A stretch of DNA of 64,000 nt from Alkalibacterium sp. (lineage in GTDB: Bacteria; Bacillota; Bacilli; Lactobacillales; Carnobacteriaceae_A), in the NCBI GenBank assembly GCA_020832185.1, contig JAFIFE010000014.1, positions 186,001 through 250,000 on the forward strand, read 5' to 3'. Below the pieces are notes generated by a model, which saw only the letters and a program-made list of their open reading frames with translations, ran no database searches and was not told where the DNA came from. The translations under genes and the position numbers were made by a program. How positions within the stretch are numbered: position 1 is the stretch's first letter; every line of letters begins with the position of its first letter. Shown here piece by piece: positions 1 to 64,000 of the stretch.

Positions 1-321
1 TAAAGTAAAGGCTTTAAATGGTTCCTTCTCCAGATGATCCAGTTTAAACTTAGCTTCTTTGAAGACGTTAGTCAAAATGGCTTGCTTGCCGGCTAACACT
101 TCGTTTCTTCTTTTAATATCGAGGGTATTCTTTCTGATTGTATACTCCTGCTCGTAACTTGCTTTGATTTCTTCTTTAGTTTTTGCTCGTTTCTGTACTT
201 CTTCTGCTTCAGCTGCCTGAACGTCATCTTCAGCCTGTACTTTGGCTTCTTCGACCTCTTGTCTGATTGCAGCTTTTTCTTTTTCAACGACGCGTTCTGT
301 TAGTAATTTTAAATCCGCCAT
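1..321 (-). CDS. ntpE: V-type ATPase subunit E (partial, 3' end outside window)
   Basis: Only the first 107 codons are present; the reading frame runs off the left edge of the window. The start codon at 321 follows a GGAGG-type ribosome binding site, and the protein begins MADLKLLTERVVEKEK. What can be seen is a highly charged helical segment rich in Glu, Lys, Ala and Gln, as expected for the N-terminal coiled coil of the peripheral stalk subunit E. In E. hirae the order is ntpF-I-K-E-C-G-A-B-D, and this gene sits exactly where ntpE should be, 112 bases after ntpK. Subunit E joins the cytoplasmic catalytic head to the membrane sector. The identification rests on gene order and composition rather than on a catalytic motif. 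Confidence 0.85.
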   Translation of the reverse strand, partial: MADLKLLTERVVEKEKAAIRQEVEEAKVQAEDDVQAAEAEEVQKRAKTKEEIKASYEQEYTIRKNTLDIKRRNEVLAGKQAILTNVFKEAKFKLDHLEKEPFKAFTL

Positions 322-433
322 GGTTTCCCTCCTTGTTCAGAGTAATAATATAAAAATGAACAAAGGAATTTAGTTTCAAAAGTAAAAGGATTTCTGTCTT
401 TCACTGAATACCAAATTCCTTTAAAGTCATTTT

Positions 434-910
434 TTACATGAAGATGATCATCATCAAGGAAATAACGAAACCTAAGATAGCGTACGTTTCTACCATAGCT
501 GAGAATATAATCCCTTTAGTTGTATGTTCAGGTTTTTGTGCTAAGATCTGCATTGCCGCTACTGAAACGCGTCCTTGTAAAGCACCAGACACTAGTCCTG
601 TGAATCCTACTGGAAGACCAACCATCATGTAATACCATCCAGTTGAAACGTCAAGGTTAGTTGACAAGTTGATGATGATCAACAATCCAATAACGAACCC
701 GTAAAGACCCTGTGTTGCTGGAAGCATTTGTAACACTAAAGCTAAACCAAATTTTTCCGGTTGTTCTTTAGTCAATGCAGCAGCAGCTTCACCAGCTGAA
801 CCAACACCTCTTGAAGATCCAATACCTGACAAAATTACAGCCAGCCCTACACCAATTGCTCCAAATACAAATCCTAAATTGTCACCAAAAAACATTTCAA
901 AGTTACTCAT
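434..910 (-). CDS. ntpK: V-type ATPase proteolipid subunit K (c-ring)
   Basis: The product has 158 residues and four membrane segments in two hairpins, as in the duplicated V-type c subunit that forms the rotor ring. The chosen start is the second ATG, which lies 9 bases after GGAGG; an ATG two codons upstream is only 3 bases away. The residues matching the sodium ligands of E. hirae NtpK are all present: L63, T66 and Q67 in PATQGLYG, Q112 in SGALQGR, and the essential carboxylate E141 in MVETYAILGF. This supports a sodium-coupled rather than a proton-coupled enzyme. The gene lies between ntpI and ntpE in the usual ntp order. Confidence 0.96.
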   Translation of the reverse strand: MSNFEMFFGDNLGFVFGAIGVGLAVILSGIGSSRGVGSAGEAAAALTKEQPEKFGLALVLQMLPATQGLYGFVIGLLIIINLSTNLDVSTGWYYMMVGLPVGFTGLVSGALQGRVSVAAMQILAQKPEHTTKGIIFSAMVETYAILGFVISLMMIIFM

Positions 911-943
911 TATCATATTCCTCCATTAATTAATTATATTTTT

Positions 944-2905
944 TTACTGATTATTGTTATCTTCCATCCAAATATGTTTTTCCAGCATTTTCAGCGGAGT
1001 CAGTGGTCTTCCGCCACCTTCAAAGAATTTACCGAAGAACTCAACATATTGTAAACGTGACGTATGCACGTACGCACTTAAGAATGTTAATGCGATATTT
1101 AGTGCATGCAGCGCAACAATTATTAGAATTCCTACAGTAAAACGCGCGATAGGTGGTAAAAATCCGATGATCATATTGAATGCCATAGCGATATTCGCAC
1201 TTGCGACTCCCAGTGCCATTAATCTGGTGTAACTTACAATATCTCCTACATATCCAGAGATTCCATATAAGTTATACGCACCTAATCCGAATCCTAAAGC
1301 TTTATTAGAACTGGACATCGCAGATACTAGGAGTATTCCGACAGCATTTATAACTACCAGCCCGATACCCAATTGAGTCACTAGCTGGTTATTTAACAGC
1401 ATGGCACCGGCTATCCATAAAATAAAACCGATGAGCATAAGGAACCAGGCATACCCGTCAACATAAGAAGACGCTCTCTGTCCCTGTCTGTTTTTTATCA
1501 TCCCATTTAAGATCAATCCATAAAGTAAGTGAATCAACCCTAATACGACAGAAAATGCCATAATTTCCAGGACATCATCCTGCAGTGAAAAGACTTGTAT
1601 CGGCAGCTCTACACCGAAGAAACTACCAAAGAACACACCAAATGCCATTGTCGGATACGATAGTATATGAAGGAACTTGATGAAATTCCCCATAGACCCT
1701 TCTATATTAAACACTTTCAATGCATACAGTGTCGCACCAAATAGTAATATCCCATATCCTAAATCAGCACTCATAATTCCAAAGAAAACCATAAAGAACG
1801 GCATCATTAATGGAGTCGGGTCGACTTCATCGTATTTAGGATAACTGAACATTTTGGTAATCATTTCAAATGGACTGACTAATGTATTGTTTTTCAGGAC
1901 AACTGGAACTTCTGAAAATTCTTTCATCTTGATATCGTCAGAAAGAATAGCTACTTCATTTTCACCAATGGTTTGTTCTACATTGGCTTTCAGCTGCTCT
2001 ACTTTTTCTTCTTCGATCCACCCTGATAATAGGAACAAGTGATTACTGTCGATAAATAGTGACTGAGCCGTTTGTCTTTCAGAAATATTATAATAATACT
2101 CTTCAGCCAATTCTAAATCTTTGTGCAGACTCTGCCATTTCCTCATAGTATCAATAGTCGCTTGTTTTTCTTCGCGCAGTTCTTTCTGAGATGTCAAATT
2201 TTTATATAAGGCATCTTCAGGTAAAACATCATGTGTATAGTTTAACGCTCTGTAGCTATACTGCCCGATCAGCTGATCGAAGTTGGTCTTTTCTTCTTTT
2301 GGAAAAATAATGAGATAGGCCACTTCATCGCTGCGTCTGTAGACTTCGTCAAAATATATTTTGCCGTTATATTTTAGCGATTCAATTAATTCTTCAGCAT
2401 GCTCTTTGTCTACTGACCCAACCACGACTTCCATCAATTTAAAGCCATTAATTTCTTCCGGCATAAAATTGAGCGAACGCCATTTTCTCAAGTACTCTTC
2501 TTCCTGCTTTAAATCTTTCAGATTTTCATCTAACTGATTTATTTTATGTTCCATGTTGGACACTTTTTCCAGTGTCTCATCTATGTTCGCTTGCTCCACA
2601 TGATTCTCAAGATCTTTCAATGTGTAGACTTCTCTTTTGGATTTTAATTTTTCGATCAGTCCAGGCTGATCAACATATTCTTTTAAATAATTCAATGAAT
2701 ATTCAATATCCTGAAGCCGAGTATCCATTTCTGTAGAGGCCTTGCCAGATACAGCAGTGTCGAATCCTTTGAGCAGTTCTTCTTCTATATTATCTGCAAC
2801 TGGAATAATTTCCAGACTTTGCATTTCCTGAACGCTTTTCAAAAGCGCTTCTTTATTAACATGTTCAGCTAATAAAGTCAGTTTTTTCATTTTGGCTATG
2901 GCCAT
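944..2905 (-). CDS. ntpI: V-type ATPase subunit I (a subunit, stator and ion channel)
   Basis: The product has 653 residues: an N-terminal cytoplasmic half of about 340 residues rich in coiled coil, then a hydrophobic half with about seven or eight membrane segments. Near the C-terminus the motif SYTRLMALGVAS carries the expected essential arginine, near residue 561, which faces the c-ring carboxylate during ion translocation. The start lies 41 bases inside the 3' end of ntpF, so translation is probably coupled. A GAGGAGG site is 12 bases before the ATG, which is long spacing. An in-frame ATG five codons later is a weaker alternative start. Confidence 0.95.
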   Translation of the reverse strand: MAIAKMKKLTLLAEHVNKEALLKSVQEMQSLEIIPVADNIEEELLKGFDTAVSGKASTEMDTRLQDIEYSLNYLKEYVDQPGLIEKLKSKREVYTLKDLENHVEQANIDETLEKVSNMEHKINQLDENLKDLKQEEEYLRKWRSLNFMPEEINGFKLMEVVVGSVDKEHAEELIESLKYNGKIYFDEVYRRSDEVAYLIIFPKEEKTNFDQLIGQYSYRALNYTHDVLPEDALYKNLTSQKELREEKQATIDTMRKWQSLHKDLELAEEYYYNISERQTAQSLFIDSNHLFLLSGWIEEEKVEQLKANVEQTIGENEVAILSDDIKMKEFSEVPVVLKNNTLVSPFEMITKMFSYPKYDEVDPTPLMMPFFMVFFGIMSADLGYGILLFGATLYALKVFNIEGSMGNFIKFLHILSYPTMAFGVFFGSFFGVELPIQVFSLQDDVLEIMAFSVVLGLIHLLYGLILNGMIKNRQGQRASSYVDGYAWFLMLIGFILWIAGAMLLNNQLVTQLGIGLVVINAVGILLVSAMSSSNKALGFGLGAYNLYGISGYVGDIVSYTRLMALGVASANIAMAFNMIIGFLPPIARFTVGILIIVALHALNIALTFLSAYVHTSRLQYVEFFGKFFEGGGRPLTPLKMLEKHIWMEDNNNQ

Positions 2906-3218
2906 ATCGATGCAATACCTCCTCTGCTATTCGATTGGCTAATCTATCTTTATTTAATTCATAAGTTTCATTATAACGTTGAACGTCACTTTCGACTTGC
3001 TCTTCAAGCAACTCTTCGTCTTTCTTAAGCATTGCTTCAATCTGTGCATCTTGATCCTTACGGTAAGCTGCAACTTCGTGTTCTGTCTGCTCTTTGATTT
3101 TATCGATCCTCAGAGCTTTTCCTGCTTTTATTTCTTTTAGTTCTTTATCTGCATTAGCTCTGAGTTCTTCAACCCTTGCCTCTGCTTCTTTAACATAATT
3201 TATAGCTTCACGATTCAT
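2865..3218 (-). CDS. ntpF: V-type ATPase subunit F/G family (peripheral stalk)
   Basis: This 117-residue, almost entirely helical protein is rich in Glu, Lys, Arg and Ala and contains the stretch ADKELKEIKAGKALR. This suits the long coiled-coil peripheral stalk partner of subunit E. It is the first gene of the ntp operon, the position of ntpF in E. hirae. The start is preceded by AGGGGGAG at about 6 bases spacing. The 3' end overlaps ntpI by 41 bases. Sequence identity in this family is low, so the name rests largely on position and composition. Confidence 0.85.
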   Translation of the reverse strand: MNREAINYVKEAEARVEELRANADKELKEIKAGKALRIDKIKEQTEHEVAAYRKDQDAQIEAMLKKDEELLEEQVESDVQRYNETYELNKDRLANRIAEEVLHRYGHSQNEKTDFIS

Positions 3219-3241
3219 TTTTCTCCCCCTTTCGACAAAAA

Positions 3242-3302
3242 GGGCGCAGCTAACAAGCTTTCTTCTCGCCCTAGAAGAAATAAACCTTGAAAGCTCACGC
3301 CC
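3242..3302 (-). promoter_or_regulatory. Structured leader RNA with terminator-like end before the V-ATPase operon
   Basis: Read on the minus strand, GGGCG (3302-3298), AGCU (3295-3292) and CAAG (3289-3286) pair in order with CGCCC (3246-3242), AGCU (3251-3248) and CUUG (3257-3254), interrupted by small internal loops. A run of five U (3241-3237) follows at once, as in an intrinsic terminator. Inside lies a perfect 8-bp hairpin, UUUCUUCU/AGAAGAAA (3280-3273 with 3266-3259), whose loop repeats GGGCG (3271-3267). Two GGGCG segments could therefore compete for the single CGCCC. The structure lies between a promoter and ntpF, so it may act as an attenuator. I cannot assign it to a known riboswitch class. 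Confidence 0.7.
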
Positions 3303-3336
3303 AACCGCACTTATATTATTTGTACTAACACTGTTT

Positions 3337-3366
3337 ATAATAGCACACTCTTAAAATTAGTGTCAA
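3337..3366 (-). promoter_or_regulatory. Promoter of the ntp operon
   Basis: On the minus strand TTGACA (3366-3361) is followed after 18 bases by TATTAT (3342-3337). This is a close match to the vegetative sigma factor consensus. Transcription would start near 3330, giving a leader of about 110 bases that contains the structured element before ntpF. Confidence 0.75.
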
Positions 3367-3420
3367 CTAGAACAAATTCACATAGCAGGGTATATGGGCG
3401 TATCAATATAATAAATAAAA

Positions 3421-4293
3421 TCAGTTTTGACGCATTTCTCCATAGCTGAATACTGCCAAAGATCCAAAGCCTGTGTGAGCGGCAACTGTTGGACCATAAC
3501 TTGATACAATAATTTCACTCGGATTCAAATGCTCAAGTAATTTTTCCTTAATAAGCTCAGCTTCTTCCGGCACTCCAACGTGCCCGATAAATAGTGCATG
3601 ATCTTCTACATCTTTTATATTATTGATCGTCTGATCCACCAGATGCTGGATCGATTTTTTTCGTCCTCTTACCTTGGCAACAGGGATCAGCTTTCCTTCC
3701 TGATTCATGACAATGATAGGTTTGACACTTAACAAGGACCCGACTGTCGCAGCAGTTGCTGATATACGCCCACCTCGCTGTAAATGTTTGATGTCATCAA
3801 CCGTTACCCATGAATGGTAATTCAGTTTGTTCTCCTCCACCCATTCAATGAGTGCTTCCTTGCTGAATCCTTCCTTTTTACGCTTAGCTGCCTCATAAAC
3901 TAATAATCCTTCTCCCAGACTAGCCGCCTTCGTATCAATGATGGATAAATCGATCTCACCATATTCCTCTTTGAGCATTTCCCTGGCTTGAATCGCATTG
4001 TTTAATGACCCTGAAAGGCCTGATGAGAAAGCCAAATAAACAGCAGGCATTCCTTTATCGATATATTCTTTAAACTTTTCAATATACGAATGCACATTCA
4101 CCTGAGACGTTGATGCGGTTTCTCCATTCTTTAAGCGCTGAAAAAATGCCGCCTTATCAAATGTTTTACCCATATCATCGATCAGATCTTCTCCACCGAT
4201 ATTAGTAGTAAAATTGACGATGTCCAAGTCATATTCTGCTACTATCTCCAGCGGTAAATCACAGCAAGAATCTGTAATTAACTGATAGTCCAC
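3421..4293 (-). CDS. DegV family fatty-acid-binding protein
   Basis: DegV-fold protein (FakB type), which presents a bound fatty acid to a kinase or carries lipid. Seen near the N-terminus is the family motif ITDSCCDLP. Later come GGRISATAATVGSLL and a C-terminal SYGPTVAAHTGFGSLAVF, typical of the lipid pocket and DegV C-terminal signature. The start is taken as the GTG at 4293 (290 residues), because AAAGGAG lies 11 bases upstream. The in-frame ATG at 4320 has no ribosome binding site and lies beside a possible -10 box (TATAAT, 4333-4328). The gene stands alone between the ntp operon and a divergent small gene. Which kinase it serves cannot be told from this window. Confidence 0.9.
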   Translation of the reverse strand: MDYQLITDSCCDLPLEIVAEYDLDIVNFTTNIGGEDLIDDMGKTFDKAAFFQRLKNGETASTSQVNVHSYIEKFKEYIDKGMPAVYLAFSSGLSGSLNNAIQAREMLKEEYGEIDLSIIDTKAASLGEGLLVYEAAKRKKEGFSKEALIEWVEENKLNYHSWVTVDDIKHLQRGGRISATAATVGSLLSVKPIIVMNQEGKLIPVAKVRGRKKSIQHLVDQTINNIKDVEDHALFIGHVGVPEEAELIKEKLLEHLNPSEIIVSSYGPTVAAHTGFGSLAVFSYGEMRQN

Positions 4294-4539
4294 TTTTTTA
4301 TCCACTCCTTTATTGAACACATCTATTATTATACGTTTAATTTAGTTAAATAGAAATAAAACTTCTGTATTTAGTGGGAAAAAACAGCAGCCATCAGTAT
4401 CATTTATTGCTCTTCCATCAAAGCGATTGATGGAGTCTCTTCTATAGAAGCTTTCCTTAATCAGTACTTTAATCTTATTCAATATAACTGCTTCATCATT
4501 ATACTAAAAATTAGTCTCTAAAAAATGTGGCGTTCTCCA

Positions 4540-4568
4540 TTGACGAATGTATGTTCGTAAGATATACT
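4540..4568 (+). promoter_or_regulatory. Promoter with LexA/SOS-like box
   Basis: TTGACG (4540-4545) and TATACT (4563-4568) are separated by 17 bases. Overlapping the spacer is CGAATGTATGTTCG (4544-4557), one base away from the Gram-positive LexA (DinR) box CGAAC-N4-GTTCG. A repressor bound there would block RNA polymerase. The placement is typical of SOS genes. LexA itself is not in this window. Confidence 0.65.
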
Positions 4569-4598
4569 AAAGGTAACACATGTTCGGGGAGGGTTATT

Positions 4599-4919
4599 AT
4601 GAGTAAATTAGCTTACGAAAAACAGCATATTTTTGACTATTTCAAAAAGGGCTATGGGTCACTTTTTTCAAACCTGTCAAAAGTTCAACCTCAAATGCCA
4701 AAAAGTCAGTTGTTATTATTTTTAAAACAGGCTGTTAAAAAACAGCAGCGTATTATTGTTCAGGTCAATCCTACCGCTTATTCGGATCAGATCAACGAAT
4801 ATAGAGGAACAGCATCGTTCTCTCCTCGTTCAGCCCAGATCATACTAAAAACAGCTAACAATCACACCACTTATCTCTTAAATGCTAAAGATATCAGACA
4901 TATTCGAATCGTAAAATAA
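4599..4919 (+). CDS. Small unknown protein, possible YolD-like, predicted SOS-regulated
   Basis: This 106-residue soluble protein has a strongly basic, helical N-terminal half (Lys/Gln-rich around residues 36-50). The C-terminal half has a beta-strand pattern (RIIVQVNP, GTASFSP, QIILKT, TTYLLNAKDIRHIRIV). The start at 4599 follows GGGGAGGG; a longer frame from 4527 would begin inside the promoter. The strand pattern ending in a hydrophobic DI-x-x-I resembles small beta-barrel YolD-like proteins, which in bacilli sit beside Y-family polymerases and are SOS-induced. That resemblance is weak and is only my reading. It is a single-gene unit ending at a strong terminator. Confidence 0.75.
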   Translation: MSKLAYEKQHIFDYFKKGYGSLFSNLSKVQPQMPKSQLLLFLKQAVKKQQRIIVQVNPTAYSDQINEYRGTASFSPRSAQIILKTANNHTTYLLNAKDIRHIRIVK

Positions 4920-4920
4920 A

Positions 4921-4970
4921 AATACTCTATAGGAGCAAACAGCACTTTTTCGCTGCTCCTATAGAGTATT
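4921..4970. terminator. Bidirectional intrinsic terminator
   Basis: A perfect 17-bp stem (4921-4937 with 4954-4970) has T-runs on both sides. It ends the small plus-strand gene and the opuC operon, which converge here. Confidence 0.9.
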
Positions 4971-4972
4971 TT

Positions 4973-5662
4973 TTATTTTCTTACACGACTGGATGGATCC
5001 AGTTTCTTCTCGAGCCAGGCCAATACGAGATCGGCTGCCACTGCCATTAAAGCTGTCGGTATAGCACCGGCTAAGATAATGGCGCCTCCTTGAGAGGCAT
5101 TAACTCCACGCTGGATGATATCACCTAAACCACCCGCGCCAATAAAGGTACCTATAGCTGTTACTCCAATAGCAACAACTAGAGCATTCCTCAGACCGGC
5201 CATGATGACTGATATGGCCATTGGGAGTTCCACTTTATAAGTCTGCTGCCATCTGGTCATTCCCATTCCTTTGGCTGCATCCATTAACGCATTGTCGACA
5301 TTCTTTACACCTGCGTATGTGTTTTTGACAATAGGTAATAAAGAGTACAGGAACACTGTGATAATAACTGTGTTGACACCTATACCAAATCCTAGCATCA
5401 ATATAGATAACATCGCTAGTGATGGGATAGTCTGGATAACATTGGCTGCACCAACGACCCAGTCAGCTAGTTTGCTGTGTCTTGCAATATAAAATCCTAT
5501 GGGTATGGCTACAATAGCGGCAAATAGGACGCCATAGATCGAAATGAGAAAATGTCTTGTAAATTGCTCCCACAAATATGCCCCATTTTCCTGAACATAA
5601 TAAATCAGCTGCTGAAATGTATTCATTTGAGTTAATTCATCTAATCCTTCTATATTAAGCAT
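4973..5662 (-). CDS. opuCD: Osmoprotectant ABC transporter permease OpuCD-type
   Basis: Inner-membrane permease of 229 residues with about five or six membrane segments and the binding-protein-dependent transport signature around DAAKGMGMTRWQQTYKVELP, which docks to the ATPase. It is the last gene of an opuCA-CB-CC-CD set in the same order as B. subtilis opuC. Its start follows a GGGGGG site and is one base after the opuCC stop. Glycine betaine, carnitine or choline import for osmoprotection is the family role; the exact substrate cannot be read from the sequence. Confidence 0.9.
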   Translation of the reverse strand: MLNIEGLDELTQMNTFQQLIYYVQENGAYLWEQFTRHFLISIYGVLFAAIVAIPIGFYIARHSKLADWVVGAANVIQTIPSLAMLSILMLGFGIGVNTVIITVFLYSLLPIVKNTYAGVKNVDNALMDAAKGMGMTRWQQTYKVELPMAISVIMAGLRNALVVAIGVTAIGTFIGAGGLGDIIQRGVNASQGGAIILAGAIPTALMAVAADLVLAWLEKKLDPSSRVRK

Positions 5663-5663
5663 T

Positions 5664-6623
5664 CTATTCCCCCCCTACTGGTTCAAGATACGGTTCGCTG
5701 TCTTCAAAATAATTGTTAGCTTCTAAAAACTCACGTGCCACAGTTGCCGGCTCTAGTAAGTATTCATCAGCGATGAAGTTCATTTCCTGCATGACTTCTG
5801 TCTCGATGATCCCTTCCATTTTCAGGAGGATTTCATCAAGTAACGGGTACTCTTCTACCGTTTCATACAATGCAGATGGACTGGCATCATATGGCGGGAA
5901 GAAATTCAGATCGTCTTCCAGGAAGACCAAGTCATAACTCGCAATTCTTCCATCTGTTGAATAGCCCAGGACGACGTCCATATTACCTGACTGGACTGCG
6001 TCATAAACCAGACCGATTTCCATTGGATAAACTGTGTCAAAATCAAATTGATAGGTGTCAAGAAAAGCTCTGTATCCATCTCCTTCACGTTCCATCCAGG
6101 AATTATCCACACCTGCAGTTAAGTCATCTGAAATAGGTGCTAGATCACTGATGGTCTCAAGGTTATGCTCTTGAGCCAGTTCGCTAGTAACAAGAAAGGC
6201 ATATGTGTTTTCAAATCCGTATGAAGGGTAGTATTTCATATTGTACTGTTCTCGAAACCCTTCTGTAACTGCCGCTCTTGCTTCATCAGGGTCAGTGATC
6301 GGGTCCATCCCCAAGTCACCCGTCAGTGCAGTACCTGTATAAGCGGCTGCCGCAACGTCAGCATCGCCTTGGGCAAGTGCTTGAGTGACCATTGTCGAAG
6401 AGCCAAGGTTCTGGATAACATCCGCATTGATCTCTGAGTAGTGATTAACCATACCCTGCACGATATATCCTAAAATAACCATTTCTGTAGATGATTGTGT
6501 CGCAATCGTTATATTTCCTTCTTCTGTCAAGCCTGCCCCTAATCCCGGGAGAGAACAAGCCGTAGTGAATACTGCGGTCGTCGCTAATGCAGCAAGTTTA
6601 ACATTTTTTGTCAATTTCATCAT
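5664..6623 (-). CDS. opuCC: Osmoprotectant-binding lipoprotein OpuCC-type
   Basis: Substrate-binding protein of 319 residues. The N-terminus is a lipoprotein signal, with a basic start, a short Ala/Thr-rich hydrophobic stretch and a cysteine at residue 23 in FTTACSLPG. The mature protein would be anchored to the outer face of the membrane. The body matches the OpuAC/ProX-like fold of quaternary amine binders, for example GNITIATQSSTEMVILG and SSTMVTQALAQGDADVAA. It captures betaine-like solutes for the two permeases that flank it. Confidence 0.9.
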   Translation of the reverse strand: MMKLTKNVKLAALATTAVFTTACSLPGLGAGLTEEGNITIATQSSTEMVILGYIVQGMVNHYSEINADVIQNLGSSTMVTQALAQGDADVAAAAYTGTALTGDLGMDPITDPDEARAAVTEGFREQYNMKYYPSYGFENTYAFLVTSELAQEHNLETISDLAPISDDLTAGVDNSWMEREGDGYRAFLDTYQFDFDTVYPMEIGLVYDAVQSGNMDVVLGYSTDGRIASYDLVFLEDDLNFFPPYDASPSALYETVEEYPLLDEILLKMEGIIETEVMQEMNFIADEYLLEPATVAREFLEANNYFEDSEPYLEPVGGE

Positions 6624-6637
6624 TATCAGCCTTTCTC

Positions 6638-7270
6638 TTATCCTGAGACTTGATTTCTCGGAGTCACCTTTTTTTCTACCATTCCCAATCCAAAATCGAC
6701 AAGCAATGCCAATAGTGTAACAGGGATCGTTCCACCTATAATTAACTCAGGAATATATAAGTTCAGTCCGTTGAAAATAAAATCTCCTAATCCACCGGCT
6801 CCAATGTATGAAGCGAGGGCTGCCCATGCAATAACATAGGTCCCTGACAAACGAATTCCCGCCATGATGACCGGAGCAGCTTGTGGCAACTCTACTTTTC
6901 TGATGAGCTGCATTTCAGTCATTCCCATGCCTCTTGCAGCATCAACTAAAGCTGGATTGACTCCCCTCATTCCAGTGTACGTGTTTCTCAAAATTGGGAG
7001 TAAGGAGTAAATAAATAGTGCGATTATTGCCGGTACTTGTCCAATTCCAAAGAGTGGAATCATTAAAGCCAGCAATGCCAGTGAAGGCACCGTCTGTAAT
7101 ATGGAAGCCAAGCCTATAACGGCTGTCGCTAATTTACCCGTTCTCGTAAGTCCAATGCCTAATGGTACAGCAACTATAACGCCTAAACCTAGTGCAATCA
7201 TTGAAATATATAAATGTTCCCAAATCAAACGCATCATTTGGGATCCATAATTAGCAAAAAAATCTGCCAT
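6638..7270 (-). CDS. opuCB: Osmoprotectant ABC transporter permease OpuCB-type
   Basis: Permease of 210 residues, paralogous to OpuCD. It has about five or six membrane segments and the conserved EAA-like loop [20 protein letters not shown]. It would form the heterodimeric membrane channel with OpuCD. It lies 11 bases after opuCA and 14 bases before opuCC, in one operon. Confidence 0.9.
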
Positions 7271-7281
7271 GTGTTTCCCTC

Positions 7282-8448
7282 CTATTCTGATTCTTGATAC
7301 TGAGTCGTTTCTAATGGAATACTTTCGACCTCTTCATCGTCACCCCAGATGGTATCGTAGACGATATCAACCAGTGAAGCTCTAGTAACAAGACCTTCAA
7401 GTTTGCCGGCTTCATTAACAACGGGTATGTTCTTATATCCTCGTTTCAACATTTTGTCGGCTACACTGCTCAGTAAAGTACCTGACTTAACATAATAGAC
7501 ATGAGACATGATTTCACTAACTGTCTCTGCTTTTTTACGATTCTTATTGATGCCTTCAAAATCAACAACCCCTTGAAGGACATGGTGCATATCTGTGACA
7601 AACAATGTATCCACTCTGCGGTCACGCATCACTCGAATCGATTCTGCTAGAGTCATATCTGAAGTAACAGTGATTGGTGTCTTAACCATTACCTGGTCAA
7701 CCGTCTGCATTGTCGAACGCTGCTGCAGGCGATCCTCACCCAAGAAACTTTCAACGAATTCATTGGCAGGTGCGGCTAATATATTGTCAGGTGTATCATA
7801 CTGAATGACTTTTCCTTCAGACATAATGGCAATTTTGTCAGCCAGCTTCAGTGCCTCATCCATGTCATGCGTTACAAAGACAACCGTTCTTCCCATCTCT
7901 TCCTGCAGATGTTTAACTAATTCTTGTAAAGCATCCCTAGTGATGGGGTCAAGTGCACCAAACGGCTCATCCATCAAGATAATATCCTGATTAGCTGCCA
8001 GTGCACGAATAACACCGATTCTCTGCTGCTGTCCACCAGAAAGCTCCTGCGGGTATCGGTCTAAAAATTCATTACCCATATCTACACGTTTCAGCAGTCG
8101 TTCAGCTGTTTCACGCATTTTATCTTTGTCCCACTTTAATAATTTCGGAACCATGACAATATTTTCATAAACAGTCATATGCGGCATCAGACCCGTTTGC
8201 TGAATGACATACCCAATTCTTCTTCTTAGCTCAACTGCATTTTCATCCTTAATGTTTTTCCCATCAATCAGAATCTCTCCAGAAGTAGAATCGATCATAC
8301 GGTTGATCATTCTCATCGTCGTCGTTTTCCCACTGCCTGACGTTCCAATCAGGACGACAAACTCACCTTCGTTAATAGTAAACGACACGTCATCTACTGC
8401 CTTAGTACCATCACCATAAATTTTTGACACATTTTTAAATTCAATCAT
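7282..8448 (-). CDS. opuCA: Osmoprotectant ABC transporter ATPase with CBS domains OpuCA-type
   Basis: ATPase of 388 residues. Walker A is [10 protein letters not shown] (about residue 35), the signature is LSGGQQQR and Walker B is [12 protein letters not shown], followed by an H-loop THDMDEAL. The C-terminal third (about 255-370) has two CBS repeats, seen as [19 protein letters not shown] and [17 protein letters not shown]. In related OpuA/OpuC ATPases these sense ionic strength or cyclic di-AMP. First gene of the operon; ribosome binding site AAAGGAGACA. Confidence 0.95.
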
Positions 8449-8855
8449 GATATTGTCTCCTTTTGTATTATTTGTTCATTCATTTGAATTCGAATTAGTT
8501 CATAAAAAAATACTGCATAAAAAATTAAAGAGAATGGCTGCCCTTTCTAGATCAAACTGGTCGAATGACTAACGGTTGCATATATCAACTTCACTCTCAT
8601 GTAATTTTAATACAGAACGAGTTTAAATGAACACTTTTAGTTTCCAACAGCAAGTATATGCATTTAACTATACATAAACATGCAAATCGGAGGTCCTTAT
8701 TTATTATTACAGAAAGATGACAAAATTGCAAATAGGATGTCCCCAGCATGTCAGGGCTAAGCAGATAGGAATGAAAGCGTTTATCATAAAATGCATATAA
8801 AAATTTAATTTTCTTTAATATATTATAATCTGATGTGAAAAAAGTAAATAAACGC
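8449..8855 (-). promoter_or_regulatory. opuC upstream region with candidate promoter, long leader and cre-like site
   Basis: No gene is credible in this gap. On the minus strand TTGCAA (8731-8726) and AATAAT (8708-8703), 17 bases apart, form a candidate promoter that would give an untranslated leader of about 245 bases. Upstream of it TGAAAGCGTTTATC (8772-8785) matches the CcpA cre consensus at all but one position. The leader has no structure that I recognise. A nested palindromic stretch ATTCGAAT lies about 40 bases before opuCA. Confidence 0.35.
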
Positions 8856-8886
8856 AAAAAAAAGCCGACCTTCATGGTCAGCTTTT
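8856..8886 (-). terminator. Terminator of cls
   Basis: An inverted repeat (8860-8870 with 8876-8886, one mismatch, 5-base loop) directly follows the cls stop and is followed on the minus strand by eight T. Confidence 0.85.
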
Positions 8887-8887
8887 A

Positions 8888-10342
8888 CTATAAAATTGGA
8901 GAAAACAAACGACTGAATTGCTGCTTAAATACTTCCCACTTAGAATAATTTGCAATCATTTCCTCAGTGAGCGGGTAGGATAGCTTCATATCATCATGAA
9001 ACAACCTCACTTGTTTCTTAGCTAAAAAACGGTCATAAATAAATGCATTAACCTCAAAATTTAATCTGAAACTCCTGATATCGAAATTGGCTGTTCCTAC
9101 AGATAAAATTTCTCCATCGATCACTATCACCTTTGAGTGCAGAAAGCCATTATCATAGATATAAACTTCTGCCCCGTTTTTCACTAATTCCTCGGCATAA
9201 CTTAGGGTTGCACGATAGATAAAAGGATGGTCTGGTTTATTGGGTATCATCAGTTTCACACTAATCCCTGATAAAATAGCTACCTTTATTGTTTCCATTA
9301 ATGCTTCATCTGGAATAAAATAAGGAGTCTGGATGAGAACTGATTCTTTTGCCATGCTGATCATTTTGATAAACCCTTTTTTAATCGCCTGCATCTCATT
9401 GTCCGGGCCACTGGAAACAATCTGCATATCTGTTGAACCTATTAATGAAGAGAATGGAAAATACTGCTCCTCGTACTCTACATTTTTATCTTTAACTGAA
9501 GCGTTCCAGTCCATCAAAAATCGAGTCTGTAAAGTTAATACGCCGTTACCCTCGATTCTTAAATGGGTGTCGCGCCAGTACCCCATCTCTTCATACAGAC
9601 CCAGGTAATCGTCCCCAACGTTGAACCCGCCAGTATATCCAACTTTCCCATCAATAACGACTATTTTGCGGTGATTTCTGTAATTTAGTCTCAAGTTGAT
9701 CAGGAAAAATCTGGACCCGAAAAACGGCTCTGCTTTTCCTCCATAAGACTCCAGCTGATTAAAGAAGTGTTTCCCCAATACTCGCGCGCCGACCGGATCA
9801 TATAATACCTTTACTTCAATTCCCTGCTTAGCTTTTTCTTCTAAAGCTTTAAGCAATTTTAACCCAATATTATCGCCTCTGAAAATATAATAGGTCACAT
9901 GGACGTGATGTTCAGCTTTATTTATATCTTCAATCAACTGGTTGAATTTATCTTCTCCATCACTAATGATGGACACTTTATTTCCTTTAGTCAAAACGGC
10001 CTGACTGCTTTCCAGAAACAGGCGCACCATCTCGAACGTTTTATCCTGATAATTCGACTCCGGCACATCCAGGTTTTCAGACTCGATTAGTTTTTTCTGC
10101 GACTCAACTAATTGAGGCATTCCGATTCTATCCTGACTTTGCAGATCAAAAATCGATTCACGGGAAATTTTCCGTCCTAAAAACATATAAATGAATATCC
10201 CGATTCCCGGGAGCATCGTTATAACTAACAGCCATGCCCAGATAGCGGCTATATCTCTTTCCTTTTCTTTAAAAACAGTAAAAATGGCTAATGCCGAGTT
10301 CAGGAAGATAAATCCCCAAATCAGTGAACTAAAGATACTCAT
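8888..10342 (-). CDS. cls: Cardiolipin synthase
   Basis: Membrane phospholipase-D-family enzyme that condenses two phosphatidylglycerols into cardiolipin and glycerol. Two N-terminal membrane helices are followed by a cytoplasmic body with two HKD motifs, HRKIVVIDGKVGYTGG and HSKVIVIDGEILSVGTANFD, which form the active site. The start at 10342 (484 residues, the usual family length) follows AAAGGAGACAAGC; the longer in-frame extension has no ribosome binding site. A candidate -10 (TATAAT, 10399-10394) lies between thiT and this gene. Confidence 0.95.
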   Translation of the reverse strand: MSIFSSLIWGFIFLNSALAIFTVFKEKERDIAAIWAWLLVITMLPGIGIFIYMFLGRKISRESIFDLQSQDRIGMPQLVESQKKLIESENLDVPESNYQDKTFEMVRLFLESSQAVLTKGNKVSIISDGEDKFNQLIEDINKAEHHVHVTYYIFRGDNIGLKLLKALEEKAKQGIEVKVLYDPVGARVLGKHFFNQLESYGGKAEPFFGSRFFLINLRLNYRNHRKIVVIDGKVGYTGGFNVGDDYLGLYEEMGYWRDTHLRIEGNGVLTLQTRFLMDWNASVKDKNVEYEEQYFPFSSLIGSTDMQIVSSGPDNEMQAIKKGFIKMISMAKESVLIQTPYFIPDEALMETIKVAILSGISVKLMIPNKPDHPFIYRATLSYAEELVKNGAEVYIYDNGFLHSKVIVIDGEILSVGTANFDIRSFRLNFEVNAFIYDRFLAKKQVRLFHDDMKLSYPLTEEMIANYSKWEVFKQQFSRLFSPIL

Positions 10343-10429
10343 GCTTGTCTCCTTTGCCCTTTCGGGGGTATTTATCTTAGTGTACATTAGCTTATTATAA
10401 TCTGTCCACTATCTTGGATGAAACACTGG

Positions 10430-10996
10430 TTATTTTGATTTTGGAATAAAGACCAGGGGGGATCTGCTGTATATCATCAGTAAAACGATAACTGTGACGA
10501 TTGCTGTCGAAATCATACTCAACCCATTCATTACTAAAGAGAAACTAAACGCACTGAATCCCCATAATGCATAATCACCCCAGAAAATCCATCCGGCTAT
10601 AAAGTGCCAGAAATACCTGCCTAATGCACCGGCAAATACTGCTACTGTGATATATAAATAGACCGAGGCTGATTTGCTGGTTTGTATCTCTTTCAAGATC
10701 TGACTGGAATAAAGACCCGCTAATCCAATACTCGCATACGTGATCGTATACTCAATAATGACCTGATAGATATTCAGCATATAGACAGACCCTGTTACAA
10801 AGTGTAGTGCCCCCCATAAAAAGCCAGCGAAAATCCCTGGTCCAAACCCTCTTCTGATGGCAAAAAATGTCAAGGGGATCATTCCAAGTGACACACTGTA
10901 AGATGATCCAATCCCTGATGGTATCCAAGATAAGACCATTGCAAATGCAGCAAATAATGTCCCCTCCAGATAAATTCTCAATTTTCTGTTCTGCAT
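10430..10996 (-). CDS. thiT: Thiamine transporter ThiT (ECF S component)
   Basis: Six-helix membrane protein of 188 residues. It contains the ThiT signature region IPLTFFAIRRGFGPGIFAGF and WGALHF, plus aromatic residues near the C-terminus (GWIFWGDYALWGFSAF) that line the thiamine pocket in this family. It binds thiamine and works with the shared ECF energizing module, which is not in this window. The TPP riboswitch directly upstream supports the assignment. Confidence 0.95.
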   Translation of the reverse strand: MQNRKLRIYLEGTLFAAFAMVLSWIPSGIGSSYSVSLGMIPLTFFAIRRGFGPGIFAGFLWGALHFVTGSVYMLNIYQVIIEYTITYASIGLAGLYSSQILKEIQTSKSASVYLYITVAVFAGALGRYFWHFIAGWIFWGDYALWGFSAFSFSLVMNGLSMISTAIVTVIVLLMIYSRSPLVFIPKSK

Positions 10997-11002
10997 AAAA
11001 AA

Positions 11003-11040
11003 TCTCCTCCACTAGTTAGTTTACTGAACTAGGGAGGAGA
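11003..11040 (-). terminator. thiT expression platform: terminator that also hides the ribosome binding site
   Basis: On the minus strand UCUCCUCC (11040-11033) pairs with GGAGGAGA (11010-11003), and CUAGUU/AACUAG extends the stem with one bulged base. Six U (11002-10997) follow and then the thiT ATG. The 3' arm is itself the Shine-Dalgarno sequence. Forming this hairpin would therefore both end transcription and block ribosome entry. Confidence 0.85.
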
Positions 11041-11096
11041 CAACGGAAGACGCCAATAGTTAAAACGGCATACTTCACCAATATAGTCTCAATTAA

Positions 11097-11186
11097 GTAC
11101 TCTTCCTACGCACGTATGAACGTACAGGTTCAAAGGGTCTGAACTTAAAGTTCACTCTCAGCCAATGCCATTGACTCCCCTAGTAC
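11097..11186 (-). promoter_or_regulatory. TPP riboswitch
   Basis: The minus strand carries the conserved thi-box elements in order: AGGGGAG, GGCTGAGAG, GACCCTTTGAACCTG and GCGTAGGAAG. P1 is closed by GUACU/AGUAC (11186-11182 with 11101-11097). Binding of thiamine pyrophosphate would favour the terminator downstream and switch off thiT. Confidence 0.95.
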
Positions 11187-11216
11187 AGTATCTATTGTTT
11201 ATTATATCGTAATTTT

Positions 11217-12899
11217 TTATCTTGTAAAGCGTCTGTTCTGATTAACTTCCATGATAACCGGAAGAATAATTGGTCTTCTTTTGGTCTTTTTGAATAAATG
11301 ATTATTCAAGCCTTCTCGAATGTCCTGCTTAATAGATCCCCAGTCAAAATCATTATGTTTCAGATTTTTCTTCACAATCGTTTTAACGATCTCCGAAGAC
11401 TCATTAATCAAGTCCTGGCTTTCTTTAACAAACACAAATCCTCGCGTTACAATATGGGGATCTGAAACGATACGCTGTTTTTTACGGTCGATCGTCACAA
11501 CTGCAACAAATATACCGTCTTCTGAAAGCAATCGTCTGTCTCTAAGAACAATATTACCGATATCACCAATTCCAATTCCATCTATAAGTGTATTGTCTGC
11601 TGATACCTGTCCACTTTGAGTCATTTTATTTTTAGCATAACTCACAACATCTCCGTTACTTAAAATAAAGATGTTCTGGTAAGGAATACCTGTTTCATGG
11701 GCTAAATCAGCATGAGCAGCCAGCATACGGTACTCTCCCTGAATAGGAATGAAATAGGTTGGATTCAAGAGATTGATCATCAGCTGAAGATCATTAGGTG
11801 TAGCGTGTCCTGAAGCTTTAATTTTGCTGGACAGCTTAACCACTCTTCCGCCTGCTCTATAAATCATATTCTCAGTATCTGCTACCATGACTTCCATAGA
11901 AGTAGACGGACTGGTCGCGATGAATATCAGATCGCCTTCTTTAATATTCACTTGATCATGGCTGTTGGTCGCCATGCGGTTCAATGTTTTGATGGGTTCA
12001 CCGGCGGAGCCTGTCTCTAGAACGAGGATCTGTTCGTCATCGTATTTATCAATTGTGTCGATAGGAACGATCAGGTTTTCATCAGGTAATGTCAATTTAT
12101 CTAAATCCATAGCTGTTTTCAGTATCGCTTCCAGGTTTTTACCTGTAATGAAAACTTTTCTGCCAGATTGATGGGCTGCATTCAATACCTGCTGTATTCT
12201 TAAAATATTGCTTGCTACTGCAGCTACAATTATTCTGCTGCTAGTGTCAAGGAAAGTATCCAGCACTTCTTCCTGAACTTTGTTTTCTGAAACATTCTCC
12301 GTCTGACTTTCAGCATCTCCTGAATCACTTAATAGTGCAAGGACACCTTCTTTGCCTAAATCAGAGATTTGAGATAAATCAGTTTTATACAAATCCTGAG
12401 CACTCTGGTCAAATTTAAAGTTCCCGGTATACACAATATTCCCTTCTTCTGTATGAACAGAAATACCCATTGAGTCAGGGATTGTGTGGGTTGTACGGAA
12501 GAATTTAACTGTTGTGCCATTAAAATCAATCTCTGTATGTTCGTCTATAACATGGTAGTCGTCAAACGATGTCTTTAAATTAGACTTGTTGACAAAGAGT
12601 TTAGCTAGTGCAATCGTCAGTTCAGAACCGAATACTGGAACATTGAATGTATCCAGGAAGTACGAAAGTGCGCCAATCGCATCTTCATGTCCATGTGTTA
12701 AAAATACTCCAGCAATTTTATCTTTGTTCTCTTCCAGGTAACTGAAATCAGGAATGACGGCATCAATGCCGAATAATTCATCTTCAGGATAAATCAAACC
12801 ACAATCCAACACGAAAATATCGTCTCCAGATTCAATCACATATAAGTTTTTACCGTTTTCTCTTACTCCTCCAAGAGGAATAATTTTTATATTACTCAC
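11217..12899 (-). CDS. rnjB: Ribonuclease J2
   Basis: Metallo-beta-lactamase/beta-CASP RNase of 560 residues. The metal motif reads THGHEDAIGA where RNase J1 (also in this window) has [10 protein letters not shown]. Loss of the last histidine marks it as the J2-type partner, which in other Firmicutes is weakly active and forms a complex with J1. The rest of the fold is intact, including GNFKFD, SDSGDAE, ASGHATPND and a C-terminal domain ending in KRRPIILPVIMEVN. It follows the rpsO and pnp genes, as in other Lactobacillales, with birA inserted on the opposite strand. Confidence 0.95.
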   Translation of the reverse strand: MSNIKIIPLGGVRENGKNLYVIESGDDIFVLDCGLIYPEDELFGIDAVIPDFSYLEENKDKIAGVFLTHGHEDAIGALSYFLDTFNVPVFGSELTIALAKLFVNKSNLKTSFDDYHVIDEHTEIDFNGTTVKFFRTTHTIPDSMGISVHTEEGNIVYTGNFKFDQSAQDLYKTDLSQISDLGKEGVLALLSDSGDAESQTENVSENKVQEEVLDTFLDTSSRIIVAAVASNILRIQQVLNAAHQSGRKVFITGKNLEAILKTAMDLDKLTLPDENLIVPIDTIDKYDDEQILVLETGSAGEPIKTLNRMATNSHDQVNIKEGDLIFIATSPSTSMEVMVADTENMIYRAGGRVVKLSSKIKASGHATPNDLQLMINLLNPTYFIPIQGEYRMLAAHADLAHETGIPYQNIFILSNGDVVSYAKNKMTQSGQVSADNTLIDGIGIGDIGNIVLRDRRLLSEDGIFVAVVTIDRKKQRIVSDPHIVTRGFVFVKESQDLINESSEIVKTIVKKNLKHNDFDWGSIKQDIREGLNNHLFKKTKRRPIILPVIMEVNQNRRFTR

Positions 12900-13066
12900 T
12901 ATTTTCCACCTCTACTACGCTTTTAAAAGCAATTTATTTATAGTATTTTTCACCTATGTACTCTTTCACATACTTACTTAACAAATCCAGTATAGCATAG
13001 ATATAGGCAAATTCCTACTTATCCGGTATACTGAGAGTATCTATAAACTAACTAAAGGAGTCTCCT

Positions 13067-14047
13067 ATGATTTACTCTTCCCAATTGATTTCATATTTCA
13101 AATCGCATTTTCCTTATAAAATACCCTTACATAAAATCGTAAGCGATCTGGAAATTAATAAGACAGACGTACTGGATTCGATTGATGCGTTAATAGAACA
13201 AGGCTACCCCATGTATACTTCAGAGGATCACTATCAGTTCAGTCTTCCTCTCATACATGTAGAGGCCATTAAAAAAGGGCTCAATCCTTCAATTATCGGG
13301 AAATCGATCCTCTTTAAGGATCAGCTGCCATCAACTAATGGGCTGGCTTTGGAGAACCTGGCTTCGTTTTCTCATGGCGAAGTTATATTGACTGACTTTC
13401 AGACGAGTGGAAAAGGAAGAATGGGCCGATCCTGGCAGGCTAGTTTAGGAAAATCGATCGCCATGTCGATTATCTTGAAGCCAACTATCGATAACAGACA
13501 TGCTGTATTGCTGACTCAGCTCACTGCAGCTGCATTGGCTAAAGCACTTGGATCACTTACCGATGTGTTGATTAAATGGCCAAATGATATGATCGTCAAC
13601 AATAAAAAGGTAGCTGGCATTTTAACAGAATCACAGTTCAACGGCAACGTATTAGAGGGAATCGTGATCGGAACAGGCATCAATACTAATCTGGTCTTAG
13701 ACGAGATGGATAAAAAAATCCAATCAAAAGCGACGTCATTGTTTCAGGAGACTGATCATATAATCGATCCAAACCTGCTGATTCAGTCCTTTATTTACTG
13801 GTTCGATGATTTCTATACGAATTGGGAGCAGACTCGTGACAGTTCACCCTTTATTGCTATCTGCAAAGAAAAATCGATCTTGCTGAACAGAGAAATTATC
13901 GTTAGACAAGGTGAATCAAGCAGACTTGCTCAAGTCGTGGACATCAATCCCCTTGGGGAATTGATTATTCAGTATAAAGGCGAAGAAGCACTCGAAAGTC
14001 TTCAGTCACTCGATTTTTCAATCAGGGGAAAAGACGCCTATATCTAA
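13067..14047 (+). CDS. birA: Biotin-protein ligase / biotin operon repressor
   Basis: BirA attaches biotin to carboxylase carrier proteins through biotinyl-AMP. The 326 residues comprise an N-terminal winged helix domain (about 1-65) and a catalytic domain with SGKGRMGRSWQ, the biotinyl-AMP loop, then LIKWPNDMIVNNKKVAGIL. A C-terminal SH3-like domain follows. The DNA-binding domain makes it a class II enzyme that could also repress biotin genes; none are visible here. Start follows AAAGGAG. It is convergent with pnp and divergent from rnjB. Confidence 0.95.
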   Translation: MIYSSQLISYFKSHFPYKIPLHKIVSDLEINKTDVLDSIDALIEQGYPMYTSEDHYQFSLPLIHVEAIKKGLNPSIIGKSILFKDQLPSTNGLALENLASFSHGEVILTDFQTSGKGRMGRSWQASLGKSIAMSIILKPTIDNRHAVLLTQLTAAALAKALGSLTDVLIKWPNDMIVNNKKVAGILTESQFNGNVLEGIVIGTGINTNLVLDEMDKKIQSKATSLFQETDHIIDPNLLIQSFIYWFDDFYTNWEQTRDSSPFIAICKEKSILLNREIIVRQGESSRLAQVVDINPLGELIIQYKGEEALESLQSLDFSIRGKDAYI

Positions 14048-14063
14048 ATTATTCATCAAAAAA

Positions 14064-14115
14064 AACACACGCGTATCAGACTAAGGAGTATCTTAGGTCT
14101 GATTACACGTGTGTT
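14064..14115. terminator. Bidirectional terminator between birA and pnp
   Basis: A long imperfect inverted repeat starts AAAACACACG and ends CGTGTGTTTT, with an inner CAGACTAAG/CTTAGGTCTG stem and A and T tracts on both sides. It serves the two convergent genes. Confidence 0.85.
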
Positions 14116-14135
14116 TTACTTTGCATGGCTATCCT

Positions 14136-16265
14136 TTATACAGCGTCAGGGTCATTATTATTGTTTAATTCATCTAAGACAGCTTTACGTGAAAGATTCA
14201 CTCGGCCTCTGTCATCGATTTCTGTAACTTTTACATCAAATGTATCTCCGACTGAGAACTCTTTAGCAACATCCTTGATGTATTTATCAGATAATTCAGA
14301 AACGTGGACTAGTCCATCGGTTCCTTTAATGATTTCAACAAAAGCACCGAATTTTTCGATTCGTTTAATCGTTCCAGTGTAGACTTTACCAATCTCCACT
14401 TCCTCTGTTAATTCTTCGATTATTTCGATTGCTCTCTTGATGCCATCAGCATCTTGTCCGTAGATAGACACATTACCTTCTTCATCAATATCGATTTTGA
14501 CATTCGTCTCATCGATGATGCTGTTAATTGTTTCTCCACCTTTACCAATAACTACTTTAATTTGAGTAGGCTTGATTTTGATCGATTCGATCTTAGGTGC
14601 ATACTGATTCAACTCTTTACGAGGTTCGCTGATTGCTTCTTCAATGTTATCAAGAATTTCAAGACGCGCCTGTTTAGCTTGTACAAGGGCTTCTTCTAAA
14701 ATTTCTTTAGTAATTCCCTCTATCTTGATATCCATCTGTAATGCAGTGATTCCTTTTCTGGTTCCAGCTACTTTAAAGTCCATATCTCCAAGGTGATCTT
14801 CCAGTCCTTGAATATCAGTTAAAACAGTATAGTTGCTTCCTTCCATAACAAGTCCCATTGCGATTCCGCCTACGGGTGCTTTAATCGGTACTCCTGCATC
14901 CATCAATGCAAGTGAACCAGCAGAGATACTTGCCTGAGAAGAAGATCCGTTTGATTCCAGTACTTCCGCTACTAAACGAATCGTGTAAGGAAAATCAACT
15001 TCATTAGGGATAATGTATGACAATGCTCTTTCACCCAAAGCCCCATGTCCAATTTCACGACGGCCTGGTCCTCTAACTGGACCCGTTTCCCCAACAGAAT
15101 ACTGAGGGAAATTATAATGATGGATGAAACGCTTGCTGTCTTCACTGCCTAACCCATCAATGATCTGATGTTCATTGAGCGGTCCTAAAGTTGCAACAGA
15201 CAACGCTTGTGTCTGACCTCGAGTAAACAACCCGGATCCATGTACACGTGGCAAGATAGCTACTTCTGATTCAAGTGGACGGATTTCATCTACTTTACGT
15301 CCATCAGGTCTGGTGTTTTCTTCAGTGATCAGACGACGTACTTCATCTTTTTCCATTCCGTCAGCGATCGATTTGACATCTTTCATTACAGAGTCAAAGT
15401 CAGGTGAATCCAGATATTCTGATTCGTAGGTATCGAAAATAAGCTGCTTTAATGCGCTGGTTTTCTCTGCTCTTTCCTGCTTATCAAATGTCTGAATCGC
15501 TTCTTTCATCTGATCGTTATACTTGCTGACGATTTCATTTTTAAGCTCTGCATCAGGTAAAAGTAATGTCACTTCCATTTTTTCCTGTCCAACAGCCGCT
15601 ACGATTTCTTCCTGGAATGCACATAACTCTTTGATTGCTTCATGACCGAATAGTAAAGCTTCAAGCATATCTTCTTCTCCAACTTGATCTGCTCCACTTT
15701 CAACCATATTAATGGCATCTTTAGTTCCGGCAACGATCAGTTCGATATCGGTTTTTGCCATTTGTTCTTCTGTTGGGTTAATAACGAATTCTCCGTCTAC
15801 TCGTCCAACGGTTACTCCTGCTATTGGACCGTTGAATGGAATATCAGAAATACATAACGCTAATGATGACCCAAACATGGCTGACATTTCCGGAGAATTA
15901 TCAGGGTTAACAGACATAACCGTATTATATACCTGGACATCGTTTCTGAATCCTTCAGCGAACATTGGTCGTAATGGACGGTCAATCAGGCGAGCTGTCA
16001 GTGTTGCATTCTCTGACGGACGGCCTTCACGTTTGATAAATCCACCCGGGATTTTACCAACCGAGTACATTTTTTCTTCGTACACGACCATTAATGGGAA
16101 GAAAGGCATTGAGCTTGGTTTCTTGCTTCCAACAGCCGCAGTAAGGACCACAGTGTCCTCATAGCGGACTAATACAGCTCCATTTGCCTGTTTAGCCATC
16201 TGTCCGATTTCGGCAGTCAGTTCTCTGCCGCCGATCTTAGTTGTAAAAACTTGTTTGTTTGACAT
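14136..16265 (-). CDS. pnp: Polynucleotide phosphorylase
   Basis: 3'-5' phosphorolytic exoribonuclease of 709 residues. The order is first RNase PH core, all-helical linker, second PH core ([12 protein letters not shown] region), KH domain ([15 protein letters not shown]) and S1 domain ([20 protein letters not shown]). A short acidic/Asn-rich tail ends the protein. The start at 16265 follows AAAGGAGAGTACT; the upstream in-frame extension lies in the leader hairpin. It lies after rpsO, the common arrangement. It acts on mRNA decay together with RNases J1 and J2. Confidence 0.97.
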
Positions 16266-16286
16266 AGTACTCTCCTTTGTTTTCAG

Positions 16287-16363
16287 GGAGCCTAACCTAC
16301 TAGACAAATGTCAATTGACTCTAATGAGACGACTCACATTTGTATAGTAGACAATTAAGCTCC
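16287..16363 (-). promoter_or_regulatory. Long leader hairpin before pnp
   Basis: Two arms, 16297-16311 and 16336-16350, pair over 15 positions with one mismatch. An outer GGAGC/GCTCC pair (16287-16291 with 16359-16363) closes the structure. It sits about 20 bases before the pnp start codon and has no U-run, so it is not a terminator. In enterobacteria a pnp leader hairpin is cut by RNase III and used for autoregulation. The same role here is only an inference. Confidence 0.6.
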
Positions 16364-16386
16364 TGAATTTTATTTAAATTATAAAG

Positions 16387-16414
16387 AAAGCGAGATTCCT
16401 AAGAATCCCGCTTT
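16387..16414 (-). terminator. Hairpin after rpsO, probable partial terminator
   Basis: AAAGCG-A-GATTC pairs with GAATC-C-CGCTTT, one internal mismatch and a 4-base loop. The T tract after it on the minus strand is interrupted (CTTTCTTTATAA), so read-through into pnp is likely. Confidence 0.55.
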
Positions 16415-16502
16415 AAATATCTTAGTTTAATTAGTTCAATCAGAAGTATTTATTCCAGACACTTGAACCTTGTCCAGGTAAAGTCTATATGATTTAAACA
16501 AA

Positions 16503-16772
16503 TTAACGACGTAAACCAAGTCTTTTAATCAATTCACGGTAACGAGTAACATCTTTGTTACGTAAATAAGCTAAAAGGTTACGACGGTGACCAATTTTTT
16601 TCATTAGTCCACGCATTGAATGAAAATCTTTTTTGTGTGTCTTAGCGTGCTCATTCAATTCATTAATTTCAGCAGTCAATACAGCGATTTGCACTTCAGG
16701 TGATCCAGTATCCCCTTCATGGCGTGCGTAATCAGTAATGATCTGTTGTTTTTCTTCTTTAGAAACTGCCAT
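16503..16772 (-). CDS. rpsO: 30S ribosomal protein S15
   Basis: An 89-residue S15 that binds 16S rRNA in the central domain. The start at 16772 gives [16 protein letters not shown] and follows AGGTGG; the in-frame extension upstream is not translated. Conserved [31 protein letters not shown] and [10 protein letters not shown] are all present. It precedes pnp. Confidence 0.98.
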
Positions 16773-16910
16773 TTTTTCCACCTCTTTCCTGATTATGAAT
16801 CCATTTACTGAGTAAGCGCTGGTGAAACGGCAAACCAAGTAAAGGTCTTTGTGTCAGATTGCTCTTAACACTGTACAAATATTACATGATTTGTGAGAAA
16901 AAATCAAGGC

Positions 16911-17537
16911 TTAAGACCAATTTTCAGGACTGTCCTTCCATTTATTTAGAGCATCCAAGTCATCTTCTACAATTAAATCAGACTTGAGTGCTGCCTGAAC
17001 CAGACTAGTATAATTGGTGACCGTGTGCAATTCAATGTTAAGGTCATCAAACGCACTCTGACCCAGAGGCAATTCATACGTAAAGATAGCAGCTACCCCA
17101 AGGACGTTTGCGCCTTCAGTTTTAGCTATGTTTACAGCATCTATGACACTTTGACCAGTAGAAATCAGATCCTCAATTACAACCAGCTTGGAGCCTGGAT
17201 CAAATGTTCCTTCTATCTGTTTACCTGTGCCATGTTTTTTTGCTTCACTTCTAATGTACACCATCGGCAGCTTCAGTCTGTCGGCAACCCAGGCTGCATG
17301 AGGAATACCAGCAGTTGCCGTTCCTGCTATGACTTCTGTATCAGGATAATACGTTGTGATCATGTCAACAAGGGCACTCACGATCTGTTCCCTTACTTCC
17401 GGAAAACTCATAGTCAGACGATTATCACAATAGATCGGACTTTTTAAGCCACTGGTCCATGTGTAAGGGTTCTTAGGTCTGATATTTACCGCACCAATTC
17501 TTAATAATTCTTGTGGTATAGTCTTAGCATTTGCCAT
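16911..17537 (-). CDS. pyrE: Orotate phosphoribosyltransferase
   Basis: PyrE converts orotate and PRPP to OMP. The 208 residues contain the PRPP-binding loop VVIEDLISTGQS and the flexible loop region YIRSEAKKHGTGKQIEG. It is the last gene of the pyr operon, 4 bases after pyrF, so translation is probably coupled. No strong terminator follows, and read-through towards rpsO cannot be excluded. Confidence 0.97.
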   Translation of the reverse strand: MANAKTIPQELLRIGAVNIRPKNPYTWTSGLKSPIYCDNRLTMSFPEVREQIVSALVDMITTYYPDTEVIAGTATAGIPHAAWVADRLKLPMVYIRSEAKKHGTGKQIEGTFDPGSKLVVIEDLISTGQSVIDAVNIAKTEGANVLGVAAIFTYELPLGQSAFDDLNIELHTVTNYTSLVQAALKSDLIVEDDLDALNKWKDSPENWS

Positions 17538-17541
17538 TCGT

Positions 17542-18255
17542 TTATTTTTCCCCTTCCCATTGGCGCAAAACGTCTATATATGAATCAACTGGATGTAATG
17601 ACTGCGTAATGGATCTGCCCACCACAATATGGGATGAGCCTAAGTCCCTTGCCCTTTCCGGTGTAGCCACTCTATGCTGATCATGTGACCTGTCATTATC
17701 CAGACGAATACCGGGCGTTACACGCAAAAATGTCTCTCCCAATTTATTTTTTATAGCGTTTGCTTCATGAGTAGAGCATACCACACCATCGCCCTGAGCG
17801 ACATATGCCAGTTCTGCATAATGCAGAACGCTCTCTTCCATTGACAAGGCACAATGCTGCTCTTTAATCAGCATGTCTGGTGTTGTAGAGGTCAACTGTG
17901 TCACTGCAATTAATAACGGACTCTGCTTGTCAGCAGGTGTTCCGATATCCAGACCTTCTCTGGCAGCTTCCATCATTCTTCTTCCACCCGCAGCATGCAT
18001 GTTGATCATATCAACGCCTAATCGCGCAATTCCCGTCATCGCTTTTTTTACTGTCGTCGGAATATCATGTAGTTTTATATCCAGGAATACATCGTGACCC
18101 GCTTCTTTGAGGGAATAAATAATCGATGGCCCCTGCTGATAAAAAAGTTCCATCCCAACTTTTACATTCAGCTTTTGACTGGAAAATAAGCCAAGAAAGT
18201 CCTGTACCTCTTTTTCAGTTGAAAAATCCAATGCTATAATCGGCTTATTATCCAT
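17542..18255 (-). CDS. pyrF: Orotidine 5'-phosphate decarboxylase
   Basis: TIM-barrel enzyme of 237 residues that decarboxylates OMP to UMP, the last step of the pathway. The catalytic Asp-Lys-Asp array is in FLDIKLHDIPTTV, and the phosphate-gripping end reads VVGRSITQ. Its start overlaps the pyrD stop by 8 bases. Confidence 0.97.
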   Translation of the reverse strand: MDNKPIIALDFSTEKEVQDFLGLFSSQKLNVKVGMELFYQQGPSIIYSLKEAGHDVFLDIKLHDIPTTVKKAMTGIARLGVDMINMHAAGGRRMMEAAREGLDIGTPADKQSPLLIAVTQLTSTTPDMLIKEQHCALSMEESVLHYAELAYVAQGDGVVCSTHEANAIKNKLGETFLRVTPGIRLDNDRSHDQHRVATPERARDLGSSHIVVGRSITQSLHPVDSYIDVLRQWEGEK

Positions 18256-19174
18256 GACGTTTTCCTTCTTTCACTTCCTGGATCAGTTCTTCCAGTGAGT
18301 GAATGCCCAGCTCTTCCATTCGTTTAGGTAACTGAGCTATGATTTCATTCATAACTACTGGATTTTTATAAGTCGCCGTTCCGATAGCCACAGCAGATGC
18401 ACCCGCTAAAAACATCTGAATAACATCATCTGTGGTTTGCACTCCTCCCATTCCAATAATCGGAAGATCGACTGCCTGAGATACCTGATAGATCATCCGA
18501 ACGGCAATCGGGAAAATGCCTTCTCCTGATAATCCTCCCATAGTATTTCCAAGGACTGGTTTTCTGGTCGTGACATCAAAGTTCATGCTCAAGACCGTGT
18601 TGATTAAACTAAGGCCATCTGCTCCCCCAGCTTCAGCTGCTTTTGCAATGTCGACTATGTTCGTGACGTTAGGGGTCAACTTTACATAAACCGGTACAGA
18701 AACAGCTAGCTTCACTTTTCTGGTTATTTGTTCGACGCTTACGGGATCTACTCCAAATGTGAGCCCGCCTTCTTTTACATTTGGACAGGATACATTTAAC
18801 TCAAGCGCACTAATAGTATCCGACTGGTTCAATTTTTTTGCTACTTCTACAAATTCCTCTTCTGTCTCTCCTGCTACACTTCCTATAACTGGAGTTGAAA
18901 ATCTGGATAAGCTTGGTAATTTATCTGCAACGACCTGATCAACTCCTGGGTTTTTTAACCCGACAGCATTGAGCGCTCCATTTCTTAATGGATGGTACTT
19001 TGGATCTGGATTCCCTACTCTTGCTCCTAAAGTTGTTGATTTCAGTACAATGGCTCCGAGTGTATTATAGTCATACAAATCATGGTACAGTTCTCCAAAT
19101 CCAAAAGTTCCACTAGCCGGCATAATTGGGTTTTTCATTTTCAATCCAGGTAAAGCTACACTTATATCTGTCAT
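18248..19174 (-). CDS. pyrD: Dihydroorotate dehydrogenase, class 1B catalytic subunit
   Basis: FMN-dependent TIM barrel of 308 residues. The N-terminal ISVALPGLKMKNPIMPASG and GLKNPG are typical of class 1B, and the catalytic cysteine is in LELNVSCPNVKEGG. Class 1B enzymes normally need the iron-sulfur flavoprotein PyrK, usually encoded just before pyrD. Here only 33 bases separate carB from pyrD and there is no pyrK. Either PyrK is encoded elsewhere or this enzyme uses another electron acceptor. Translation is coupled to pyrF through an overlap. Confidence 0.95.
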   Translation of the reverse strand: MTDISVALPGLKMKNPIMPASGTFGFGELYHDLYDYNTLGAIVLKSTTLGARVGNPDPKYHPLRNGALNAVGLKNPGVDQVVADKLPSLSRFSTPVIGSVAGETEEEFVEVAKKLNQSDTISALELNVSCPNVKEGGLTFGVDPVSVEQITRKVKLAVSVPVYVKLTPNVTNIVDIAKAAEAGGADGLSLINTVLSMNFDVTTRKPVLGNTMGGLSGEGIFPIAVRMIYQVSQAVDLPIIGMGGVQTTDDVIQMFLAGASAVAIGTATYKNPVVMNEIIAQLPKRMEELGIHSLEELIQEVKEGKRHG

Positions 19175-19207
19175 TCGATTTCCTCCCTGTCATTCGTTAC
19201 ATATCAT

Positions 19208-22200
19208 TTATAATGCTGCTGTCATAAACGTCTTGGACTCCAGAACACTGATAATCGCTGAAACAGTATCCAGTGAGGTCATTAGTGGGATCCCTTTCTC
19301 AATTGATGCTTTTCGGATGGAGAACCCATCCTGCATCGCATCGACGTTTTTCCCCGTGGTGTTAACTACAAGATCGACTTGATCCGACATGATCACATCC
19401 AGGATAGACTGCTCATTATTCTTACTTGCTTTATGGATTGCTTCTGCCGGAATGCCTGCTTCCTTGAACGCATGTGCCGTTCCTTTCGTCGCGACGATCA
19501 AGTAGCCGATCTCATGAAAACGTCTAGCTAAATCGACAGCTTCCTGCTTGTCGTCGTTTGAAACAGTAAACACCACTTTCCCATGATCCGGCAAATGCAT
19601 GTCGCTCGCTTCAAATGCTTTATATAGAGCTTTTTCAAGTGTACTGTCACTCCCCATCACTTCTCCCGTAGATTTCATTTCAGGTCCGAGTGTCGCATCC
19701 ACTTTATGCAGTTTAGAAAAGCTGAATACAGGTGCTTTGACATGAACTAGATCGGGAGTTTTGTATAAACCAGGCTCGTACCCTTGTTCAATAATAGATT
19801 GGCCTAAAATGGCCTTAGTGGCTACCTGAGCCATTGGAATCCCCGTTACTTTACTTAAAAAAGGCAACGTTCTGCTGGCTCTCGGATTCACTTCAATGAC
19901 ATAAACTGTATCCTCATGGACAACAAACTGGATGTTCATCAGGCCTAAACAATTAAGTCCAATACTCAATTTCTGAGTGTAGTCAACGATTGTGTCTATC
20001 GTTCTTTGAGACATGCGTTGAGGAGGGTAAACCGCCATGGAGTCTCCTGAATGGACACCAGAGCGTTCAATGTGTTCCATTATGCCTGGAATAAGCACAT
20101 TCTCTCCATCACAGATCGCATCGACCTCCACTTCTTCACCAATCAAATAACGATCAATAAGAACGGGATGGTCTGAGGAAATTTTAACAGCATCATTCAT
20201 ATATCTTGAGAGGTCTTTTGCATTATCGACAATCTGCATGCCTCTGCCCCCCAACACGTAGCTTGGACGAACGAGGACAGGATAACCTATTCTTTCAGCA
20301 ATGGTGAGTGCTTCGTTTTCAGTCGTTGCTGTACTGCCTTCAGGTTGAAGTATATTTAGCTCATTCAGTGCTTTTTCAAAAGCATTTCGATTCTCAGCTC
20401 TGTCCAGATCTTCAACAGTTGTTCCTAGGATAGTCACGCCTAATTTTTCAAGTGGTTCAGCCAAGTTGATAGCTGTCTGTCCACCGAACTGAACGATGAC
20501 GCCTTTAGGTTTTTCAAGTTTAATGACATTCATAACGTCTTCTACTGTCAGCGGTTCAAAGTAAAGCTTGTCAGATATCGAAAAGTCCGTGGATACCGTC
20601 TCTGGATTGTTGTTCATGATAATGGCTTCAAATCCAGCCTCCTGAATTGCTTTGACAGAATGGACAGTCGCATAGTCAAATTCAACTCCCTGCCCTATTC
20701 TTATCGGGCCGGATCCTAACACTAGAATGGATTCTTTATCGGTGACTATACTTTCCTGTTCTTCTTCATAGGTGCTGTAAAAATAAGGCGTTGACGAATC
20801 AAATTCAGCTGCACAGGTATCTACCGTCTTGAATACTGGATGTATTTCTTGTTCATCTCTAATTGTACTGATCTCTTGTTCTGTCATTTCCCAACATTTA
20901 GCAACGGCTGAGTCAGAAAATCCATATTGTTTGGCATATAAAAGCTGATCGAAATCATTTTTATTATTTACTAACTGATCTTCGATTTCCACTATGTGCA
21001 GCAGCTTGTCTAAAAAGAAGAGATCGATCTTTGTCAAATCTGCCAACTCTTCGATTGGAAAGTCTCTGCGTATGGCTTCGATCAGATAAAACAAGCGGTC
21101 GTCTTGTGCCTTGACGGTTTTCGCAATCAACTGATCATCTGTCAATATTTTCAAAGCTTCCAGCTCTAAGTGACTGACACCTATTTCAAGAGATCGAACA
21201 GCTTTTAAAAGACTTTCTTCAATCGTTCGACCGATAGCCATGACTTCGCCTGTCGCTTTCATTTGAGTGGTCAGTGTGCGGTCCCCAGATTCAAACTTGT
21301 CAAATGGCCATCTGGGGATTTTAGCTACGACGTAGTCAAGGGCAGGTTCAAATTGTGCATAAGTTGTCTGTGTCACTGGATTTTTCATTTCATCAAGTGT
21401 CAGTCCAATGGCAATTTTCGCGGCTAGCTTAGCGATTGGATACCCGGTGGCTTTACTGGCCAGTGCTGATGAGCGACTCACACGCGGATTCACTTCAATA
21501 ATAAAATAGTTGAAGCTGTCCGGATCTAAAGCTAGCTGAACATTACAGCCCCCTTCAATCTTCAATGCGCGGATGATTTTTAAGGATGCATCTCTCAGCA
21601 TCTGATATTCTTTATCTGTCAATGTCTGACTAGGTGCGATAACGATCGAATCACCCGTGTGGATCCCTACTGGGTCAATGTTTTCCATATTACAAACGAC
21701 CATAGCATTGTCATGATGATCTCTCATTACTTCATACTCGATTTCTTTGTATCCGGCGATACTTCTTTCAACCAGGCACTGATGGGCCGGAGATAATTTA
21801 ATCCCGTTAGCAACGATTTCTCTCAATTCTTCCTCATTATCACATAAGCCGCCGCCAGTTCCTCCCATGGTAAAAGCCGGACGGACTATCAGCGGATAGC
21901 CGATCTCGTCTGCAAAGGAAACAGCTTCTTCTACGGTATGAATGATGTCACTGTCAGGGACGGGCTCCCCCAGTTCACGCATCAGTTCACGGAATAAGTC
22001 ACGGTCCTCCGCCTGATTGATAGCAGACAGCTTGGTTCCCAGCAGTTCGATATTCAATTCCTCAAGTATTCCTGCTGCATCCAGTTGTATGGCCATATTC
22101 AGTCCCATTTGTCCCCCGAGTGTAGGTAAGATAGCATCCGGCCGTTCTTTGCGAAGGATTTTGGAGATAAACTCCAGCGTTAAAGGTTCAATATAGACTT

Positions 22201-22387
22201 TATCTGCGATTTCTTTGTCTGTCATAATCGTTGCCGGGTTGGAGTTTACAAGGACCACTTCATATCCTTCTTCCCTTAATGCTAAACAAGCTTGTGTTCC
22301 TGCATAGTCGAACTCAGCTGCCTGCCCAATAATAATGGGACCTGAGCCGATCACTAAAATTCTTTTTATGTCTGTTCTTCTAGGCAT
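19208..22387 (-). CDS. carB: Carbamoyl-phosphate synthase large subunit
   Basis: CarB makes carbamoyl phosphate from bicarbonate, ammonia and two ATP. The 1059 residues form the usual duplicated architecture: two ATP-grasp halves, each opening with a matching motif ([20 protein letters not shown] and [20 protein letters not shown]). An oligomerisation segment lies between them, and a C-terminal MGS-like allosteric domain starts around residue 930. The start overlaps the carA stop by 8 bases. It follows carA in the pyr operon, so it probably serves pyrimidine synthesis first. Confidence 0.98.
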
Positions 22388-23471
22388 CTTTAGTTTCCAC
22401 CTTCCAAGCGTCCATTAATTCTATAAACTGATCAAACAACCCCGCCCCATCGTGAGGCCCAGGCGCAGCATCCGGATGATACTGGACGCTGAACACCGGA
22501 TGCTGACGGTGTCTTAACCCTTCGACAGTATCATCATTTATTTCGATATGTGTGATCATAAGGGTTTCTTTATTGACTGATGCCTCCGAAACCGCATAGC
22601 CATGATTTTGAGAGGTAAAGTCGATCTTCCCTGTGGCAATTTCTCTCACCGGGTGATTAAACCCTCGGTGACCGAAGTCCATCTTGTACGTCTCTGCTCC
22701 GTTTGCCAGAGCGATCAGCTGATGACCTAGACAAATGCCGAAAATAGGAATATGTTTTTGAAGTTCTCTCACCATCTCATGGGCATAAAGAAGATCTTTA
22801 GGATCCCCTGGTCCATTCGTCAACATGACACCATCTGGTCTTAAATTCAAGATAGTTTCAGCTTTTGTATCATGAGGCAATACAGTCACGTGACACTCAC
22901 GTTTATTCAATTCATGCAAAATACTGTGCTTTAATCCGTAATCGACAACCACTACTTTTCGTCCATTTTGCGGGCTCACATATGGACGAGTGGTCGATAC
23001 CTGCTCCACTTGATTAGTGGGCAGTTCTGCTTGAGACAACTGATATGTAATCTCTTCGATTGAACGTGTATCATCAGTTAAAATAGCTTTCATCGCGCCG
23101 TGTTCTCTAATGACTCGTGTGAGTCGTCTCGTGTCTACACCCGTTAATCCTGGTATATCTTTTTCTTTCAGGAATTCATCAAGGTTCATCTGGCTTCTCC
23201 AGTTGGACGGTCTTCTGGCGAATTCTTTTACAATTACCGCTCTTGTCGTCGGGAAAATCGATTCATAGTCATCTCTGTTTATGCCGGCATTCCCAATCAA
23301 CGGAAAGGTGAATGTCAACAGCTGTCCATTATAAGACTGGTCCGTAATTGATTCCTGATAACCTGTCATCCCGGTATTGAAGACGACCTCTCCAATCGTT
23401 TCTTTACTGGATCCAAAGCCATACCCTTTGAATACAGTGCCATCTTCCAGTACTAGTAATCTCTTCTTCAT
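22380..23471 (-). CDS. carA: Carbamoyl-phosphate synthase small subunit
   Basis: Glutaminase subunit of 363 residues that feeds ammonia to CarB. The class I amidotransferase nucleophile is in [14 protein letters not shown], and the catalytic His is in [14 protein letters not shown]. The gene overlaps pyrC by 4 bases and carB by 8, so the three are translated as a unit. Confidence 0.98.
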
Positions 23472-24751
23472 TTAATCCCCTCCTGATAAACAACCTGACC
23501 GTCTACGATCGTGACTAGTGTAGCTCCTTTGACTTTCCATCCTAAAAATGGTGTATTGGATGCTTTGGACTGAAAATCTTCTTTTCTGATTTCCGTTTCA
23601 TTAACCAAGTCAAAGCAGGCCAAGTCTGCGGGTGCACCTGCTTCAAGCACTCCTTCTTCAAAATCAAAAATGTGGGACGGACGGGCAGTTAAGCTGTCCA
23701 CCAGCTTCTTCAAAGTGAGTTTCCCTTCTTCAACCAGATACGTATACAACAGTTGAAAGGCCGTTTCACTCCCTACGATCCCAAAAGGCGAATCGATCAT
23801 GGATCCATTTTTTTCTTCATAAGAGTGAGGCGCATGATCGGTTGCGATCATATCGATAGTTCCGTCTGTCAGCCCTTGAAGTAAGGCTTCCTGATCTTCT
23901 CTCGCTCTCAATGGTGGGTTCATTTTATACTGACTTGTATCTCCTGGAATATCCTCTTCACACAGCAGCAGATGATGCGGAGAGACCTCAGCCGTTACAT
24001 TGATTCCTGCCTTTTTAGCATCACGGATGACTCTTACACTCTCTTTAGAAGACACGTGACAGATATGGTAGTGCGCGCCTGTTGCCTCTGCCAGAAGAAC
24101 ATCTCTGGCTATCTGAGTGGATTCAGTCAACTGCAGCATTCCTGGCAAGCCCAGTTCGATATTTCTCGTTCCCTCATGCATGACGCCTCCTTTAAACAAA
24201 AGAGAATCGTCTTCTGTGTGAGCAACAATCGACGTTCCTAATAAGGCTGCCTGCTGCATTGCTTTGAACATTGTTCCAGCACTCTGAACGCCTACACCGT
24301 CATTTGTGAAGGCAAACGCACCAGCTTCATGCAGGGCTTCCTGATCTGTCAGTTCTTCAGATGTCAGTCCCTTTGTGATTGGAACATACTGTTTCACTTT
24401 TACACAAGCATCTTTAGCAATGATGCTCTGAATTCTGTTCAAATCTTCAACTGTATCAGGCTCAGGATTTACATTCGGCATGGCACAAATCGTTGTAAAT
24501 CCCCCCCGAGCTGCTGCCTTGGTTCCTGATTTGATGGTTTCTTTGTATTCATAACCTGGCTCTCTCAAATGCACATGAACATCGATCAGTCCCGGTGTCA
24601 CTAGTTTTCCCCTGACATCGATGAGAGTATCTGCATGTTTATTGATCGTCTCTTCTATTAAGGTTATTTTTTTATCAGCGACGTAAATATCCACTACTTT
24701 CGTGTTATTCTCATCCGTTATGATAGTGGCGTTTTTGAGTAATAATGACAT
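23468..24751 (-). CDS. pyrC: Dihydroorotase
   Basis: Zinc amidohydrolase of 427 residues that closes carbamoyl-aspartate to dihydroorotate. Metal ligands are in [12 protein letters not shown], with further motifs THDEDS-like [18 protein letters not shown] and [12 protein letters not shown]. The length fits the class I (longer) type of Gram-positive bacteria. Seventeen bases separate it from pyrB. Confidence 0.97.
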
Positions 24752-24767
24752 ATTCTAATCTCTCCCT

Positions 24768-25688
24768 TTATCTATGCTCTAGTAGTAAATCGATAATAGC
24801 CATCCGTGCATAGACTCCGTTCTCCATTTGTGTCACGATCCTTGAACGACTGCACTCTACTAACTGGTCTTCAATTTCTATCCCCCGGTTTACTGGAGCG
24901 GGATGCATAATGATTGCGGACGGTTTCATCCTGTTTTCTCTTTCGAAGGTAATCCCGTATTTTTGCAGATACGTCTGTTTAGAAAAACGAATATCCGTGT
25001 CTTCATGGCGCTCGTACTGAACCCTCAGCAGCATCATAACGTCTACCTTGTCAATCAGTTTATCGATCGTTGAATAAGTGCCGTACTCTTCAAAAGAAGG
25101 ATCATACCATTCCTGTGGGCCTGTGAAAAAAATTTTTGCGCCTAATCGTTTTAAAATCTGCATGTTGCTCTTAGCTACTCTGGAATGAGTCAAGTCTCCA
25201 GATATAGCGACTTCAAGATTTTCAAATGACCCGTATTCTTCATAAATAGTCATCAAATCAAGAAGCGATTGACTCGGGTGCTGCCCTGCTCCATCTCCGC
25301 CATTGATGATTGAGCAATGAATATGTCTGCTCTCAATCAGTTTATTGTAATAGCCTTCTTCCCCATGTCTGATGACGACAAGATCAACACCTATTGCCTG
25401 TAGTGTCAGAACCGTATCATATAAGCTTTCACCTTTTTGAACACTGCTCATGGACGGTTGAAAATCAAGAACCTGTACACCCATCCGTCGTTCTGCCATC
25501 TCAAAACTTTTGTGTGTCCGTGTGCTTTGCTCAAAGAAACAATTCACTGCATACTTATCTGCATAGCTGGGAAACGTTCTCTGATTTTTATATGTGATGG
25601 CCTTTTCGATCATGCTGATAATTTCGTGATTCTCAAACTGTTCCAATGATACAAAATGACGCACGCTTCTGGTTTGCACTTTAGTCAT
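24768..25688 (-). CDS. pyrB: Aspartate carbamoyltransferase catalytic subunit
   Basis: The enzyme joins carbamoyl phosphate to aspartate. The 306 residues contain the carbamoyl-phosphate loop EQSTRTHKSFEMAER, in place of the commoner STRT-R-TSFE, and HPAPVNRGIEI near the C-terminus. No pyrI regulatory subunit is present, as usual in Firmicutes. The ribosome binding site is AAAGGAGATG. An attenuator separates it from pyrR. Confidence 0.97.
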   Translation of the reverse strand: MTKVQTRSVRHFVSLEQFENHEIISMIEKAITYKNQRTFPSYADKYAVNCFFEQSTRTHKSFEMAERRMGVQVLDFQPSMSSVQKGESLYDTVLTLQAIGVDLVVIRHGEEGYYNKLIESRHIHCSIINGGDGAGQHPSQSLLDLMTIYEEYGSFENLEVAISGDLTHSRVAKSNMQILKRLGAKIFFTGPQEWYDPSFEEYGTYSTIDKLIDKVDVMMLLRVQYERHEDTDIRFSKQTYLQKYGITFERENRMKPSAIIMHPAPVNRGIEIEDQLVECSRSRIVTQMENGVYARMAIIDLLLEHR

Positions 25689-25742
25689 AGGACATCTCCT
25701 TTAATTTTCATTCCAAATTAGTGAAAAACTGTCTAAAGGTGT

Positions 25743-25780
25743 GAAAAAAGACCCGGCACCATAATGGCACAAGGTCTTTT
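25743..25780 (-). terminator. Attenuator terminator before pyrB
   Basis: On the minus strand AAAAGACC pairs with GGTCTTTT around a smaller CCAT/ATGG core and is followed by a T-run. It lies in the pyrR-pyrB gap, downstream of a PyrR-binding-type hairpin. Confidence 0.85.
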
Positions 25781-25907
25781 GAATCAAATATATCAGCATC
25801 AGATCATGCGAGGGTTAAAGAATACAACTGCTCTAACGATTTTCCAGCAGTTCCATCTTAACTCTCCCGATAGATTTGTCTCTGTTGTATTTGTTCAGCG
25901 ACCTTTC

Positions 25908-25923
25908 GTGTCTCTCAGGACAC
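25908..25923 (-). promoter_or_regulatory. PyrR-binding loop in the pyrB leader
   Basis: GTGTC and GACAC close a hairpin containing UCCUGAGAG, which matches the core UCCNGNGAG of the PyrR anti-antiterminator consensus. UMP-bound PyrR would stabilise it and favour the terminator 130 bases downstream. Confidence 0.75.
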
Positions 25924-25946
25924 TATTAAAGTTCACATTTATTTAC

Positions 25947-26489
25947 TTAATTTACTTTGACGATCGTGACTTGATCTGCATCGTCTGTTTCTTTTAACGA
26001 AACTTGAATGGATTCTTCTCGAGATGTTGGTATGTTCTTCCCGACGAAGTCAGCCCTAATGGGTAATTCTCTGTTCCCGCGGTCAATCAGTACTGCAAGA
26101 AATATTTTGTCAGGTCTTCCCAAATCAATGATGGCATCAAGCGCTGCCCGAATAGTCCGACCAGTGTATAGCACATCATCAATTATGACTACTTTCTTCC
26201 CTTTTATCCGTGCGGTATCTGTTAAAGGAGCTGTCTGTTCATTTTTTTCACCTTCCCTGTCATCTCTGTAGAAAGAGACATCCAGTTCCAGAACATCAAT
26301 TGATTCGCCTTCAAGCTGTTTGATGCGCTTAGCTATACGGTGAGCCAGAAAGACTCCTCTAGTCTTGATACCCGCAAGAACAAGATTGTCTACCCCTTTA
26401 TTCTTTTCAATAATTTCATAAGTAATACGAGTCAATGCTCGTTCAATGGCTGCTTCGTTTACTACTTCAACTTTCGACAATTTCTGCAT
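25947..26489 (-). CDS. pyrR: PyrR pyrimidine operon attenuation protein / uracil phosphoribosyltransferase
   Basis: RNA-binding regulator of 180 residues with a PRTase fold. The PRPP motif is [17 protein letters not shown]. It binds the pyr leader hairpins when UMP is high and promotes termination; it may also salvage uracil weakly. It is the first gene of the operon, and two matching RNA sites flank it (26717-26730 and 25908-25923). Confidence 0.97.
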
Positions 26490-26573
26490 ATGCTTCCTCC
26501 AGTTGCATCAGATACACATCTGATGCTGTTTATTACGAGCAGTGTTGGCGACTCGTCTCAAGAATAGTGCCCA

Positions 26574-26611
26574 TAAAAAAAGCACCCTTATCCATGTAAG
26601 ATAAGAGTGCT
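26574..26611 (-). terminator. Attenuator terminator before pyrR
   Basis: On the minus strand AGCACTCTTATC pairs with GATAAGGGTGCT, followed by seven T. It lies between the PyrR box and the pyrR start. Confidence 0.9.
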
Positions 26612-26716
26612 GCCGATTGTTCTTTCAGGCAAAACAGGTACGAGTATACTGACTACCTGCTTAAAGGGTCCTATGTGTACTCACGGGTACGCATAGAGAT
26701 CCTGCTGCTCCTTCTT

Positions 26717-26730
26717 AGCCTCACTGGACT
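26717..26730 (-). promoter_or_regulatory. PyrR-binding box in the pyrR leader
   Basis: The minus strand reads AGUCCAGUGAGGCU, an exact match to the consensus ARUCCNGNGAGGYU. It lies about 30 bases after the predicted transcription start. Confidence 0.95.
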
Positions 26731-26759
26731 ATCTTTTAAAGGATTACTATTCAATTTAA

Positions 26760-26792
26760 ATTTACTCTAAAGGTTTCCAGAGTAAATGTCAA
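26760..26792 (-). promoter_or_regulatory. pyr operon promoter overlapped by an inverted repeat
   Basis: TTGACA (26792-26787) and TAGAGT (26769-26764) are 17 bases apart on the minus strand. A perfect 9-bp inverted repeat, ATTTACTCT/AGAGTAAAT with a 10-base centre (26760-26787), covers the -10 box and the spacer and touches the -35 box. It has no T-run, so it is unlikely to be the uvrB terminator and may be an operator. Confidence 0.55.
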
Positions 26793-26807
26793 CCACTTAT
26801 TTCCTAT

Positions 26808-28793
26808 TTATGAATACTTCGTTTTAAGCTCCATGACCACATCACGTAACTGGGCCGCTTTCTCAAAGTCCAGTTCTTTAGCTGCCTGCTTCATCTCCAG
26901 CTCCATAGTTTCAATCAGTTCGCGACGCTCATCTCTTGAGAGCTGTTTGATGATTTCTTCAGATAAGTCTTTTTCCTCATCATCAATAACTGTCGAGATT
27001 TTAATCAGATCACGAACTTCTTTCTTGATTGTTGTAGGTGTGATCCCATTCTCTTTATTATACGATTCCTGGATTTCTCTTCTTCGCTCGGTCTCACTCA
27101 TCGCTTGTTTCATCGAATCTGTCACACGATCAGCATACATAATAACCCGCCCGTTTTCATTTCGTGCAGCTCGTCCAATGGTTTGAATCAGTGATCGGGC
27201 GCTACGCAGGAATCCTTCTTTATCTGCATCTAAAATAGCCACCATGGAGACCTCAGGTACATCCAGCCCCTCTCGAAGAAGGTTGATTCCTATAAGGACA
27301 TCAAATTTACCAATACGCAAATCGCGTATAATTTGAGTTCGTTCCAGTGTCTTGATATCACTATGCAGATATTGGACTTTGATTCCAACTTCTTTCAAGT
27401 AGTCAGTCAAATCTTCAGACATTTTTTTAGTCAGCGTTGTAATAAATACTCGTTCATCTTTTTCGACACGCTCATTGACTTCGGCAATCAAGTCATCAAT
27501 TTGTCCTTTGATTGGACGTACTTCGATAATTGGATCCAGAAGTCCAGTAGGTCGGATGATCTGTTCAACAACTTGAGTGGATCGATCCATTTCATAATCA
27601 GCTGGTGTTGCTGATATATAGTTGATTTGTGGCACCCGCTCTTCGAATTCTTCAAGACGAAGCGGTCTGTTGTCCAGAGCGCTCGGAAGACGGAAGCCGT
27701 GATCGATCAACTGCTGCTTTCTTGCCCTGTCTCCATTGTACATCCCTCTGATTTGAGGCATCGTCATATGCGACTCATCAATTATAAATAAGGAATCTTT
27801 TGGGAAGAAGTCCAGTAAAGTATAAGGTGATTCCCCAGGTTTACGTCCATCCATATGCCTTGAATAGTTCTCGATACCAGAGCAGTATCCCATCTCCATC
27901 AGCATTTCGATGTCATAATTAGTTCTCTGTTCCAGACGCTGTGCCTCGAGCAATTTGTTGTCTTTGTTCAACTCTTCTAACCGTTCTTTTAATTCTGCTT
28001 GTATCGACTCTATAGCTGACCTCGTCTGTTCATCGTTTGAGACAAAGTGAGTCGCAGGGAAAACAGCCACGTGAGAAAGGTCTGCTTTGACTTCTCCAGT
28101 AAGCACGTCAACCTCTCTGATCCGATCGATTTCATCACCGAACATTTCCACTCGGACAGCTTCACTTTCTCTGGATGCCAGAAAGATTTCAATAATATCC
28201 CCGCGAACACGAAAACGGCCACGCTGAAAATCAATATCGTTTCTTTCAAACTGCATATCAACTAGTTTTCTTAATAATTCTTCTCGACTGACCTCCATGC
28301 CTGCTCTAAGAGACAAGACATGCTCAGCATAATCCTTAGGGTTAACCAGTCCGTAAATACAAGACACAGACGCCACAACGATCACATCTCGCCTTTCCAG
28401 AAGTGCACTTGTAGCAGAGTGTCTCAATTTATCAATTTCATCATTGACACTTGCATCTTTTTCAATAAATGTATCTGAAGACGGCACATAGGCTTCAGGC
28501 TGATAGTAATCGTAATAACTGACAAAATACTCCACAGCATTATCAGGGAAAAACTCTTTAAATTCAGTATAAAGCTGACCTGCTAAAGTCTTGTTATGTG
28601 CCATAACAAGAGTGGGTTTGTTGACTTGCTGAATGACATTGGACATTGTAAACGTTTTACCCGTACCAGTCGCTCCAAGCAAGACCTGCTCTTTCTGGTT
28701 TTCTTTGATGCCTTTAACCAGTTTTTTTATAGCTTCAGGCTGGTCCCCGCTGGGTTGATAGAGTGATTTCAAATTAAATGCTTGGTCGGCCAT
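26808..28793 (-). CDS. uvrB: UvrABC excinuclease subunit B
   Basis: UvrB is the damage-verifying helicase-like subunit of nucleotide excision repair. The 661 residues show Walker [15 protein letters not shown], the beta-hairpin region [16 protein letters not shown], and DEAD-like [10 protein letters not shown]. Helicase motif VI is QTIGRAARN, and a C-terminal UVR domain (about 625-660) contacts UvrC or UvrA. No uvrA lies next to it; pyrR follows instead. I find no LexA-type box in its short upstream gap. Confidence 0.98.
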
Positions 28794-28836
28794 TAAATTA
28801 CTCCTTTCAAACGATTAGTCTAAACTAGTTTATCAT

Positions 28837-28876
28837 AAAAAAAATATTCCCGAAGACTTAGAGTCTCAAGGGAATA
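28837..28876 (-). terminator. Terminator of rpsT
   Basis: TATTCCC pairs with GGGAATA and an inner AGACT/AGTCT stem extends the hairpin. Eight T follow on the minus strand. Confidence 0.9.
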
Positions 28877-28888
28877 CTTTAAATGGTA

Positions 28889-29140
28889 TTAAGCTAATTT
28901 TTTGCTTAAACGAGACTTGTCTCTCGCTGCTTTATTTGGGTGGATAATTCCTTTTGATGCAGCTTTGTCGATTGCTTTAACAGCTTGAACATATAGTTCA
29001 TTCGCATTTTCTTCATTATTCTTAGCAGCTGTAAGGAATTTCTTCTTTGTTGTTCTCATAGCAGTTGCCTGTCCTACGTTGTTAGCTCTCTTTTTAACGT
29101 CTTGTCTTTGTCTTTTAACTGTTTGTATCATGTTTGGCAT
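28889..29140 (-). CDS. rpsT: 30S ribosomal protein S20
   Basis: A small basic, all-helical primary 16S rRNA binder of 83 residues, starting [14 protein letters not shown] and ending [17 protein letters not shown], as in the family. It sits alone between its own promoter and terminator. Confidence 0.97.
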
Positions 29141-29247
29141 GGGTAAAACACTCCTTATATCATCTCAATTATATTGGGTTTAATTTTACTGCATCATTTT
29201 ATGCAATAATTGATTAACCTTCACAGTTGATTTCTTCAACATTCCCC

Positions 29248-29276
29248 ATTTTACAACATTGAGACTATATTTTCAA
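29248..29276 (-). promoter_or_regulatory. rpsT promoter
   Basis: On the minus strand TTGAAA (29276-29271) and TAAAAT (29253-29248) are 17 bases apart. It leaves a leader of about 100 bases before rpsT. Autoregulation of S20 through such a leader is known elsewhere but not shown here. Confidence 0.7.
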
Positions 29277-29308
29277 TGAAAAATTGATATTAATTAAACT
29301 TACCTTAT

Positions 29309-30334
29309 TTAGAGTGTGCAAAATTGCCAAATAAACAGTTCAATCTGTAATTCCGGATTTACTTTTCCTGTCTTTATATCATGATCCGCAGTAATCAGCA
29401 GATGATGTGCTTTTGAAAGAATCTCCTGAGAAAATTTCTGCTCTTTCTGTCCCGCAAGCTTCACTCTGTAAGGATGAATTTTTAGTATCGCAGCAATATC
29501 TGACTGTTGATAGCCTTTCTTTTTCAATATTTTCACTTGAAGAAGGAGTCTGAACTGACTGATCATTAGAGCTAAGATTTTTATCGGGTCTTCCTTTTGG
29601 GTAATTAAATCCTGATAGAGTTCGATGGAATCTTTCACATTCTTATTCAGAACTCTTTCATTTAAGTCGAATATATTTTGTTCAAGTGATTTCGATACGA
29701 GGATTTGAATCGCTTCTAGTGTTATTTCTTTTTGATCCTTGTGATACAAGACCAGTTTTTCAGCTTCTTTGATTGATCGAGTCAAATTGTTATCAGTTAA
29801 CTGAAGCAACCGATTTAAGGCCTGCTTTGAGATCGTGAACCCATTCTCACTGAAATAAGAAAGAAGATAGTCTTTGATATCCCCTTCTTTAGCCGGATTG
29901 GCCTCTATCACCTCGGCATACTTTAGTAAGGACTTCGTTAGTTTTTTTCTTTTATCCAGTTTGTCATATGGAGCCAGAAAAACGAGAATTGAAAAGTCAG
30001 AGGGATCAACTAAGTACCTCTCCAGAAGGTCCGTGTTATGCGAAACTGAATTAGTCACTTTTTTTCCCGTAAAGATATAACTCTCATGCACTATGATCAG
30101 TTTCTGCTCCCCAAAAAAAGGCAAACTTTCAGCTTCGTGTATAATGTCTTCAATCGGCGTATCGGTCAGATTGAAATGATAGGTATTCATAGGATCTTCG
30201 TTCGTTTGTTCCATTCTTTTATTGAAAGCTTTAATGGCATTATCAAAAAGCAATTCTTCTGTTCCCCAAATGAGATAACACGCTTTTAATGGCTTGTCCA
30301 AAATGGGTTTTAGTTGAGTGAAAGCCGTTTTCAT
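29309..30334 (-). CDS. holA: DNA polymerase III delta subunit
   Basis: Clamp-loader subunit of 341 residues that opens the sliding clamp. The N-terminus reads MKTAFTQLKPILDKPLKACYLIWGTEELL, with the degenerate nucleotide fold of delta (no functional P-loop), and the C-terminal collar is helical. The start at 30334 follows AAGGAG; an in-frame start six codons upstream would overlap comEC and lacks a binding site. The comE-holA-rpsT order is common to Firmicutes. Confidence 0.92.
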   Translation of the reverse strand: MKTAFTQLKPILDKPLKACYLIWGTEELLFDNAIKAFNKRMEQTNEDPMNTYHFNLTDTPIEDIIHEAESLPFFGEQKLIIVHESYIFTGKKVTNSVSHNTDLLERYLVDPSDFSILVFLAPYDKLDKRKKLTKSLLKYAEVIEANPAKEGDIKDYLLSYFSENGFTISKQALNRLLQLTDNNLTRSIKEAEKLVLYHKDQKEITLEAIQILVSKSLEQNIFDLNERVLNKNVKDSIELYQDLITQKEDPIKILALMISQFRLLLQVKILKKKGYQQSDIAAILKIHPYRVKLAGQKEQKFSQEILSKAHHLLITADHDIKTGKVNPELQIELFIWQFCTL

Positions 30335-30348
30335 ACAAAGACTCCTTG

Positions 30349-32685
30349 TCATTTATTGATTGTTTTAAACTGACCCTGTCTAAAAAGCCATTGGTCAATG
30401 AATTTATTTTCTGAAAAGGTATAAAGAATACTGCCATTTATATCGGTCCGGTAATTGTCACTTTGATTATTCTCTAATCGATTGACTGTCTCCTGATTAG
30501 GATGACCAAACCGGTTTCCGGTTCCCACTGATGTCAATGTAACCTCGGGGGCTATCTGCTTCAAAAAGTTTTCATGAGTGGAGGTTGCACTTCCATGATG
30601 GGAGACTTTTAGCACATCAGCTTTTAAAGTGGGGTAATCAGACAGGATACTACGCTCCCTTTCCTGCTCAATATCTCCTGTGAACAGCCATAGCAGTTTA
30701 CCATATTTCCCTGCTAAAACCATAGACTGGTTGTTGAGATTACTGTCGTCGATCCATTGGTCATTAATCAGTCTCAAAGTCTGAGGAAGCTTGTATTGCG
30801 TCTCCCCCTCAATTAGTGTGATCTTCACAGTTGAATCATGGAGGGAGAGTAATTCACGCTTAAAAGAATCGTTTCTGAACGTGTAAGCATTAAAAACGAG
30901 CTCAGTGACATGAAAATTATTAACTATTTCAGTTAATTCACCATAATGATCCCAGTGAGGATGCGTAATAATGATGGCATCCAGTTTATCTACTCCAAGA
31001 CTCTTCAGTACAGGCAGCACGGTATGCTGCCCAAGGGAATACTCTCTGTCTCTTATTTGCCAGTCTTCCTTCTCGCCCCATTTGACCGTTCCTCCAGTAT
31101 CAATGAGATAATTGCCTTTGTTGTAGGGCTCTTTGATCAGTATGGCATCACCCTGTCCCACATCCAGCATTAGTATTTGACCTAACGGAGAAAATCGGTT
31201 CACCTGGATTAGCAGTAATAATCCTATAGCAACAGGAATTAATTTGATGCGAGACTTCCGTTGTTCAATGATCAGTAATGCATACACAAGGCAAATGCCC
31301 CATAAAATAATCACCCAAGACGGTAATCTTCCAGAAACAAATGAAAATGAGGTTGAGTCATCGATAAATGTTGTGATTGTCTCCATAAAATAGAGGAGCA
31401 GCTCGATAGGCTTTTCTATAAATCCCAAAATACCACTAACTGACATAATTGGGGACAAAAACAGGAGAATAAGCAGCCCGGGCATAAGTATGTAAGAGAC
31501 AAATGGAATAAATACACTATTGAGAAACACTACTCCTAGAGAAAATTCATAATAGTGATAACTTAAAATTGGTATGGAAACAAGAAACAACAGGACATTT
31601 AAAAAACTGATTTGTCCGTAAAGTGAATAGCGGCTAAAAAACGGCGACTGAGAAACAAAAATAATCAAAAAGCTCATAGTATAACTCAGCTGAAACCCAA
31701 TGGAAAATATGATAGATGGATTGAGCAGCAGTGCTGTGCTAAACGCTACACACCAGCAGTCTAATGAGGTTAAAGACCATTTGTGACTATCAGAAACGCC
31801 CTTTACACTCGCTTGTACGATTGCTCTATACACACTGATCCCAAATCCGGCAAACAAGCCAAAAAATGGCAGAAGAGACACTAACACGAGGCGACTTGTT
31901 TCTCTGGTAACATTCAGCTTAATCAAAAGACCGTCTACAATCAAAATGATCAAAGAGATATGCAGGCCAGATATACTCAGTAAATGGATGACCCCTAAAT
32001 TTTTAAATGCTGATGTCACATCTTCAGTCAGTTCCCTCCTGTCACCAAAAACAAGGGCTTTAACATATCTACTTGTCAGTGGCTTAAAGGTTCTATCACA
32101 ATAAGTCAGTATGTATTGTCTTATTGTGTCGGCTTTATACCTCTGTCTATAATAAGGATACGGTGCTTTAATTTCAGAAAGAGACTTCACTTGCATCACG
32201 TAGGAGATGCCCTTTCTTTTTAAGTAGAGTGAGTAATCGAATTGATTAACATTCGTTTGTGCTTTGGGTATCTTCAATTCTCCTGCAGCCACTAAAAAAC
32301 GGGGAATATGAGAAAGCAATGCTTCTTTTTCATTTTCAGTTTCGATAGTGTATCTTACCACTACTTCTTCTCTCAGTGATCCATCTCTCAGAAGACCCTG
32401 AAACTTTAACTGGTCTCCATCAATACTCCAAGATGTCTGCTTGACTTCTATAAGGGCTGAATCAAGGGCCATACCGACTGCGGTTTCATTCTCATTATTA
32501 GATGTTGACAACAAAGTAATGGATGCCCCTATGAGAAAAAGAATAATCAATGGGGATTGGCGAGATAAACATAATTTACAGAAGTAAAAAGCACACACAC
32601 CAGCTGTCAGATAATGAGGCATTTCAATAGACAAAACAAAAAGAAACAGAAGAATTGAGGGGAATATCAATCTTCCTCTAATCAA
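30349..32685 (-). CDS. comEC: ComEC DNA-uptake channel with beta-lactamase-like domain
   Basis: Membrane protein of 778 residues. Several N-terminal membrane helices and an OB-like segment lead into the competence domain, with HLLSISGLHISLII around residue 235. The C-terminal metallo-beta-lactamase-like domain has LDVGQGDAILI, IITHPHWDHYGE and KVSHHGSATSTHENF, and is proposed to be the nuclease that degrades the non-transported strand. It is full-length, so a DNA-uptake pore may be functional. It follows comEB by 14 bases. Confidence 0.96.
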   Translation of the reverse strand: MIRGRLIFPSILLFLFVLSIEMPHYLTAGVCAFYFCKLCLSRQSPLIILFLIGASITLLSTSNNENETAVGMALDSALIEVKQTSWSIDGDQLKFQGLLRDGSLREEVVVRYTIETENEKEALLSHIPRFLVAAGELKIPKAQTNVNQFDYSLYLKRKGISYVMQVKSLSEIKAPYPYYRQRYKADTIRQYILTYCDRTFKPLTSRYVKALVFGDRRELTEDVTSAFKNLGVIHLLSISGLHISLIILIVDGLLIKLNVTRETSRLVLVSLLPFFGLFAGFGISVYRAIVQASVKGVSDSHKWSLTSLDCWCVAFSTALLLNPSIIFSIGFQLSYTMSFLIIFVSQSPFFSRYSLYGQISFLNVLLFLVSIPILSYHYYEFSLGVVFLNSVFIPFVSYILMPGLLILLFLSPIMSVSGILGFIEKPIELLLYFMETITTFIDDSTSFSFVSGRLPSWVIILWGICLVYALLIIEQRKSRIKLIPVAIGLLLLIQVNRFSPLGQILMLDVGQGDAILIKEPYNKGNYLIDTGGTVKWGEKEDWQIRDREYSLGQHTVLPVLKSLGVDKLDAIIITHPHWDHYGELTEIVNNFHVTELVFNAYTFRNDSFKRELLSLHDSTVKITLIEGETQYKLPQTLRLINDQWIDDSNLNNQSMVLAGKYGKLLWLFTGDIEQERERSILSDYPTLKADVLKVSHHGSATSTHENFLKQIAPEVTLTSVGTGNRFGHPNQETVNRLENNQSDNYRTDINGSILYTFSENKFIDQWLFRQGQFKTINK

Positions 32686-32699
32686 ACAGATTTCATACG

Positions 32700-33176
32700 T
32701 TATTCCGGTTCAGTATAAACAGTTTCAATACTTTTAAAAAATTCAGTCGGCACAGAAATTTTCTCAGATAAAACCCCTGCGCGATCAAGCAGTTCAACAG
32801 CGTATTTATGATTATGATAATCATTGAGATAGTATATTTTGTGTATCCCACCTTGAATCAATTGTTTAGTGCATTGGAGACAAGGAAAATGTGTCACATA
32901 CAAATCAGCACCATCCGTCTTTACTCCAAATTTTGCACATTGTAAAAGAGCATTCGCTTCAGCATGGACCGTTCTTACACAGTGACCGTCCACTACGTAA
33001 CATCCTTCGTCTATACAATGGACATCTCCACTTACTGATCCGTTATACCCTCCAGAAATCACGCGTTTGTCTCTCACGATCGTAGCACCTACTGCTAATC
33101 GGGAACACGTGCTCCTCATTGAAATCAGCATGCTTTGAGACATAAAATATTGATTCCATGGAATTCTTTCATTCAT
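32700..33176 (-). CDS. comEB: ComEB, dCMP deaminase family
   Basis: Zinc deaminase-fold protein of 158 residues. Zinc ligands are in TVHAEANALLQC (HAE) and FPCLQCTKQ (CxxC). It is homologous to deoxycytidylate deaminase. In the competence operon its role in uptake is dispensable in other species. The start MNERIPWNQYF matches the family N-terminus; GTG and ATG codons up to three positions upstream are alternatives. The length lacks the C-terminal extension of B. subtilis ComEB. Confidence 0.93.
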   Translation of the reverse strand: MNERIPWNQYFMSQSMLISMRSTCSRLAVGATIVRDKRVISGGYNGSVSGDVHCIDEGCYVVDGHCVRTVHAEANALLQCAKFGVKTDGADLYVTHFPCLQCTKQLIQGGIHKIYYLNDYHNHKYAVELLDRAGVLSEKISVPTEFFKSIETVYTEPE

Positions 33177-33261
33177 CATTTCCACTCCATTCGAGATACT
33201 GATATAATGATCAGTTTATTTAATTAGTATACAAGAGCGAAACTTCTGAAGCAATACGTCC

Positions 33262-33897
33262 TTAGTTAACTGTTATATGATCCTGAATTTTTTCGAGTGT
33301 TTTTTCCCCAATGCCTGATACGTTTGTAATGTCCTGTATCGTACCGAACGGCCCCTGTGATTCCCTGTAAGCTATTATTTCCTGGGCTTTCTGCGGGCCA
33401 ATTCCATTTAAACTGAGCAGGTCGTTTAAATCAGCCTGATTGATGTTTATCGTCCCGTCACTCAAAGCTTCCGGACTTGCAGACTGTTCAATAACGACTT
33501 CTTCCCCAGCATAAGGCACGTAAATCATCATTTCGTCCTCCAGCTGTTTTGCAAAATTGATTGTTTTAGAGTCTGAATCATCTTTAAGCCCACCAGCTTT
33601 CTGGATGACGTCGTTTATTCGATGAGTGGGCCTCATTTCATAAACACCCGGACTATTCACTGCTCCTTTTATATCGACATGTATTGACTGTGTAGGATTT
33701 TCTTCTTCTGGACTTGCTGTTCCGACAGGTGCTTCAAGCTCTTCCTCATTCTTTACAATGACTGATTCCAACGTCACCTCCTCCGATTCCCTTTCCCTGC
33801 TGTCCTCAAGACCTATCATTCGGTAAAAGAACATAGACAGTATTAATATGGCTAAAACAAATAAAATGGTCAACTTGTTTTTTTCAATTTTTTTCAC
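33262..33897 (-). CDS. comEA: ComEA, competence DNA receptor
   Basis: Membrane-anchored DNA-binding protein of 211 residues. One N-terminal transmembrane helix (about 9-26) is followed by an acidic linker, then an SLBB domain (VDIKGAVNSPGVYEM). Tandem helix-hairpin-helix motifs end it (INQADLNDLLSLNGIGPQKA and ITNVSGIGEKTLEKI). It captures double-stranded DNA outside the cell and hands it to ComEC. First gene of comEA-EB-EC-holA. Confidence 0.95.
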   Translation of the reverse strand: MKKIEKNKLTILFVLAILILSMFFYRMIGLEDSRERESEEVTLESVIVKNEEELEAPVGTASPEEENPTQSIHVDIKGAVNSPGVYEMRPTHRINDVIQKAGGLKDDSDSKTINFAKQLEDEMMIYVPYAGEEVVIEQSASPEALSDGTININQADLNDLLSLNGIGPQKAQEIIAYRESQGPFGTIQDITNVSGIGEKTLEKIQDHITVN

Positions 33898-33961
33898 ATG
33901 ATCCTCCTCTCTTTCTTATATATAAATATTAACCAATTAGCTTAAAACTCACGTCAAAACA

Positions 33962-33997
33962 TAAAAAAACTTATTTCTTTTGAAAGAAATAAGTTTT
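33962..33997 (-). terminator. Terminator of the ylbG-ylbL operon
   Basis: A 15-bp perfect stem (33966-33980 with 33983-33997) with a tiny loop overlaps the stop of the protease gene. Seven T follow on the minus strand. Confidence 0.9.
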
Positions 33998-35033
33998 ACT
34001 GGTTTGAAATTTGGTTGAGGTACTCAATAGCATCACTAATGTGTTCGACAGGAACTATTTCCATATCGGTGTCAATGTCCTCTGCCGTCACCACGGCCGC
34101 TGCATAATTTGAAGTATAGTCCGGCATAAACTCTAACAGCTCGTCGTCGATAGGATCATCAGGTACAAAAAAGACATCAGCACCTTCTCGATCGGCGGCC
34201 ACAACTTTTTTCTCTACTCCACCTATTCGACCGACTTCTCCTGCTTCATTAATTGTGCCTGTCCCGGCTATATGATGACCGTTTAAGCTTATGTCATTGA
34301 TTTGAGTGTATAACTCCAGCGCAAACATCAAGCCTGCGGATGGGCCCCCGATGCTCCCAGCATTGATTGAGACTACAGGATCAGTTGCTACTTGAGTACG
34401 AGTCACTAAGCTGATTCCAATACCTGGCTGACCTGTACTTTCCAGCAAAATCAACTCTCCCTCAACTTCTGAGCGCTCATCATTTCTTTCGATCATCAAA
34501 GAAATGGTCTCTCCTACTTCCTTTTGACTCACGAGTTCAATAAACTCATCTGTATTTAAAAAAGGGTGATTATTAATTTCAATAATACTGTCTCCTAGAT
34601 TCAGCTCTTGTCTGAACAAGGACTCTTCAGAAATACTCATGACATAGACACCTAAATAATCAATATCATAAGGAAGCTCTGATTCATTAAAAGCAGCCGC
34701 TTTAGCCATATCAATAGAATTATTCATGAAATAGCGCTGCAGTATTCTGTACTCGTCGTAATCTTCAAACTGACCAAGCAACTGATCTTCTCTGATAATT
34801 GAATGGTAAGGAAGAAACTGATAAAAATAAGTGAAAGGCGTTGCTTTAAATAGTTCAACTGTTGTCAGCATAAAGCGTCCTTCATTATCACGTGATGACC
34901 CGTCTACTTCTATCAGTGGATTTAGATCTACTGCATTACCCGGGCGCTCAATGAAATACGGAATCGGAACAAAAAAGAATAGATAAAGAAGCATAGTAAT
35001 CAGGATCCACTTTAAATATTTCTTGTTTTTCAA
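33996..35033 (-). CDS. PDZ-domain Lon-like membrane serine protease (YlbL/SepM family)
   Basis: The 345-residue protein has one N-terminal membrane helix (about 8-25), a PDZ domain around residues 120-200 and a C-terminal Lon-type protease domain. The catalytic Ser is in SIGGPSAGLMFALE and the Lys in IGGVEKKVVAADREGA. The active site lies outside the membrane. SepM in streptococci trims the competence peptide CSP, while B. subtilis YlbL acts after DNA damage. The substrate here is unknown. It is the last gene of the ylbG-rsmD-coaD operon, immediately after coaD. Confidence 0.92.
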   Translation of the reverse strand: MKNKKYLKWILITMLLYLFFFVPIPYFIERPGNAVDLNPLIEVDGSSRDNEGRFMLTTVELFKATPFTYFYQFLPYHSIIREDQLLGQFEDYDEYRILQRYFMNNSIDMAKAAAFNESELPYDIDYLGVYVMSISEESLFRQELNLGDSIIEINNHPFLNTDEFIELVSQKEVGETISLMIERNDERSEVEGELILLESTGQPGIGISLVTRTQVATDPVVSINAGSIGGPSAGLMFALELYTQINDISLNGHHIAGTGTINEAGEVGRIGGVEKKVVAADREGADVFFVPDDPIDDELLEFMPDYTSNYAAAVVTAEDIDTDMEIVPVEHISDAIEYLNQISNQ

Positions 35034-35531
35034 TTACTCAGACCGCCTTTTTTTTACGACCTCTTTTAGCGCCTCTGCAACATTCTCTGGCACCAGAGCA
35101 TCAATATCTCCTTGATAAAACGCTATTTCCTTTACCATTGTAGAACTGATCGACCGGTAACTTTCATCTGAAATCAAAAAAACTGTTTCAATAGTCGGAT
35201 TTTGAATCTTGTTAAGTGTTGCAATATCTACTTCATATTCCATATCTTTAATTGAGCGGATTCCTCTGATTAGCACTTGAGCACCCAGTGTTTCAGCCAA
35301 TTTGACAGTTAAGCCGTCGTGAGCCATCACTTTGATGTTCTTTATGTGTTTATAGTCTAATGCCTTTTCAATCAACTCTACTCTTTCATCTACAGAAAAC
35401 CAGTACTTTTTCGCGGTACTCGCGCTGACAACGACAATTACTTCGTCAAACAGCTTGGCTGCCCTTTCCAGGACATTGACGTGTCCATTGGTTACAGGAT
35501 CGTAACTTCCGACATACATTGCTTTTCTCAC
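35034..35531 (-). CDS. coaD: Phosphopantetheine adenylyltransferase
   Basis: CoaD transfers AMP from ATP to 4'-phosphopantetheine, the penultimate step of coenzyme A synthesis. The 165 residues have the nucleotidyltransferase motif GSYDPVTNGHVNVL at the N-terminus and SYRSISSTMVKEIA near the C-terminus. It directly abuts rsmD upstream and the protease gene downstream. Confidence 0.97.
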   Translation of the reverse strand: MRKAMYVGSYDPVTNGHVNVLERAAKLFDEVIVVVSASTAKKYWFSVDERVELIEKALDYKHIKNIKVMAHDGLTVKLAETLGAQVLIRGIRSIKDMEYEVDIATLNKIQNPTIETVFLISDESYRSISSTMVKEIAFYQGDIDALVPENVAEALKEVVKKRRSE

Positions 35532-36089
35532 TTATTCACTCACCCGTTCAAAAAATGTGATCCTGGATGTTCCGTATACTTTCTCCTTATAAAGAGATAA
35601 AGAGTCACTATCAAAATCAAGTGTAACTGATTTATCGGTCTCACAAACTAATAGTGCAGAGGGGGTAAGCAGATCAAAAGCGACCAATGTCTCCACGATA
35701 TCTTTGAGCTTCTGATCAGCATAAGGAGGATCCAGTAAAACCAGGTCCACTTGTTTACTGCTTCTCTTCAGTTCAGCTAAAGCCTGCTGATCAGTTTTTC
35801 GCCACACAATAAATTTCTGTTCTTCTTTTGTCATCTTAATATTTTCATTGATTACTGCTATAGCGTCGGGATTTTTATCTACAAGATAAGCGGTGTCCAT
35901 TCCTCTTGATACCGCTTCAATCCCAAGTGATCCGCTGCCTGAATACAAATCCAAAACAGTGCCACCATCAAAATACGGGCCTATAATGTGAAACAAAGCT
36001 TCTTTAACTTTATCAGTAGTCGGTCTAGTATGAGCACCTTTCATAGCCTGCAATCTTCTTCCACCATATTCGCCTGATATTACTCTCAT
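35532..36089 (-). CDS. rsmD: 16S rRNA (guanine966-N2)-methyltransferase RsmD
   Basis: SAM-dependent rRNA methyltransferase of 185 residues. The SAM-binding loop is LDLYSGSGSLGIEAVSRG and the catalytic motif is LVLLDPPYADQK. The N-terminus MRVISGEYGGRRLQA is characteristic. Gene order ylbG-rsmD-coaD-ylbL is the standard Bacillus/Lactobacillales arrangement. Confidence 0.96.
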   Translation of the reverse strand: MRVISGEYGGRRLQAMKGAHTRPTTDKVKEALFHIIGPYFDGGTVLDLYSGSGSLGIEAVSRGMDTAYLVDKNPDAIAVINENIKMTKEEQKFIVWRKTDQQALAELKRSSKQVDLVLLDPPYADQKLKDIVETLVAFDLLTPSALLVCETDKSVTLDFDSDSLSLYKEKVYGTSRITFFERVSE

Positions 36090-36111
36090 TTACGCCATCC
36101 CTTATATCGTT

Positions 36112-36417
36112 TTAAATAACCTGTCCAGTTTTTTCGCTTTCCTCTGTCGTTTTAGTTAGTGCGACAACCTGATCCAAAATCCCGTCAAAGGTTTTAGGTA
36201 TCTCGCATTGATATGAATTTTCAACTTTTCTTACAAAATGCTGTTTACTGATAGTCTTAGACACTGTTTCTCTGTCTTCACGATTCACATACATGATCAC
36301 ATAATTCATGTTTTTAGATACATAATGAATGAGTCCATATCTCTTTAATTTATTTACATATTTCGTAGTATACAACCATACAACTAATCCCGTTCTGTCG
36401 CTTAATTCTTGTTCCAT
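36112..36417 (-). CDS. ylbG: YlbG family protein (DUF2129)
   Basis: A 101-residue cytoplasmic protein with RTGLVVWLYTTKYVNKLKRYGLIHY and MNYVIMYVNREDRE, typical of the YlbG family. Its function is unknown. It begins the rsmD-coaD-protease operon. A TATAAT-like -10 (36450-36445) lies just after the ylaN terminator, without a clear -35. Confidence 0.9.
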   Translation of the reverse strand: MEQELSDRTGLVVWLYTTKYVNKLKRYGLIHYVSKNMNYVIMYVNREDRETVSKTISKQHFVRKVENSYQCEIPKTFDGILDQVVALTKTTEESEKTGQVI

Positions 36418-36452
36418 AATTTTTCACCTACATTAGTTTTTTTCATTATAAC

Positions 36453-36482
36453 AAAAAAACCCTCTCTTTGAGAGGGTTTTTT
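36453..36482 (-). terminator. Terminator of ylaN
   Basis: CCCTCTC (36460-36466) pairs with GAGAGGG (36470-36476) around a 3-base loop, with T-runs on both sides. It separates ylaN from ylbG. Confidence 0.9.
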
Positions 36483-36490
36483 GAAATAGT

Positions 36491-36766
36491 TTAATCGTTT
36501 TTAGTTGAATTAAAAGCTTCTGAATAGACATCATTTAAATGCTTTTCTAAAGTACTGAGCATCAGATGGCCCTCTTCTTCATCGATCATACCCATAGCAG
36601 TAGCGAATTCGACCTTTTTTGAAAAGCCAAACATCTGAGTATCAATGACTTCTTCAAATGCTGGACACGACACACACAAATGTTGCTGATTTTCAATTAA
36701 CGATGCGATCTGTTTCGCATCCTCGTTTAAAACATCTTTTGCTAAAGCAATCTGCAGCTGATCCAT
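36491..36766 (-). CDS. ylaN: YlaN family protein (DUF1507)
   Basis: The 91-residue all-helical protein has CPAFEEVIDTQMFGFSKKVEFA, split here as the family core CPAFEEVIDTQMFGFS plus KVEFATAMGMI. YlaN is needed for growth in some bacilli and staphylococci and has been linked to iron homeostasis and Fur. Two cysteines (LCVSC) sit just before the core. The start is taken at 36766, 7 bases after AAGGA; an ATG two codons upstream is equally possible. typA lies upstream, as in Bacillus. Confidence 0.88.
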   Translation of the reverse strand: MDQLQIALAKDVLNEDAKQIASLIENQQHLCVSCPAFEEVIDTQMFGFSKKVEFATAMGMIDEEEGHLMLSTLEKHLNDVYSEAFNSTKND

Positions 36767-36873
36767 AGGCATTTCCTTCCTTTTCATCCTTCGACATTCT
36801 ATACTTTAGTAAGTATAGCATACTACAGATAAATTTGAAATATAATATCATTCATCTACAACACATAAACGAC

Positions 36874-38706
36874 TTAACTATTTGATTTTTTTGATGCTTT
36901 TTCTCTCACGTTTTTGTTTAGAATTTTCTTTCTAAGTCTGATCGATTCTGGAGTGACTTCACAGTACTCATCATCTGCCAGGAATTCAAGCGATTCTTCT
37001 AAAGTCATTTTACGCGGACGTTTAATCACATTGGTCTGATCCTTGTTTGCAGAACGGACATTGGTTTTCTGTTTTTCTTTAGTCAAGTTAACAGCTAAGT
37101 CATTGTCTCGGTTATGCTGCCCAACAATCATACCTTCGTATACTTCAGTTGCCGGTTCTACGAATATAACCCCACGGTCTTCTAAGTTCATTATACCGTA
37201 AGTTGTCGCCACACCATTTTCCATTGATACTAGTGCACCATTACGTCGTTCTCCTGTTTTACCAGGTAACATAGGAAGATACTGATCAAATGTGTGGTTT
37301 AAGATTCCGTATCCACGAGTCATTGATAAGAAATCATTGGTAAATCCGATTAGTCCACGTGCTGGAGCAAGGAAAATCAAGCGAACTTGTCCATTACCAG
37401 TATGGATCATATCCTGCATTTCAGCTTTACGTGTTCCAAGGTTTTCAATGACTGCTCCCATATATTCTTCAGGGGTGTCGATTTGAACTCTTTCGAATGG
37501 CTCATATTTTTTACCATCGATTTCTTTAATGATTACAACAGGTCTGGATACTTGTAACTCATATCCTTCTCTTCTCATGTTTTCAATAAGAATAGATAAG
37601 TGTAACTCTCCACGTCCGGAAACGATCCATTCGTCTGGAGATTCAGTTTGTTCGATTTTTAATGACACATCTGTTTGAAGCTGCAGCATTAAACGCTCAT
37701 GTATTTTACGGGAAGTGATCCATTTTCCTTCTCTACCTACAAAAGGAGAGTTATTAACTAAGAATGTCATCTGTAAAGTTGGCTCATCAATGTGCAGGAT
37801 AGGCAGTGGATCAACGTGGTCAACTGGAGTAACTGTTTCACCAACGAAGATATCTTCAAAACCGGAAACGGCTATCAAATCACCAGCTTTAGCTGAATCA
37901 ATTTCAACACGGCTCAATCCGAAGAATCCGAATAATTTAGTCACACGGAAATTCTTAGTAGATCCATCAAGTTTACTTAATGTAACGTTGTCTCCAACTT
38001 TGATTGATCCACGGAACACGCGTCCGATACCGATACGTCCAACATAGTCACTATAGTCAAGAAGTGAAACCTGGAACTGTAAAGGTTCGTCGCTGTTGTC
38101 TACTGGAGCAGGTACTTCTTTTAAGATACTTTCAAATACAGGTTCCATCGTATCTTTCTGATCAGCAGGATCCGCAGAGTAACTGCTTGTCCCATTGATT
38201 GCAGACGCATAAATTACCGGGAATTCCAACTGATCTTCATCAGCATCCAGTTCGATAAGCAGATCCAGCACCTCATCTACAACTTCAGATGGTCTCGCTG
38301 TGTCTTTATCGATTTTGTTTACAACGACTAATGGACGAAGCTTCATTTCTAAAGCTTTTTTCAATACAAAACGTGTCTGAGGCATAGTTCCTTCATAAGC
38401 ATCTACAACTAAGATAACACCATCAACCATTTTCATGATACGTTCTACTTCTCCACCAAAGTCGGCGTGTCCTGGTGTGTCTAGAATATTGATGCGGTGT
38501 TCTTTGTAATTAACAGCAGTGTTTTTAGCAAGAATCGTTATTCCACGTTCTTTTTCAAGATCATTTGAATCCATAGCTCTTTCACTTAGCTCACCGTGAG
38601 CAGATAAAGTATCTGATTGTTTTAACAGTTCATCAACTAAAGTTGTTTTACCATGGTCTACGTGGGCAATTATTGCGATATTTCTTACGTCATCTCTTTT
38701 AATCAT
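36874..38706 (-). CDS. typA: Translational GTPase TypA/BipA
   Basis: Ribosome-binding GTPase of 610 residues, important at low temperature and for large-subunit assembly in other bacteria. GTPase motifs are [31 protein letters not shown] and [10 protein letters not shown], followed by EF-G-like domains II, III and V and the BipA-specific C-terminal domain. The start follows TTTGGAGG at 7 bases. Confidence 0.98.
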
Positions 38707-38786
38707 ATATTTCCTCCAAATTTCTTAATTCCTTTGTCTATTAGCAGGCACCGATTGAGTTTTCATAATATTTTCATATTCTTTCA

Positions 38787-38826
38787 CAAAAAAAACACTT
38801 AATCTTGAAAAGTTTAACTCAAGAAT
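38787..38826 (-). terminator. Weak hairpin with T-run in the typA leader
   Basis: TCTTGA/TCAAGA stem (38803-38808 with 38819-38824) followed about 6 bases later by eight T (38794-38787) on the minus strand. It lies downstream of the typA promoter, so it could be either the terminator of the phosphatase gene or an attenuator of typA. Confidence 0.4.
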
Positions 38827-38863
38827 AAATGTTCCTCAGATATCCTGTATTGTTGCACACAAC

Positions 38864-38893
38864 ATTATAGCAATAAAAGTAAGTGAATTACAA
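38864..38893 (-). promoter_or_regulatory. typA promoter
   Basis: TTGTAA (38893-38888) and an extended -10 TGCTATAAT (hexamer 38869-38864) are 18 bases apart on the minus strand. It gives a leader of about 150 bases before typA. Confidence 0.7.
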
Positions 38894-38900
38894 CTTTTTT

Positions 38901-39683
38901 TTATTCCCCTAATATATCAATGATGTCTTTGTGAGCATTTTTTGTCGCAAAGACAATATTATTGTTATTCAGCAGGTCGATTGGTTTGCTATTGAACTGT
39001 GTCCCAATCATACCTAGTTCTTCCATAAATAATAACCCCGGGGCAATATCCCATGGTTTCAAATTAGATGCGATATAGGCAGATACATTCCCTTTAGCTA
39101 CTTCGATACTTTCCAATCCAGCTGAACCAAGCATTCGAACCCCAAGACTTTCAGCACCAACCGTTCTTACGGCTGGGTATTTATCCTTACACATCAGGGC
39201 TGAACTGGAAGCGATCAATCCCTTGGAAAGGCTCAGGTCAGCGGGTTTCGCTATCGGTTGACCGTTGCAACGAACGCCATCTCCTTTAGTTGAAGAATAC
39301 AATTTATCGTGAGTGATATCATAAATGTACCCTAACTGTCCTATTCCATCAACATAAACACCTATCATGACCGCAAAGTTCTCTTGCTGCATCACAAAAT
39401 TCAGTGTTCCATCTATTGGGTCAATAAACCAGACTGTTCCGTCTAACGAATTTACCTCGTCACCGAATCCTTCTTCACCAACGATTTTTTCACCGGGAAA
39501 GGCTTCTCTTATTTTATTGACTAATTGCTCTTCGATCGATTTATCCATTCGTGTAACCAGGTCATTGTCTGCTGTTTTCTGCTCTACATCTAAATTCGAG
39601 TCTTTCTGGTCTATAATATAGTCTTTAATTTCAGATAACCACTTTTTTATAAGGGTGTCTCTTTCTGCTATACTCATCATCAT
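38901..39683 (-). CDS. Inositol monophosphatase family phosphatase
   Basis: Mg-dependent phosphatase of 260 residues. Metal ligands are in IVGEEG, WFIDPIDGTLNF and LKPWDIAPG. The substrate could be inositol-1-phosphate, a nucleotide phosphate (pAp) or a sugar phosphate and cannot be told from sequence. Three consecutive ATG codons follow GAGGA, so the start may be up to two codons later. It is a single gene between the pdh operon terminator and typA. Confidence 0.92.
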   Translation of the reverse strand: MMMSIAERDTLIKKWLSEIKDYIIDQKDSNLDVEQKTADNDLVTRMDKSIEEQLVNKIREAFPGEKIVGEEGFGDEVNSLDGTVWFIDPIDGTLNFVMQQENFAVMIGVYVDGIGQLGYIYDITHDKLYSSTKGDGVRCNGQPIAKPADLSLSKGLIASSSALMCKDKYPAVRTVGAESLGVRMLGSAGLESIEVAKGNVSAYIASNLKPWDIAPGLLFMEELGMIGTQFNSKPIDLLNNNNIVFATKNAHKDIIDILGE

Positions 39684-39768
39684 TAGTCCTCTTTTCTAAC
39701 CTTAGTTCTTTAAGTTTATCTAAGTTTTTGACAAATTGCAAAAATCTATTGGTCAACTATGTATAGAA

Positions 39769-39801
39769 AGAAAGACCTTTAGTATCACTAAAGGTCTTTC
39801 T
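39769..39801 (-). terminator. Terminator of the pdh operon
   Basis: A perfect 14-bp stem with a 5-base loop lies just after the lpdA stop. The following minus strand is T-rich (TTTCTATAC) but not a pure T-run. Confidence 0.75.
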
Positions 39802-39811
39802 TCTGAAAATA

Positions 39812-41218
39812 TTACATGTGAATAGGGAATCCTAGAGCTGCTTCAGCAGCATCCATAACGGTTTCACCTAATGAAGGGTGACCATGAATAGTTAAAGCCA
39901 CGTCTTCAGCGTTCATACCACTTTCAATTGCTAATCCAATTTCAGCGATGACATCAGACGCACTGATTCCGGCAACTTGAGCACCAACAATAACGTGGTC
40001 TTCTTTTGTCGTAATCAGACGAACGAATCCTTCAGTCGCGTTCAATGATAACGCACGACCATTTCCGCCCAATGGGAATTTAGTTACTTTAATATCTAAG
40101 TCCTGCTCTTTAGCTTCGCTTTCAGTTAAGCCGACAGATGCAATTTCAGGATCTGTAAAGGCTACTGCTGGAAGTGCACGGTAATCTACCGCTACTTTTT
40201 TACCAGCGATTGCTTCAGCAGCAATTTTAGCTTCATAACTTGCTTTGTGTGCCAACGCTGCTCCAGGAACAACATCTCCGATAGCCCAAATGCTCTTAAC
40301 ATTTGAACGACCCTGGTTGTCGACTTTAATTAATCCACGTTCACCGACTTCAACTCCAGCTTGTTCCAAACCTAGTTCATCAGTGTTTGGACGACGACCA
40401 ACAGTAACCAGTACGTAATCAACGTCAAGAGATTGTTCTTCTCCTTTAGCTTCATACTTAACTGTTACACCATTATCAGATGGGACAGCTTCTTTAGCCA
40501 TAGCATCAGTAACAATGTTAACTCCACGGTTTTTAAAGTTTTTCTCAACTAGTTTAACCATGTCTTTGTCAAATCCGTTAAGAATTGAAGGTAATCCTTC
40601 TAAAATAGTTACTTCTGTACCTAAATTAGCATAAACACCTGCAAGTTCAGAACCGATATATCCTCCACCGACAATTGCCATTTTAGCTGGAATCTCAGTT
40701 AAATTCAGTGCCCCTGTTGAATCTAATACACGGTCACTAAACTTGAATCCTGGAATTTCAACTGGACGACTACCAGTCGCAACAATCGCGTTGTTGAATG
40801 AATACGTTTGTGCATTATCTTCACCCATTACACGAAGAGTGTTCTCGTCTACGAAGAAAGCTTCACCCATAAGGATTTCAACTTTATTCTTTTTAAGAAG
40901 ACCTTCTACACCTTTAGTCAGTTTAGAAACAACTTGGTTGTTTTTCCACTCTTGAGTCTTAGAAAAGTCGATTTTAACATTTTCAGAAGTTACTCCGAAT
41001 GCAGTTGAATCTAATGATTCCTGGTATTTGTGACCCGCAGAAATCAACGCTTTTGAAGGGATACATCCCACGTTCAGACATACGCCACCAATATATTCTT
41101 TTTCAATGATAGCTACCTTCTGTCCCATTTGAGCTGCACGAATTGCTGCAACGTATCCTCCTGGTCCAGCTCCAATAACCACTGTATCTAATTCTATTGC
41201 GAAATCTCCTACTACCAT
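39812..41218 (-). CDS. pdhD: Dihydrolipoamide dehydrogenase (pyruvate dehydrogenase E3)
   Basis: FAD enzyme of 468 residues that reoxidises lipoamide on E2 and makes NADH. It has an FAD-binding [17 protein letters not shown] near residue 15, the redox disulfide [14 protein letters not shown], and an NAD-binding [11 protein letters not shown]. The C-terminal catalytic HGHPSLGE ends the motif set. Twelve bases after the E2 gene; last gene of pdhABCD. Confidence 0.97.
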
Positions 41219-41230
41219 TTACGATTCACC

Positions 41231-42586
41231 TTATCCTTCCATTAATAATAATTCAGGATCTGCTAACAGACGTTTTAGTTCGTTCATCGCTTTTTGACCT
41301 GTTGCTCCATCAATAACACGGTGATCGAAGACTAATGACAATGCCAGCATTGGAGCAGCAACTACTTCTCCCTCGTCATTTACAATTGCTTTTTTAGCAA
41401 TACGGCCTACACCTAATATTGCGACTTCTGGATAGTTAATGATTGGAGTGAACCAACCGCCACCAACAGAACCAATATTAGAGATTGAGATTGATCCATC
41501 CGCCATATCGCTTGACTTCAATTTACCTTCATGAGCTTTTCCGCCTAATTCAGTAATTTCAGAAGCAATATCGAACATAGATTTCTTATCTGCATCAGCT
41601 ACAACAGGAACATAAAGTCCTTGTTCTGTATCTGCAGCAATACCGATGTTGAAGTAGTTTTTGTAAACAACTTCATCTGTTGTATCATCGATAGATGAAT
41701 TTAATGCCGGGAATTTTTTCATAACAGCGATCATTGCTTTAACAACATAAGGTAAGAATGTTAATTTAACATCCTGCTCAGCAGCAATCGTTTTGAATTT
41801 AGTACGGTGTGCCATTAATTTAGTTACATCTACTTCATCAAATAGTGAAACGGAAGGAATAGTCAATGAACTGTTAACCATCGCTTTAGAGATAGCTTTA
41901 CGAGTAGTTGACATTTTCTCTCTTGTTTCTTCGTCAGAACGGCCAGATTTGAATGGCTTAGCTGCTGTTGAAACAGATGGTGCTGAAGGTGCTGATGAGT
42001 CTGCTGCTTTTTCTTCAGTTTTATCTTCAGATGTTTCAGCTTTAGCGCCTCCACCTTGAAGGAAGTTGTCGATATCGTCTCTAGTTGTACGTCCACCTTT
42101 TCCAGATGCTTCAACTAAGCTGATATCTACATCTTTATCACGTGCGTACTGTCTTACTGATGGCATAGCCAGAACACGCTTGCTTGGATCAGATGTTTTT
42201 ACAACATCACCAGAAGTTGCTCCTTCTGATTGAGCAGGATCTGATTTCTCAGTTCCAGCAGATGCTTCTTCAGAAGACATTTCAGATTCAGACGCTGCTT
42301 CTTCTTCTTTAGAATCAGATTCTTCCTCGTCGTCGCTGCTTACGTCACCTTCTGCATCGATTTCAACGATTGGATCTCCTACTGAAGCAACGGTACCCGG
42401 TTCTACTAAGAATTTTTTGATTTTTCCATCAACTGGTGAAGCTAATTCCTCAACTGATTTATCGTTTTGGATTTCTGCTATCGAATCGCCTTCTTCAACT
42501 GTGTCTCCTTCAGAAACTAACCAGCTTACGATTTCGCCTTCAGCCATTCCTTCCCCAACATCAGGGAGTTTAAAAGTAAAAGCCAT
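41231..42586 (-). CDS. pdhC: Dihydrolipoyl acetyltransferase (pyruvate dehydrogenase E2)
   Basis: E2 core of 451 residues. A single lipoyl domain (1-75) carries the lipoyl-lysine K42 in [12 protein letters not shown], where the usual motif is TDKA. A Ser/Glu/Ala-rich linker follows (about 80-130), then the E1/E3-binding domain ([20 protein letters not shown] split around residue 145). A second Ala-rich linker leads to the acyltransferase domain with active-site [11 protein letters not shown]. One lipoyl domain is common in Gram-positive E2. Confidence 0.96.
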
Positions 42587-42712
42587 TATTTTTCTTCCCT
42601 TCTATAATAATATCTTTTAAAAATAGTAAAGTACTCAATAAGGAACAGTCTTTCTATTCTCCATAAATGAGCTAAAAAGAGTGTTCCTTTTGAGTTTGAA
42701 TTCAATTAGTGA

Positions 42713-43690
42713 TTAAAATTCAACGGTTTCTTTGATTGCTTCTGTAATGTCTTTAGCACTTGGCAACCAGATGTTTTCAACTTGTCCAAATGGATAAACT
42801 GTATCTGGAGCAGTCACGAATCCGATTGGAGCTTCAAGTGACAATATCGCACGTTGAGAAACTTCAGAAATAACAGTGTTTCCTACGCCTGCTTGACGTT
42901 GAGCTTCTTGAACCATAACCATACGCCCAGTTTTCTCAACTGATTTAACAACTGTTTCGTAGTCAATTGGAGATACCGTACGCAAGTCAATTACTTCTAC
43001 TGACACATCGTCTTTTTCTAATTCTTCAGCAGCTTTTAGGGCTTCACGAACCATATAGCCATAAGCAACCACAGTTACGTCTGAACCTTCTTTAGAAACA
43101 TTAGCTTTCCCTAGTGGGACAGTGTACTGTTCTTCAGGTACTTCATCACGGAATGAACGATACAGTTTCATGTGCTCAAGGAACACAACTGGATCTTCAT
43201 CGCGAATTGCTGATGTTAATAATCCTTTAGCATCATAAGGGTTTGAAGGAATAACTACTTTAAGTCCAGGAGACTGAGCCATTAAACCTTCTAAACTATC
43301 TGCGTGCATTTCAGGTGTGTGTACTCCTCCACCAAATGGTGAACGAACAACAGCAGGTAAGTTTAATTTACCACCCATACGGTAGCTGGTACGAGCCATT
43401 TGACCTACGATTGAATCCATTACTTCGAATACGAATCCAAAGAATTGAATTTCCATTACTGGACGGAAACCTTGAACAGCTAAACCAAATGCCATCCCAC
43501 CGATTCCAGATTCAGCAAGTGGAGTATCACTAACGCGATCTTCACCGTATTTGTCAAAAAGACCTTGAGTTGCACGGAAAACTCCGCCGTTTTTACCTAC
43601 GTCTTCTCCGAAAATCAAGACTTTTTCATCACGAGCCATTTCTTGATCAAGTGCTTCGGTGATTGCTTGAATCATTGTAAGATTCGCCAT
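42713..43690 (-). CDS. pdhB: Pyruvate dehydrogenase E1 beta subunit
   Basis: Beta subunit of 325 residues of the thiamine diphosphate decarboxylase. Characteristic segments are [34 protein letters not shown] and [18 protein letters not shown] gap of 126 bases separates it from pdhC; I see no clear terminator or promoter there. It forms a heterotetramer with PdhA. Confidence 0.97.
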
Positions 43691-43692
43691 GA

Positions 43693-44802
<1,110 letters not shown>

Positions 44803-44833
44803 TTACCCATTCCTCTCTGTTTGTATAATTAAA

Positions 44834-44859
44834 TGTAACAGATACTTTTTACTGTTACA
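44834..44859 (-). repeat. Inverted repeat in the pdhA leader
   Basis: Perfect 8-bp arms TGTAACAG/CTGTTACA with a 10-base centre lie about 35 bases before the pdhA ATG, downstream of the candidate promoter. No T-run follows. It may be an operator or a leader hairpin; no known regulator site is recognised. Confidence 0.5.
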
Positions 44860-44879
44860 ATTTCATCCATTCCTTTTTA

Positions 44880-44908
44880 AATCTATCATGATTCGGGAGT
44901 AAATGCAA
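44880..44908 (-). promoter_or_regulatory. Candidate pdh operon promoter
   Basis: TTGCAT (44908-44903) and TAGATT (44885-44880) are 17 bases apart on the minus strand. Confidence 0.45.
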
Positions 44909-44965
44909 GCGATAATCCCTCTGTGTATGTCTAGAAATCCTTGATATAAAGGCAATTTCGATTAG

Positions 44966-44983
44966 TTGTGATATTAAACACAA
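44966..44983. promoter_or_regulatory. Rex-like operator
   Basis: The 18-base near-palindrome TTGTGATATTAAACACAA differs at one position from the Rex half-site pattern TTGTGA-N6-TCACAA. It lies upstream of the candidate pdh promoter in the pdhA-def gap. Rex senses the NADH/NAD ratio and controls central metabolism in related bacteria. Confidence 0.4.
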
Positions 44984-45239
44984 AGCTTCTGTTGCACTGG
45001 GTTTTCTTCTATGATTGCTATTCCTGGCAAACGAAAGTAATACAGTGAAAAAAACTGTTATATAAAAGAGCAGGCATCTCTCGTTTTGTATTACTATGTC
45101 AGGCTCATTCTAAAAACATGTGATTCTATTCACTAACGATAATTAGAATAGTCTTATTTTTCTTTAAGCTTATATTTAAGATGCGACATGGCTGTAAACC
45201 TGTTAAAATGGTAAGAGAAATGTTTATAGGAGGTATACT

Positions 45240-45815
45240 ATGATTACAATGAATGATGTCATTCGAGAAGGGCATCCGACTCTTAGAAAGAAAGCTGACG
45301 CCCTTTCCTTTCCATTAGATTCTGAGATGCGTAAGTTAGCTGAAGATATGCTTGAATTTTTAATTAACAGCCAGGATCCTGACATGGCCGAGAAATATGA
45401 GCTTAGACCGGGTGTCGGTATTGCAGCCCCTCAAGTCGATGTATCTAAAAGACTGATTGCCGTGCATGTTCCATCTCAAGATGAAGAGAATCCTGACCCT
45501 GAGTTTAGTTCTGTCTTAATAAACCCTAAAATTGTCAGTCATTCAGTTCAGCAAACGTGCCTTGCTGATGGTGAAGGGTGTCTATCGGTAGACCGCGAAG
45601 TGCCAGGATACGTTCCCCGTCACAAACGAGTCACCGTTGACTATTATGATTTAAATGGCGAAAAGAAGAAAGTGCGCTTGAGAGACTTCCCAGCAATTGT
45701 TGTCCAGCACGAAATCGATCATTTAAACGGGGTCATGTTCTATGACCGTATAGATCCCGATAACCCACTCGCTCTCCCAGACGATATTGACGTATTAGGA
45801 ACTGTAGAAGAATAA
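45240..45815 (+). CDS. def: Peptide deformylase
   Basis: Fe/Zn enzyme of 191 residues that removes the N-formyl group from new proteins. The three motifs are [18 protein letters not shown] and [12 protein letters not shown]. The insertions and EGCLSVD form match the type II enzymes of Gram-positive bacteria. The ribosome binding site is TAGGAGGT. It is monocistronic and ends at a terminator. Confidence 0.97.
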
Positions 45816-45849
45816 AAAAAAGGTGCGAGATTACTCTCGCGCCTTTTTT
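45816..45849. terminator. Bidirectional terminator between def and the DUF1576 gene
   Basis: An AAAAAAGG-GCGAGA stem pairs with TCTCGC-CCTTTTTT (one wobble pair) around a 4-base loop, with A/T tracts on both sides. Confidence 0.9.
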
Positions 45850-47182
45850 ATCTTTCCACTTTGATTTCTTCTGCCGGATCGACCGGTTCACGTAATTGTT
45901 TTCTTTTCTCTTGCTGATACTGTATAGCTTCCAGTAATGGGATCATTATTGCAGCGACAAATCCACCTGCAAACCCATTGTTATACAAGTTGATTCCTCC
46001 ATGAAGATACCCCGTATTGCTTACTATACTCAAATGCAAAGCCCCTGCTAAGATACCGATCAAAGTACCATATCTTCCAGCTATTGGCGCAATAGTCGTT
46101 CCAAACAAGCCGGCTATGACAACTGATGTTGCACTCATATCATAGTCATTCAAATACCCCATCAATGTAACACCAATCAGTATAGGTAGAACATTCCTGA
46201 TATGTTTTCCGAATGCACCAAAACCGACGACTGTCAAAATTCCACCAATCACAGGCCCATTGATTTCTCCGCCATGGAACAAGACATAAAGCGTAGAGAT
46301 ATAACCAAGTAACGCCATATTGATTAATGTGACACTAAATCCGTTCGTTTTTAAAAAGTCCGTCGATAACTGACCTGAATGCTTTAATAATGCACTGTAC
46401 CCATTTAACGTCCAGGAGTTTAAATACAACCCGCTTATAAGCATAAACGTAAACAGTGATAAAAATATGATAGTAAATGCCTGATTATTCCCGCTTGAAA
46501 TTATTGAAACGGGTTCAATCTCTCTGCCTGTACTTCTTAATAATGAAGTGAATAATGTCCCTACTATCCCACTGGTAAAGCCGACATTATACACACTGAA
46601 ACCTTTAGTGAATCCAACGAAATGCTTGGCTAATGGTGGAAGTATAAACCCTGCTGTAAAACCAAACAGGTACCCATAAAAAACACCTAATGGGAACGGA
46701 AGGCCGATATTGAATGTTATTTCACTCACCAAGGGACCTAAAGCCGTCCCGAATAATGCAGCAAGTAAAGATTTTTCAGCTGGTACTTCAGTGACTCTAG
46801 CGTAAGCAAATGCTCCTATGACTATCGGCATTGAATTGTATAGATTCTTTCCAAAAAAGGAAAAGGCAGCTACAGTAAATACAGCCGCAATTATGGGGCC
46901 ATTCACTTTAGCTCGTGTCATTCGAATGACACCAATTGAATGAACTGTGAGAAGGGCTGAATTAAATAATGTGGCCCCGACATTGGAAAGTGCAAAATAA
47001 TCGGTTGTCAGGTTGGCCGGTGAGGTTAAAATGGTGATCTGCCCTGATATGATTTCCTGTGGAGTATTAAAGACAAAAGCTAATGAAGCAAACAATAAAG
47101 CAATACTCAATAAAAAACCATATTTCACATTTTGAGAAATGACATCATGCTGTGTAATATATAACTGGTTCTCTGAAATCAC
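45848..47182 (-). CDS. DUF1576 family multi-pass membrane protein with internal duplication
   Basis: The 444-residue integral membrane protein has about ten or more hydrophobic segments. It is visibly two repeats. NGPIIAAVFTVAAFSFFGKN (94-113) matches NGPVIGGILTVVGFGAFGKH (308-327). ALFGTALGP (142-150) matches GLFGTTIAP (358-366), and GFSVYNVGFTSGIVG (194-208) matches GINLYNNGFAGGFVA (396-410). This tandem architecture is typical of channels and transporters with pseudo-twofold symmetry. No substrate is known to me for this family. The start is a GTG with GGAG 8 bases upstream. No linked enzyme or regulator suggests a role. Confidence 0.85.
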   Translation of the reverse strand: MISENQLYITQHDVISQNVKYGFLLSIALLFASLAFVFNTPQEIISGQITILTSPANLTTDYFALSNVGATLFNSALLTVHSIGVIRMTRAKVNGPIIAAVFTVAAFSFFGKNLYNSMPIVIGAFAYARVTEVPAEKSLLAALFGTALGPLVSEITFNIGLPFPLGVFYGYLFGFTAGFILPPLAKHFVGFTKGFSVYNVGFTSGIVGTLFTSLLRSTGREIEPVSIISSGNNQAFTIIFLSLFTFMLISGLYLNSWTLNGYSALLKHSGQLSTDFLKTNGFSVTLINMALLGYISTLYVLFHGGEINGPVIGGILTVVGFGAFGKHIRNVLPILIGVTLMGYLNDYDMSATSVVIAGLFGTTIAPIAGRYGTLIGILAGALHLSIVSNTGYLHGGINLYNNGFAGGFVAAIMIPLLEAIQYQQEKRKQLREPVDPAEEIKVER

Positions 47183-47225
47183 TTATGCTTCTCCTTTTTT
47201 AGCGTCAAAACGCTTTAGTAATGTA

Positions 47226-47298
47226 TGGAGATAGACGGGCTCGAACCGACGACCTCTTCGCTGCCAGCGAAGCGCTCTCCCAACTGAGCTATACCCCC
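47226..47298 (-). tRNA. tRNA-Ala (anticodon GGC)
   Basis: A cloverleaf of 73 bases without encoded CCA. The anticodon loop CTGGCAG on a CTTCG/CGAAG stem gives anticodon GGC. The acceptor stem GGGGGTA/TATCTCC has the G3-U70 pair that identifies alanine tRNAs, with discriminator A. GTTCGAGCC forms the T arm. It stands alone rather than in a tRNA cluster. Confidence 0.95.
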
Positions 47299-47314
47299 AA
47301 AGTGACACTTTTTT

Positions 47315-47343
47315 ATTATCACTTAAAGTTCAATAAAAGTCTA
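47315..47343 (-). promoter_or_regulatory. tRNA-Ala promoter
   Basis: TAGACT (47343-47338) and GATAAT (47320-47315) are 17 bases apart on the minus strand, placing the start just ahead of the tRNA. Confidence 0.6.
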
Positions 47344-47410
47344 TATTTAATAGTAAAAAAGTGCACAGTTAGCTGTCAGTTTCACAGTATTGACACATTT
47401 GTGTCGTAAC

Positions 47411-48190
47411 TTAAATAAATCCCAGTTGCTTCAGCGCGGCATGTATGCCATCTTCACTACTACTGCTGGTGATCAGATCGGCAACCTCTTTGACTTCCTG
47501 CTCAGCATTTCCCATCGCTACACCTGTTCCTACATTTTGAATCATTTCCATATCATTGAACCCATCACCGAATGCAATAATGTTATCATTGTCTATACCC
47601 AAGTGGTTTGCCAGCCTTTGAATGGTCAGATATTTTGAACCGTCAACCGGAAGCACGTCAACGCCTGTTTCATGCCACCTTACAAATCTGAAACGATCAA
47701 ATCCATGTTCCTCGTATATCGTTGCTTCTTCTTTTGAGTAGAATATTAGACATTGAACCAGTGACTGTTCTTTGTGAAAATCTTTATTGTAGTCAGGGAC
47801 TGGAAACCCAACAAAGCTCATCCCCGTTTCAACTCGCTGATCGGGCTCTTTATTTCTTCTTTTTAATTCATCGACCGTTTCATAAACCATTTGATGGTTA
47901 TGCTCATCGGCTAATTGAATCAGCTTATCCAATTCCTCTTTATTTAAAGAGTTTGTATAGATGGAGTCGTGTTTATAATAGGCTGCCGCTCCGTTACAGA
48001 CAATATAATTTTCAATCTTCAGTTCTGAAATTATTTCAGACGCCATTGTGCGGTTGCGTCCTGTAGCTATGGCTACTTCATGTTCTAGTGACAACACTCT
48101 TACTGCTTCCTTAGTACTTTCAGGAATTCTTTTATTTTCATCTAAGAGGGTTCCATCGATATCAAATACAAATAATTTTTTACTTTCCAA
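47411..48190 (-). CDS. HAD superfamily Cof-type phosphatase
   Basis: Sugar- or flavin-phosphate phosphatase of 259 residues. Motif I is FVFDIDGTLLDE, motif II is VAIATGRN and motif IV is IIAFGDGFNDMEMI, with the C2-type cap of the Cof/YwpJ group. The substrate is unknown. The start appears to be TTG, about 9 bases after AAAGGA; no ATG is better placed. A perfect palindrome GACACATTTGTGTC lies just after the stop. Confidence 0.92.
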   Translation of the reverse strand: MESKKLFVFDIDGTLLDENKRIPESTKEAVRVLSLEHEVAIATGRNRTMASEIISELKIENYIVCNGAAAYYKHDSIYTNSLNKEELDKLIQLADEHNHQMVYETVDELKRRNKEPDQRVETGMSFVGFPVPDYNKDFHKEQSLVQCLIFYSKEEATIYEEHGFDRFRFVRWHETGVDVLPVDGSKYLTIQRLANHLGIDNDNIIAFGDGFNDMEMIQNVGTGVAMGNAEQEVKEVADLITSSSSEDGIHAALKQLGFI

Positions 48191-48322
48191 CTCTACACGT
48201 CCTTTATAATTTAACTCCTCTCATACTATATATAAAAAACGAGAGCTTCTCAATGGGCAACCTGCCTCTCCTATGCTCTCCCTCAACAAAACTTCCTTTC
48301 CTATACTTATTATTTTCATTAT

Positions 48323-48331
48323 GGTAAAATA
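48323..48331 (+). promoter_or_regulatory. Candidate extended -10 of rnjA
   Basis: TGGTAAAAT fits an extended -10 box. There is no good -35. The implied leader is about 100 bases, and no rpoY-like small gene precedes rnjA, unlike in Bacillus. Confidence 0.35.
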
Positions 48332-48436
48332 TCAATAGCAGTGGCTTCTAGTCACTAAACAGACCTGATGAGATTAATCATAATTGAATTTATTCATTAG
48401 CAAACTGAAAAATAAAACTTTACAAGGAGACAAAAA

Positions 48437-50107
48437 ATGAAACCTAATATTAAAAATAATGAAACTGCCGTATATGCACTCGGTGGTTTAAATGAAGTAG
48501 GAAAAAATACCTATGCGGTGCAATTTCAGGATGAAATCATACTGATCGACGCAGGGATCAAATTCCCCGAAGACGATTTATTGGGGATTGACTATGTTAT
48601 TCCGGATTACACTTACCTGGTTGAAAATCAGGACAAAATCAAGGGATTATTTATCACACACGGCCATGAGGATCACGTCGGCGGTATTCCCTTCCTCTTA
48701 AAACAGTTAAATATTCCAATATATGCTAACAAGTTGGCACTCGCTCTCATACGAAATAAATTAAATGAGCACAATCTGCTTCGTTCAGCTACTCTTCATG
48801 AAGTAAATGAAGATTCCGTCATCAAATTCCGAAAGACCACTATTTCTTTTTTCAGAACCACACACAGTGTGCCTGAATCATATGGAATAGTTGTAAAAAC
48901 GCCAAACGGAAATATTGTACAGACAGGTGACTTCAAATTCGACTTCACACCCGTTGGAGAACCTGCCAACCTTCACAAAATGGCAAGAATTGGTGAAGAA
49001 GGTGTACTCGCACTTTTATCAGATAGTACAAATGCTGAGATTCCAAACTTTACTAAATCTGAACAGGTTGTTGGAGAATCTATCCGTAGCCTACTGAAAA
49101 AAATCGATGGACGAATCATTTTTGCCACTTTCGCTTCTAATATCTCCAGAGTTCAGCAGGTCGTTGAAGCCGCTGGTAAAACAGGCCGAAAAATTGCTGT
49201 CTTCGGACGTAGCATGGTAACAGCATTGGAGACTGGTCAGGAACTAGGATACATCCAAGCTGAAGAAGGCACATTTATCCATCCAAATGAATTGAAAAAG
49301 TATAAAGCAAATGAAACGTTGATATTATGTACTGGATCCCAAGGTGAACCTATGGCAGCTTTGAGCCGTGTAGCCAATGGCACACACAGACAAATTTCTA
49401 TTCAGCCCGGTGATTCAGTTATCTTCTCAAGTTCACCTATTCCAGGTAACACCGTTAGTGTTAATCGAGTGGTTAACCAGTTACTTGAAGCGGGTGCAAA
49501 CGTTATTCACGGTAAAATCAATAACGTTCATACATCTGGTCACGGTGGACAGGAAGAACAAAAATTAATGCTTCAATTAATGAAACCTAAATACTTTGTT
49601 CCCATACATGGTGAACATAGAATGCAAAAAATCCACTCTTCATTAGCTCAACAGACTGGTGTCCCCGAAGAAAACTGCTTCGTTCTTGACAACGGTCAAA
49701 TAGTGGCTTTCACTGAAAACAGTGCGAGACGTGCGGGTGAATTTGATGCTAAAGATGTCTATGTCGATGGCAGCGGGATTGGTGATGTGGGTAACGTTGT
49801 ATTGAGAGACCGTAAAATCTTATCAGACAATGGATTAGTAGTGGTGGTTGCTACGATAGACACCGCTAAAAAAGAAGTGCTTGCCGGTCCGGATATCATT
49901 TCTAGAGGCTTTATATACATGAGAGAATCTGAAGAACTGATTCAAAATGCACAGAAAGTCGCATTCAAGAGTATTCAGAGATCCTTCGAGAATGATCAGG
50001 TCAATGAATTTAAGATGAGAAATGACTTAATTGAAGATGTCAAACAATTCTTGTTTTCAGAAACTGAAAGAAAACCAATCATTTTACCTGTAATTTTGAC
50101 AAATTAA
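48437..50107 (+). CDS. rnjA: Ribonuclease J1
   Basis: Dual endo- and 5'-3' exoribonuclease of 556 residues. The complete metal motif is [10 protein letters not shown], with [14 protein letters not shown] and [10 protein letters not shown] (beta-CASP). Its C-terminus [13 protein letters not shown] resembles that of RNase J2 at 11217-12899. J1 is the active partner and processes mRNA and 16S rRNA 5' ends in other Firmicutes. It is monocistronic with AAGGAGACAAAAA as ribosome binding site. Confidence 0.97.
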
Positions 50108-50112
50108 TAGTT

Positions 50113-50155
50113 AGAAGCTGGAAAGATACGTTCTATCTTTTCAGCTTCTTTTTTG
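50113..50155 (+). terminator. Terminator of rnjA
   Basis: AGAAGCTG pairs with CAGCTTCT and the stem continues as AAAGATA/TATCTTT around a 5-base loop. Six or more T follow. Confidence 0.9.
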
Positions 50156-50171
50156 TTGTTCCTATTCAAAA

Positions 50172-50220
50172 ACACGCTCAAAAAAAGCATCTTTTAAAGA
50201 CTGTCTTTTTTTGAGCGTGT
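50172..50220. terminator. Second hairpin, terminator for liaR
   Basis: A 16-bp perfect stem (50172-50187 with 50205-50220) built on CACGCTCA plus an A/T tract lies between the convergent rnjA and liaFSR units. Confidence 0.8.
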
Positions 50221-50243
50221 TCTTTTATTTCATATCGTCACTG

Positions 50244-50879
50244 TCAGTCTTCTACTAAATCATGTCGAAATGCATAAATCGCGACTTGCGTCCGGTCTTC
50301 CACATCCAGTTTAGATAGAATGTTCGAAACATGTGTTTTAACCGTTTTTAAAGTAATGTACAGTTCATCAGCAATTTCCTGATTGGTGTATCCCCTGGAA
50401 ATGAGTTGAAGGACCTCATTTTCTCTATTAGTCAATAATTCATGGGGATACTGTTTATTTGATTCTTCTTTTCTTTCTTCCATAATAGAATTGACTTCAT
50501 CTTCAATGTAATTTTTGCCATTAAATGTTTCGCGTATAGCATGAGCAATTTCCTGGGCAGTAGACGTTTTAAGTATATAACCACACGCCCCCGCCTGCAT
50601 AGCCGGATACACTTTTTCATCATCAATGAAACTGGTTAATATCATTATTTTTGCTTCTGGCCATTCTTTCATGATGATTTGAGTCGCTTCGGTTCCATCC
50701 ATTACTTCCATTACCAGATCCATCAGAATAATATCCGGTTTTTCTTCTAACGCAAGTCGGACACCAATCTCCCCATTTTCTGCTTCTGCAACTACTTCGA
50801 AATCCTCTTGAATTGAAAAGAATGAAGATAAGCCCAGTCGCACCATTTCGTGATCATCTACTAATAACAATCGAATCAT
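50244..50879 (-). CDS. liaR: LiaR/VraR-type response regulator
   Basis: NarL-family regulator of 211 residues. The receiver domain has the phospho-acceptor D54 in DIILMDLVMEV, the acidic pair DD at residues 8-9 and the Lys of the ILKTS region. The C-terminal LuxR-type HTH reads LTNRENEVLQLISRGYTNQEIADEL, split by family as LTNRENEVL and GYTNQEIADEL. It lies 4 bases after the kinase gene. LiaFSR systems respond to cell-envelope stress from antibiotics acting on lipid II. Confidence 0.94.
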   Translation of the reverse strand: MIRLLLVDDHEMVRLGLSSFFSIQEDFEVVAEAENGEIGVRLALEEKPDIILMDLVMEVMDGTEATQIIMKEWPEAKIMILTSFIDDEKVYPAMQAGACGYILKTSTAQEIAHAIRETFNGKNYIEDEVNSIMEERKEESNKQYPHELLTNRENEVLQLISRGYTNQEIADELYITLKTVKTHVSNILSKLDVEDRTQVAIYAFRHDLVED

Positions 50880-50883
50880 TGTT

Positions 50884-51936
50884 TCATCCTCCTGATACTA
50901 TAGGCACGTTGATTTCAATACGCGTCCCTACATCTTTTAATGATATGATTCTTACGTTCCCCCCCATGCCTTCGATACGTTCTCTAATATTATGTAACCC
51001 ATAGCTTCCTGTTTTTTTATCCTTAACATCGAATCCTACCCCATCATCGATGACACTTAACTGTATTGTATTTCCATTCTGATTCAAATAGACCTCTAAT
51101 TCGTGCGCTTTAGCATGTCTAAGCACGTTAGACAGCAACTCCTGAATGATTCTAAAGAAGTGGTCTTCCATTGCCTGAGGCATTGTGATCGAGTCAATCG
51201 TATAATGAACCTTGATATCTATTTTAGTTGATAATTCTTTTAATAATTGTTCGATCCCCTGCTTGAGTGACTTGCCGTCTAACTGAATCGGACGTAGATG
51301 CAAAAGGAGCGCTCTCATTTCGGTCTGGGAAGCGTTGATCGTCTGTTCTACCAAGCCAAGCTGTTTAATGACTGGCTGAGGACAATTATCTATTTGCTGA
51401 TTGACGGCTGATAACATCATTGATGCCGCGAAAAGCTGTTGGCTTACTGAATCATGGAGCTCTCTGGCAATACGGTGTCTTTCTTTTTCGAGAATCTCTT
51501 CTTTGGTTTCATTATTGATGCCAACGGTTCCCTGTACATTTTTCAATGCCTGATCTGCCATAAACATAAGCTTCTCATGCAGGTTCAAGAATTGCTTGTC
51601 GATCTCTTCATTGATCTGCAACGGGGTATCCAGGGAATACATGTCCAGAAATATAGAAGCTGAATAGTGTCCCTGACTCATCATACGCAATCCTTCTTCT
51701 ACCTTCCTTAGCTTCTTTTTTTCAAAAGCCCTCAGAGAAGATAAAGTGACAACAGAAAGTATGAATGAGAATGCGATCAGATAAACAATTAATGAGATTC
51801 CCACAAAGTTAGCCTGATAGAGTGCTGTGATCCATTGGTTTTCAGAGAGTGACAGCAAAATAAAGATCGTAATGAAGACTAATACAAAAAAGTAGAGGAA
51901 AAAATACTTACTTAAAATAGAAAATGCTCTTCTCAT
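50884..51936 (-). CDS. liaS: LiaS/VraS-type sensor histidine kinase
   Basis: Membrane kinase of 350 residues. Two N-terminal membrane helices (about 11-30 and 45-65) are separated by only about 15 outside residues, the intramembrane-sensing layout. A HAMP-like segment follows, then a HisKA_3 domain with phospho-acceptor H161 in IARELHDSVSQQ. The ATPase domain contains VIDDGVGFDV and GSYGLHNIRERIEGMGG. It overlaps liaF by 4 bases and is probably inhibited by LiaF when there is no stress. Confidence 0.94.
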   Translation of the reverse strand: MRRAFSILSKYFFLYFFVLVFITIFILLSLSENQWITALYQANFVGISLIVYLIAFSFILSVVTLSSLRAFEKKKLRKVEEGLRMMSQGHYSASIFLDMYSLDTPLQINEEIDKQFLNLHEKLMFMADQALKNVQGTVGINNETKEEILEKERHRIARELHDSVSQQLFAASMMLSAVNQQIDNCPQPVIKQLGLVEQTINASQTEMRALLLHLRPIQLDGKSLKQGIEQLLKELSTKIDIKVHYTIDSITMPQAMEDHFFRIIQELLSNVLRHAKAHELEVYLNQNGNTIQLSVIDDGVGFDVKDKKTGSYGLHNIRERIEGMGGNVRIISLKDVGTRIEINVPIVSGG

Positions 51937-52676
51937 AAGTATATCACCTCTACCTCGCCCACTAGAGTATTCGAAACAATTCTCAGTTTTCGTATTGAAG
52001 ACGTATAGTTTTCACTTTGCCACTTGACCGTTTCGTTTTTCAAGTCATACTCTTCTTTGTCTATGACCAATTTACCAAGAGCCATACTAATGTCAAGAGA
52101 TAAGGCAATATCTTTAGGAACGATGATTTTAGTATCCCCAAACCCTTTCCTCATAATGATTGTATTTTCTCTTTTAGGAATGATGGTGTTGCCTAAATCA
52201 AAGAAAGTATCTCCCATGATTTTTATGAAATTTTTGTCATCCCACTGGAAAACATCTTTTCCAACAGAATCATCTCCGACCCATTTATTCTTGCTGAATT
52301 TCATTCGTGATTCATCTGCTACCTGATCATCCCATTCAACAGAGACAAATTCTTTTTCACGCCAATACTGTTTTCTTCTAAATAAGGGATCTCTTATTGT
52401 TCGGGACAGTTTACTATCTGTATTCATCTCTACTACTAAAAACACACTGATGATAGCCCAAAATGCATTAGTGAAGACGATAGACGCAATGAACAAGATA
52501 ATACTAGTCCACAGCTGATGAGATTTCGCTTCTTTGCTGCCCGGAGAAGTCTTATAAAGAAACAAAAAAAGCAATGCCATCATAAGAAAAACTAACAGCA
52601 TCCAGCTATTGAATATTTGATAGAACAACCACACAAAAAGTAAAATCATGACAGATTTATATAAGGTTGAACTCAT
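51933..52676 (-). CDS. liaF: LiaF/VraT-type membrane regulator
   Basis: The 247-residue protein has about four N-terminal membrane helices (1-95) and a C-terminal cytoplasmic beta-rich domain with repeated hydrophobic strands (IIVPKDIALSLDISMALGKL). This is the LiaF arrangement, in which the C-terminal domain resembles a bactofilin-like fold. It restrains LiaS. First gene of liaFSR. No liaI, liaH or liaG gene is nearby. Confidence 0.9.
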   Translation of the reverse strand: MSSTLYKSVMILLFVWLFYQIFNSWMLLVFLMMALLFLFLYKTSPGSKEAKSHQLWTSIILFIASIVFTNAFWAIISVFLVVEMNTDSKLSRTIRDPLFRRKQYWREKEFVSVEWDDQVADESRMKFSKNKWVGDDSVGKDVFQWDDKNFIKIMGDTFFDLGNTIIPKRENTIIMRKGFGDTKIIVPKDIALSLDISMALGKLVIDKEEYDLKNETVKWQSENYTSSIRKLRIVSNTLVGEVEVIYL

Positions 52677-52770
52677 GTGTGACTCCTCCTCTCATGGTTA
52701 TACAACTAGTATATCTAATTTTTTTAGGAATAGCACTAGCTTCAGTACAAAATCGGTCTCAAGGACTACA

Positions 52771-52807
52771 AAAAAAGCTAAAAGAAGAAACACTCTTCTT
52801 TTAGCCT
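52771..52807 (-). terminator. Terminator of greA
   Basis: A 12-bp AT-rich stem AGCTAAAAGAAGA/TCTTCTTTTAGC followed by six or more T on the minus strand. Confidence 0.85.
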
Positions 52808-52818
52808 TGTTGTTTATT

Positions 52819-53292
52819 TTAAAATACGTTGGTTACTTCTACTTCCATCGTGCCGCCTGGCGTGTTGATATGAACCTTATCGCCAATCTGCTTGCCTAAA
52901 ATCGCTTTCGCAATTGGAGACTCATTTGAAATTTTCCCTGAGAAAGGATCCGCTTCCGCTTTACCAACAATGGTATACTCTTCTTCAATTCCATCAGGCA
53001 GTTCTTTAAATATCACAGATCTTCCTAATGTCACTTCGCCTTCTTTAGAATTAGAACTGTCAATCAGCTGAGCATTTTGAAGCATGTTTTCGATCGTGCT
53101 GATGCGTCCCTCGATGAAGGCCTGCTCATCTTTAGCTGATTCATACTCAGAATTCTCCGAAAGGTCTCCAAAACCTCGGGCAATCTTGATACGCTCAACT
53201 ACTTCTTTACGTTTAACTGATTTTAAATGTTTTAACTCGTTTTCTAATTTTTCTTTACCCTCTAAAGTCATTGGGTACACTTTTTCTGTCAT
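52819..53292 (-). CDS. greA: Transcription elongation factor GreA
   Basis: GreA restarts backtracked RNA polymerase by stimulating transcript cleavage. The 157 residues form an N-terminal coiled coil whose tip has acidic residues ([18 protein letters not shown]) and a C-terminal FKBP-like domain ([16 protein letters not shown]). The start at 53292 follows GAGGTG by 9 bases; a GTG four codons upstream overlaps that site. Confidence 0.97.
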
Positions 53293-53321
53293 CAATACTT
53301 TCACCTCATAAAAATAATACT

Positions 53322-53349
53322 ATTTTAATTTCTTCCAAAATTAAGTCAA
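53322..53349 (-). promoter_or_regulatory. Candidate greA promoter
   Basis: TTGACT (53349-53344) and TAAAAT (53327-53322) are 16 bases apart on the minus strand. A second TTGACA lies about 40 bases upstream. Confidence 0.55.
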
Positions 53350-53456
53350 ATGTTAAAATAATTTAAGAATGAACTGTCAACTAAATTCTCAATGGAATTA
53401 AGATACCATGAACATTTCATGATGTAAAGCGTTTTTAAAAAATAGTTCACACTAGA

Positions 53457-54095
53457 CTATAAGGAACGCTCTTCAAAAATAGTATGAATCTTTGTAGTCA
53501 TTAAATCGATTGCAACTTGATTGCGTCCACCTTCGGGAATTATAATGTCAGCATATTTTTTTGTCGGTTCAATGAACTGTGCATGCATAGGTTTCACTAC
53601 TGTAAGGTACTGCTCAATCACATTATCAAGCGTTCTGCCGCGCTCTTCAATATCTCTCTTGATGCGACGAATAATTCTTATATCATCATCCGTATCGACA
53701 TATAATTTTATGTCCATCAGTTCTCTAAGTCTAGGATCTTCTAATATCAATATCCCTTCGAGAATAATGACTTCTTTTGGCTCCTGAGCAATCGTGTCAC
53801 CACTTCTGGTATGTTTTGTATAATCATACACTGGCTTTTCAATACTGTTATAGCCCAGCAAATCATTCAAATGATCGATAAGCAGATCTGTATCAAATGC
53901 AAAAGGATGGTCATAGTTTGTCTTCAGTCGCTCCTCAAAACTCAGGTGATCCTGATTTTTATAATAAGAATCCTGCTCAAGCATCATGATCGATTTTCCT
54001 GGGAAATAATTGTATATTGCCTGACTGACACTTGTCTTCCCGCTTCCAGATCCTCCTGTAACGCCTATAACGATTGGTTTATTAACCTTACTCAT
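53457..54095 (-). CDS. udk: Uridine kinase
   Basis: Nucleoside kinase of 212 residues for pyrimidine salvage. The P-loop is [15 protein letters not shown], followed by [13 protein letters not shown] and [12 protein letters not shown]. The start at 54095 has AAGGA 9 bases upstream; an ATG six codons earlier has no binding site. A hairpin terminator separates it from mltG. Confidence 0.96.
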
Positions 54096-54141
54096 ATATT
54101 TGAATCCTTCCATTATAAAATTTGAATGTCTTTCTCAATAA

Positions 54142-54173
54142 AAGCACTGAGTTCAGTGATGAACTCAATGCTT
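54142..54173 (-). terminator. Terminator of mltG
   Basis: A 14-bp stem with one mismatch around TGAGTTCA/TGAACTCA and a 4-base loop follows the mltG stop. Confidence 0.8.
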
Positions 54174-54177
54174 CATG

Positions 54178-55263
54178 CTATCTTAAGTATTCATTTTGAT
54201 ATTCCAGATGCTGTTCATACGTTTCAGAGAAATAGATTTGTCGCGTAGATAAATCTGCAAGAAAGAACATATAATCCGTTTCTGCCGGATACATACTCGC
54301 CCTGATCGATTCTGAATCTGGATTATTTACAGGTCCAGGACCCAGCCCTCTATGCTCGTACAAGTTGTAAGGAGAATCCACTTCCAGATCATCATAGGTA
54401 ATGCGCTCCTGATGCTCTCCTAAGGCATACGTCACACTGACATCTGTCTGCAGTGGCATGTCGATTGCCAGTCGATTATAAAACACTCCTGAAATCACTT
54501 CCCTGTCCTCATATGTGATTCCTTCTCTTTCGATAAAGGAAGCCATAGTCAGAATCTCGTGAACGGTCATTTCATTTTCTTCTATCTCATCATAATAATT
54601 TGAAAAAACAGTATGCATTTGTGAAATCATTTGCGTTACGAGTTCTTCAAGTGTCGTATCATCAAAGAACTCATACGTTGCAGGATATAAATACCCTTCT
54701 AGAGTATAGAGCGTCTCTTCTCTAAGAGCGATAGCTTCAGACAGTAATTGCGGGAAGTCCTCAGCTTTTTCGTTTAAGAAATCGTCACTTTCCACTAGCT
54801 CAAAGAAGTCCTCAATGCTGTAATCTGTCTGGTTGTCAATCACAATGGCGACCTGTTCGATCGTATAGCCTTCAGGTATTGTCAAGCGACCGGTTGATTC
54901 TTCAGTGATCGGGGTTCCGCCTTCCTGCAGATACCAGACGATTTCATCTGTAGACATCGAAGGAGAAAAAAGGTAATAGCCAGCCTGAAATCCTTCCTCA
55001 CCAGTGAATCTTAAATGATAATTGAATACAAAAGCACTTCTTATGATATTATTTTCTTCCAAGATACGTGCGATGTCTGTGCGGGAAGAGCCAATTGGAA
55101 TCTCCACAGGGACATCTTCATTACTCTCTGGTTCTAAAGGTTCCAGAGACGTCGTGTAATAATGATAGCCGGAAACTGCTAAAATTATAAGTAAAATAAT
55201 TAATATCGAAACAATACTCAGAACTATTTTTCTCACCGTATGAGTCGATTGTCTGTTGGGCAT
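54178..55263 (-). CDS. mltG: Endolytic peptidoglycan transglycosylase MltG (YceG-like)
   Basis: The 361-residue protein has a basic cytoplasmic start, one membrane helix (about 13-32), a LysM-like region and the YceG catalytic domain. The catalytic glutamate is in TMASFIEREG, followed by VFYNRL and VSVTYALG. It cuts nascent glycan strands and helps set strand length. The start MPNRQST at 55263 follows AAAGGATGG. A GTG frame 16 codons longer would cover a TATAAT-like promoter and is rejected. Confidence 0.95.
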   Translation of the reverse strand: MPNRQSTHTVRKIVLSIVSILIILLIILAVSGYHYYTTSLEPLEPESNEDVPVEIPIGSSRTDIARILEENNIIRSAFVFNYHLRFTGEEGFQAGYYLFSPSMSTDEIVWYLQEGGTPITEESTGRLTIPEGYTIEQVAIVIDNQTDYSIEDFFELVESDDFLNEKAEDFPQLLSEAIALREETLYTLEGYLYPATYEFFDDTTLEELVTQMISQMHTVFSNYYDEIEENEMTVHEILTMASFIEREGITYEDREVISGVFYNRLAIDMPLQTDVSVTYALGEHQERITYDDLEVDSPYNLYEHRGLGPGPVNNPDSESIRASMYPAETDYMFFLADLSTRQIYFSETYEQHLEYQNEYLR

Positions 55264-55404
55264 ATACTGTCCATCCTTTTTTCTTTGTAAGTTATCTCTA
55301 TCATTATACACAAAGTGTTATGCATGCGAAAGATATTTTTAAACAGCTTTGAACTGATCCGAAAGGTCTGAGTACACTCTCTTATAATCCAACTGTTAAT
55401 CATT

Positions 55405-55435
55405 AAAAAAGGATGGAGAATTTCTCCATCCTTTT
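55405..55435 (-). terminator. Terminator of the ireB-ruvX-DUF1292 operon
   Basis: AAAAGGATGGAGA pairs with TCTCCATCCTTTT around a short loop, with six T following on the minus strand. Confidence 0.9.
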
Positions 55436-55444
55436 GCTTTTTAA

Positions 55445-55774
55445 TTAGTCAGATTCTTCATCACTGATAAACGTGTTTAACACTTCTTCGATCATTTCCC
55501 ATTCTTCATCTGATTCAATAGCGCTTAATGTTCCTTCTAAGCCGCCGTCAGATTCAGTGTAAGAAAATGCAGACAATTCAACTTCTTCCCCTTCGCTGGT
55601 TCCTGATGGGAAAACTAACACGTATGATTTGTCGAAGTCTTCCGAATCGAAGGTAAACAGTATTTCATATAACTCTTCGTTACCCTCTTCGTCAATAATC
55701 GTAATATATTCGTGTTCATGTTCATCTTCATGTGTGTGATCGTGATCGTGGTTATGGTTATGCTCTTTTGTCAT
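55445..55774 (-). CDS. DUF1292 protein with His-rich N-terminus
   Basis: A 109-residue very acidic protein. Residues 4-24 have alternating His, Asn, Asp and Glu, nine of them His (HNHNHDHDHTHEDEHEHEY). The DUF1292 (YrzB-like) core follows: EEGNEELYEILFTFDSED and SYVLVFPSGT. The start at 55774 follows AAAGGAGG. The His/Asp stretch could bind divalent metal, but no function is established. It is last in an ireB-ruvX-DUF1292 operon, a standard Firmicutes arrangement. Confidence 0.92.
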   Translation of the reverse strand: MTKEHNHNHDHDHTHEDEHEHEYITIIDEEGNEELYEILFTFDSEDFDKSYVLVFPSGTSEGEEVELSAFSYTESDGGLEGTLSAIESDEEWEMIEEVLNTFISDEESD

Positions 55775-55787
55775 TATATTGCCTCCT

Positions 55788-56213
55788 TTATTTATTTGAC
55801 TGCTGATCAAGGTAATTCTGTAGGATCATTACTGCAGCCAATTTGTCTATCACTTTTTTACGTTTTTTTCTGGATGTGTTTCCTTCTTCGATCAACATTC
55901 GTGTTGCCTGCATTGTTGTTAATCGTTCATCCTGAAAAATAACGGGTAAATCGAATAGTGTCTTTAATTGCTCACCATAATTGAGCGAGATTTCGGCACG
56001 TGGTCCGATGGATCCATCCATATTCTTCGGCAACCCGACGACTATGGATTCAACCTCGTATTCTTTTATCAGTTCACCCAGGCGATCGAATCCTAATTCA
56101 TTCCTGGATTCATTGATCTGAACGGTCTCGATTCCCTGCGCAGTCCACCCAAATAAATCACTGATGGCTACACCAACCGTTTTCGATCCAACATCAAGTC
56201 CCATTACACGCAT
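55788..56213 (-). CDS. ruvX: RuvX/YqgF putative Holliday junction resolvase
   Basis: RNase H-fold nuclease of 141 residues, starting [19 protein letters not shown], with the second acidic site [17 protein letters not shown] and [12 protein letters not shown]. It acts in pre-16S rRNA processing in E. coli and possibly on recombination junctions. It abuts ireB directly. Confidence 0.95.
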
Positions 56214-56471
56214 TTATTTTTCACTCTTTAAATAATGGGTCACAAGTTCTTCAAGGACCTCATCGCGTTCATGCCTTTTGATCAAGTTTCTTGCATCATT
56301 ATGACGAGGAATATAAGCAGGATCGCCAGATAGTAAATAACCCACGATTTGATTGATTGGGTTGTATCCTTTTTCTTCCAATGCTTTGTATACAATCTTC
56401 AATGTGTCTTCTACACTATGCTCGTCCACATTTTCAACATTAAAACGAACGGTATGGTCATTTGAATTCAT
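56214..56471 (-). CDS. ireB: IreB family regulatory phosphoprotein
   Basis: An 85-residue protein with [28 protein letters not shown], recognised by [18 protein letters not shown]. In Enterococcus faecalis IreB is phosphorylated by the PASTA kinase IreK on two N-terminal threonines and restrains cephalosporin resistance. Here T7 is conserved, while residue 4 is Asn and S3 is the only nearby alternative. First gene of the operon with ruvX. A promoter is visible at 56570-56542. Confidence 0.93.
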
Positions 56472-56541
56472 TAGTTATTCCCTCCATACTTTTTCCGTAA
56501 AACCTTATTGATCGATTCTCAATAAGTTTCTATTTGATTAT

Positions 56542-56570
56542 ATTTTACTAGAAATTCAATCAAAGTACAA
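56542..56570 (-). promoter_or_regulatory. ireB operon promoter
   Basis: TTGTAC (56570-56565) and TAAAAT (56547-56542) are 17 bases apart on the minus strand. A TTATTGA/TCAATAA hairpin (56505-56525 region) lies in the leader. Confidence 0.6.
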
Positions 56571-56628
56571 TGTAATCTGAACATGATTTCCCTTTTTAGC
56601 TAAATCAGAACTCAAAACTTACAAGGAA

Positions 56629-59277
56629 TCAGTTGCTTTTCTGTTCGATCCACTCTGATACTGCTGTCAAAGCCTCGTTCAGTCCTTCGGGTTTTTTCCC
56701 GCCTGCTTGTGCAAAATCAGGACGTCCGCCGCCTCCTCCATTCACATACGGGGAGATGTGTTTGATCAAGTCTCCAGCTTTCAACCCTTTTTTAACAGCC
56801 GCCTGGTTCATTGAGACAATCAGGTTTACTTTTTCATCATCTCTAAGACCTAAGACCAGCACATCAGAATACTCTTCCTGTTTCCACTTATCAGCCAGCT
56901 GTCTAAGCTGATTCATATCCTTAGCTTTGATCTCTTCAGCAATATAGGAAAGACTGTTAACCGTTTTGATATTTGTAAAGACTTCATCCGCTTGAGCATT
57001 TGCCAGTTTGGCATGCAGGGATTCATTAATCTGATTGGATTCTTTCAGTTCTTTTTGAAGCAGCTGGATACGTGATGGAACGTCTTTAGTGGATTGAACT
57101 TTCATCAGCTTAGAGGCATCATTCAGGATACGCAGCTGTTCTTCCATCCACTGGTAGGCACCTTCACTGCTCAATGCTGTAATCCTTCTTGTTCCTGCTC
57201 CTATACCCGCTTCAGAAGTGATTTTAAATAGACCAATCTCTGCCGTTCCTTTTACGTGCGTTCCTCCACACAGTTCTTTTGAATAGTCCCCGATCATAAC
57301 CACTCTTACATGTTCGCCGTATTTTTCACCAAACAGAGCCATAGCACCTAATTCTTTTGCTTTAGCTAATGTAGTTTCAACTGTCTCAACTGTATAATTT
57401 TCCTGTATCTTCTGATTAACTATACGTTCCATTTGAGCTAGCTCATCTTTTGACACTTGACCGAAATGTGTGAAATCAAAGCGAAGATGATTTTCTTCAA
57501 CCAGAGATCCAGCTTGTTTTGCGTGATCTCCTAATACATCTTTTAAAGCCTGGTGCAGAAGATGGGTAGCTGTATGATTGCGTTCAATCAATCTTCTGCG
57601 TTTTTTATCTATTACGAGCGAATACTCCTGATCAACAGTCAGTTCTTTTCTTACAGTGACAACATGTACAGGTTGGCCTTCAGGACCAGATTTGACCGTG
57701 TTAACTTCAGCCATCACATTGCTTTTTGTGTCCAGAATCAATCCACTGTCTCCTACTTGTCCCCCTTTTTCAGGATAGAAAGGCGATTCTTCAAACAATA
57801 GTTTAACATTCTCTCCTGATGCAACCTTTTCGACCAATGCTTCGTCTTTGATTATTTTCACTAATTTACTGACCGATTCATCTTTTCTATACCCTACAAA
57901 TTCACTTTGGACATTTAAGTCACTTAACAGAGAGGATTGAACGGCCATTGACCCTTCTGATTGACGTGCAGCGCGCGCACGTTCTCGCTGTTTGGTCATT
58001 TCTTCCTCAAACTCTTTGTAATCAATGGTCAAGTTTTCTTCGCTGACCACTTCCTCTGTCAATTCAATAGGGAAACCGAATGTGTCATATAACTGGAATA
58101 CATCTTTTCCAGACAGCGTTGTCTGATTTTTTTCCTTTGAGTCAGCTATAATCTCATTGACTCGCTCCAGTCCAGCAGCTAGGGTTTCAAGGAAGCGTTC
58201 CTCTTCATTTAGAATAACTTTTGAAATGAATTCAGCGTTCTGCTTCACTTCCGGATAATGTTCTTCCATGATATCAGCTACAACTGGGACACATTCCGTT
58301 AAGAATGGCTTCTCAATCGATAACCGACGTCCATGCATGACACTGCGTCTTAACAGACGTCTGAGAACATATCCTCGTCCTTCATTTGAAGGCAATGCCC
58401 CATCACTGATTGCGAAAGCTAACGCACGCACATGATCAGCAATCACTTTAAAACTCACTTTATTTTCTGCCGTTTCACCGTATGTTACACCAGAAATGTG
58501 TTCGACCTTTTCAATGACAGGTAAAAACAAGTCCGTTTCAAAGTTTGTCGGAGCATCCTGCAGAATAGATAACATTCTCTCTAGACCCATACCGGTATCA
58601 ATATTTTTATTTGGGAGCGGATCATACACATTATTCGGCTTATGATTGAACTGAGAGAAAACAAGGTTCCAGATTTCCAGCCATCTTTCATTCTCTCCAC
58701 CTGGATAGTTCTCTTCATGTCCTTCAGGAAGGTCATTGAACGATTCACCGCGGTCATAGAAAATCTCGGAGTTGGGTCCACAAGGTCCTTCACCTATATC
58801 CCAGAAGTTCCCTTCCTCTTTTACAATATGAGACTCATCCAATCCTACTTCATCTTTCCAGATCATATACGCTTCTTCATCATCCGGATAAACCGTCACG
58901 TATAATTTTTCAGGATCAAGATCCATCCAGTCAGGGCTTGTTAAAAATTCCCACGCCCAGACAATTGCTTCTGTTTTAAAATAGTCGCCAATCGAGAAAT
59001 TCCCCAGCATTTCAAATAACGTATGATGTCTGGCAGTGACTCCAACATTCTCGATGTCGTTCGTGCGAATACTTTTTTGAGAGCTTGCGATTCTAGGATT
59101 AGCAGGTTTAACTGTGCCATCAAAGTATTTCTTCATTGTTGCTACACCTGAGTTCACCCATAGTAATGAAGGGTCTTCTACAGGTACTAACGACGCACTT
59201 CTTTCCACTTTATGTCCTTTTTGTTCAAAGAAATCCAGATAAAGCTGTCGTAATTCAGTACTTGATAATTTTTTCAT
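56629..59277 (-). CDS. alaS: Alanyl-tRNA synthetase
   Basis: Class II synthetase of 882 residues. The aminoacylation domain starts STELRQLYLDFFEQKGH. The editing domain has HTATHLLHQAL and CGGTHVKGTAEIG as zinc ligands. The C-Ala domain ends HISPYVNGGGGGRPDFAQ. The start at 59277 follows AGGGTGAG; an ATG six codons earlier is less well placed. Controlled by a T-box leader. Confidence 0.98.
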   Translation of the reverse strand: MKKLSSTELRQLYLDFFEQKGHKVERSASLVPVEDPSLLWVNSGVATMKKYFDGTVKPANPRIASSQKSIRTNDIENVGVTARHHTLFEMLGNFSIGDYFKTEAIVWAWEFLTSPDWMDLDPEKLYVTVYPDDEEAYMIWKDEVGLDESHIVKEEGNFWDIGEGPCGPNSEIFYDRGESFNDLPEGHEENYPGGENERWLEIWNLVFSQFNHKPNNVYDPLPNKNIDTGMGLERMLSILQDAPTNFETDLFLPVIEKVEHISGVTYGETAENKVSFKVIADHVRALAFAISDGALPSNEGRGYVLRRLLRRSVMHGRRLSIEKPFLTECVPVVADIMEEHYPEVKQNAEFISKVILNEEERFLETLAAGLERVNEIIADSKEKNQTTLSGKDVFQLYDTFGFPIELTEEVVSEENLTIDYKEFEEEMTKQRERARAARQSEGSMAVQSSLLSDLNVQSEFVGYRKDESVSKLVKIIKDEALVEKVASGENVKLLFEESPFYPEKGGQVGDSGLILDTKSNVMAEVNTVKSGPEGQPVHVVTVRKELTVDQEYSLVIDKKRRRLIERNHTATHLLHQALKDVLGDHAKQAGSLVEENHLRFDFTHFGQVSKDELAQMERIVNQKIQENYTVETVETTLAKAKELGAMALFGEKYGEHVRVVMIGDYSKELCGGTHVKGTAEIGLFKITSEAGIGAGTRRITALSSEGAYQWMEEQLRILNDASKLMKVQSTKDVPSRIQLLQKELKESNQINESLHAKLANAQADEVFTNIKTVNSLSYIAEEIKAKDMNQLRQLADKWKQEEYSDVLVLGLRDDEKVNLIVSMNQAAVKKGLKAGDLIKHISPYVNGGGGGRPDFAQAGGKKPEGLNEALTAVSEWIEQKSN

Positions 59278-59311
59278 TTTACTCACCCTATTCATTTAAT
59301 TTTGTCCATAT

Positions 59312-59536
59312 AAAAAGACCGAATAAGCTCGTTACATACAAGGACGTCAGTACGCGGTACCACCTTGTTTGCAACAACTTATTCAGTCAGTCATTACCTC
59401 TTTAGTCTTGTTAACGCCAAGAAAACGGCATAATTTCTTATGCATGATCAAAAGGGAGCACCAAAGTATTGTGACATTTTTTCACCACTGCAAATGTCTC
59501 TCTAAAGGTTTCTTCAGCTTGTCCTTTGTGAATGTT
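59312..59536 (-). promoter_or_regulatory. T-box leader of alaS
   Basis: The minus strand carries the T-box core AAGGTGGTACCGCG (59366-59353) and a stem I region with AGAGAG and GGTGGTGA-like elements. A probable specifier GCU (59459-59457) lies in GGUGCUCCC. The terminator pairs GACTGAATAAG...ACAAGG with CCTTGT...CTTATTCGGTC, followed by five T. Uncharged tRNA-Ala would stabilise the antiterminator and turn alaS on. Confidence 0.93.
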
Positions 59537-59539
59537 AAA

Positions 59540-59568
59540 AGTATAGCGCAGTTTGACCTGCTAGTCAA
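59540..59568 (-). promoter_or_regulatory. alaS promoter
   Basis: TTGACT (59568-59563) and TATACT (59545-59540) are 17 bases apart on the minus strand, just ahead of the T-box. Confidence 0.8.
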
Positions 59569-59588
59569 TCTTTAATAACCGTCAATGG

Positions 59589-60482
59589 TTACTCTTCTTC
59601 CGTCCAGTCTGTTTCGTGAGTAGGGAAATACTTTTCTAAAGAAAACCCTCTGCCCAGTACTTCACTCGCAGGCGTGGCTACTACAAATGCATCTGAATCG
59701 GCTTTTAGGACAACTTCTTTAAGCAACGTAAACTCTCTTTCCTGGATAACGACCATCAGCATATCTTTGTCTGTATTTCCATATCCTCCACGAATACCTA
59801 GGTTTGTTACCCCTCTTTGCATCGTGTGAAGAATTTCTTCCCGGATGTCTTGCGGGCTATCTGATATGATAAACACATTTTTATTGCGATGGAAACCTAA
59901 CTGAACCAAGTCAATTGTACGCGATACTATAAATAAAGCTATGAGAGAGTACATGACCGTCTCAACATCGAACACCAGCAGAGCAATCATTATAACTAAT
60001 CCATCTACCATAATCGTACTCAGACCAAGCTGAAAATGTAAGAACTGATACAGGATCTGAACAATGATACTTGTTCCTCCAGTAGAGGCTTTTGCCCGGA
60101 AAACAATTCCGATCCCCAGACCGGTCAATCCTCCGCCAAACAAGGCAGCAAGTAATGGGTCAGACGTCAAAGCTGGAAAATGTCCGATAAAAATCAGGAA
60201 AAAAGGTAAAAGTAAGCTTCCCAGGATCGTTTTATATCCGGCTGCTTTTCCTAACAATACAAAACAGAGAATCAGCAAGGGAATATTCAATGCGTATTGA
60301 AATATCGCAGGGCTCCATCCAAACATTTCATTAGCAGCGATGGATAGACCAGACACGCCACCTGAAACTATATTATTCGGTAAAAGAAAAACCTGAAAGG
60401 CTATCGCCGTAAGAAATGATCCAAAGATTATATAAACATAATCCACCGCACTTAATGTATATCGTTTAGCTATTCGTAACAT
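59589..60482 (-). CDS. YitT family membrane protein (DUF2179)
   Basis: The 297-residue protein has about five or six membrane helices (1-175) and a C-terminal soluble DUF2179 domain (about 210-280) with TNLGIRGGYGNTDKDMLMVVI, recognised by GGYGNTDKDMLMVV. This is the common YitT architecture, with VSGGVSGLSI at the N-terminal end. The transported substrate is unknown. It is a single gene between alaS and a divergent lipid kinase. Confidence 0.9.
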   Translation of the reverse strand: MLRIAKRYTLSAVDYVYIIFGSFLTAIAFQVFLLPNNIVSGGVSGLSIAANEMFGWSPAIFQYALNIPLLILCFVLLGKAAGYKTILGSLLLPFFLIFIGHFPALTSDPLLAALFGGGLTGLGIGIVFRAKASTGGTSIIVQILYQFLHFQLGLSTIMVDGLVIMIALLVFDVETVMYSLIALFIVSRTIDLVQLGFHRNKNVFIISDSPQDIREEILHTMQRGVTNLGIRGGYGNTDKDMLMVVIQEREFTLLKEVVLKADSDAFVVATPASEVLGRGFSLEKYFPTHETDWTEEE

Positions 60483-60689
60483 CTTATTCCTCCTTGAGTT
60501 AAATTTTATTTTATTTAAAAATGGCTTTGATCTTTATTGAAGCAACTGAGCTATTCTAACACCCAGATCGAGAGTAATACAACCCTTTAGAAAATAAGTA
60601 TTTTTTAATCACTATTCTTTTATTTTAGATTCTTATTTAGTCGGTTTTCGCGTATACTATAGCTATTAATAAGGGAATTGGTGATAATA

Positions 60690-61604
60690 ATGGCAAGTAA
60701 CTACTCACATCTACTATTTATAATCAATGAGCACTCACGTAAAGGAAAAAATACGCGTAAACTGATCACCCGACATATGAAAAAACACAGCTTAACTTTT
60801 GAATTACATACAACCGAATACAAGCGCCATGCTGTTGAACTAGCGTACAGATTTTCTCAGGACCAGCCTCAAGACACCCTGATCATTGCAGTCGGGGGTG
60901 ATGGCACTTTAAATGAAGTGGTTAAAGGACTGACGCTTTCTAAAGTAAAACGTGCGGTGTCCTATATCCCCACCGGATCAGGAAATGATTTCGCCCGTTC
61001 ACATGACTTGTCAAAATCGATAGAAATGTCACTCGAACGCATCATTAATAAAAACAAGCCTGTAGAATTAGACATTTTAAATTGTCAGACAGATACTGAG
61101 GAACTGATTGCAGTAAACAGCATCGGTTTTGGCATCGATGGAATGGTCATATCAAAGCTCGATCAGACAAAGAATAAACAGACTATCGGGAAATTTTCTT
61201 ACCTGCTTTCTGTTTTATCTGCCTTTTTTTCGCAGCACCCTTTTTCATTAGATATTACAAGTGAAAAAGGCTCATTCTCGCATCCAAGTGTCCTGTTAGT
61301 CGTTTGTGCCAACCATAAATTTTTCGGTGGCGGTATTCCCATTCATCCTTTGGCAGATGCAACTGATACTTTTATTGATGTGGTAGTGGCTGAAAAGGTT
61401 AATTTTTTAGAGTTGCTTCAAATTCTCTATATGCTCATTACTAAAGAAACTCATCTGAATCACAGAAAACTGCATACCTACCGTCTAAGTTCCTGCAGGT
61501 TAAGTATAGACTTGCCTCAATATGGACAAAGAGACGGAGAACTTATTGATAAAAATACAAAAACGGTATCAGTCTCGACGATAAAACAATTATTCTGGCT
61601 TTAA
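60690..61604 (+). CDS. Diacylglycerol kinase family lipid kinase
   Basis: Soluble lipid kinase of 304 residues (YegS/DgkB type). ATP-binding motifs are VGGDGTLNEVVKG and PTGSGNDFARS, with a C-terminal beta domain ending PQYGQRDGELI. It probably phosphorylates diacylglycerol released in lipoteichoic acid synthesis. The ATG at 60690 follows GGTGA; a GTG at 60681 preceded by AAGGG is an alternative start. Confidence 0.92.
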   Translation: MASNYSHLLFIINEHSRKGKNTRKLITRHMKKHSLTFELHTTEYKRHAVELAYRFSQDQPQDTLIIAVGGDGTLNEVVKGLTLSKVKRAVSYIPTGSGNDFARSHDLSKSIEMSLERIINKNKPVELDILNCQTDTEELIAVNSIGFGIDGMVISKLDQTKNKQTIGKFSYLLSVLSAFFSQHPFSLDITSEKGSFSHPSVLLVVCANHKFFGGGIPIHPLADATDTFIDVVVAEKVNFLELLQILYMLITKETHLNHRKLHTYRLSSCRLSIDLPQYGQRDGELIDKNTKTVSVSTIKQLFWL

Positions 61605-61652
61605 AAAAACGATTTAAAACTTGACCATCAGTCAGTTTTAAATCGTTTTTTT
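61603..61652. terminator. Bidirectional terminator between lipid kinase and recD2
   Basis: A perfect AAAAAAACGATTTAAAACT/AGTTTTAAATCGTTTTTTT stem with a 12-base loop serves both convergent genes. Confidence 0.9.
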
Positions 61653-64000
61653 ATGGCGTACACCTGTTCATTCCGATCATAGGATCTATTCTCGATGATT
61701 CAACGTCATCTGGTGTCAACACATAATTCGATTCTGATGTCTCGTCTCTATTGCTCTCAGGCACATCTTGCAGGTCGTCTGCTTCCGATTCTTCTTTTAA
61801 GAGACCCAGTCTCAATGTCAAAGACGTGTCACGGGTGGTTGTATTTTCAGTAATGCTTTTTTCAAATGCATTTTTCTCGCCACATAGCAGCAGTGTTTTA
61901 CTGGCCCTAGTGATTGCTGTGTAGACAATGTCCTTCTTAAGCATCCTGCCATAGCCAAATACCAGGGGTAAAATGACCATATCATATTCACTTCCCTGAG
62001 ACTTGTGGACAGAACAGCAATAAGACAATGTGATTTTATTCCATTCATTTCGCGGGTACGATACCTCTGTTCCATCAAAATCAATAACTAACTCTTCCGC
62101 GTTCAACTCAGATTCTTTGGCAGAAACGATCCCAACAATAAACCCCATGTCTCCATTAAAGACATTTCGCTCTGGGTCATTGACCAGCTGAAGAACTTTG
62201 TCACCAATCCTGAAAAACCCATCCTGCTGCTGAACTTCTTTTTTTGTACTGGATTTAGGATTAAAAAGACTTTGCATCAGTTTATTTAATTCATTGATGC
62301 CAGCTGCTCCTTTATAAATGGGAGCGAGAACTTGAATATCTTTAGATGTGTACCCCTTCTCGATTGCTTTGGATACTAACAAGGTCACTACATCTTGTAC
62401 TTTTCCAGTACTGCATGGGAAAAAGTTGCGATCCTGTTTCTTTTCAGTAAAGTCATCCGGCAATCCACCTAGTTTGATTTCGTGGGCCAAGGTGATGATA
62501 GAGGAATCATTTCCTTGCCTGTATATTTCAGTCAACTCCTGATATGGAACGGCCTCACTCAATAGAATATCGCGCAGAACCTGTCCTGGTCCAACTGATG
62601 GCAGCTGATCTTTGTCGCCCACCATTATGACTTTCATGTCATCCGGTACTGCTTTTAATAGCTGATACCCTAGCCATGTATCGACCATCGACATTTCGTC
62701 CACTATCAGCATGGATCCCTTTAACACTTTGTCTGATTCCTGAAGATCATCCTCATCATCAGACCCAGTCAATCCAAGTAAGCGATGAATCGTAGAAGCT
62801 GGAAGTCCAGTTGTTTCTTTCATCCTTTTCGCCGCTCGTCCAGTAGGCGCAGCCAGGAGAATAGGGAAAGGTTTATCGCTGTATTCTGACGGATCTAAGC
62901 TAAACTCATTTAATTCAGCGTAAACTGATACAATGACTTCTAAAACAGTTGTTTTCCCTGTTCCAGGCCCACCAGTCAATACGAAGACTTGTGACTCAAT
63001 TGCATGTCTAACTGCTTTCTTTTGAGACTTCCCTAACTTTATTCCTCTTCGTTTTTCGAATTGCTTTATTTTTTTATTGATTTCTTTTTCACTGAAGTCC
63101 GGCTGATCAGACTCATTTACTAATCGATCAAACGCATTGGCAATTCCCCACTCCGAAACATACAGTGACGGCAAATAAAAACGACTCTCATCTTTAATAA
63201 TCGCCTGCTCGTTACTTAAAGCGATAATGCTCTCTGCGACCAAATCGGGATCAATGATAAAGGCTCTGCTTTTTTCAAGTATGGTTATACTATGTGTCAG
63301 CAAATAATCAGCTGCTACGTAGGTGTCTCCACTCTTCATCGTCTTCTCTTCCAGTGTGTATAAAATACCGGCTTTGATTCGTTCCGGAGAATCCCCTTCT
63401 ATACCCATTTCTTCTGCTATCGCATCAGCTCTGTTAAATCCGATTCCATCTATTTCTTCAATTAAAATATATGGGTTTTTCTGTATAGTTGTCAGAGTCT
63501 GTCCCTCAAAGCGCTGATACACTTTGTAGGCTAACTGATTAGATAACCCCAAATCATTTAAGGCAATGATGATTTTCTGCATCCCTTGTTCTTTTTCCAG
63601 AACGGTCAGTAACTGTTGACGTTTTTTACTGTTCAACCCAGGCACGTCTTCCAATACAGTTTCGTCTTCAAGAATTTTATCAATACAGTTGATTCCTAAT
63701 TGATCAACGACAGCCTTGGCGCTCTTTTTGCCTATTCCTTTAAATCTGGGACTCGACAAATAAGTTATGATCGCTTCAGCACTAGATGGCTTTTCTTTCA
63801 GGTATTTTGTTGATTGAAACTGGATACCGTATTTAGGGTGTTCCGTCCATTTGCCGTTAAACCTGTATTTGTCCCCTTCCTGAATTTGACCAAAATTACC
63901 CGTGATGACCACTTGACTTTCCTTGATTTCTTCATCCGACTCTACAATTTTAACTAGTAATACCTTGTAAAAGTTTGAGGGATTGGAATAATAAACAGTC
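61651..64000 (-). CDS. recD2: RecD2 helicase (5' end outside window)
   Basis: ATP-dependent 5'-3' helicase. The frame is open through the right edge: before the GTG at 63912, 29 more in-frame codons read YSNPSNFYKVLLVKIVES and continue the N-terminal OB domain. So the true start lies just beyond 64000. Tandem helix-hairpin-helix motifs follow (GIGKKSAKAVVDQLG, LEDVPGLNSKKR). The helicase core has Walker A LTGGPGTGKTTVLE, LIVDEMSMVDTWLG, MVGDKDQLPSVGPGQVL and the C-terminal VHKSQGSEYDMVI. RecD2 works without RecBC in DNA repair. Confidence 0.96.
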   Translation of the reverse strand, partial: TVYYSNPSNFYKVLLVKIVESDEEIKESQVVITGNFGQIQEGDKYRFNGKWTEHPKYGIQFQSTKYLKEKPSSAEAIITYLSSPRFKGIGKKSAKAVVDQLGINCIDKILEDETVLEDVPGLNSKKRQQLLTVLEKEQGMQKIIIALNDLGLSNQLAYKVYQRFEGQTLTTIQKNPYILIEEIDGIGFNRADAIAEEMGIEGDSPERIKAGILYTLEEKTMKSGDTYVAADYLLTHSITILEKSRAFIIDPDLVAESIIALSNEQAIIKDESRFYLPSLYVSEWGIANAFDRLVNESDQPDFSEKEINKKIKQFEKRRGIKLGKSQKKAVRHAIESQVFVLTGGPGTGKTTVLEVIVSVYAELNEFSLDPSEYSDKPFPILLAAPTGRAAKRMKETTGLPASTIHRLLGLTGSDDEDDLQESDKVLKGSMLIVDEMSMVDTWLGYQLLKAVPDDMKVIMVGDKDQLPSVGPGQVLRDILLSEAVPYQELTEIYRQGNDSSIITLAHEIKLGGLPDDFTEKKQDRNFFPCSTGKVQDVVTLLVSKAIEKGYTSKDIQVLAPIYKGAAGINELNKLMQSLFNPKSSTKKEVQQQDGFFRIGDKVLQLVNDPERNVFNGDMGFIVGIVSAKESELNAEELVIDFDGTEVSYPRNEWNKITLSYCCSVHKSQGSEYDMVILPLVFGYGRMLKKDIVYTAITRASKTLLLCGEKNAFEKSITENTTTRDTSLTLRLGLLKEESEADDLQDVPESNRDETSESNYVLTPDDVESSRIDPMIGMNRCTP

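Follow-up and report, generated by a model that had tools for sequence, protein, structure and literature searches.

According to the passages of White et al. (2022) on the Na+-I (DUF1646) riboswitches, the closest described systems, members of the class bind Na+ selectively, give read-through that depends on Na+ and induce a reporter, the ligand acting as in a genetic ON switch (PMC9337991). In the same passages, the class is described on genes for V-type ATPases in different enterococci and clostridia, and EF1492 is cited as a Term-seq example. EF1492 is listed elsewhere as V-type ATPase subunit F, and the E. faecalis ntp genes (EF1492-1500) were reported there to be up about 6-fold in 6.5% NaCl (PMC3995695). 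The passages of PMC7701990 on EF1492 and on riboswitches name no Na+ riboswitch. The nhaA-I and nhaA-II (Na+-II and Li+) riboswitches are also described as alkali-ion switches on transporter genes (PMC9646797, PMC9337991). Since White et al. describe this kind of switch and also its occurrence on V-ATPase genes, EF1492 being subunit F, the switch class and gene setting of the locus described here are known and carry low surprise. Alkalibacterium, Marinilactibacillus and some neighbours are added here to the enterococci and clostridia for which the riboswitch-operon pair was published, and the locus offers an explanation of how this Alkalibacterium may couple its Na+ pump to intracellular Na+. 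Among the matches listed, mostly from non-subscription literature, no title concerned a switch for Na+ in Alkalibacterium or Marinilactibacillus.

The window analyzed here is a stretch of 64,000 nucleotides of Alkalibacterium sp. DNA. NCBI places the genus in the Carnobacteriaceae (Lactobacillales), the family that a preliminary description of this DNA had assumed. A search of the whole window against Rfam at gathering level gave four matches, among them RF03071, the Na+-I (DUF1646) riboswitch aptamer, at 3260-3306 on the minus strand, with 48.5 bits against a gathering score of 40.5, an E value of 5.9e-07 in 64 kb, and coverage of the full model (positions 1-55 of 55). The aptamer is located between a promoter-like site and a predicted intrinsic terminator, upstream of an ntp operon, and the leader is composed as follows.

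3337..3366, minus strand: promoter-like site TTGACA-18-TATTAT, with TG before the second hexamer (consensus scan, 11/12)
3260..3306, minus strand: Na+-I (DUF1646) riboswitch aptamer (Rfam RF03071)
3287..3304, minus strand: aptamer stem P1, UUG/CAA and GGC/GCU, with a UU bulge and a 4-nt GUGA loop (RF03071 alignment)
3302-3298, minus strand: first GGGCG, the outer 5' arm (sequence)
3260..3279, minus strand: aptamer stem P2, with its GGGCG loop at 3271-3267 (RF03071 alignment, pair counts)
3280-3259, minus strand: hairpin UUUCUUCU/AGAAGAAA, 8 bp, loop AGGGCG (sequence)
3242..3302, minus strand: predicted intrinsic terminator stem (MFE fold, family alignment, swap test)
3246-3242, minus strand: CGCCC strand (sequence)
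3237..3241, minus strand: terminator U run, five U (sequence)
3223..3232, minus strand: Shine-Dalgarno-like, purine-rich AAAGGGGGAG (sequence; position before the ATG at 3218)
3218, minus strand: ATG start codon of ntpF (sequence)

The promoter, hairpin, GGGCG, CGCCC, five U and ntpF start had been pointed out in the preliminary description, and all of these parts were found at their minus-strand positions. The promoter, which had been called good, has 11 of the 12 hexamer letters but is to be taken as plausible rather than proven, since the 2 promoter-like sites in the consensus scan are no more than the 2.2 that shuffles give. The long terminator stem was absent from the output of a simple terminator scan, in our opinion because that scan takes only 3-8 nt loops. 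By eye, the terminator tail CCCUUU could also pair with AAAGGG of the downstream ribosome site (3227-3244, minus strand), and through this pairing a freed 3' arm might also influence translation after read-through.

The leader had been presented as unassigned, and as perhaps a member or a variant of the DUF1646/Na+-I class or else a new sensor. Membership is what the Rfam comparison returned, and a match above the gathering score makes it superfluous to call the leader unassigned, a variant or a new sensor; a new sensor class was rejected on the RF03071 match. The leader differs from nhaA-I and nhaA-II, the latter also proposed for comparison, in having no Rfam match to an NhaA-type family, either in the window at gathering level or in 2900-3700 at E values up to 10. 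Three further matches appeared in that 801-base search (2900-3700), with E values of 1.4 to 9.6, all under their own cut-offs. As in the described class, the aptamer is complete, has the P1/P2 layout and retains the conserved P1 base and P2 loop, seen as GGUUGGGC, CUUUCAAG, GCUUUCAAG and a GGG-G loop in the RF03071 alignment; the P1 letters are invariant across the 20-row family alignment, and an eighth pair lengthens P2 to 3280/3259. The sole large departure from the RF03071 consensus is that P1 is 8 positions shorter and capped directly by the GUGA loop. In the 2.64 Mb genome, the window's own match is the one RF03071 match above cut-off. A second match (G000:C1:69934-69974; 17 bits, E 0.58) was discarded as chance, on score alone; at an E limit of 1, RF03071 also matches 7 of 14 control genomes, and at E 0.001 it matches 1 of 14.

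White et al. leave room for RNAs of the DUF1646 fold that respond to a changed ligand, for example another ion (PMC9337991). For this leader we consider such a change extremely improbable, given that the consensus core positions are retained and that a Na+-type V-ATPase is under its control. The leader is almost certainly a full-length Na+-I (DUF1646) riboswitch that switches ON the ntp Na+-V-ATPase operon. That operon reads ntpFIKECGABD, and its first genes lie within the window.

2865..3218, minus strand: ntpF-like gene, 117 aa, first in the operon (operon place; tblastn conservation in relatives)
944..2905, minus strand: ntpI, V-ATPase subunit I (PF01496 above cut-off)
434..916, minus strand: ntpK, Na+-type rotor subunit (NF005124 above cut-off)
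1..321, minus strand: start of ntpE (Pfam; E subunit just below cut-off)

Beyond the window edge (L081, corresponding to G000:C1:177001-189400), the operon runs on as C-G-A-B-D by Pfam; the gene for the F/14-kDa subunit is called ntpG here after what we take to be the gene order of E. hirae. Downstream of ntpD, where ntpH and ntpJ would presumably follow by the same order, we observed instead a patatin-like phospholipase gene (PF01734; L081:2120-3481, minus strand). The NtpF-like protein had no Pfam or NCBIfam match. NtpI also matched NCBIfam subunit I models, all under the model cut-offs, and its closest named homologue, from Alkalibacterium olivapovliticus, is 85% identical. Aligned with its Enterococcus hirae counterpart (2BL2; E 3.7e-52), NtpK retains L61, T64, Q65, Q110 and E139 (5/5), the residues described as Na+ ligands of the E. 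hirae protein (PMC2359735). Judging from the sequence, the leader precedes an operon for a Na+-type V-ATPase, as had been proposed: the genes are those claimed, and NtpK has the Na+ ligands.

Among relatives, the aptamer was found above cut-off in 20 of 27 genomes of the host family, and in all 20 of these loci an ntpF homologue begins 40-44 nt downstream of it. In the seven family genomes without the aptamer, the ntpI homologue was strong in three (E 2e-128 or better), weak in two and absent in two. We also examined 54 named ntpI loci, of which 18 had RF03071 above cut-off within 1 kb or less upstream of ntpI: all 11 from Alkalibacterium, all 4 from Marinilactibacillus, and one each from Lacticigenium, Atopococcus and a Carnobacterium MAG. 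In the other 36, which include Trichococcus, Amphibacillus and Granulicatella, RF03071 did not exceed its cut-off in the roughly 1 kb preceding ntpI, or in a shorter stretch at contig ends. The pairing of aptamer and ntp genes is common and not universal, because ntpI homologues exist in family genomes that are free of the aptamer. At the level of the order, RF03071 was present in 156 of 395 sampled genomes at E 0.001 and in 121 above cut-off. A V-ATPase homologue lay downstream in 27 of 59 leaders taken from outside the family, a proportion that is not a rate, because these leaders were best-scoring or hand-picked.

The preliminary description had read the long interrupted stem as a terminator, and the predicted folds agree: the RNA from 3306 to 3235 folds into this stem with an energy of -28.4 kcal/mol (z -3.2), which 1 of 200 shuffles equalled, and two longer stretches gave z -2.4 (3/200 shuffles as good) and z -2.2 (4/200). 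The predicted terminator has a 5' arm (3302-3285) that overlaps P1 and a 3' arm at 3257-3242, with P2 mostly retained inside. Since the 5' arm uses the P1 strands, the aptamer and the terminator would be mutually exclusive; this exclusion by a terminator before the U run, together with the V-ATPase context, is a further likeness to the Na+-I class. By published description the leader of E. faecalis EF1492 is also of the same class and also precedes a V-ATPase subunit F gene, the host here being of another genus. The aptamer segment alone (3306-3259) folds with z -0.3 (64/200 shuffles as good), a behaviour that a ligand-dependent fold may show.

The terminator fold, at -28.4 kcal/mol, lies far below the aptamer-enforced fold, at -12.4 kcal/mol, so that Na+ would have to act during transcription. 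When the RNA was lengthened two nucleotides at a time from 40 to 72 nt, the inner terminator pairs appeared from 58 nt and the stem was complete at 66 nt; before 58 nt, another small hairpin occupies the place of P1 in the minimum fold. Since the Rfam P1 was missing from the minimum fold at every length of this 40-72 nt walk, the ligand-bound fold is taken from the family model. The high stability of the terminator in silico relative to the aptamer fold, and the lack of any folding advantage of the isolated aptamer over its shuffles, would also suit an ordinary constitutive terminator or attenuator, one that senses no ligand and merely resembles the aptamer. We regard this as very improbable, as the RF03071 match is full length with the conserved P1 base and P2 loop, the aptamer keeps its place before ntpF throughout the 20 family loci that have it, and the P1 pairs are invariant, whereas terminator pairing alone would allow drift.

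Besides the aptamer match, the P1-overlapping predicted terminator, the conservation, the covariation and the gene context observed here, the reading of the leader as a Na+-I riboswitch draws on the experimentally tested family, by analogy with which Na+ would bind and the direction and kinetics of the response would follow. At low Na+, the P1 strands GGGCGU...GAGCU...CAAG would pair with CUUG...AGCU-GCGCCC ahead of the U run, forming the terminator and halting transcription. At high Na+, the P1 base and the GGG of the P2 loop would close round the ion so that P1 could not open, the terminator would be blocked and the pump genes would be transcribed (ON). The ON direction fits the physiology, because the ntp genes of E. 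faecalis rise in NaCl.

The pairings were followed in 79 leaders: the 20 that make up all family matches, 19 further best-scoring loci and 40 hand-chosen for spread, with L002 and L081 excluded. Aptamer positions were taken from the search coordinates, as a regular expression recovered only 43 of the 79; these comprise 72 distinct aptamers, and duplicates are included in the swap tests. The swap tests and platform counts cover 72 loci, the 7 leaders without a U run 8-26 nt past the aptamer having been dropped; all 7 have V-ATPase genes downstream. The 54 named ntpI loci are outside the swap tests, several of them being the same records as family loci.

The alignment of related leaders, suggested in the preliminary description, revealed conserved stems. 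P1 and P2 are paired in 99.0% of cells across the 17 distinct leaders of the family, against 51-73% in slid versions, and the terminator in 96.6%, against 24-53%. The P1 pairs show zero variation in these leaders, and P2 and the terminator each have one pair changed on both sides. Within the family, the covariation score of the aptamer was equalled by 52 of 500 shuffles, some slid versions being as high or higher, and that of the terminator by 23 of 500; covariation inside the family is slight. Across the 72 loci, the duplex of the P1 5' strand with the 3' arm had a native mean of -11.78 kcal/mol, versus -8.50 kcal/mol when arms were swapped (sd 0.27). The native value was matched by 0 of 5000 shuffles over the 72 loci and by 5 of 5000 in the 20 family loci; with a cruder 8-base arm score, the corresponding figures were 0 of 2000 and 370 of 2000. 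Direct compensations in the terminator arms were seen as GGGCGCAAGC with GCUUGCGCUC (L050) and GGGUAGA with UCUACCC (L065). Judged on these sequences, the terminator arms covary across the 72 leaders of the order, in tests whose outcome is inflated by common descent and by some repeated rows.

As for how the leader would switch, it had been proposed that the outer GGGCG and the GGGCG of the P2 loop are alternative partners for a single CGCCC strand. Both pairings are possible in this leader (row L001), with duplexes of -16.5 kcal/mol for the outer partner and -11.3 kcal/mol for the loop, and over the 72 loci the loop pairing has a weak lean to the native arms (305/5000 shuffles reach native). 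When the loci are taken apart, shuffles reach the native loop value in 4574 of 5000 cases in the family, 1449 of 5000 in other V-ATPase loci and 415 of 5000 in other loci; the P1 pairing is stronger than the loop pairing in 69 of 71 loci (the loop was not found in 1 of the 72), and the GGG of the P2 loop is described as part of the Na+-responsive core (PMC9337991). A choice of this kind seems highly improbable to us, and the loop GGGCG as the alternative partner was rejected on the swap-test duplex energies. The second GGGCG can pair with CGCCC, as had been noted, but the swap test does not make it a clearly conserved alternative partner. What stands of the proposed switch logic is the competition between terminator and aptamer, the alternatives being P1 and the terminator instead of two partners of CGCCC.

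Fold prediction sets the outer 3' arm of the terminator against the P1 5' strand in 58 of the 72 loci (20/20 in the family, 19/20 in other V-ATPase loci and 19/32 in other loci), and P2 is kept in the terminator folds of 70. The remaining 14 are L045 and 13 that, by eye, use the P1 3' strand. The predicted terminator here dismantles P1 and mostly keeps P2, unlike the published kefB terminator, which forms at the expense of P2 (PMC9337991). This difference between a predicted P1-breaking terminator and that of kefB is small, and we offer it as a lead only. There may be an even chance that the Na+-I riboswitch of Lactobacillales is generally P1-swallowing, with the terminator 5' arm taken from a P1 strand and P2 as the apical hairpin, unlike kefB, and that P1-loop bases free of aptamer duties co-evolve with the 3' arm and thereby set the switching threshold. 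The order-wide covariation of the terminator arms is a ready data set on the coupling of Na+ riboswitch and terminator.

Two other arrangements were observed among the leaders. In 13 loci of one family (f9; L022-L030, L032, L033, L037 and L038), the predicted terminator uses the P1 3' strand, CUUUCAAG pairing with CUUGAAAG, and no ntpF, ntpI or ntpK homologue was found in the 1.5 kb downstream. Five V-ATPase leaders from outside the host family (L043, L048, L053, L055 and L060) lack a U run shortly after the aptamer; their predicted fold has a pairing partner for P1 and then, about 50-80 nt downstream, another strong hairpin with a U run. These five perhaps represent a two-hairpin platform.

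Elsewhere in the window, the Rfam search located a TPP riboswitch (RF00059) at 11085-11191 on the minus strand, with 68.2 bits, and a PyrR binding site (RF00515) at 26575-26746 on the minus strand, with 54.2 bits against a cut-off of 54; the latter must hold insertions, because its 172 bases span a model of 115 positions. Upstream of the ntp operon, at 4973-8448 on the minus strand, there are glycine-betaine-type ABC transporter genes, encoding an OpuAC-like binding protein, a permease and an ATPase with CBS domains, with a second permease-like ORF at 6638-7270. A DegV-family gene (3421-4320) lies between them and the ntp operon, and osmotic and Na+ functions adjoin at this locus.
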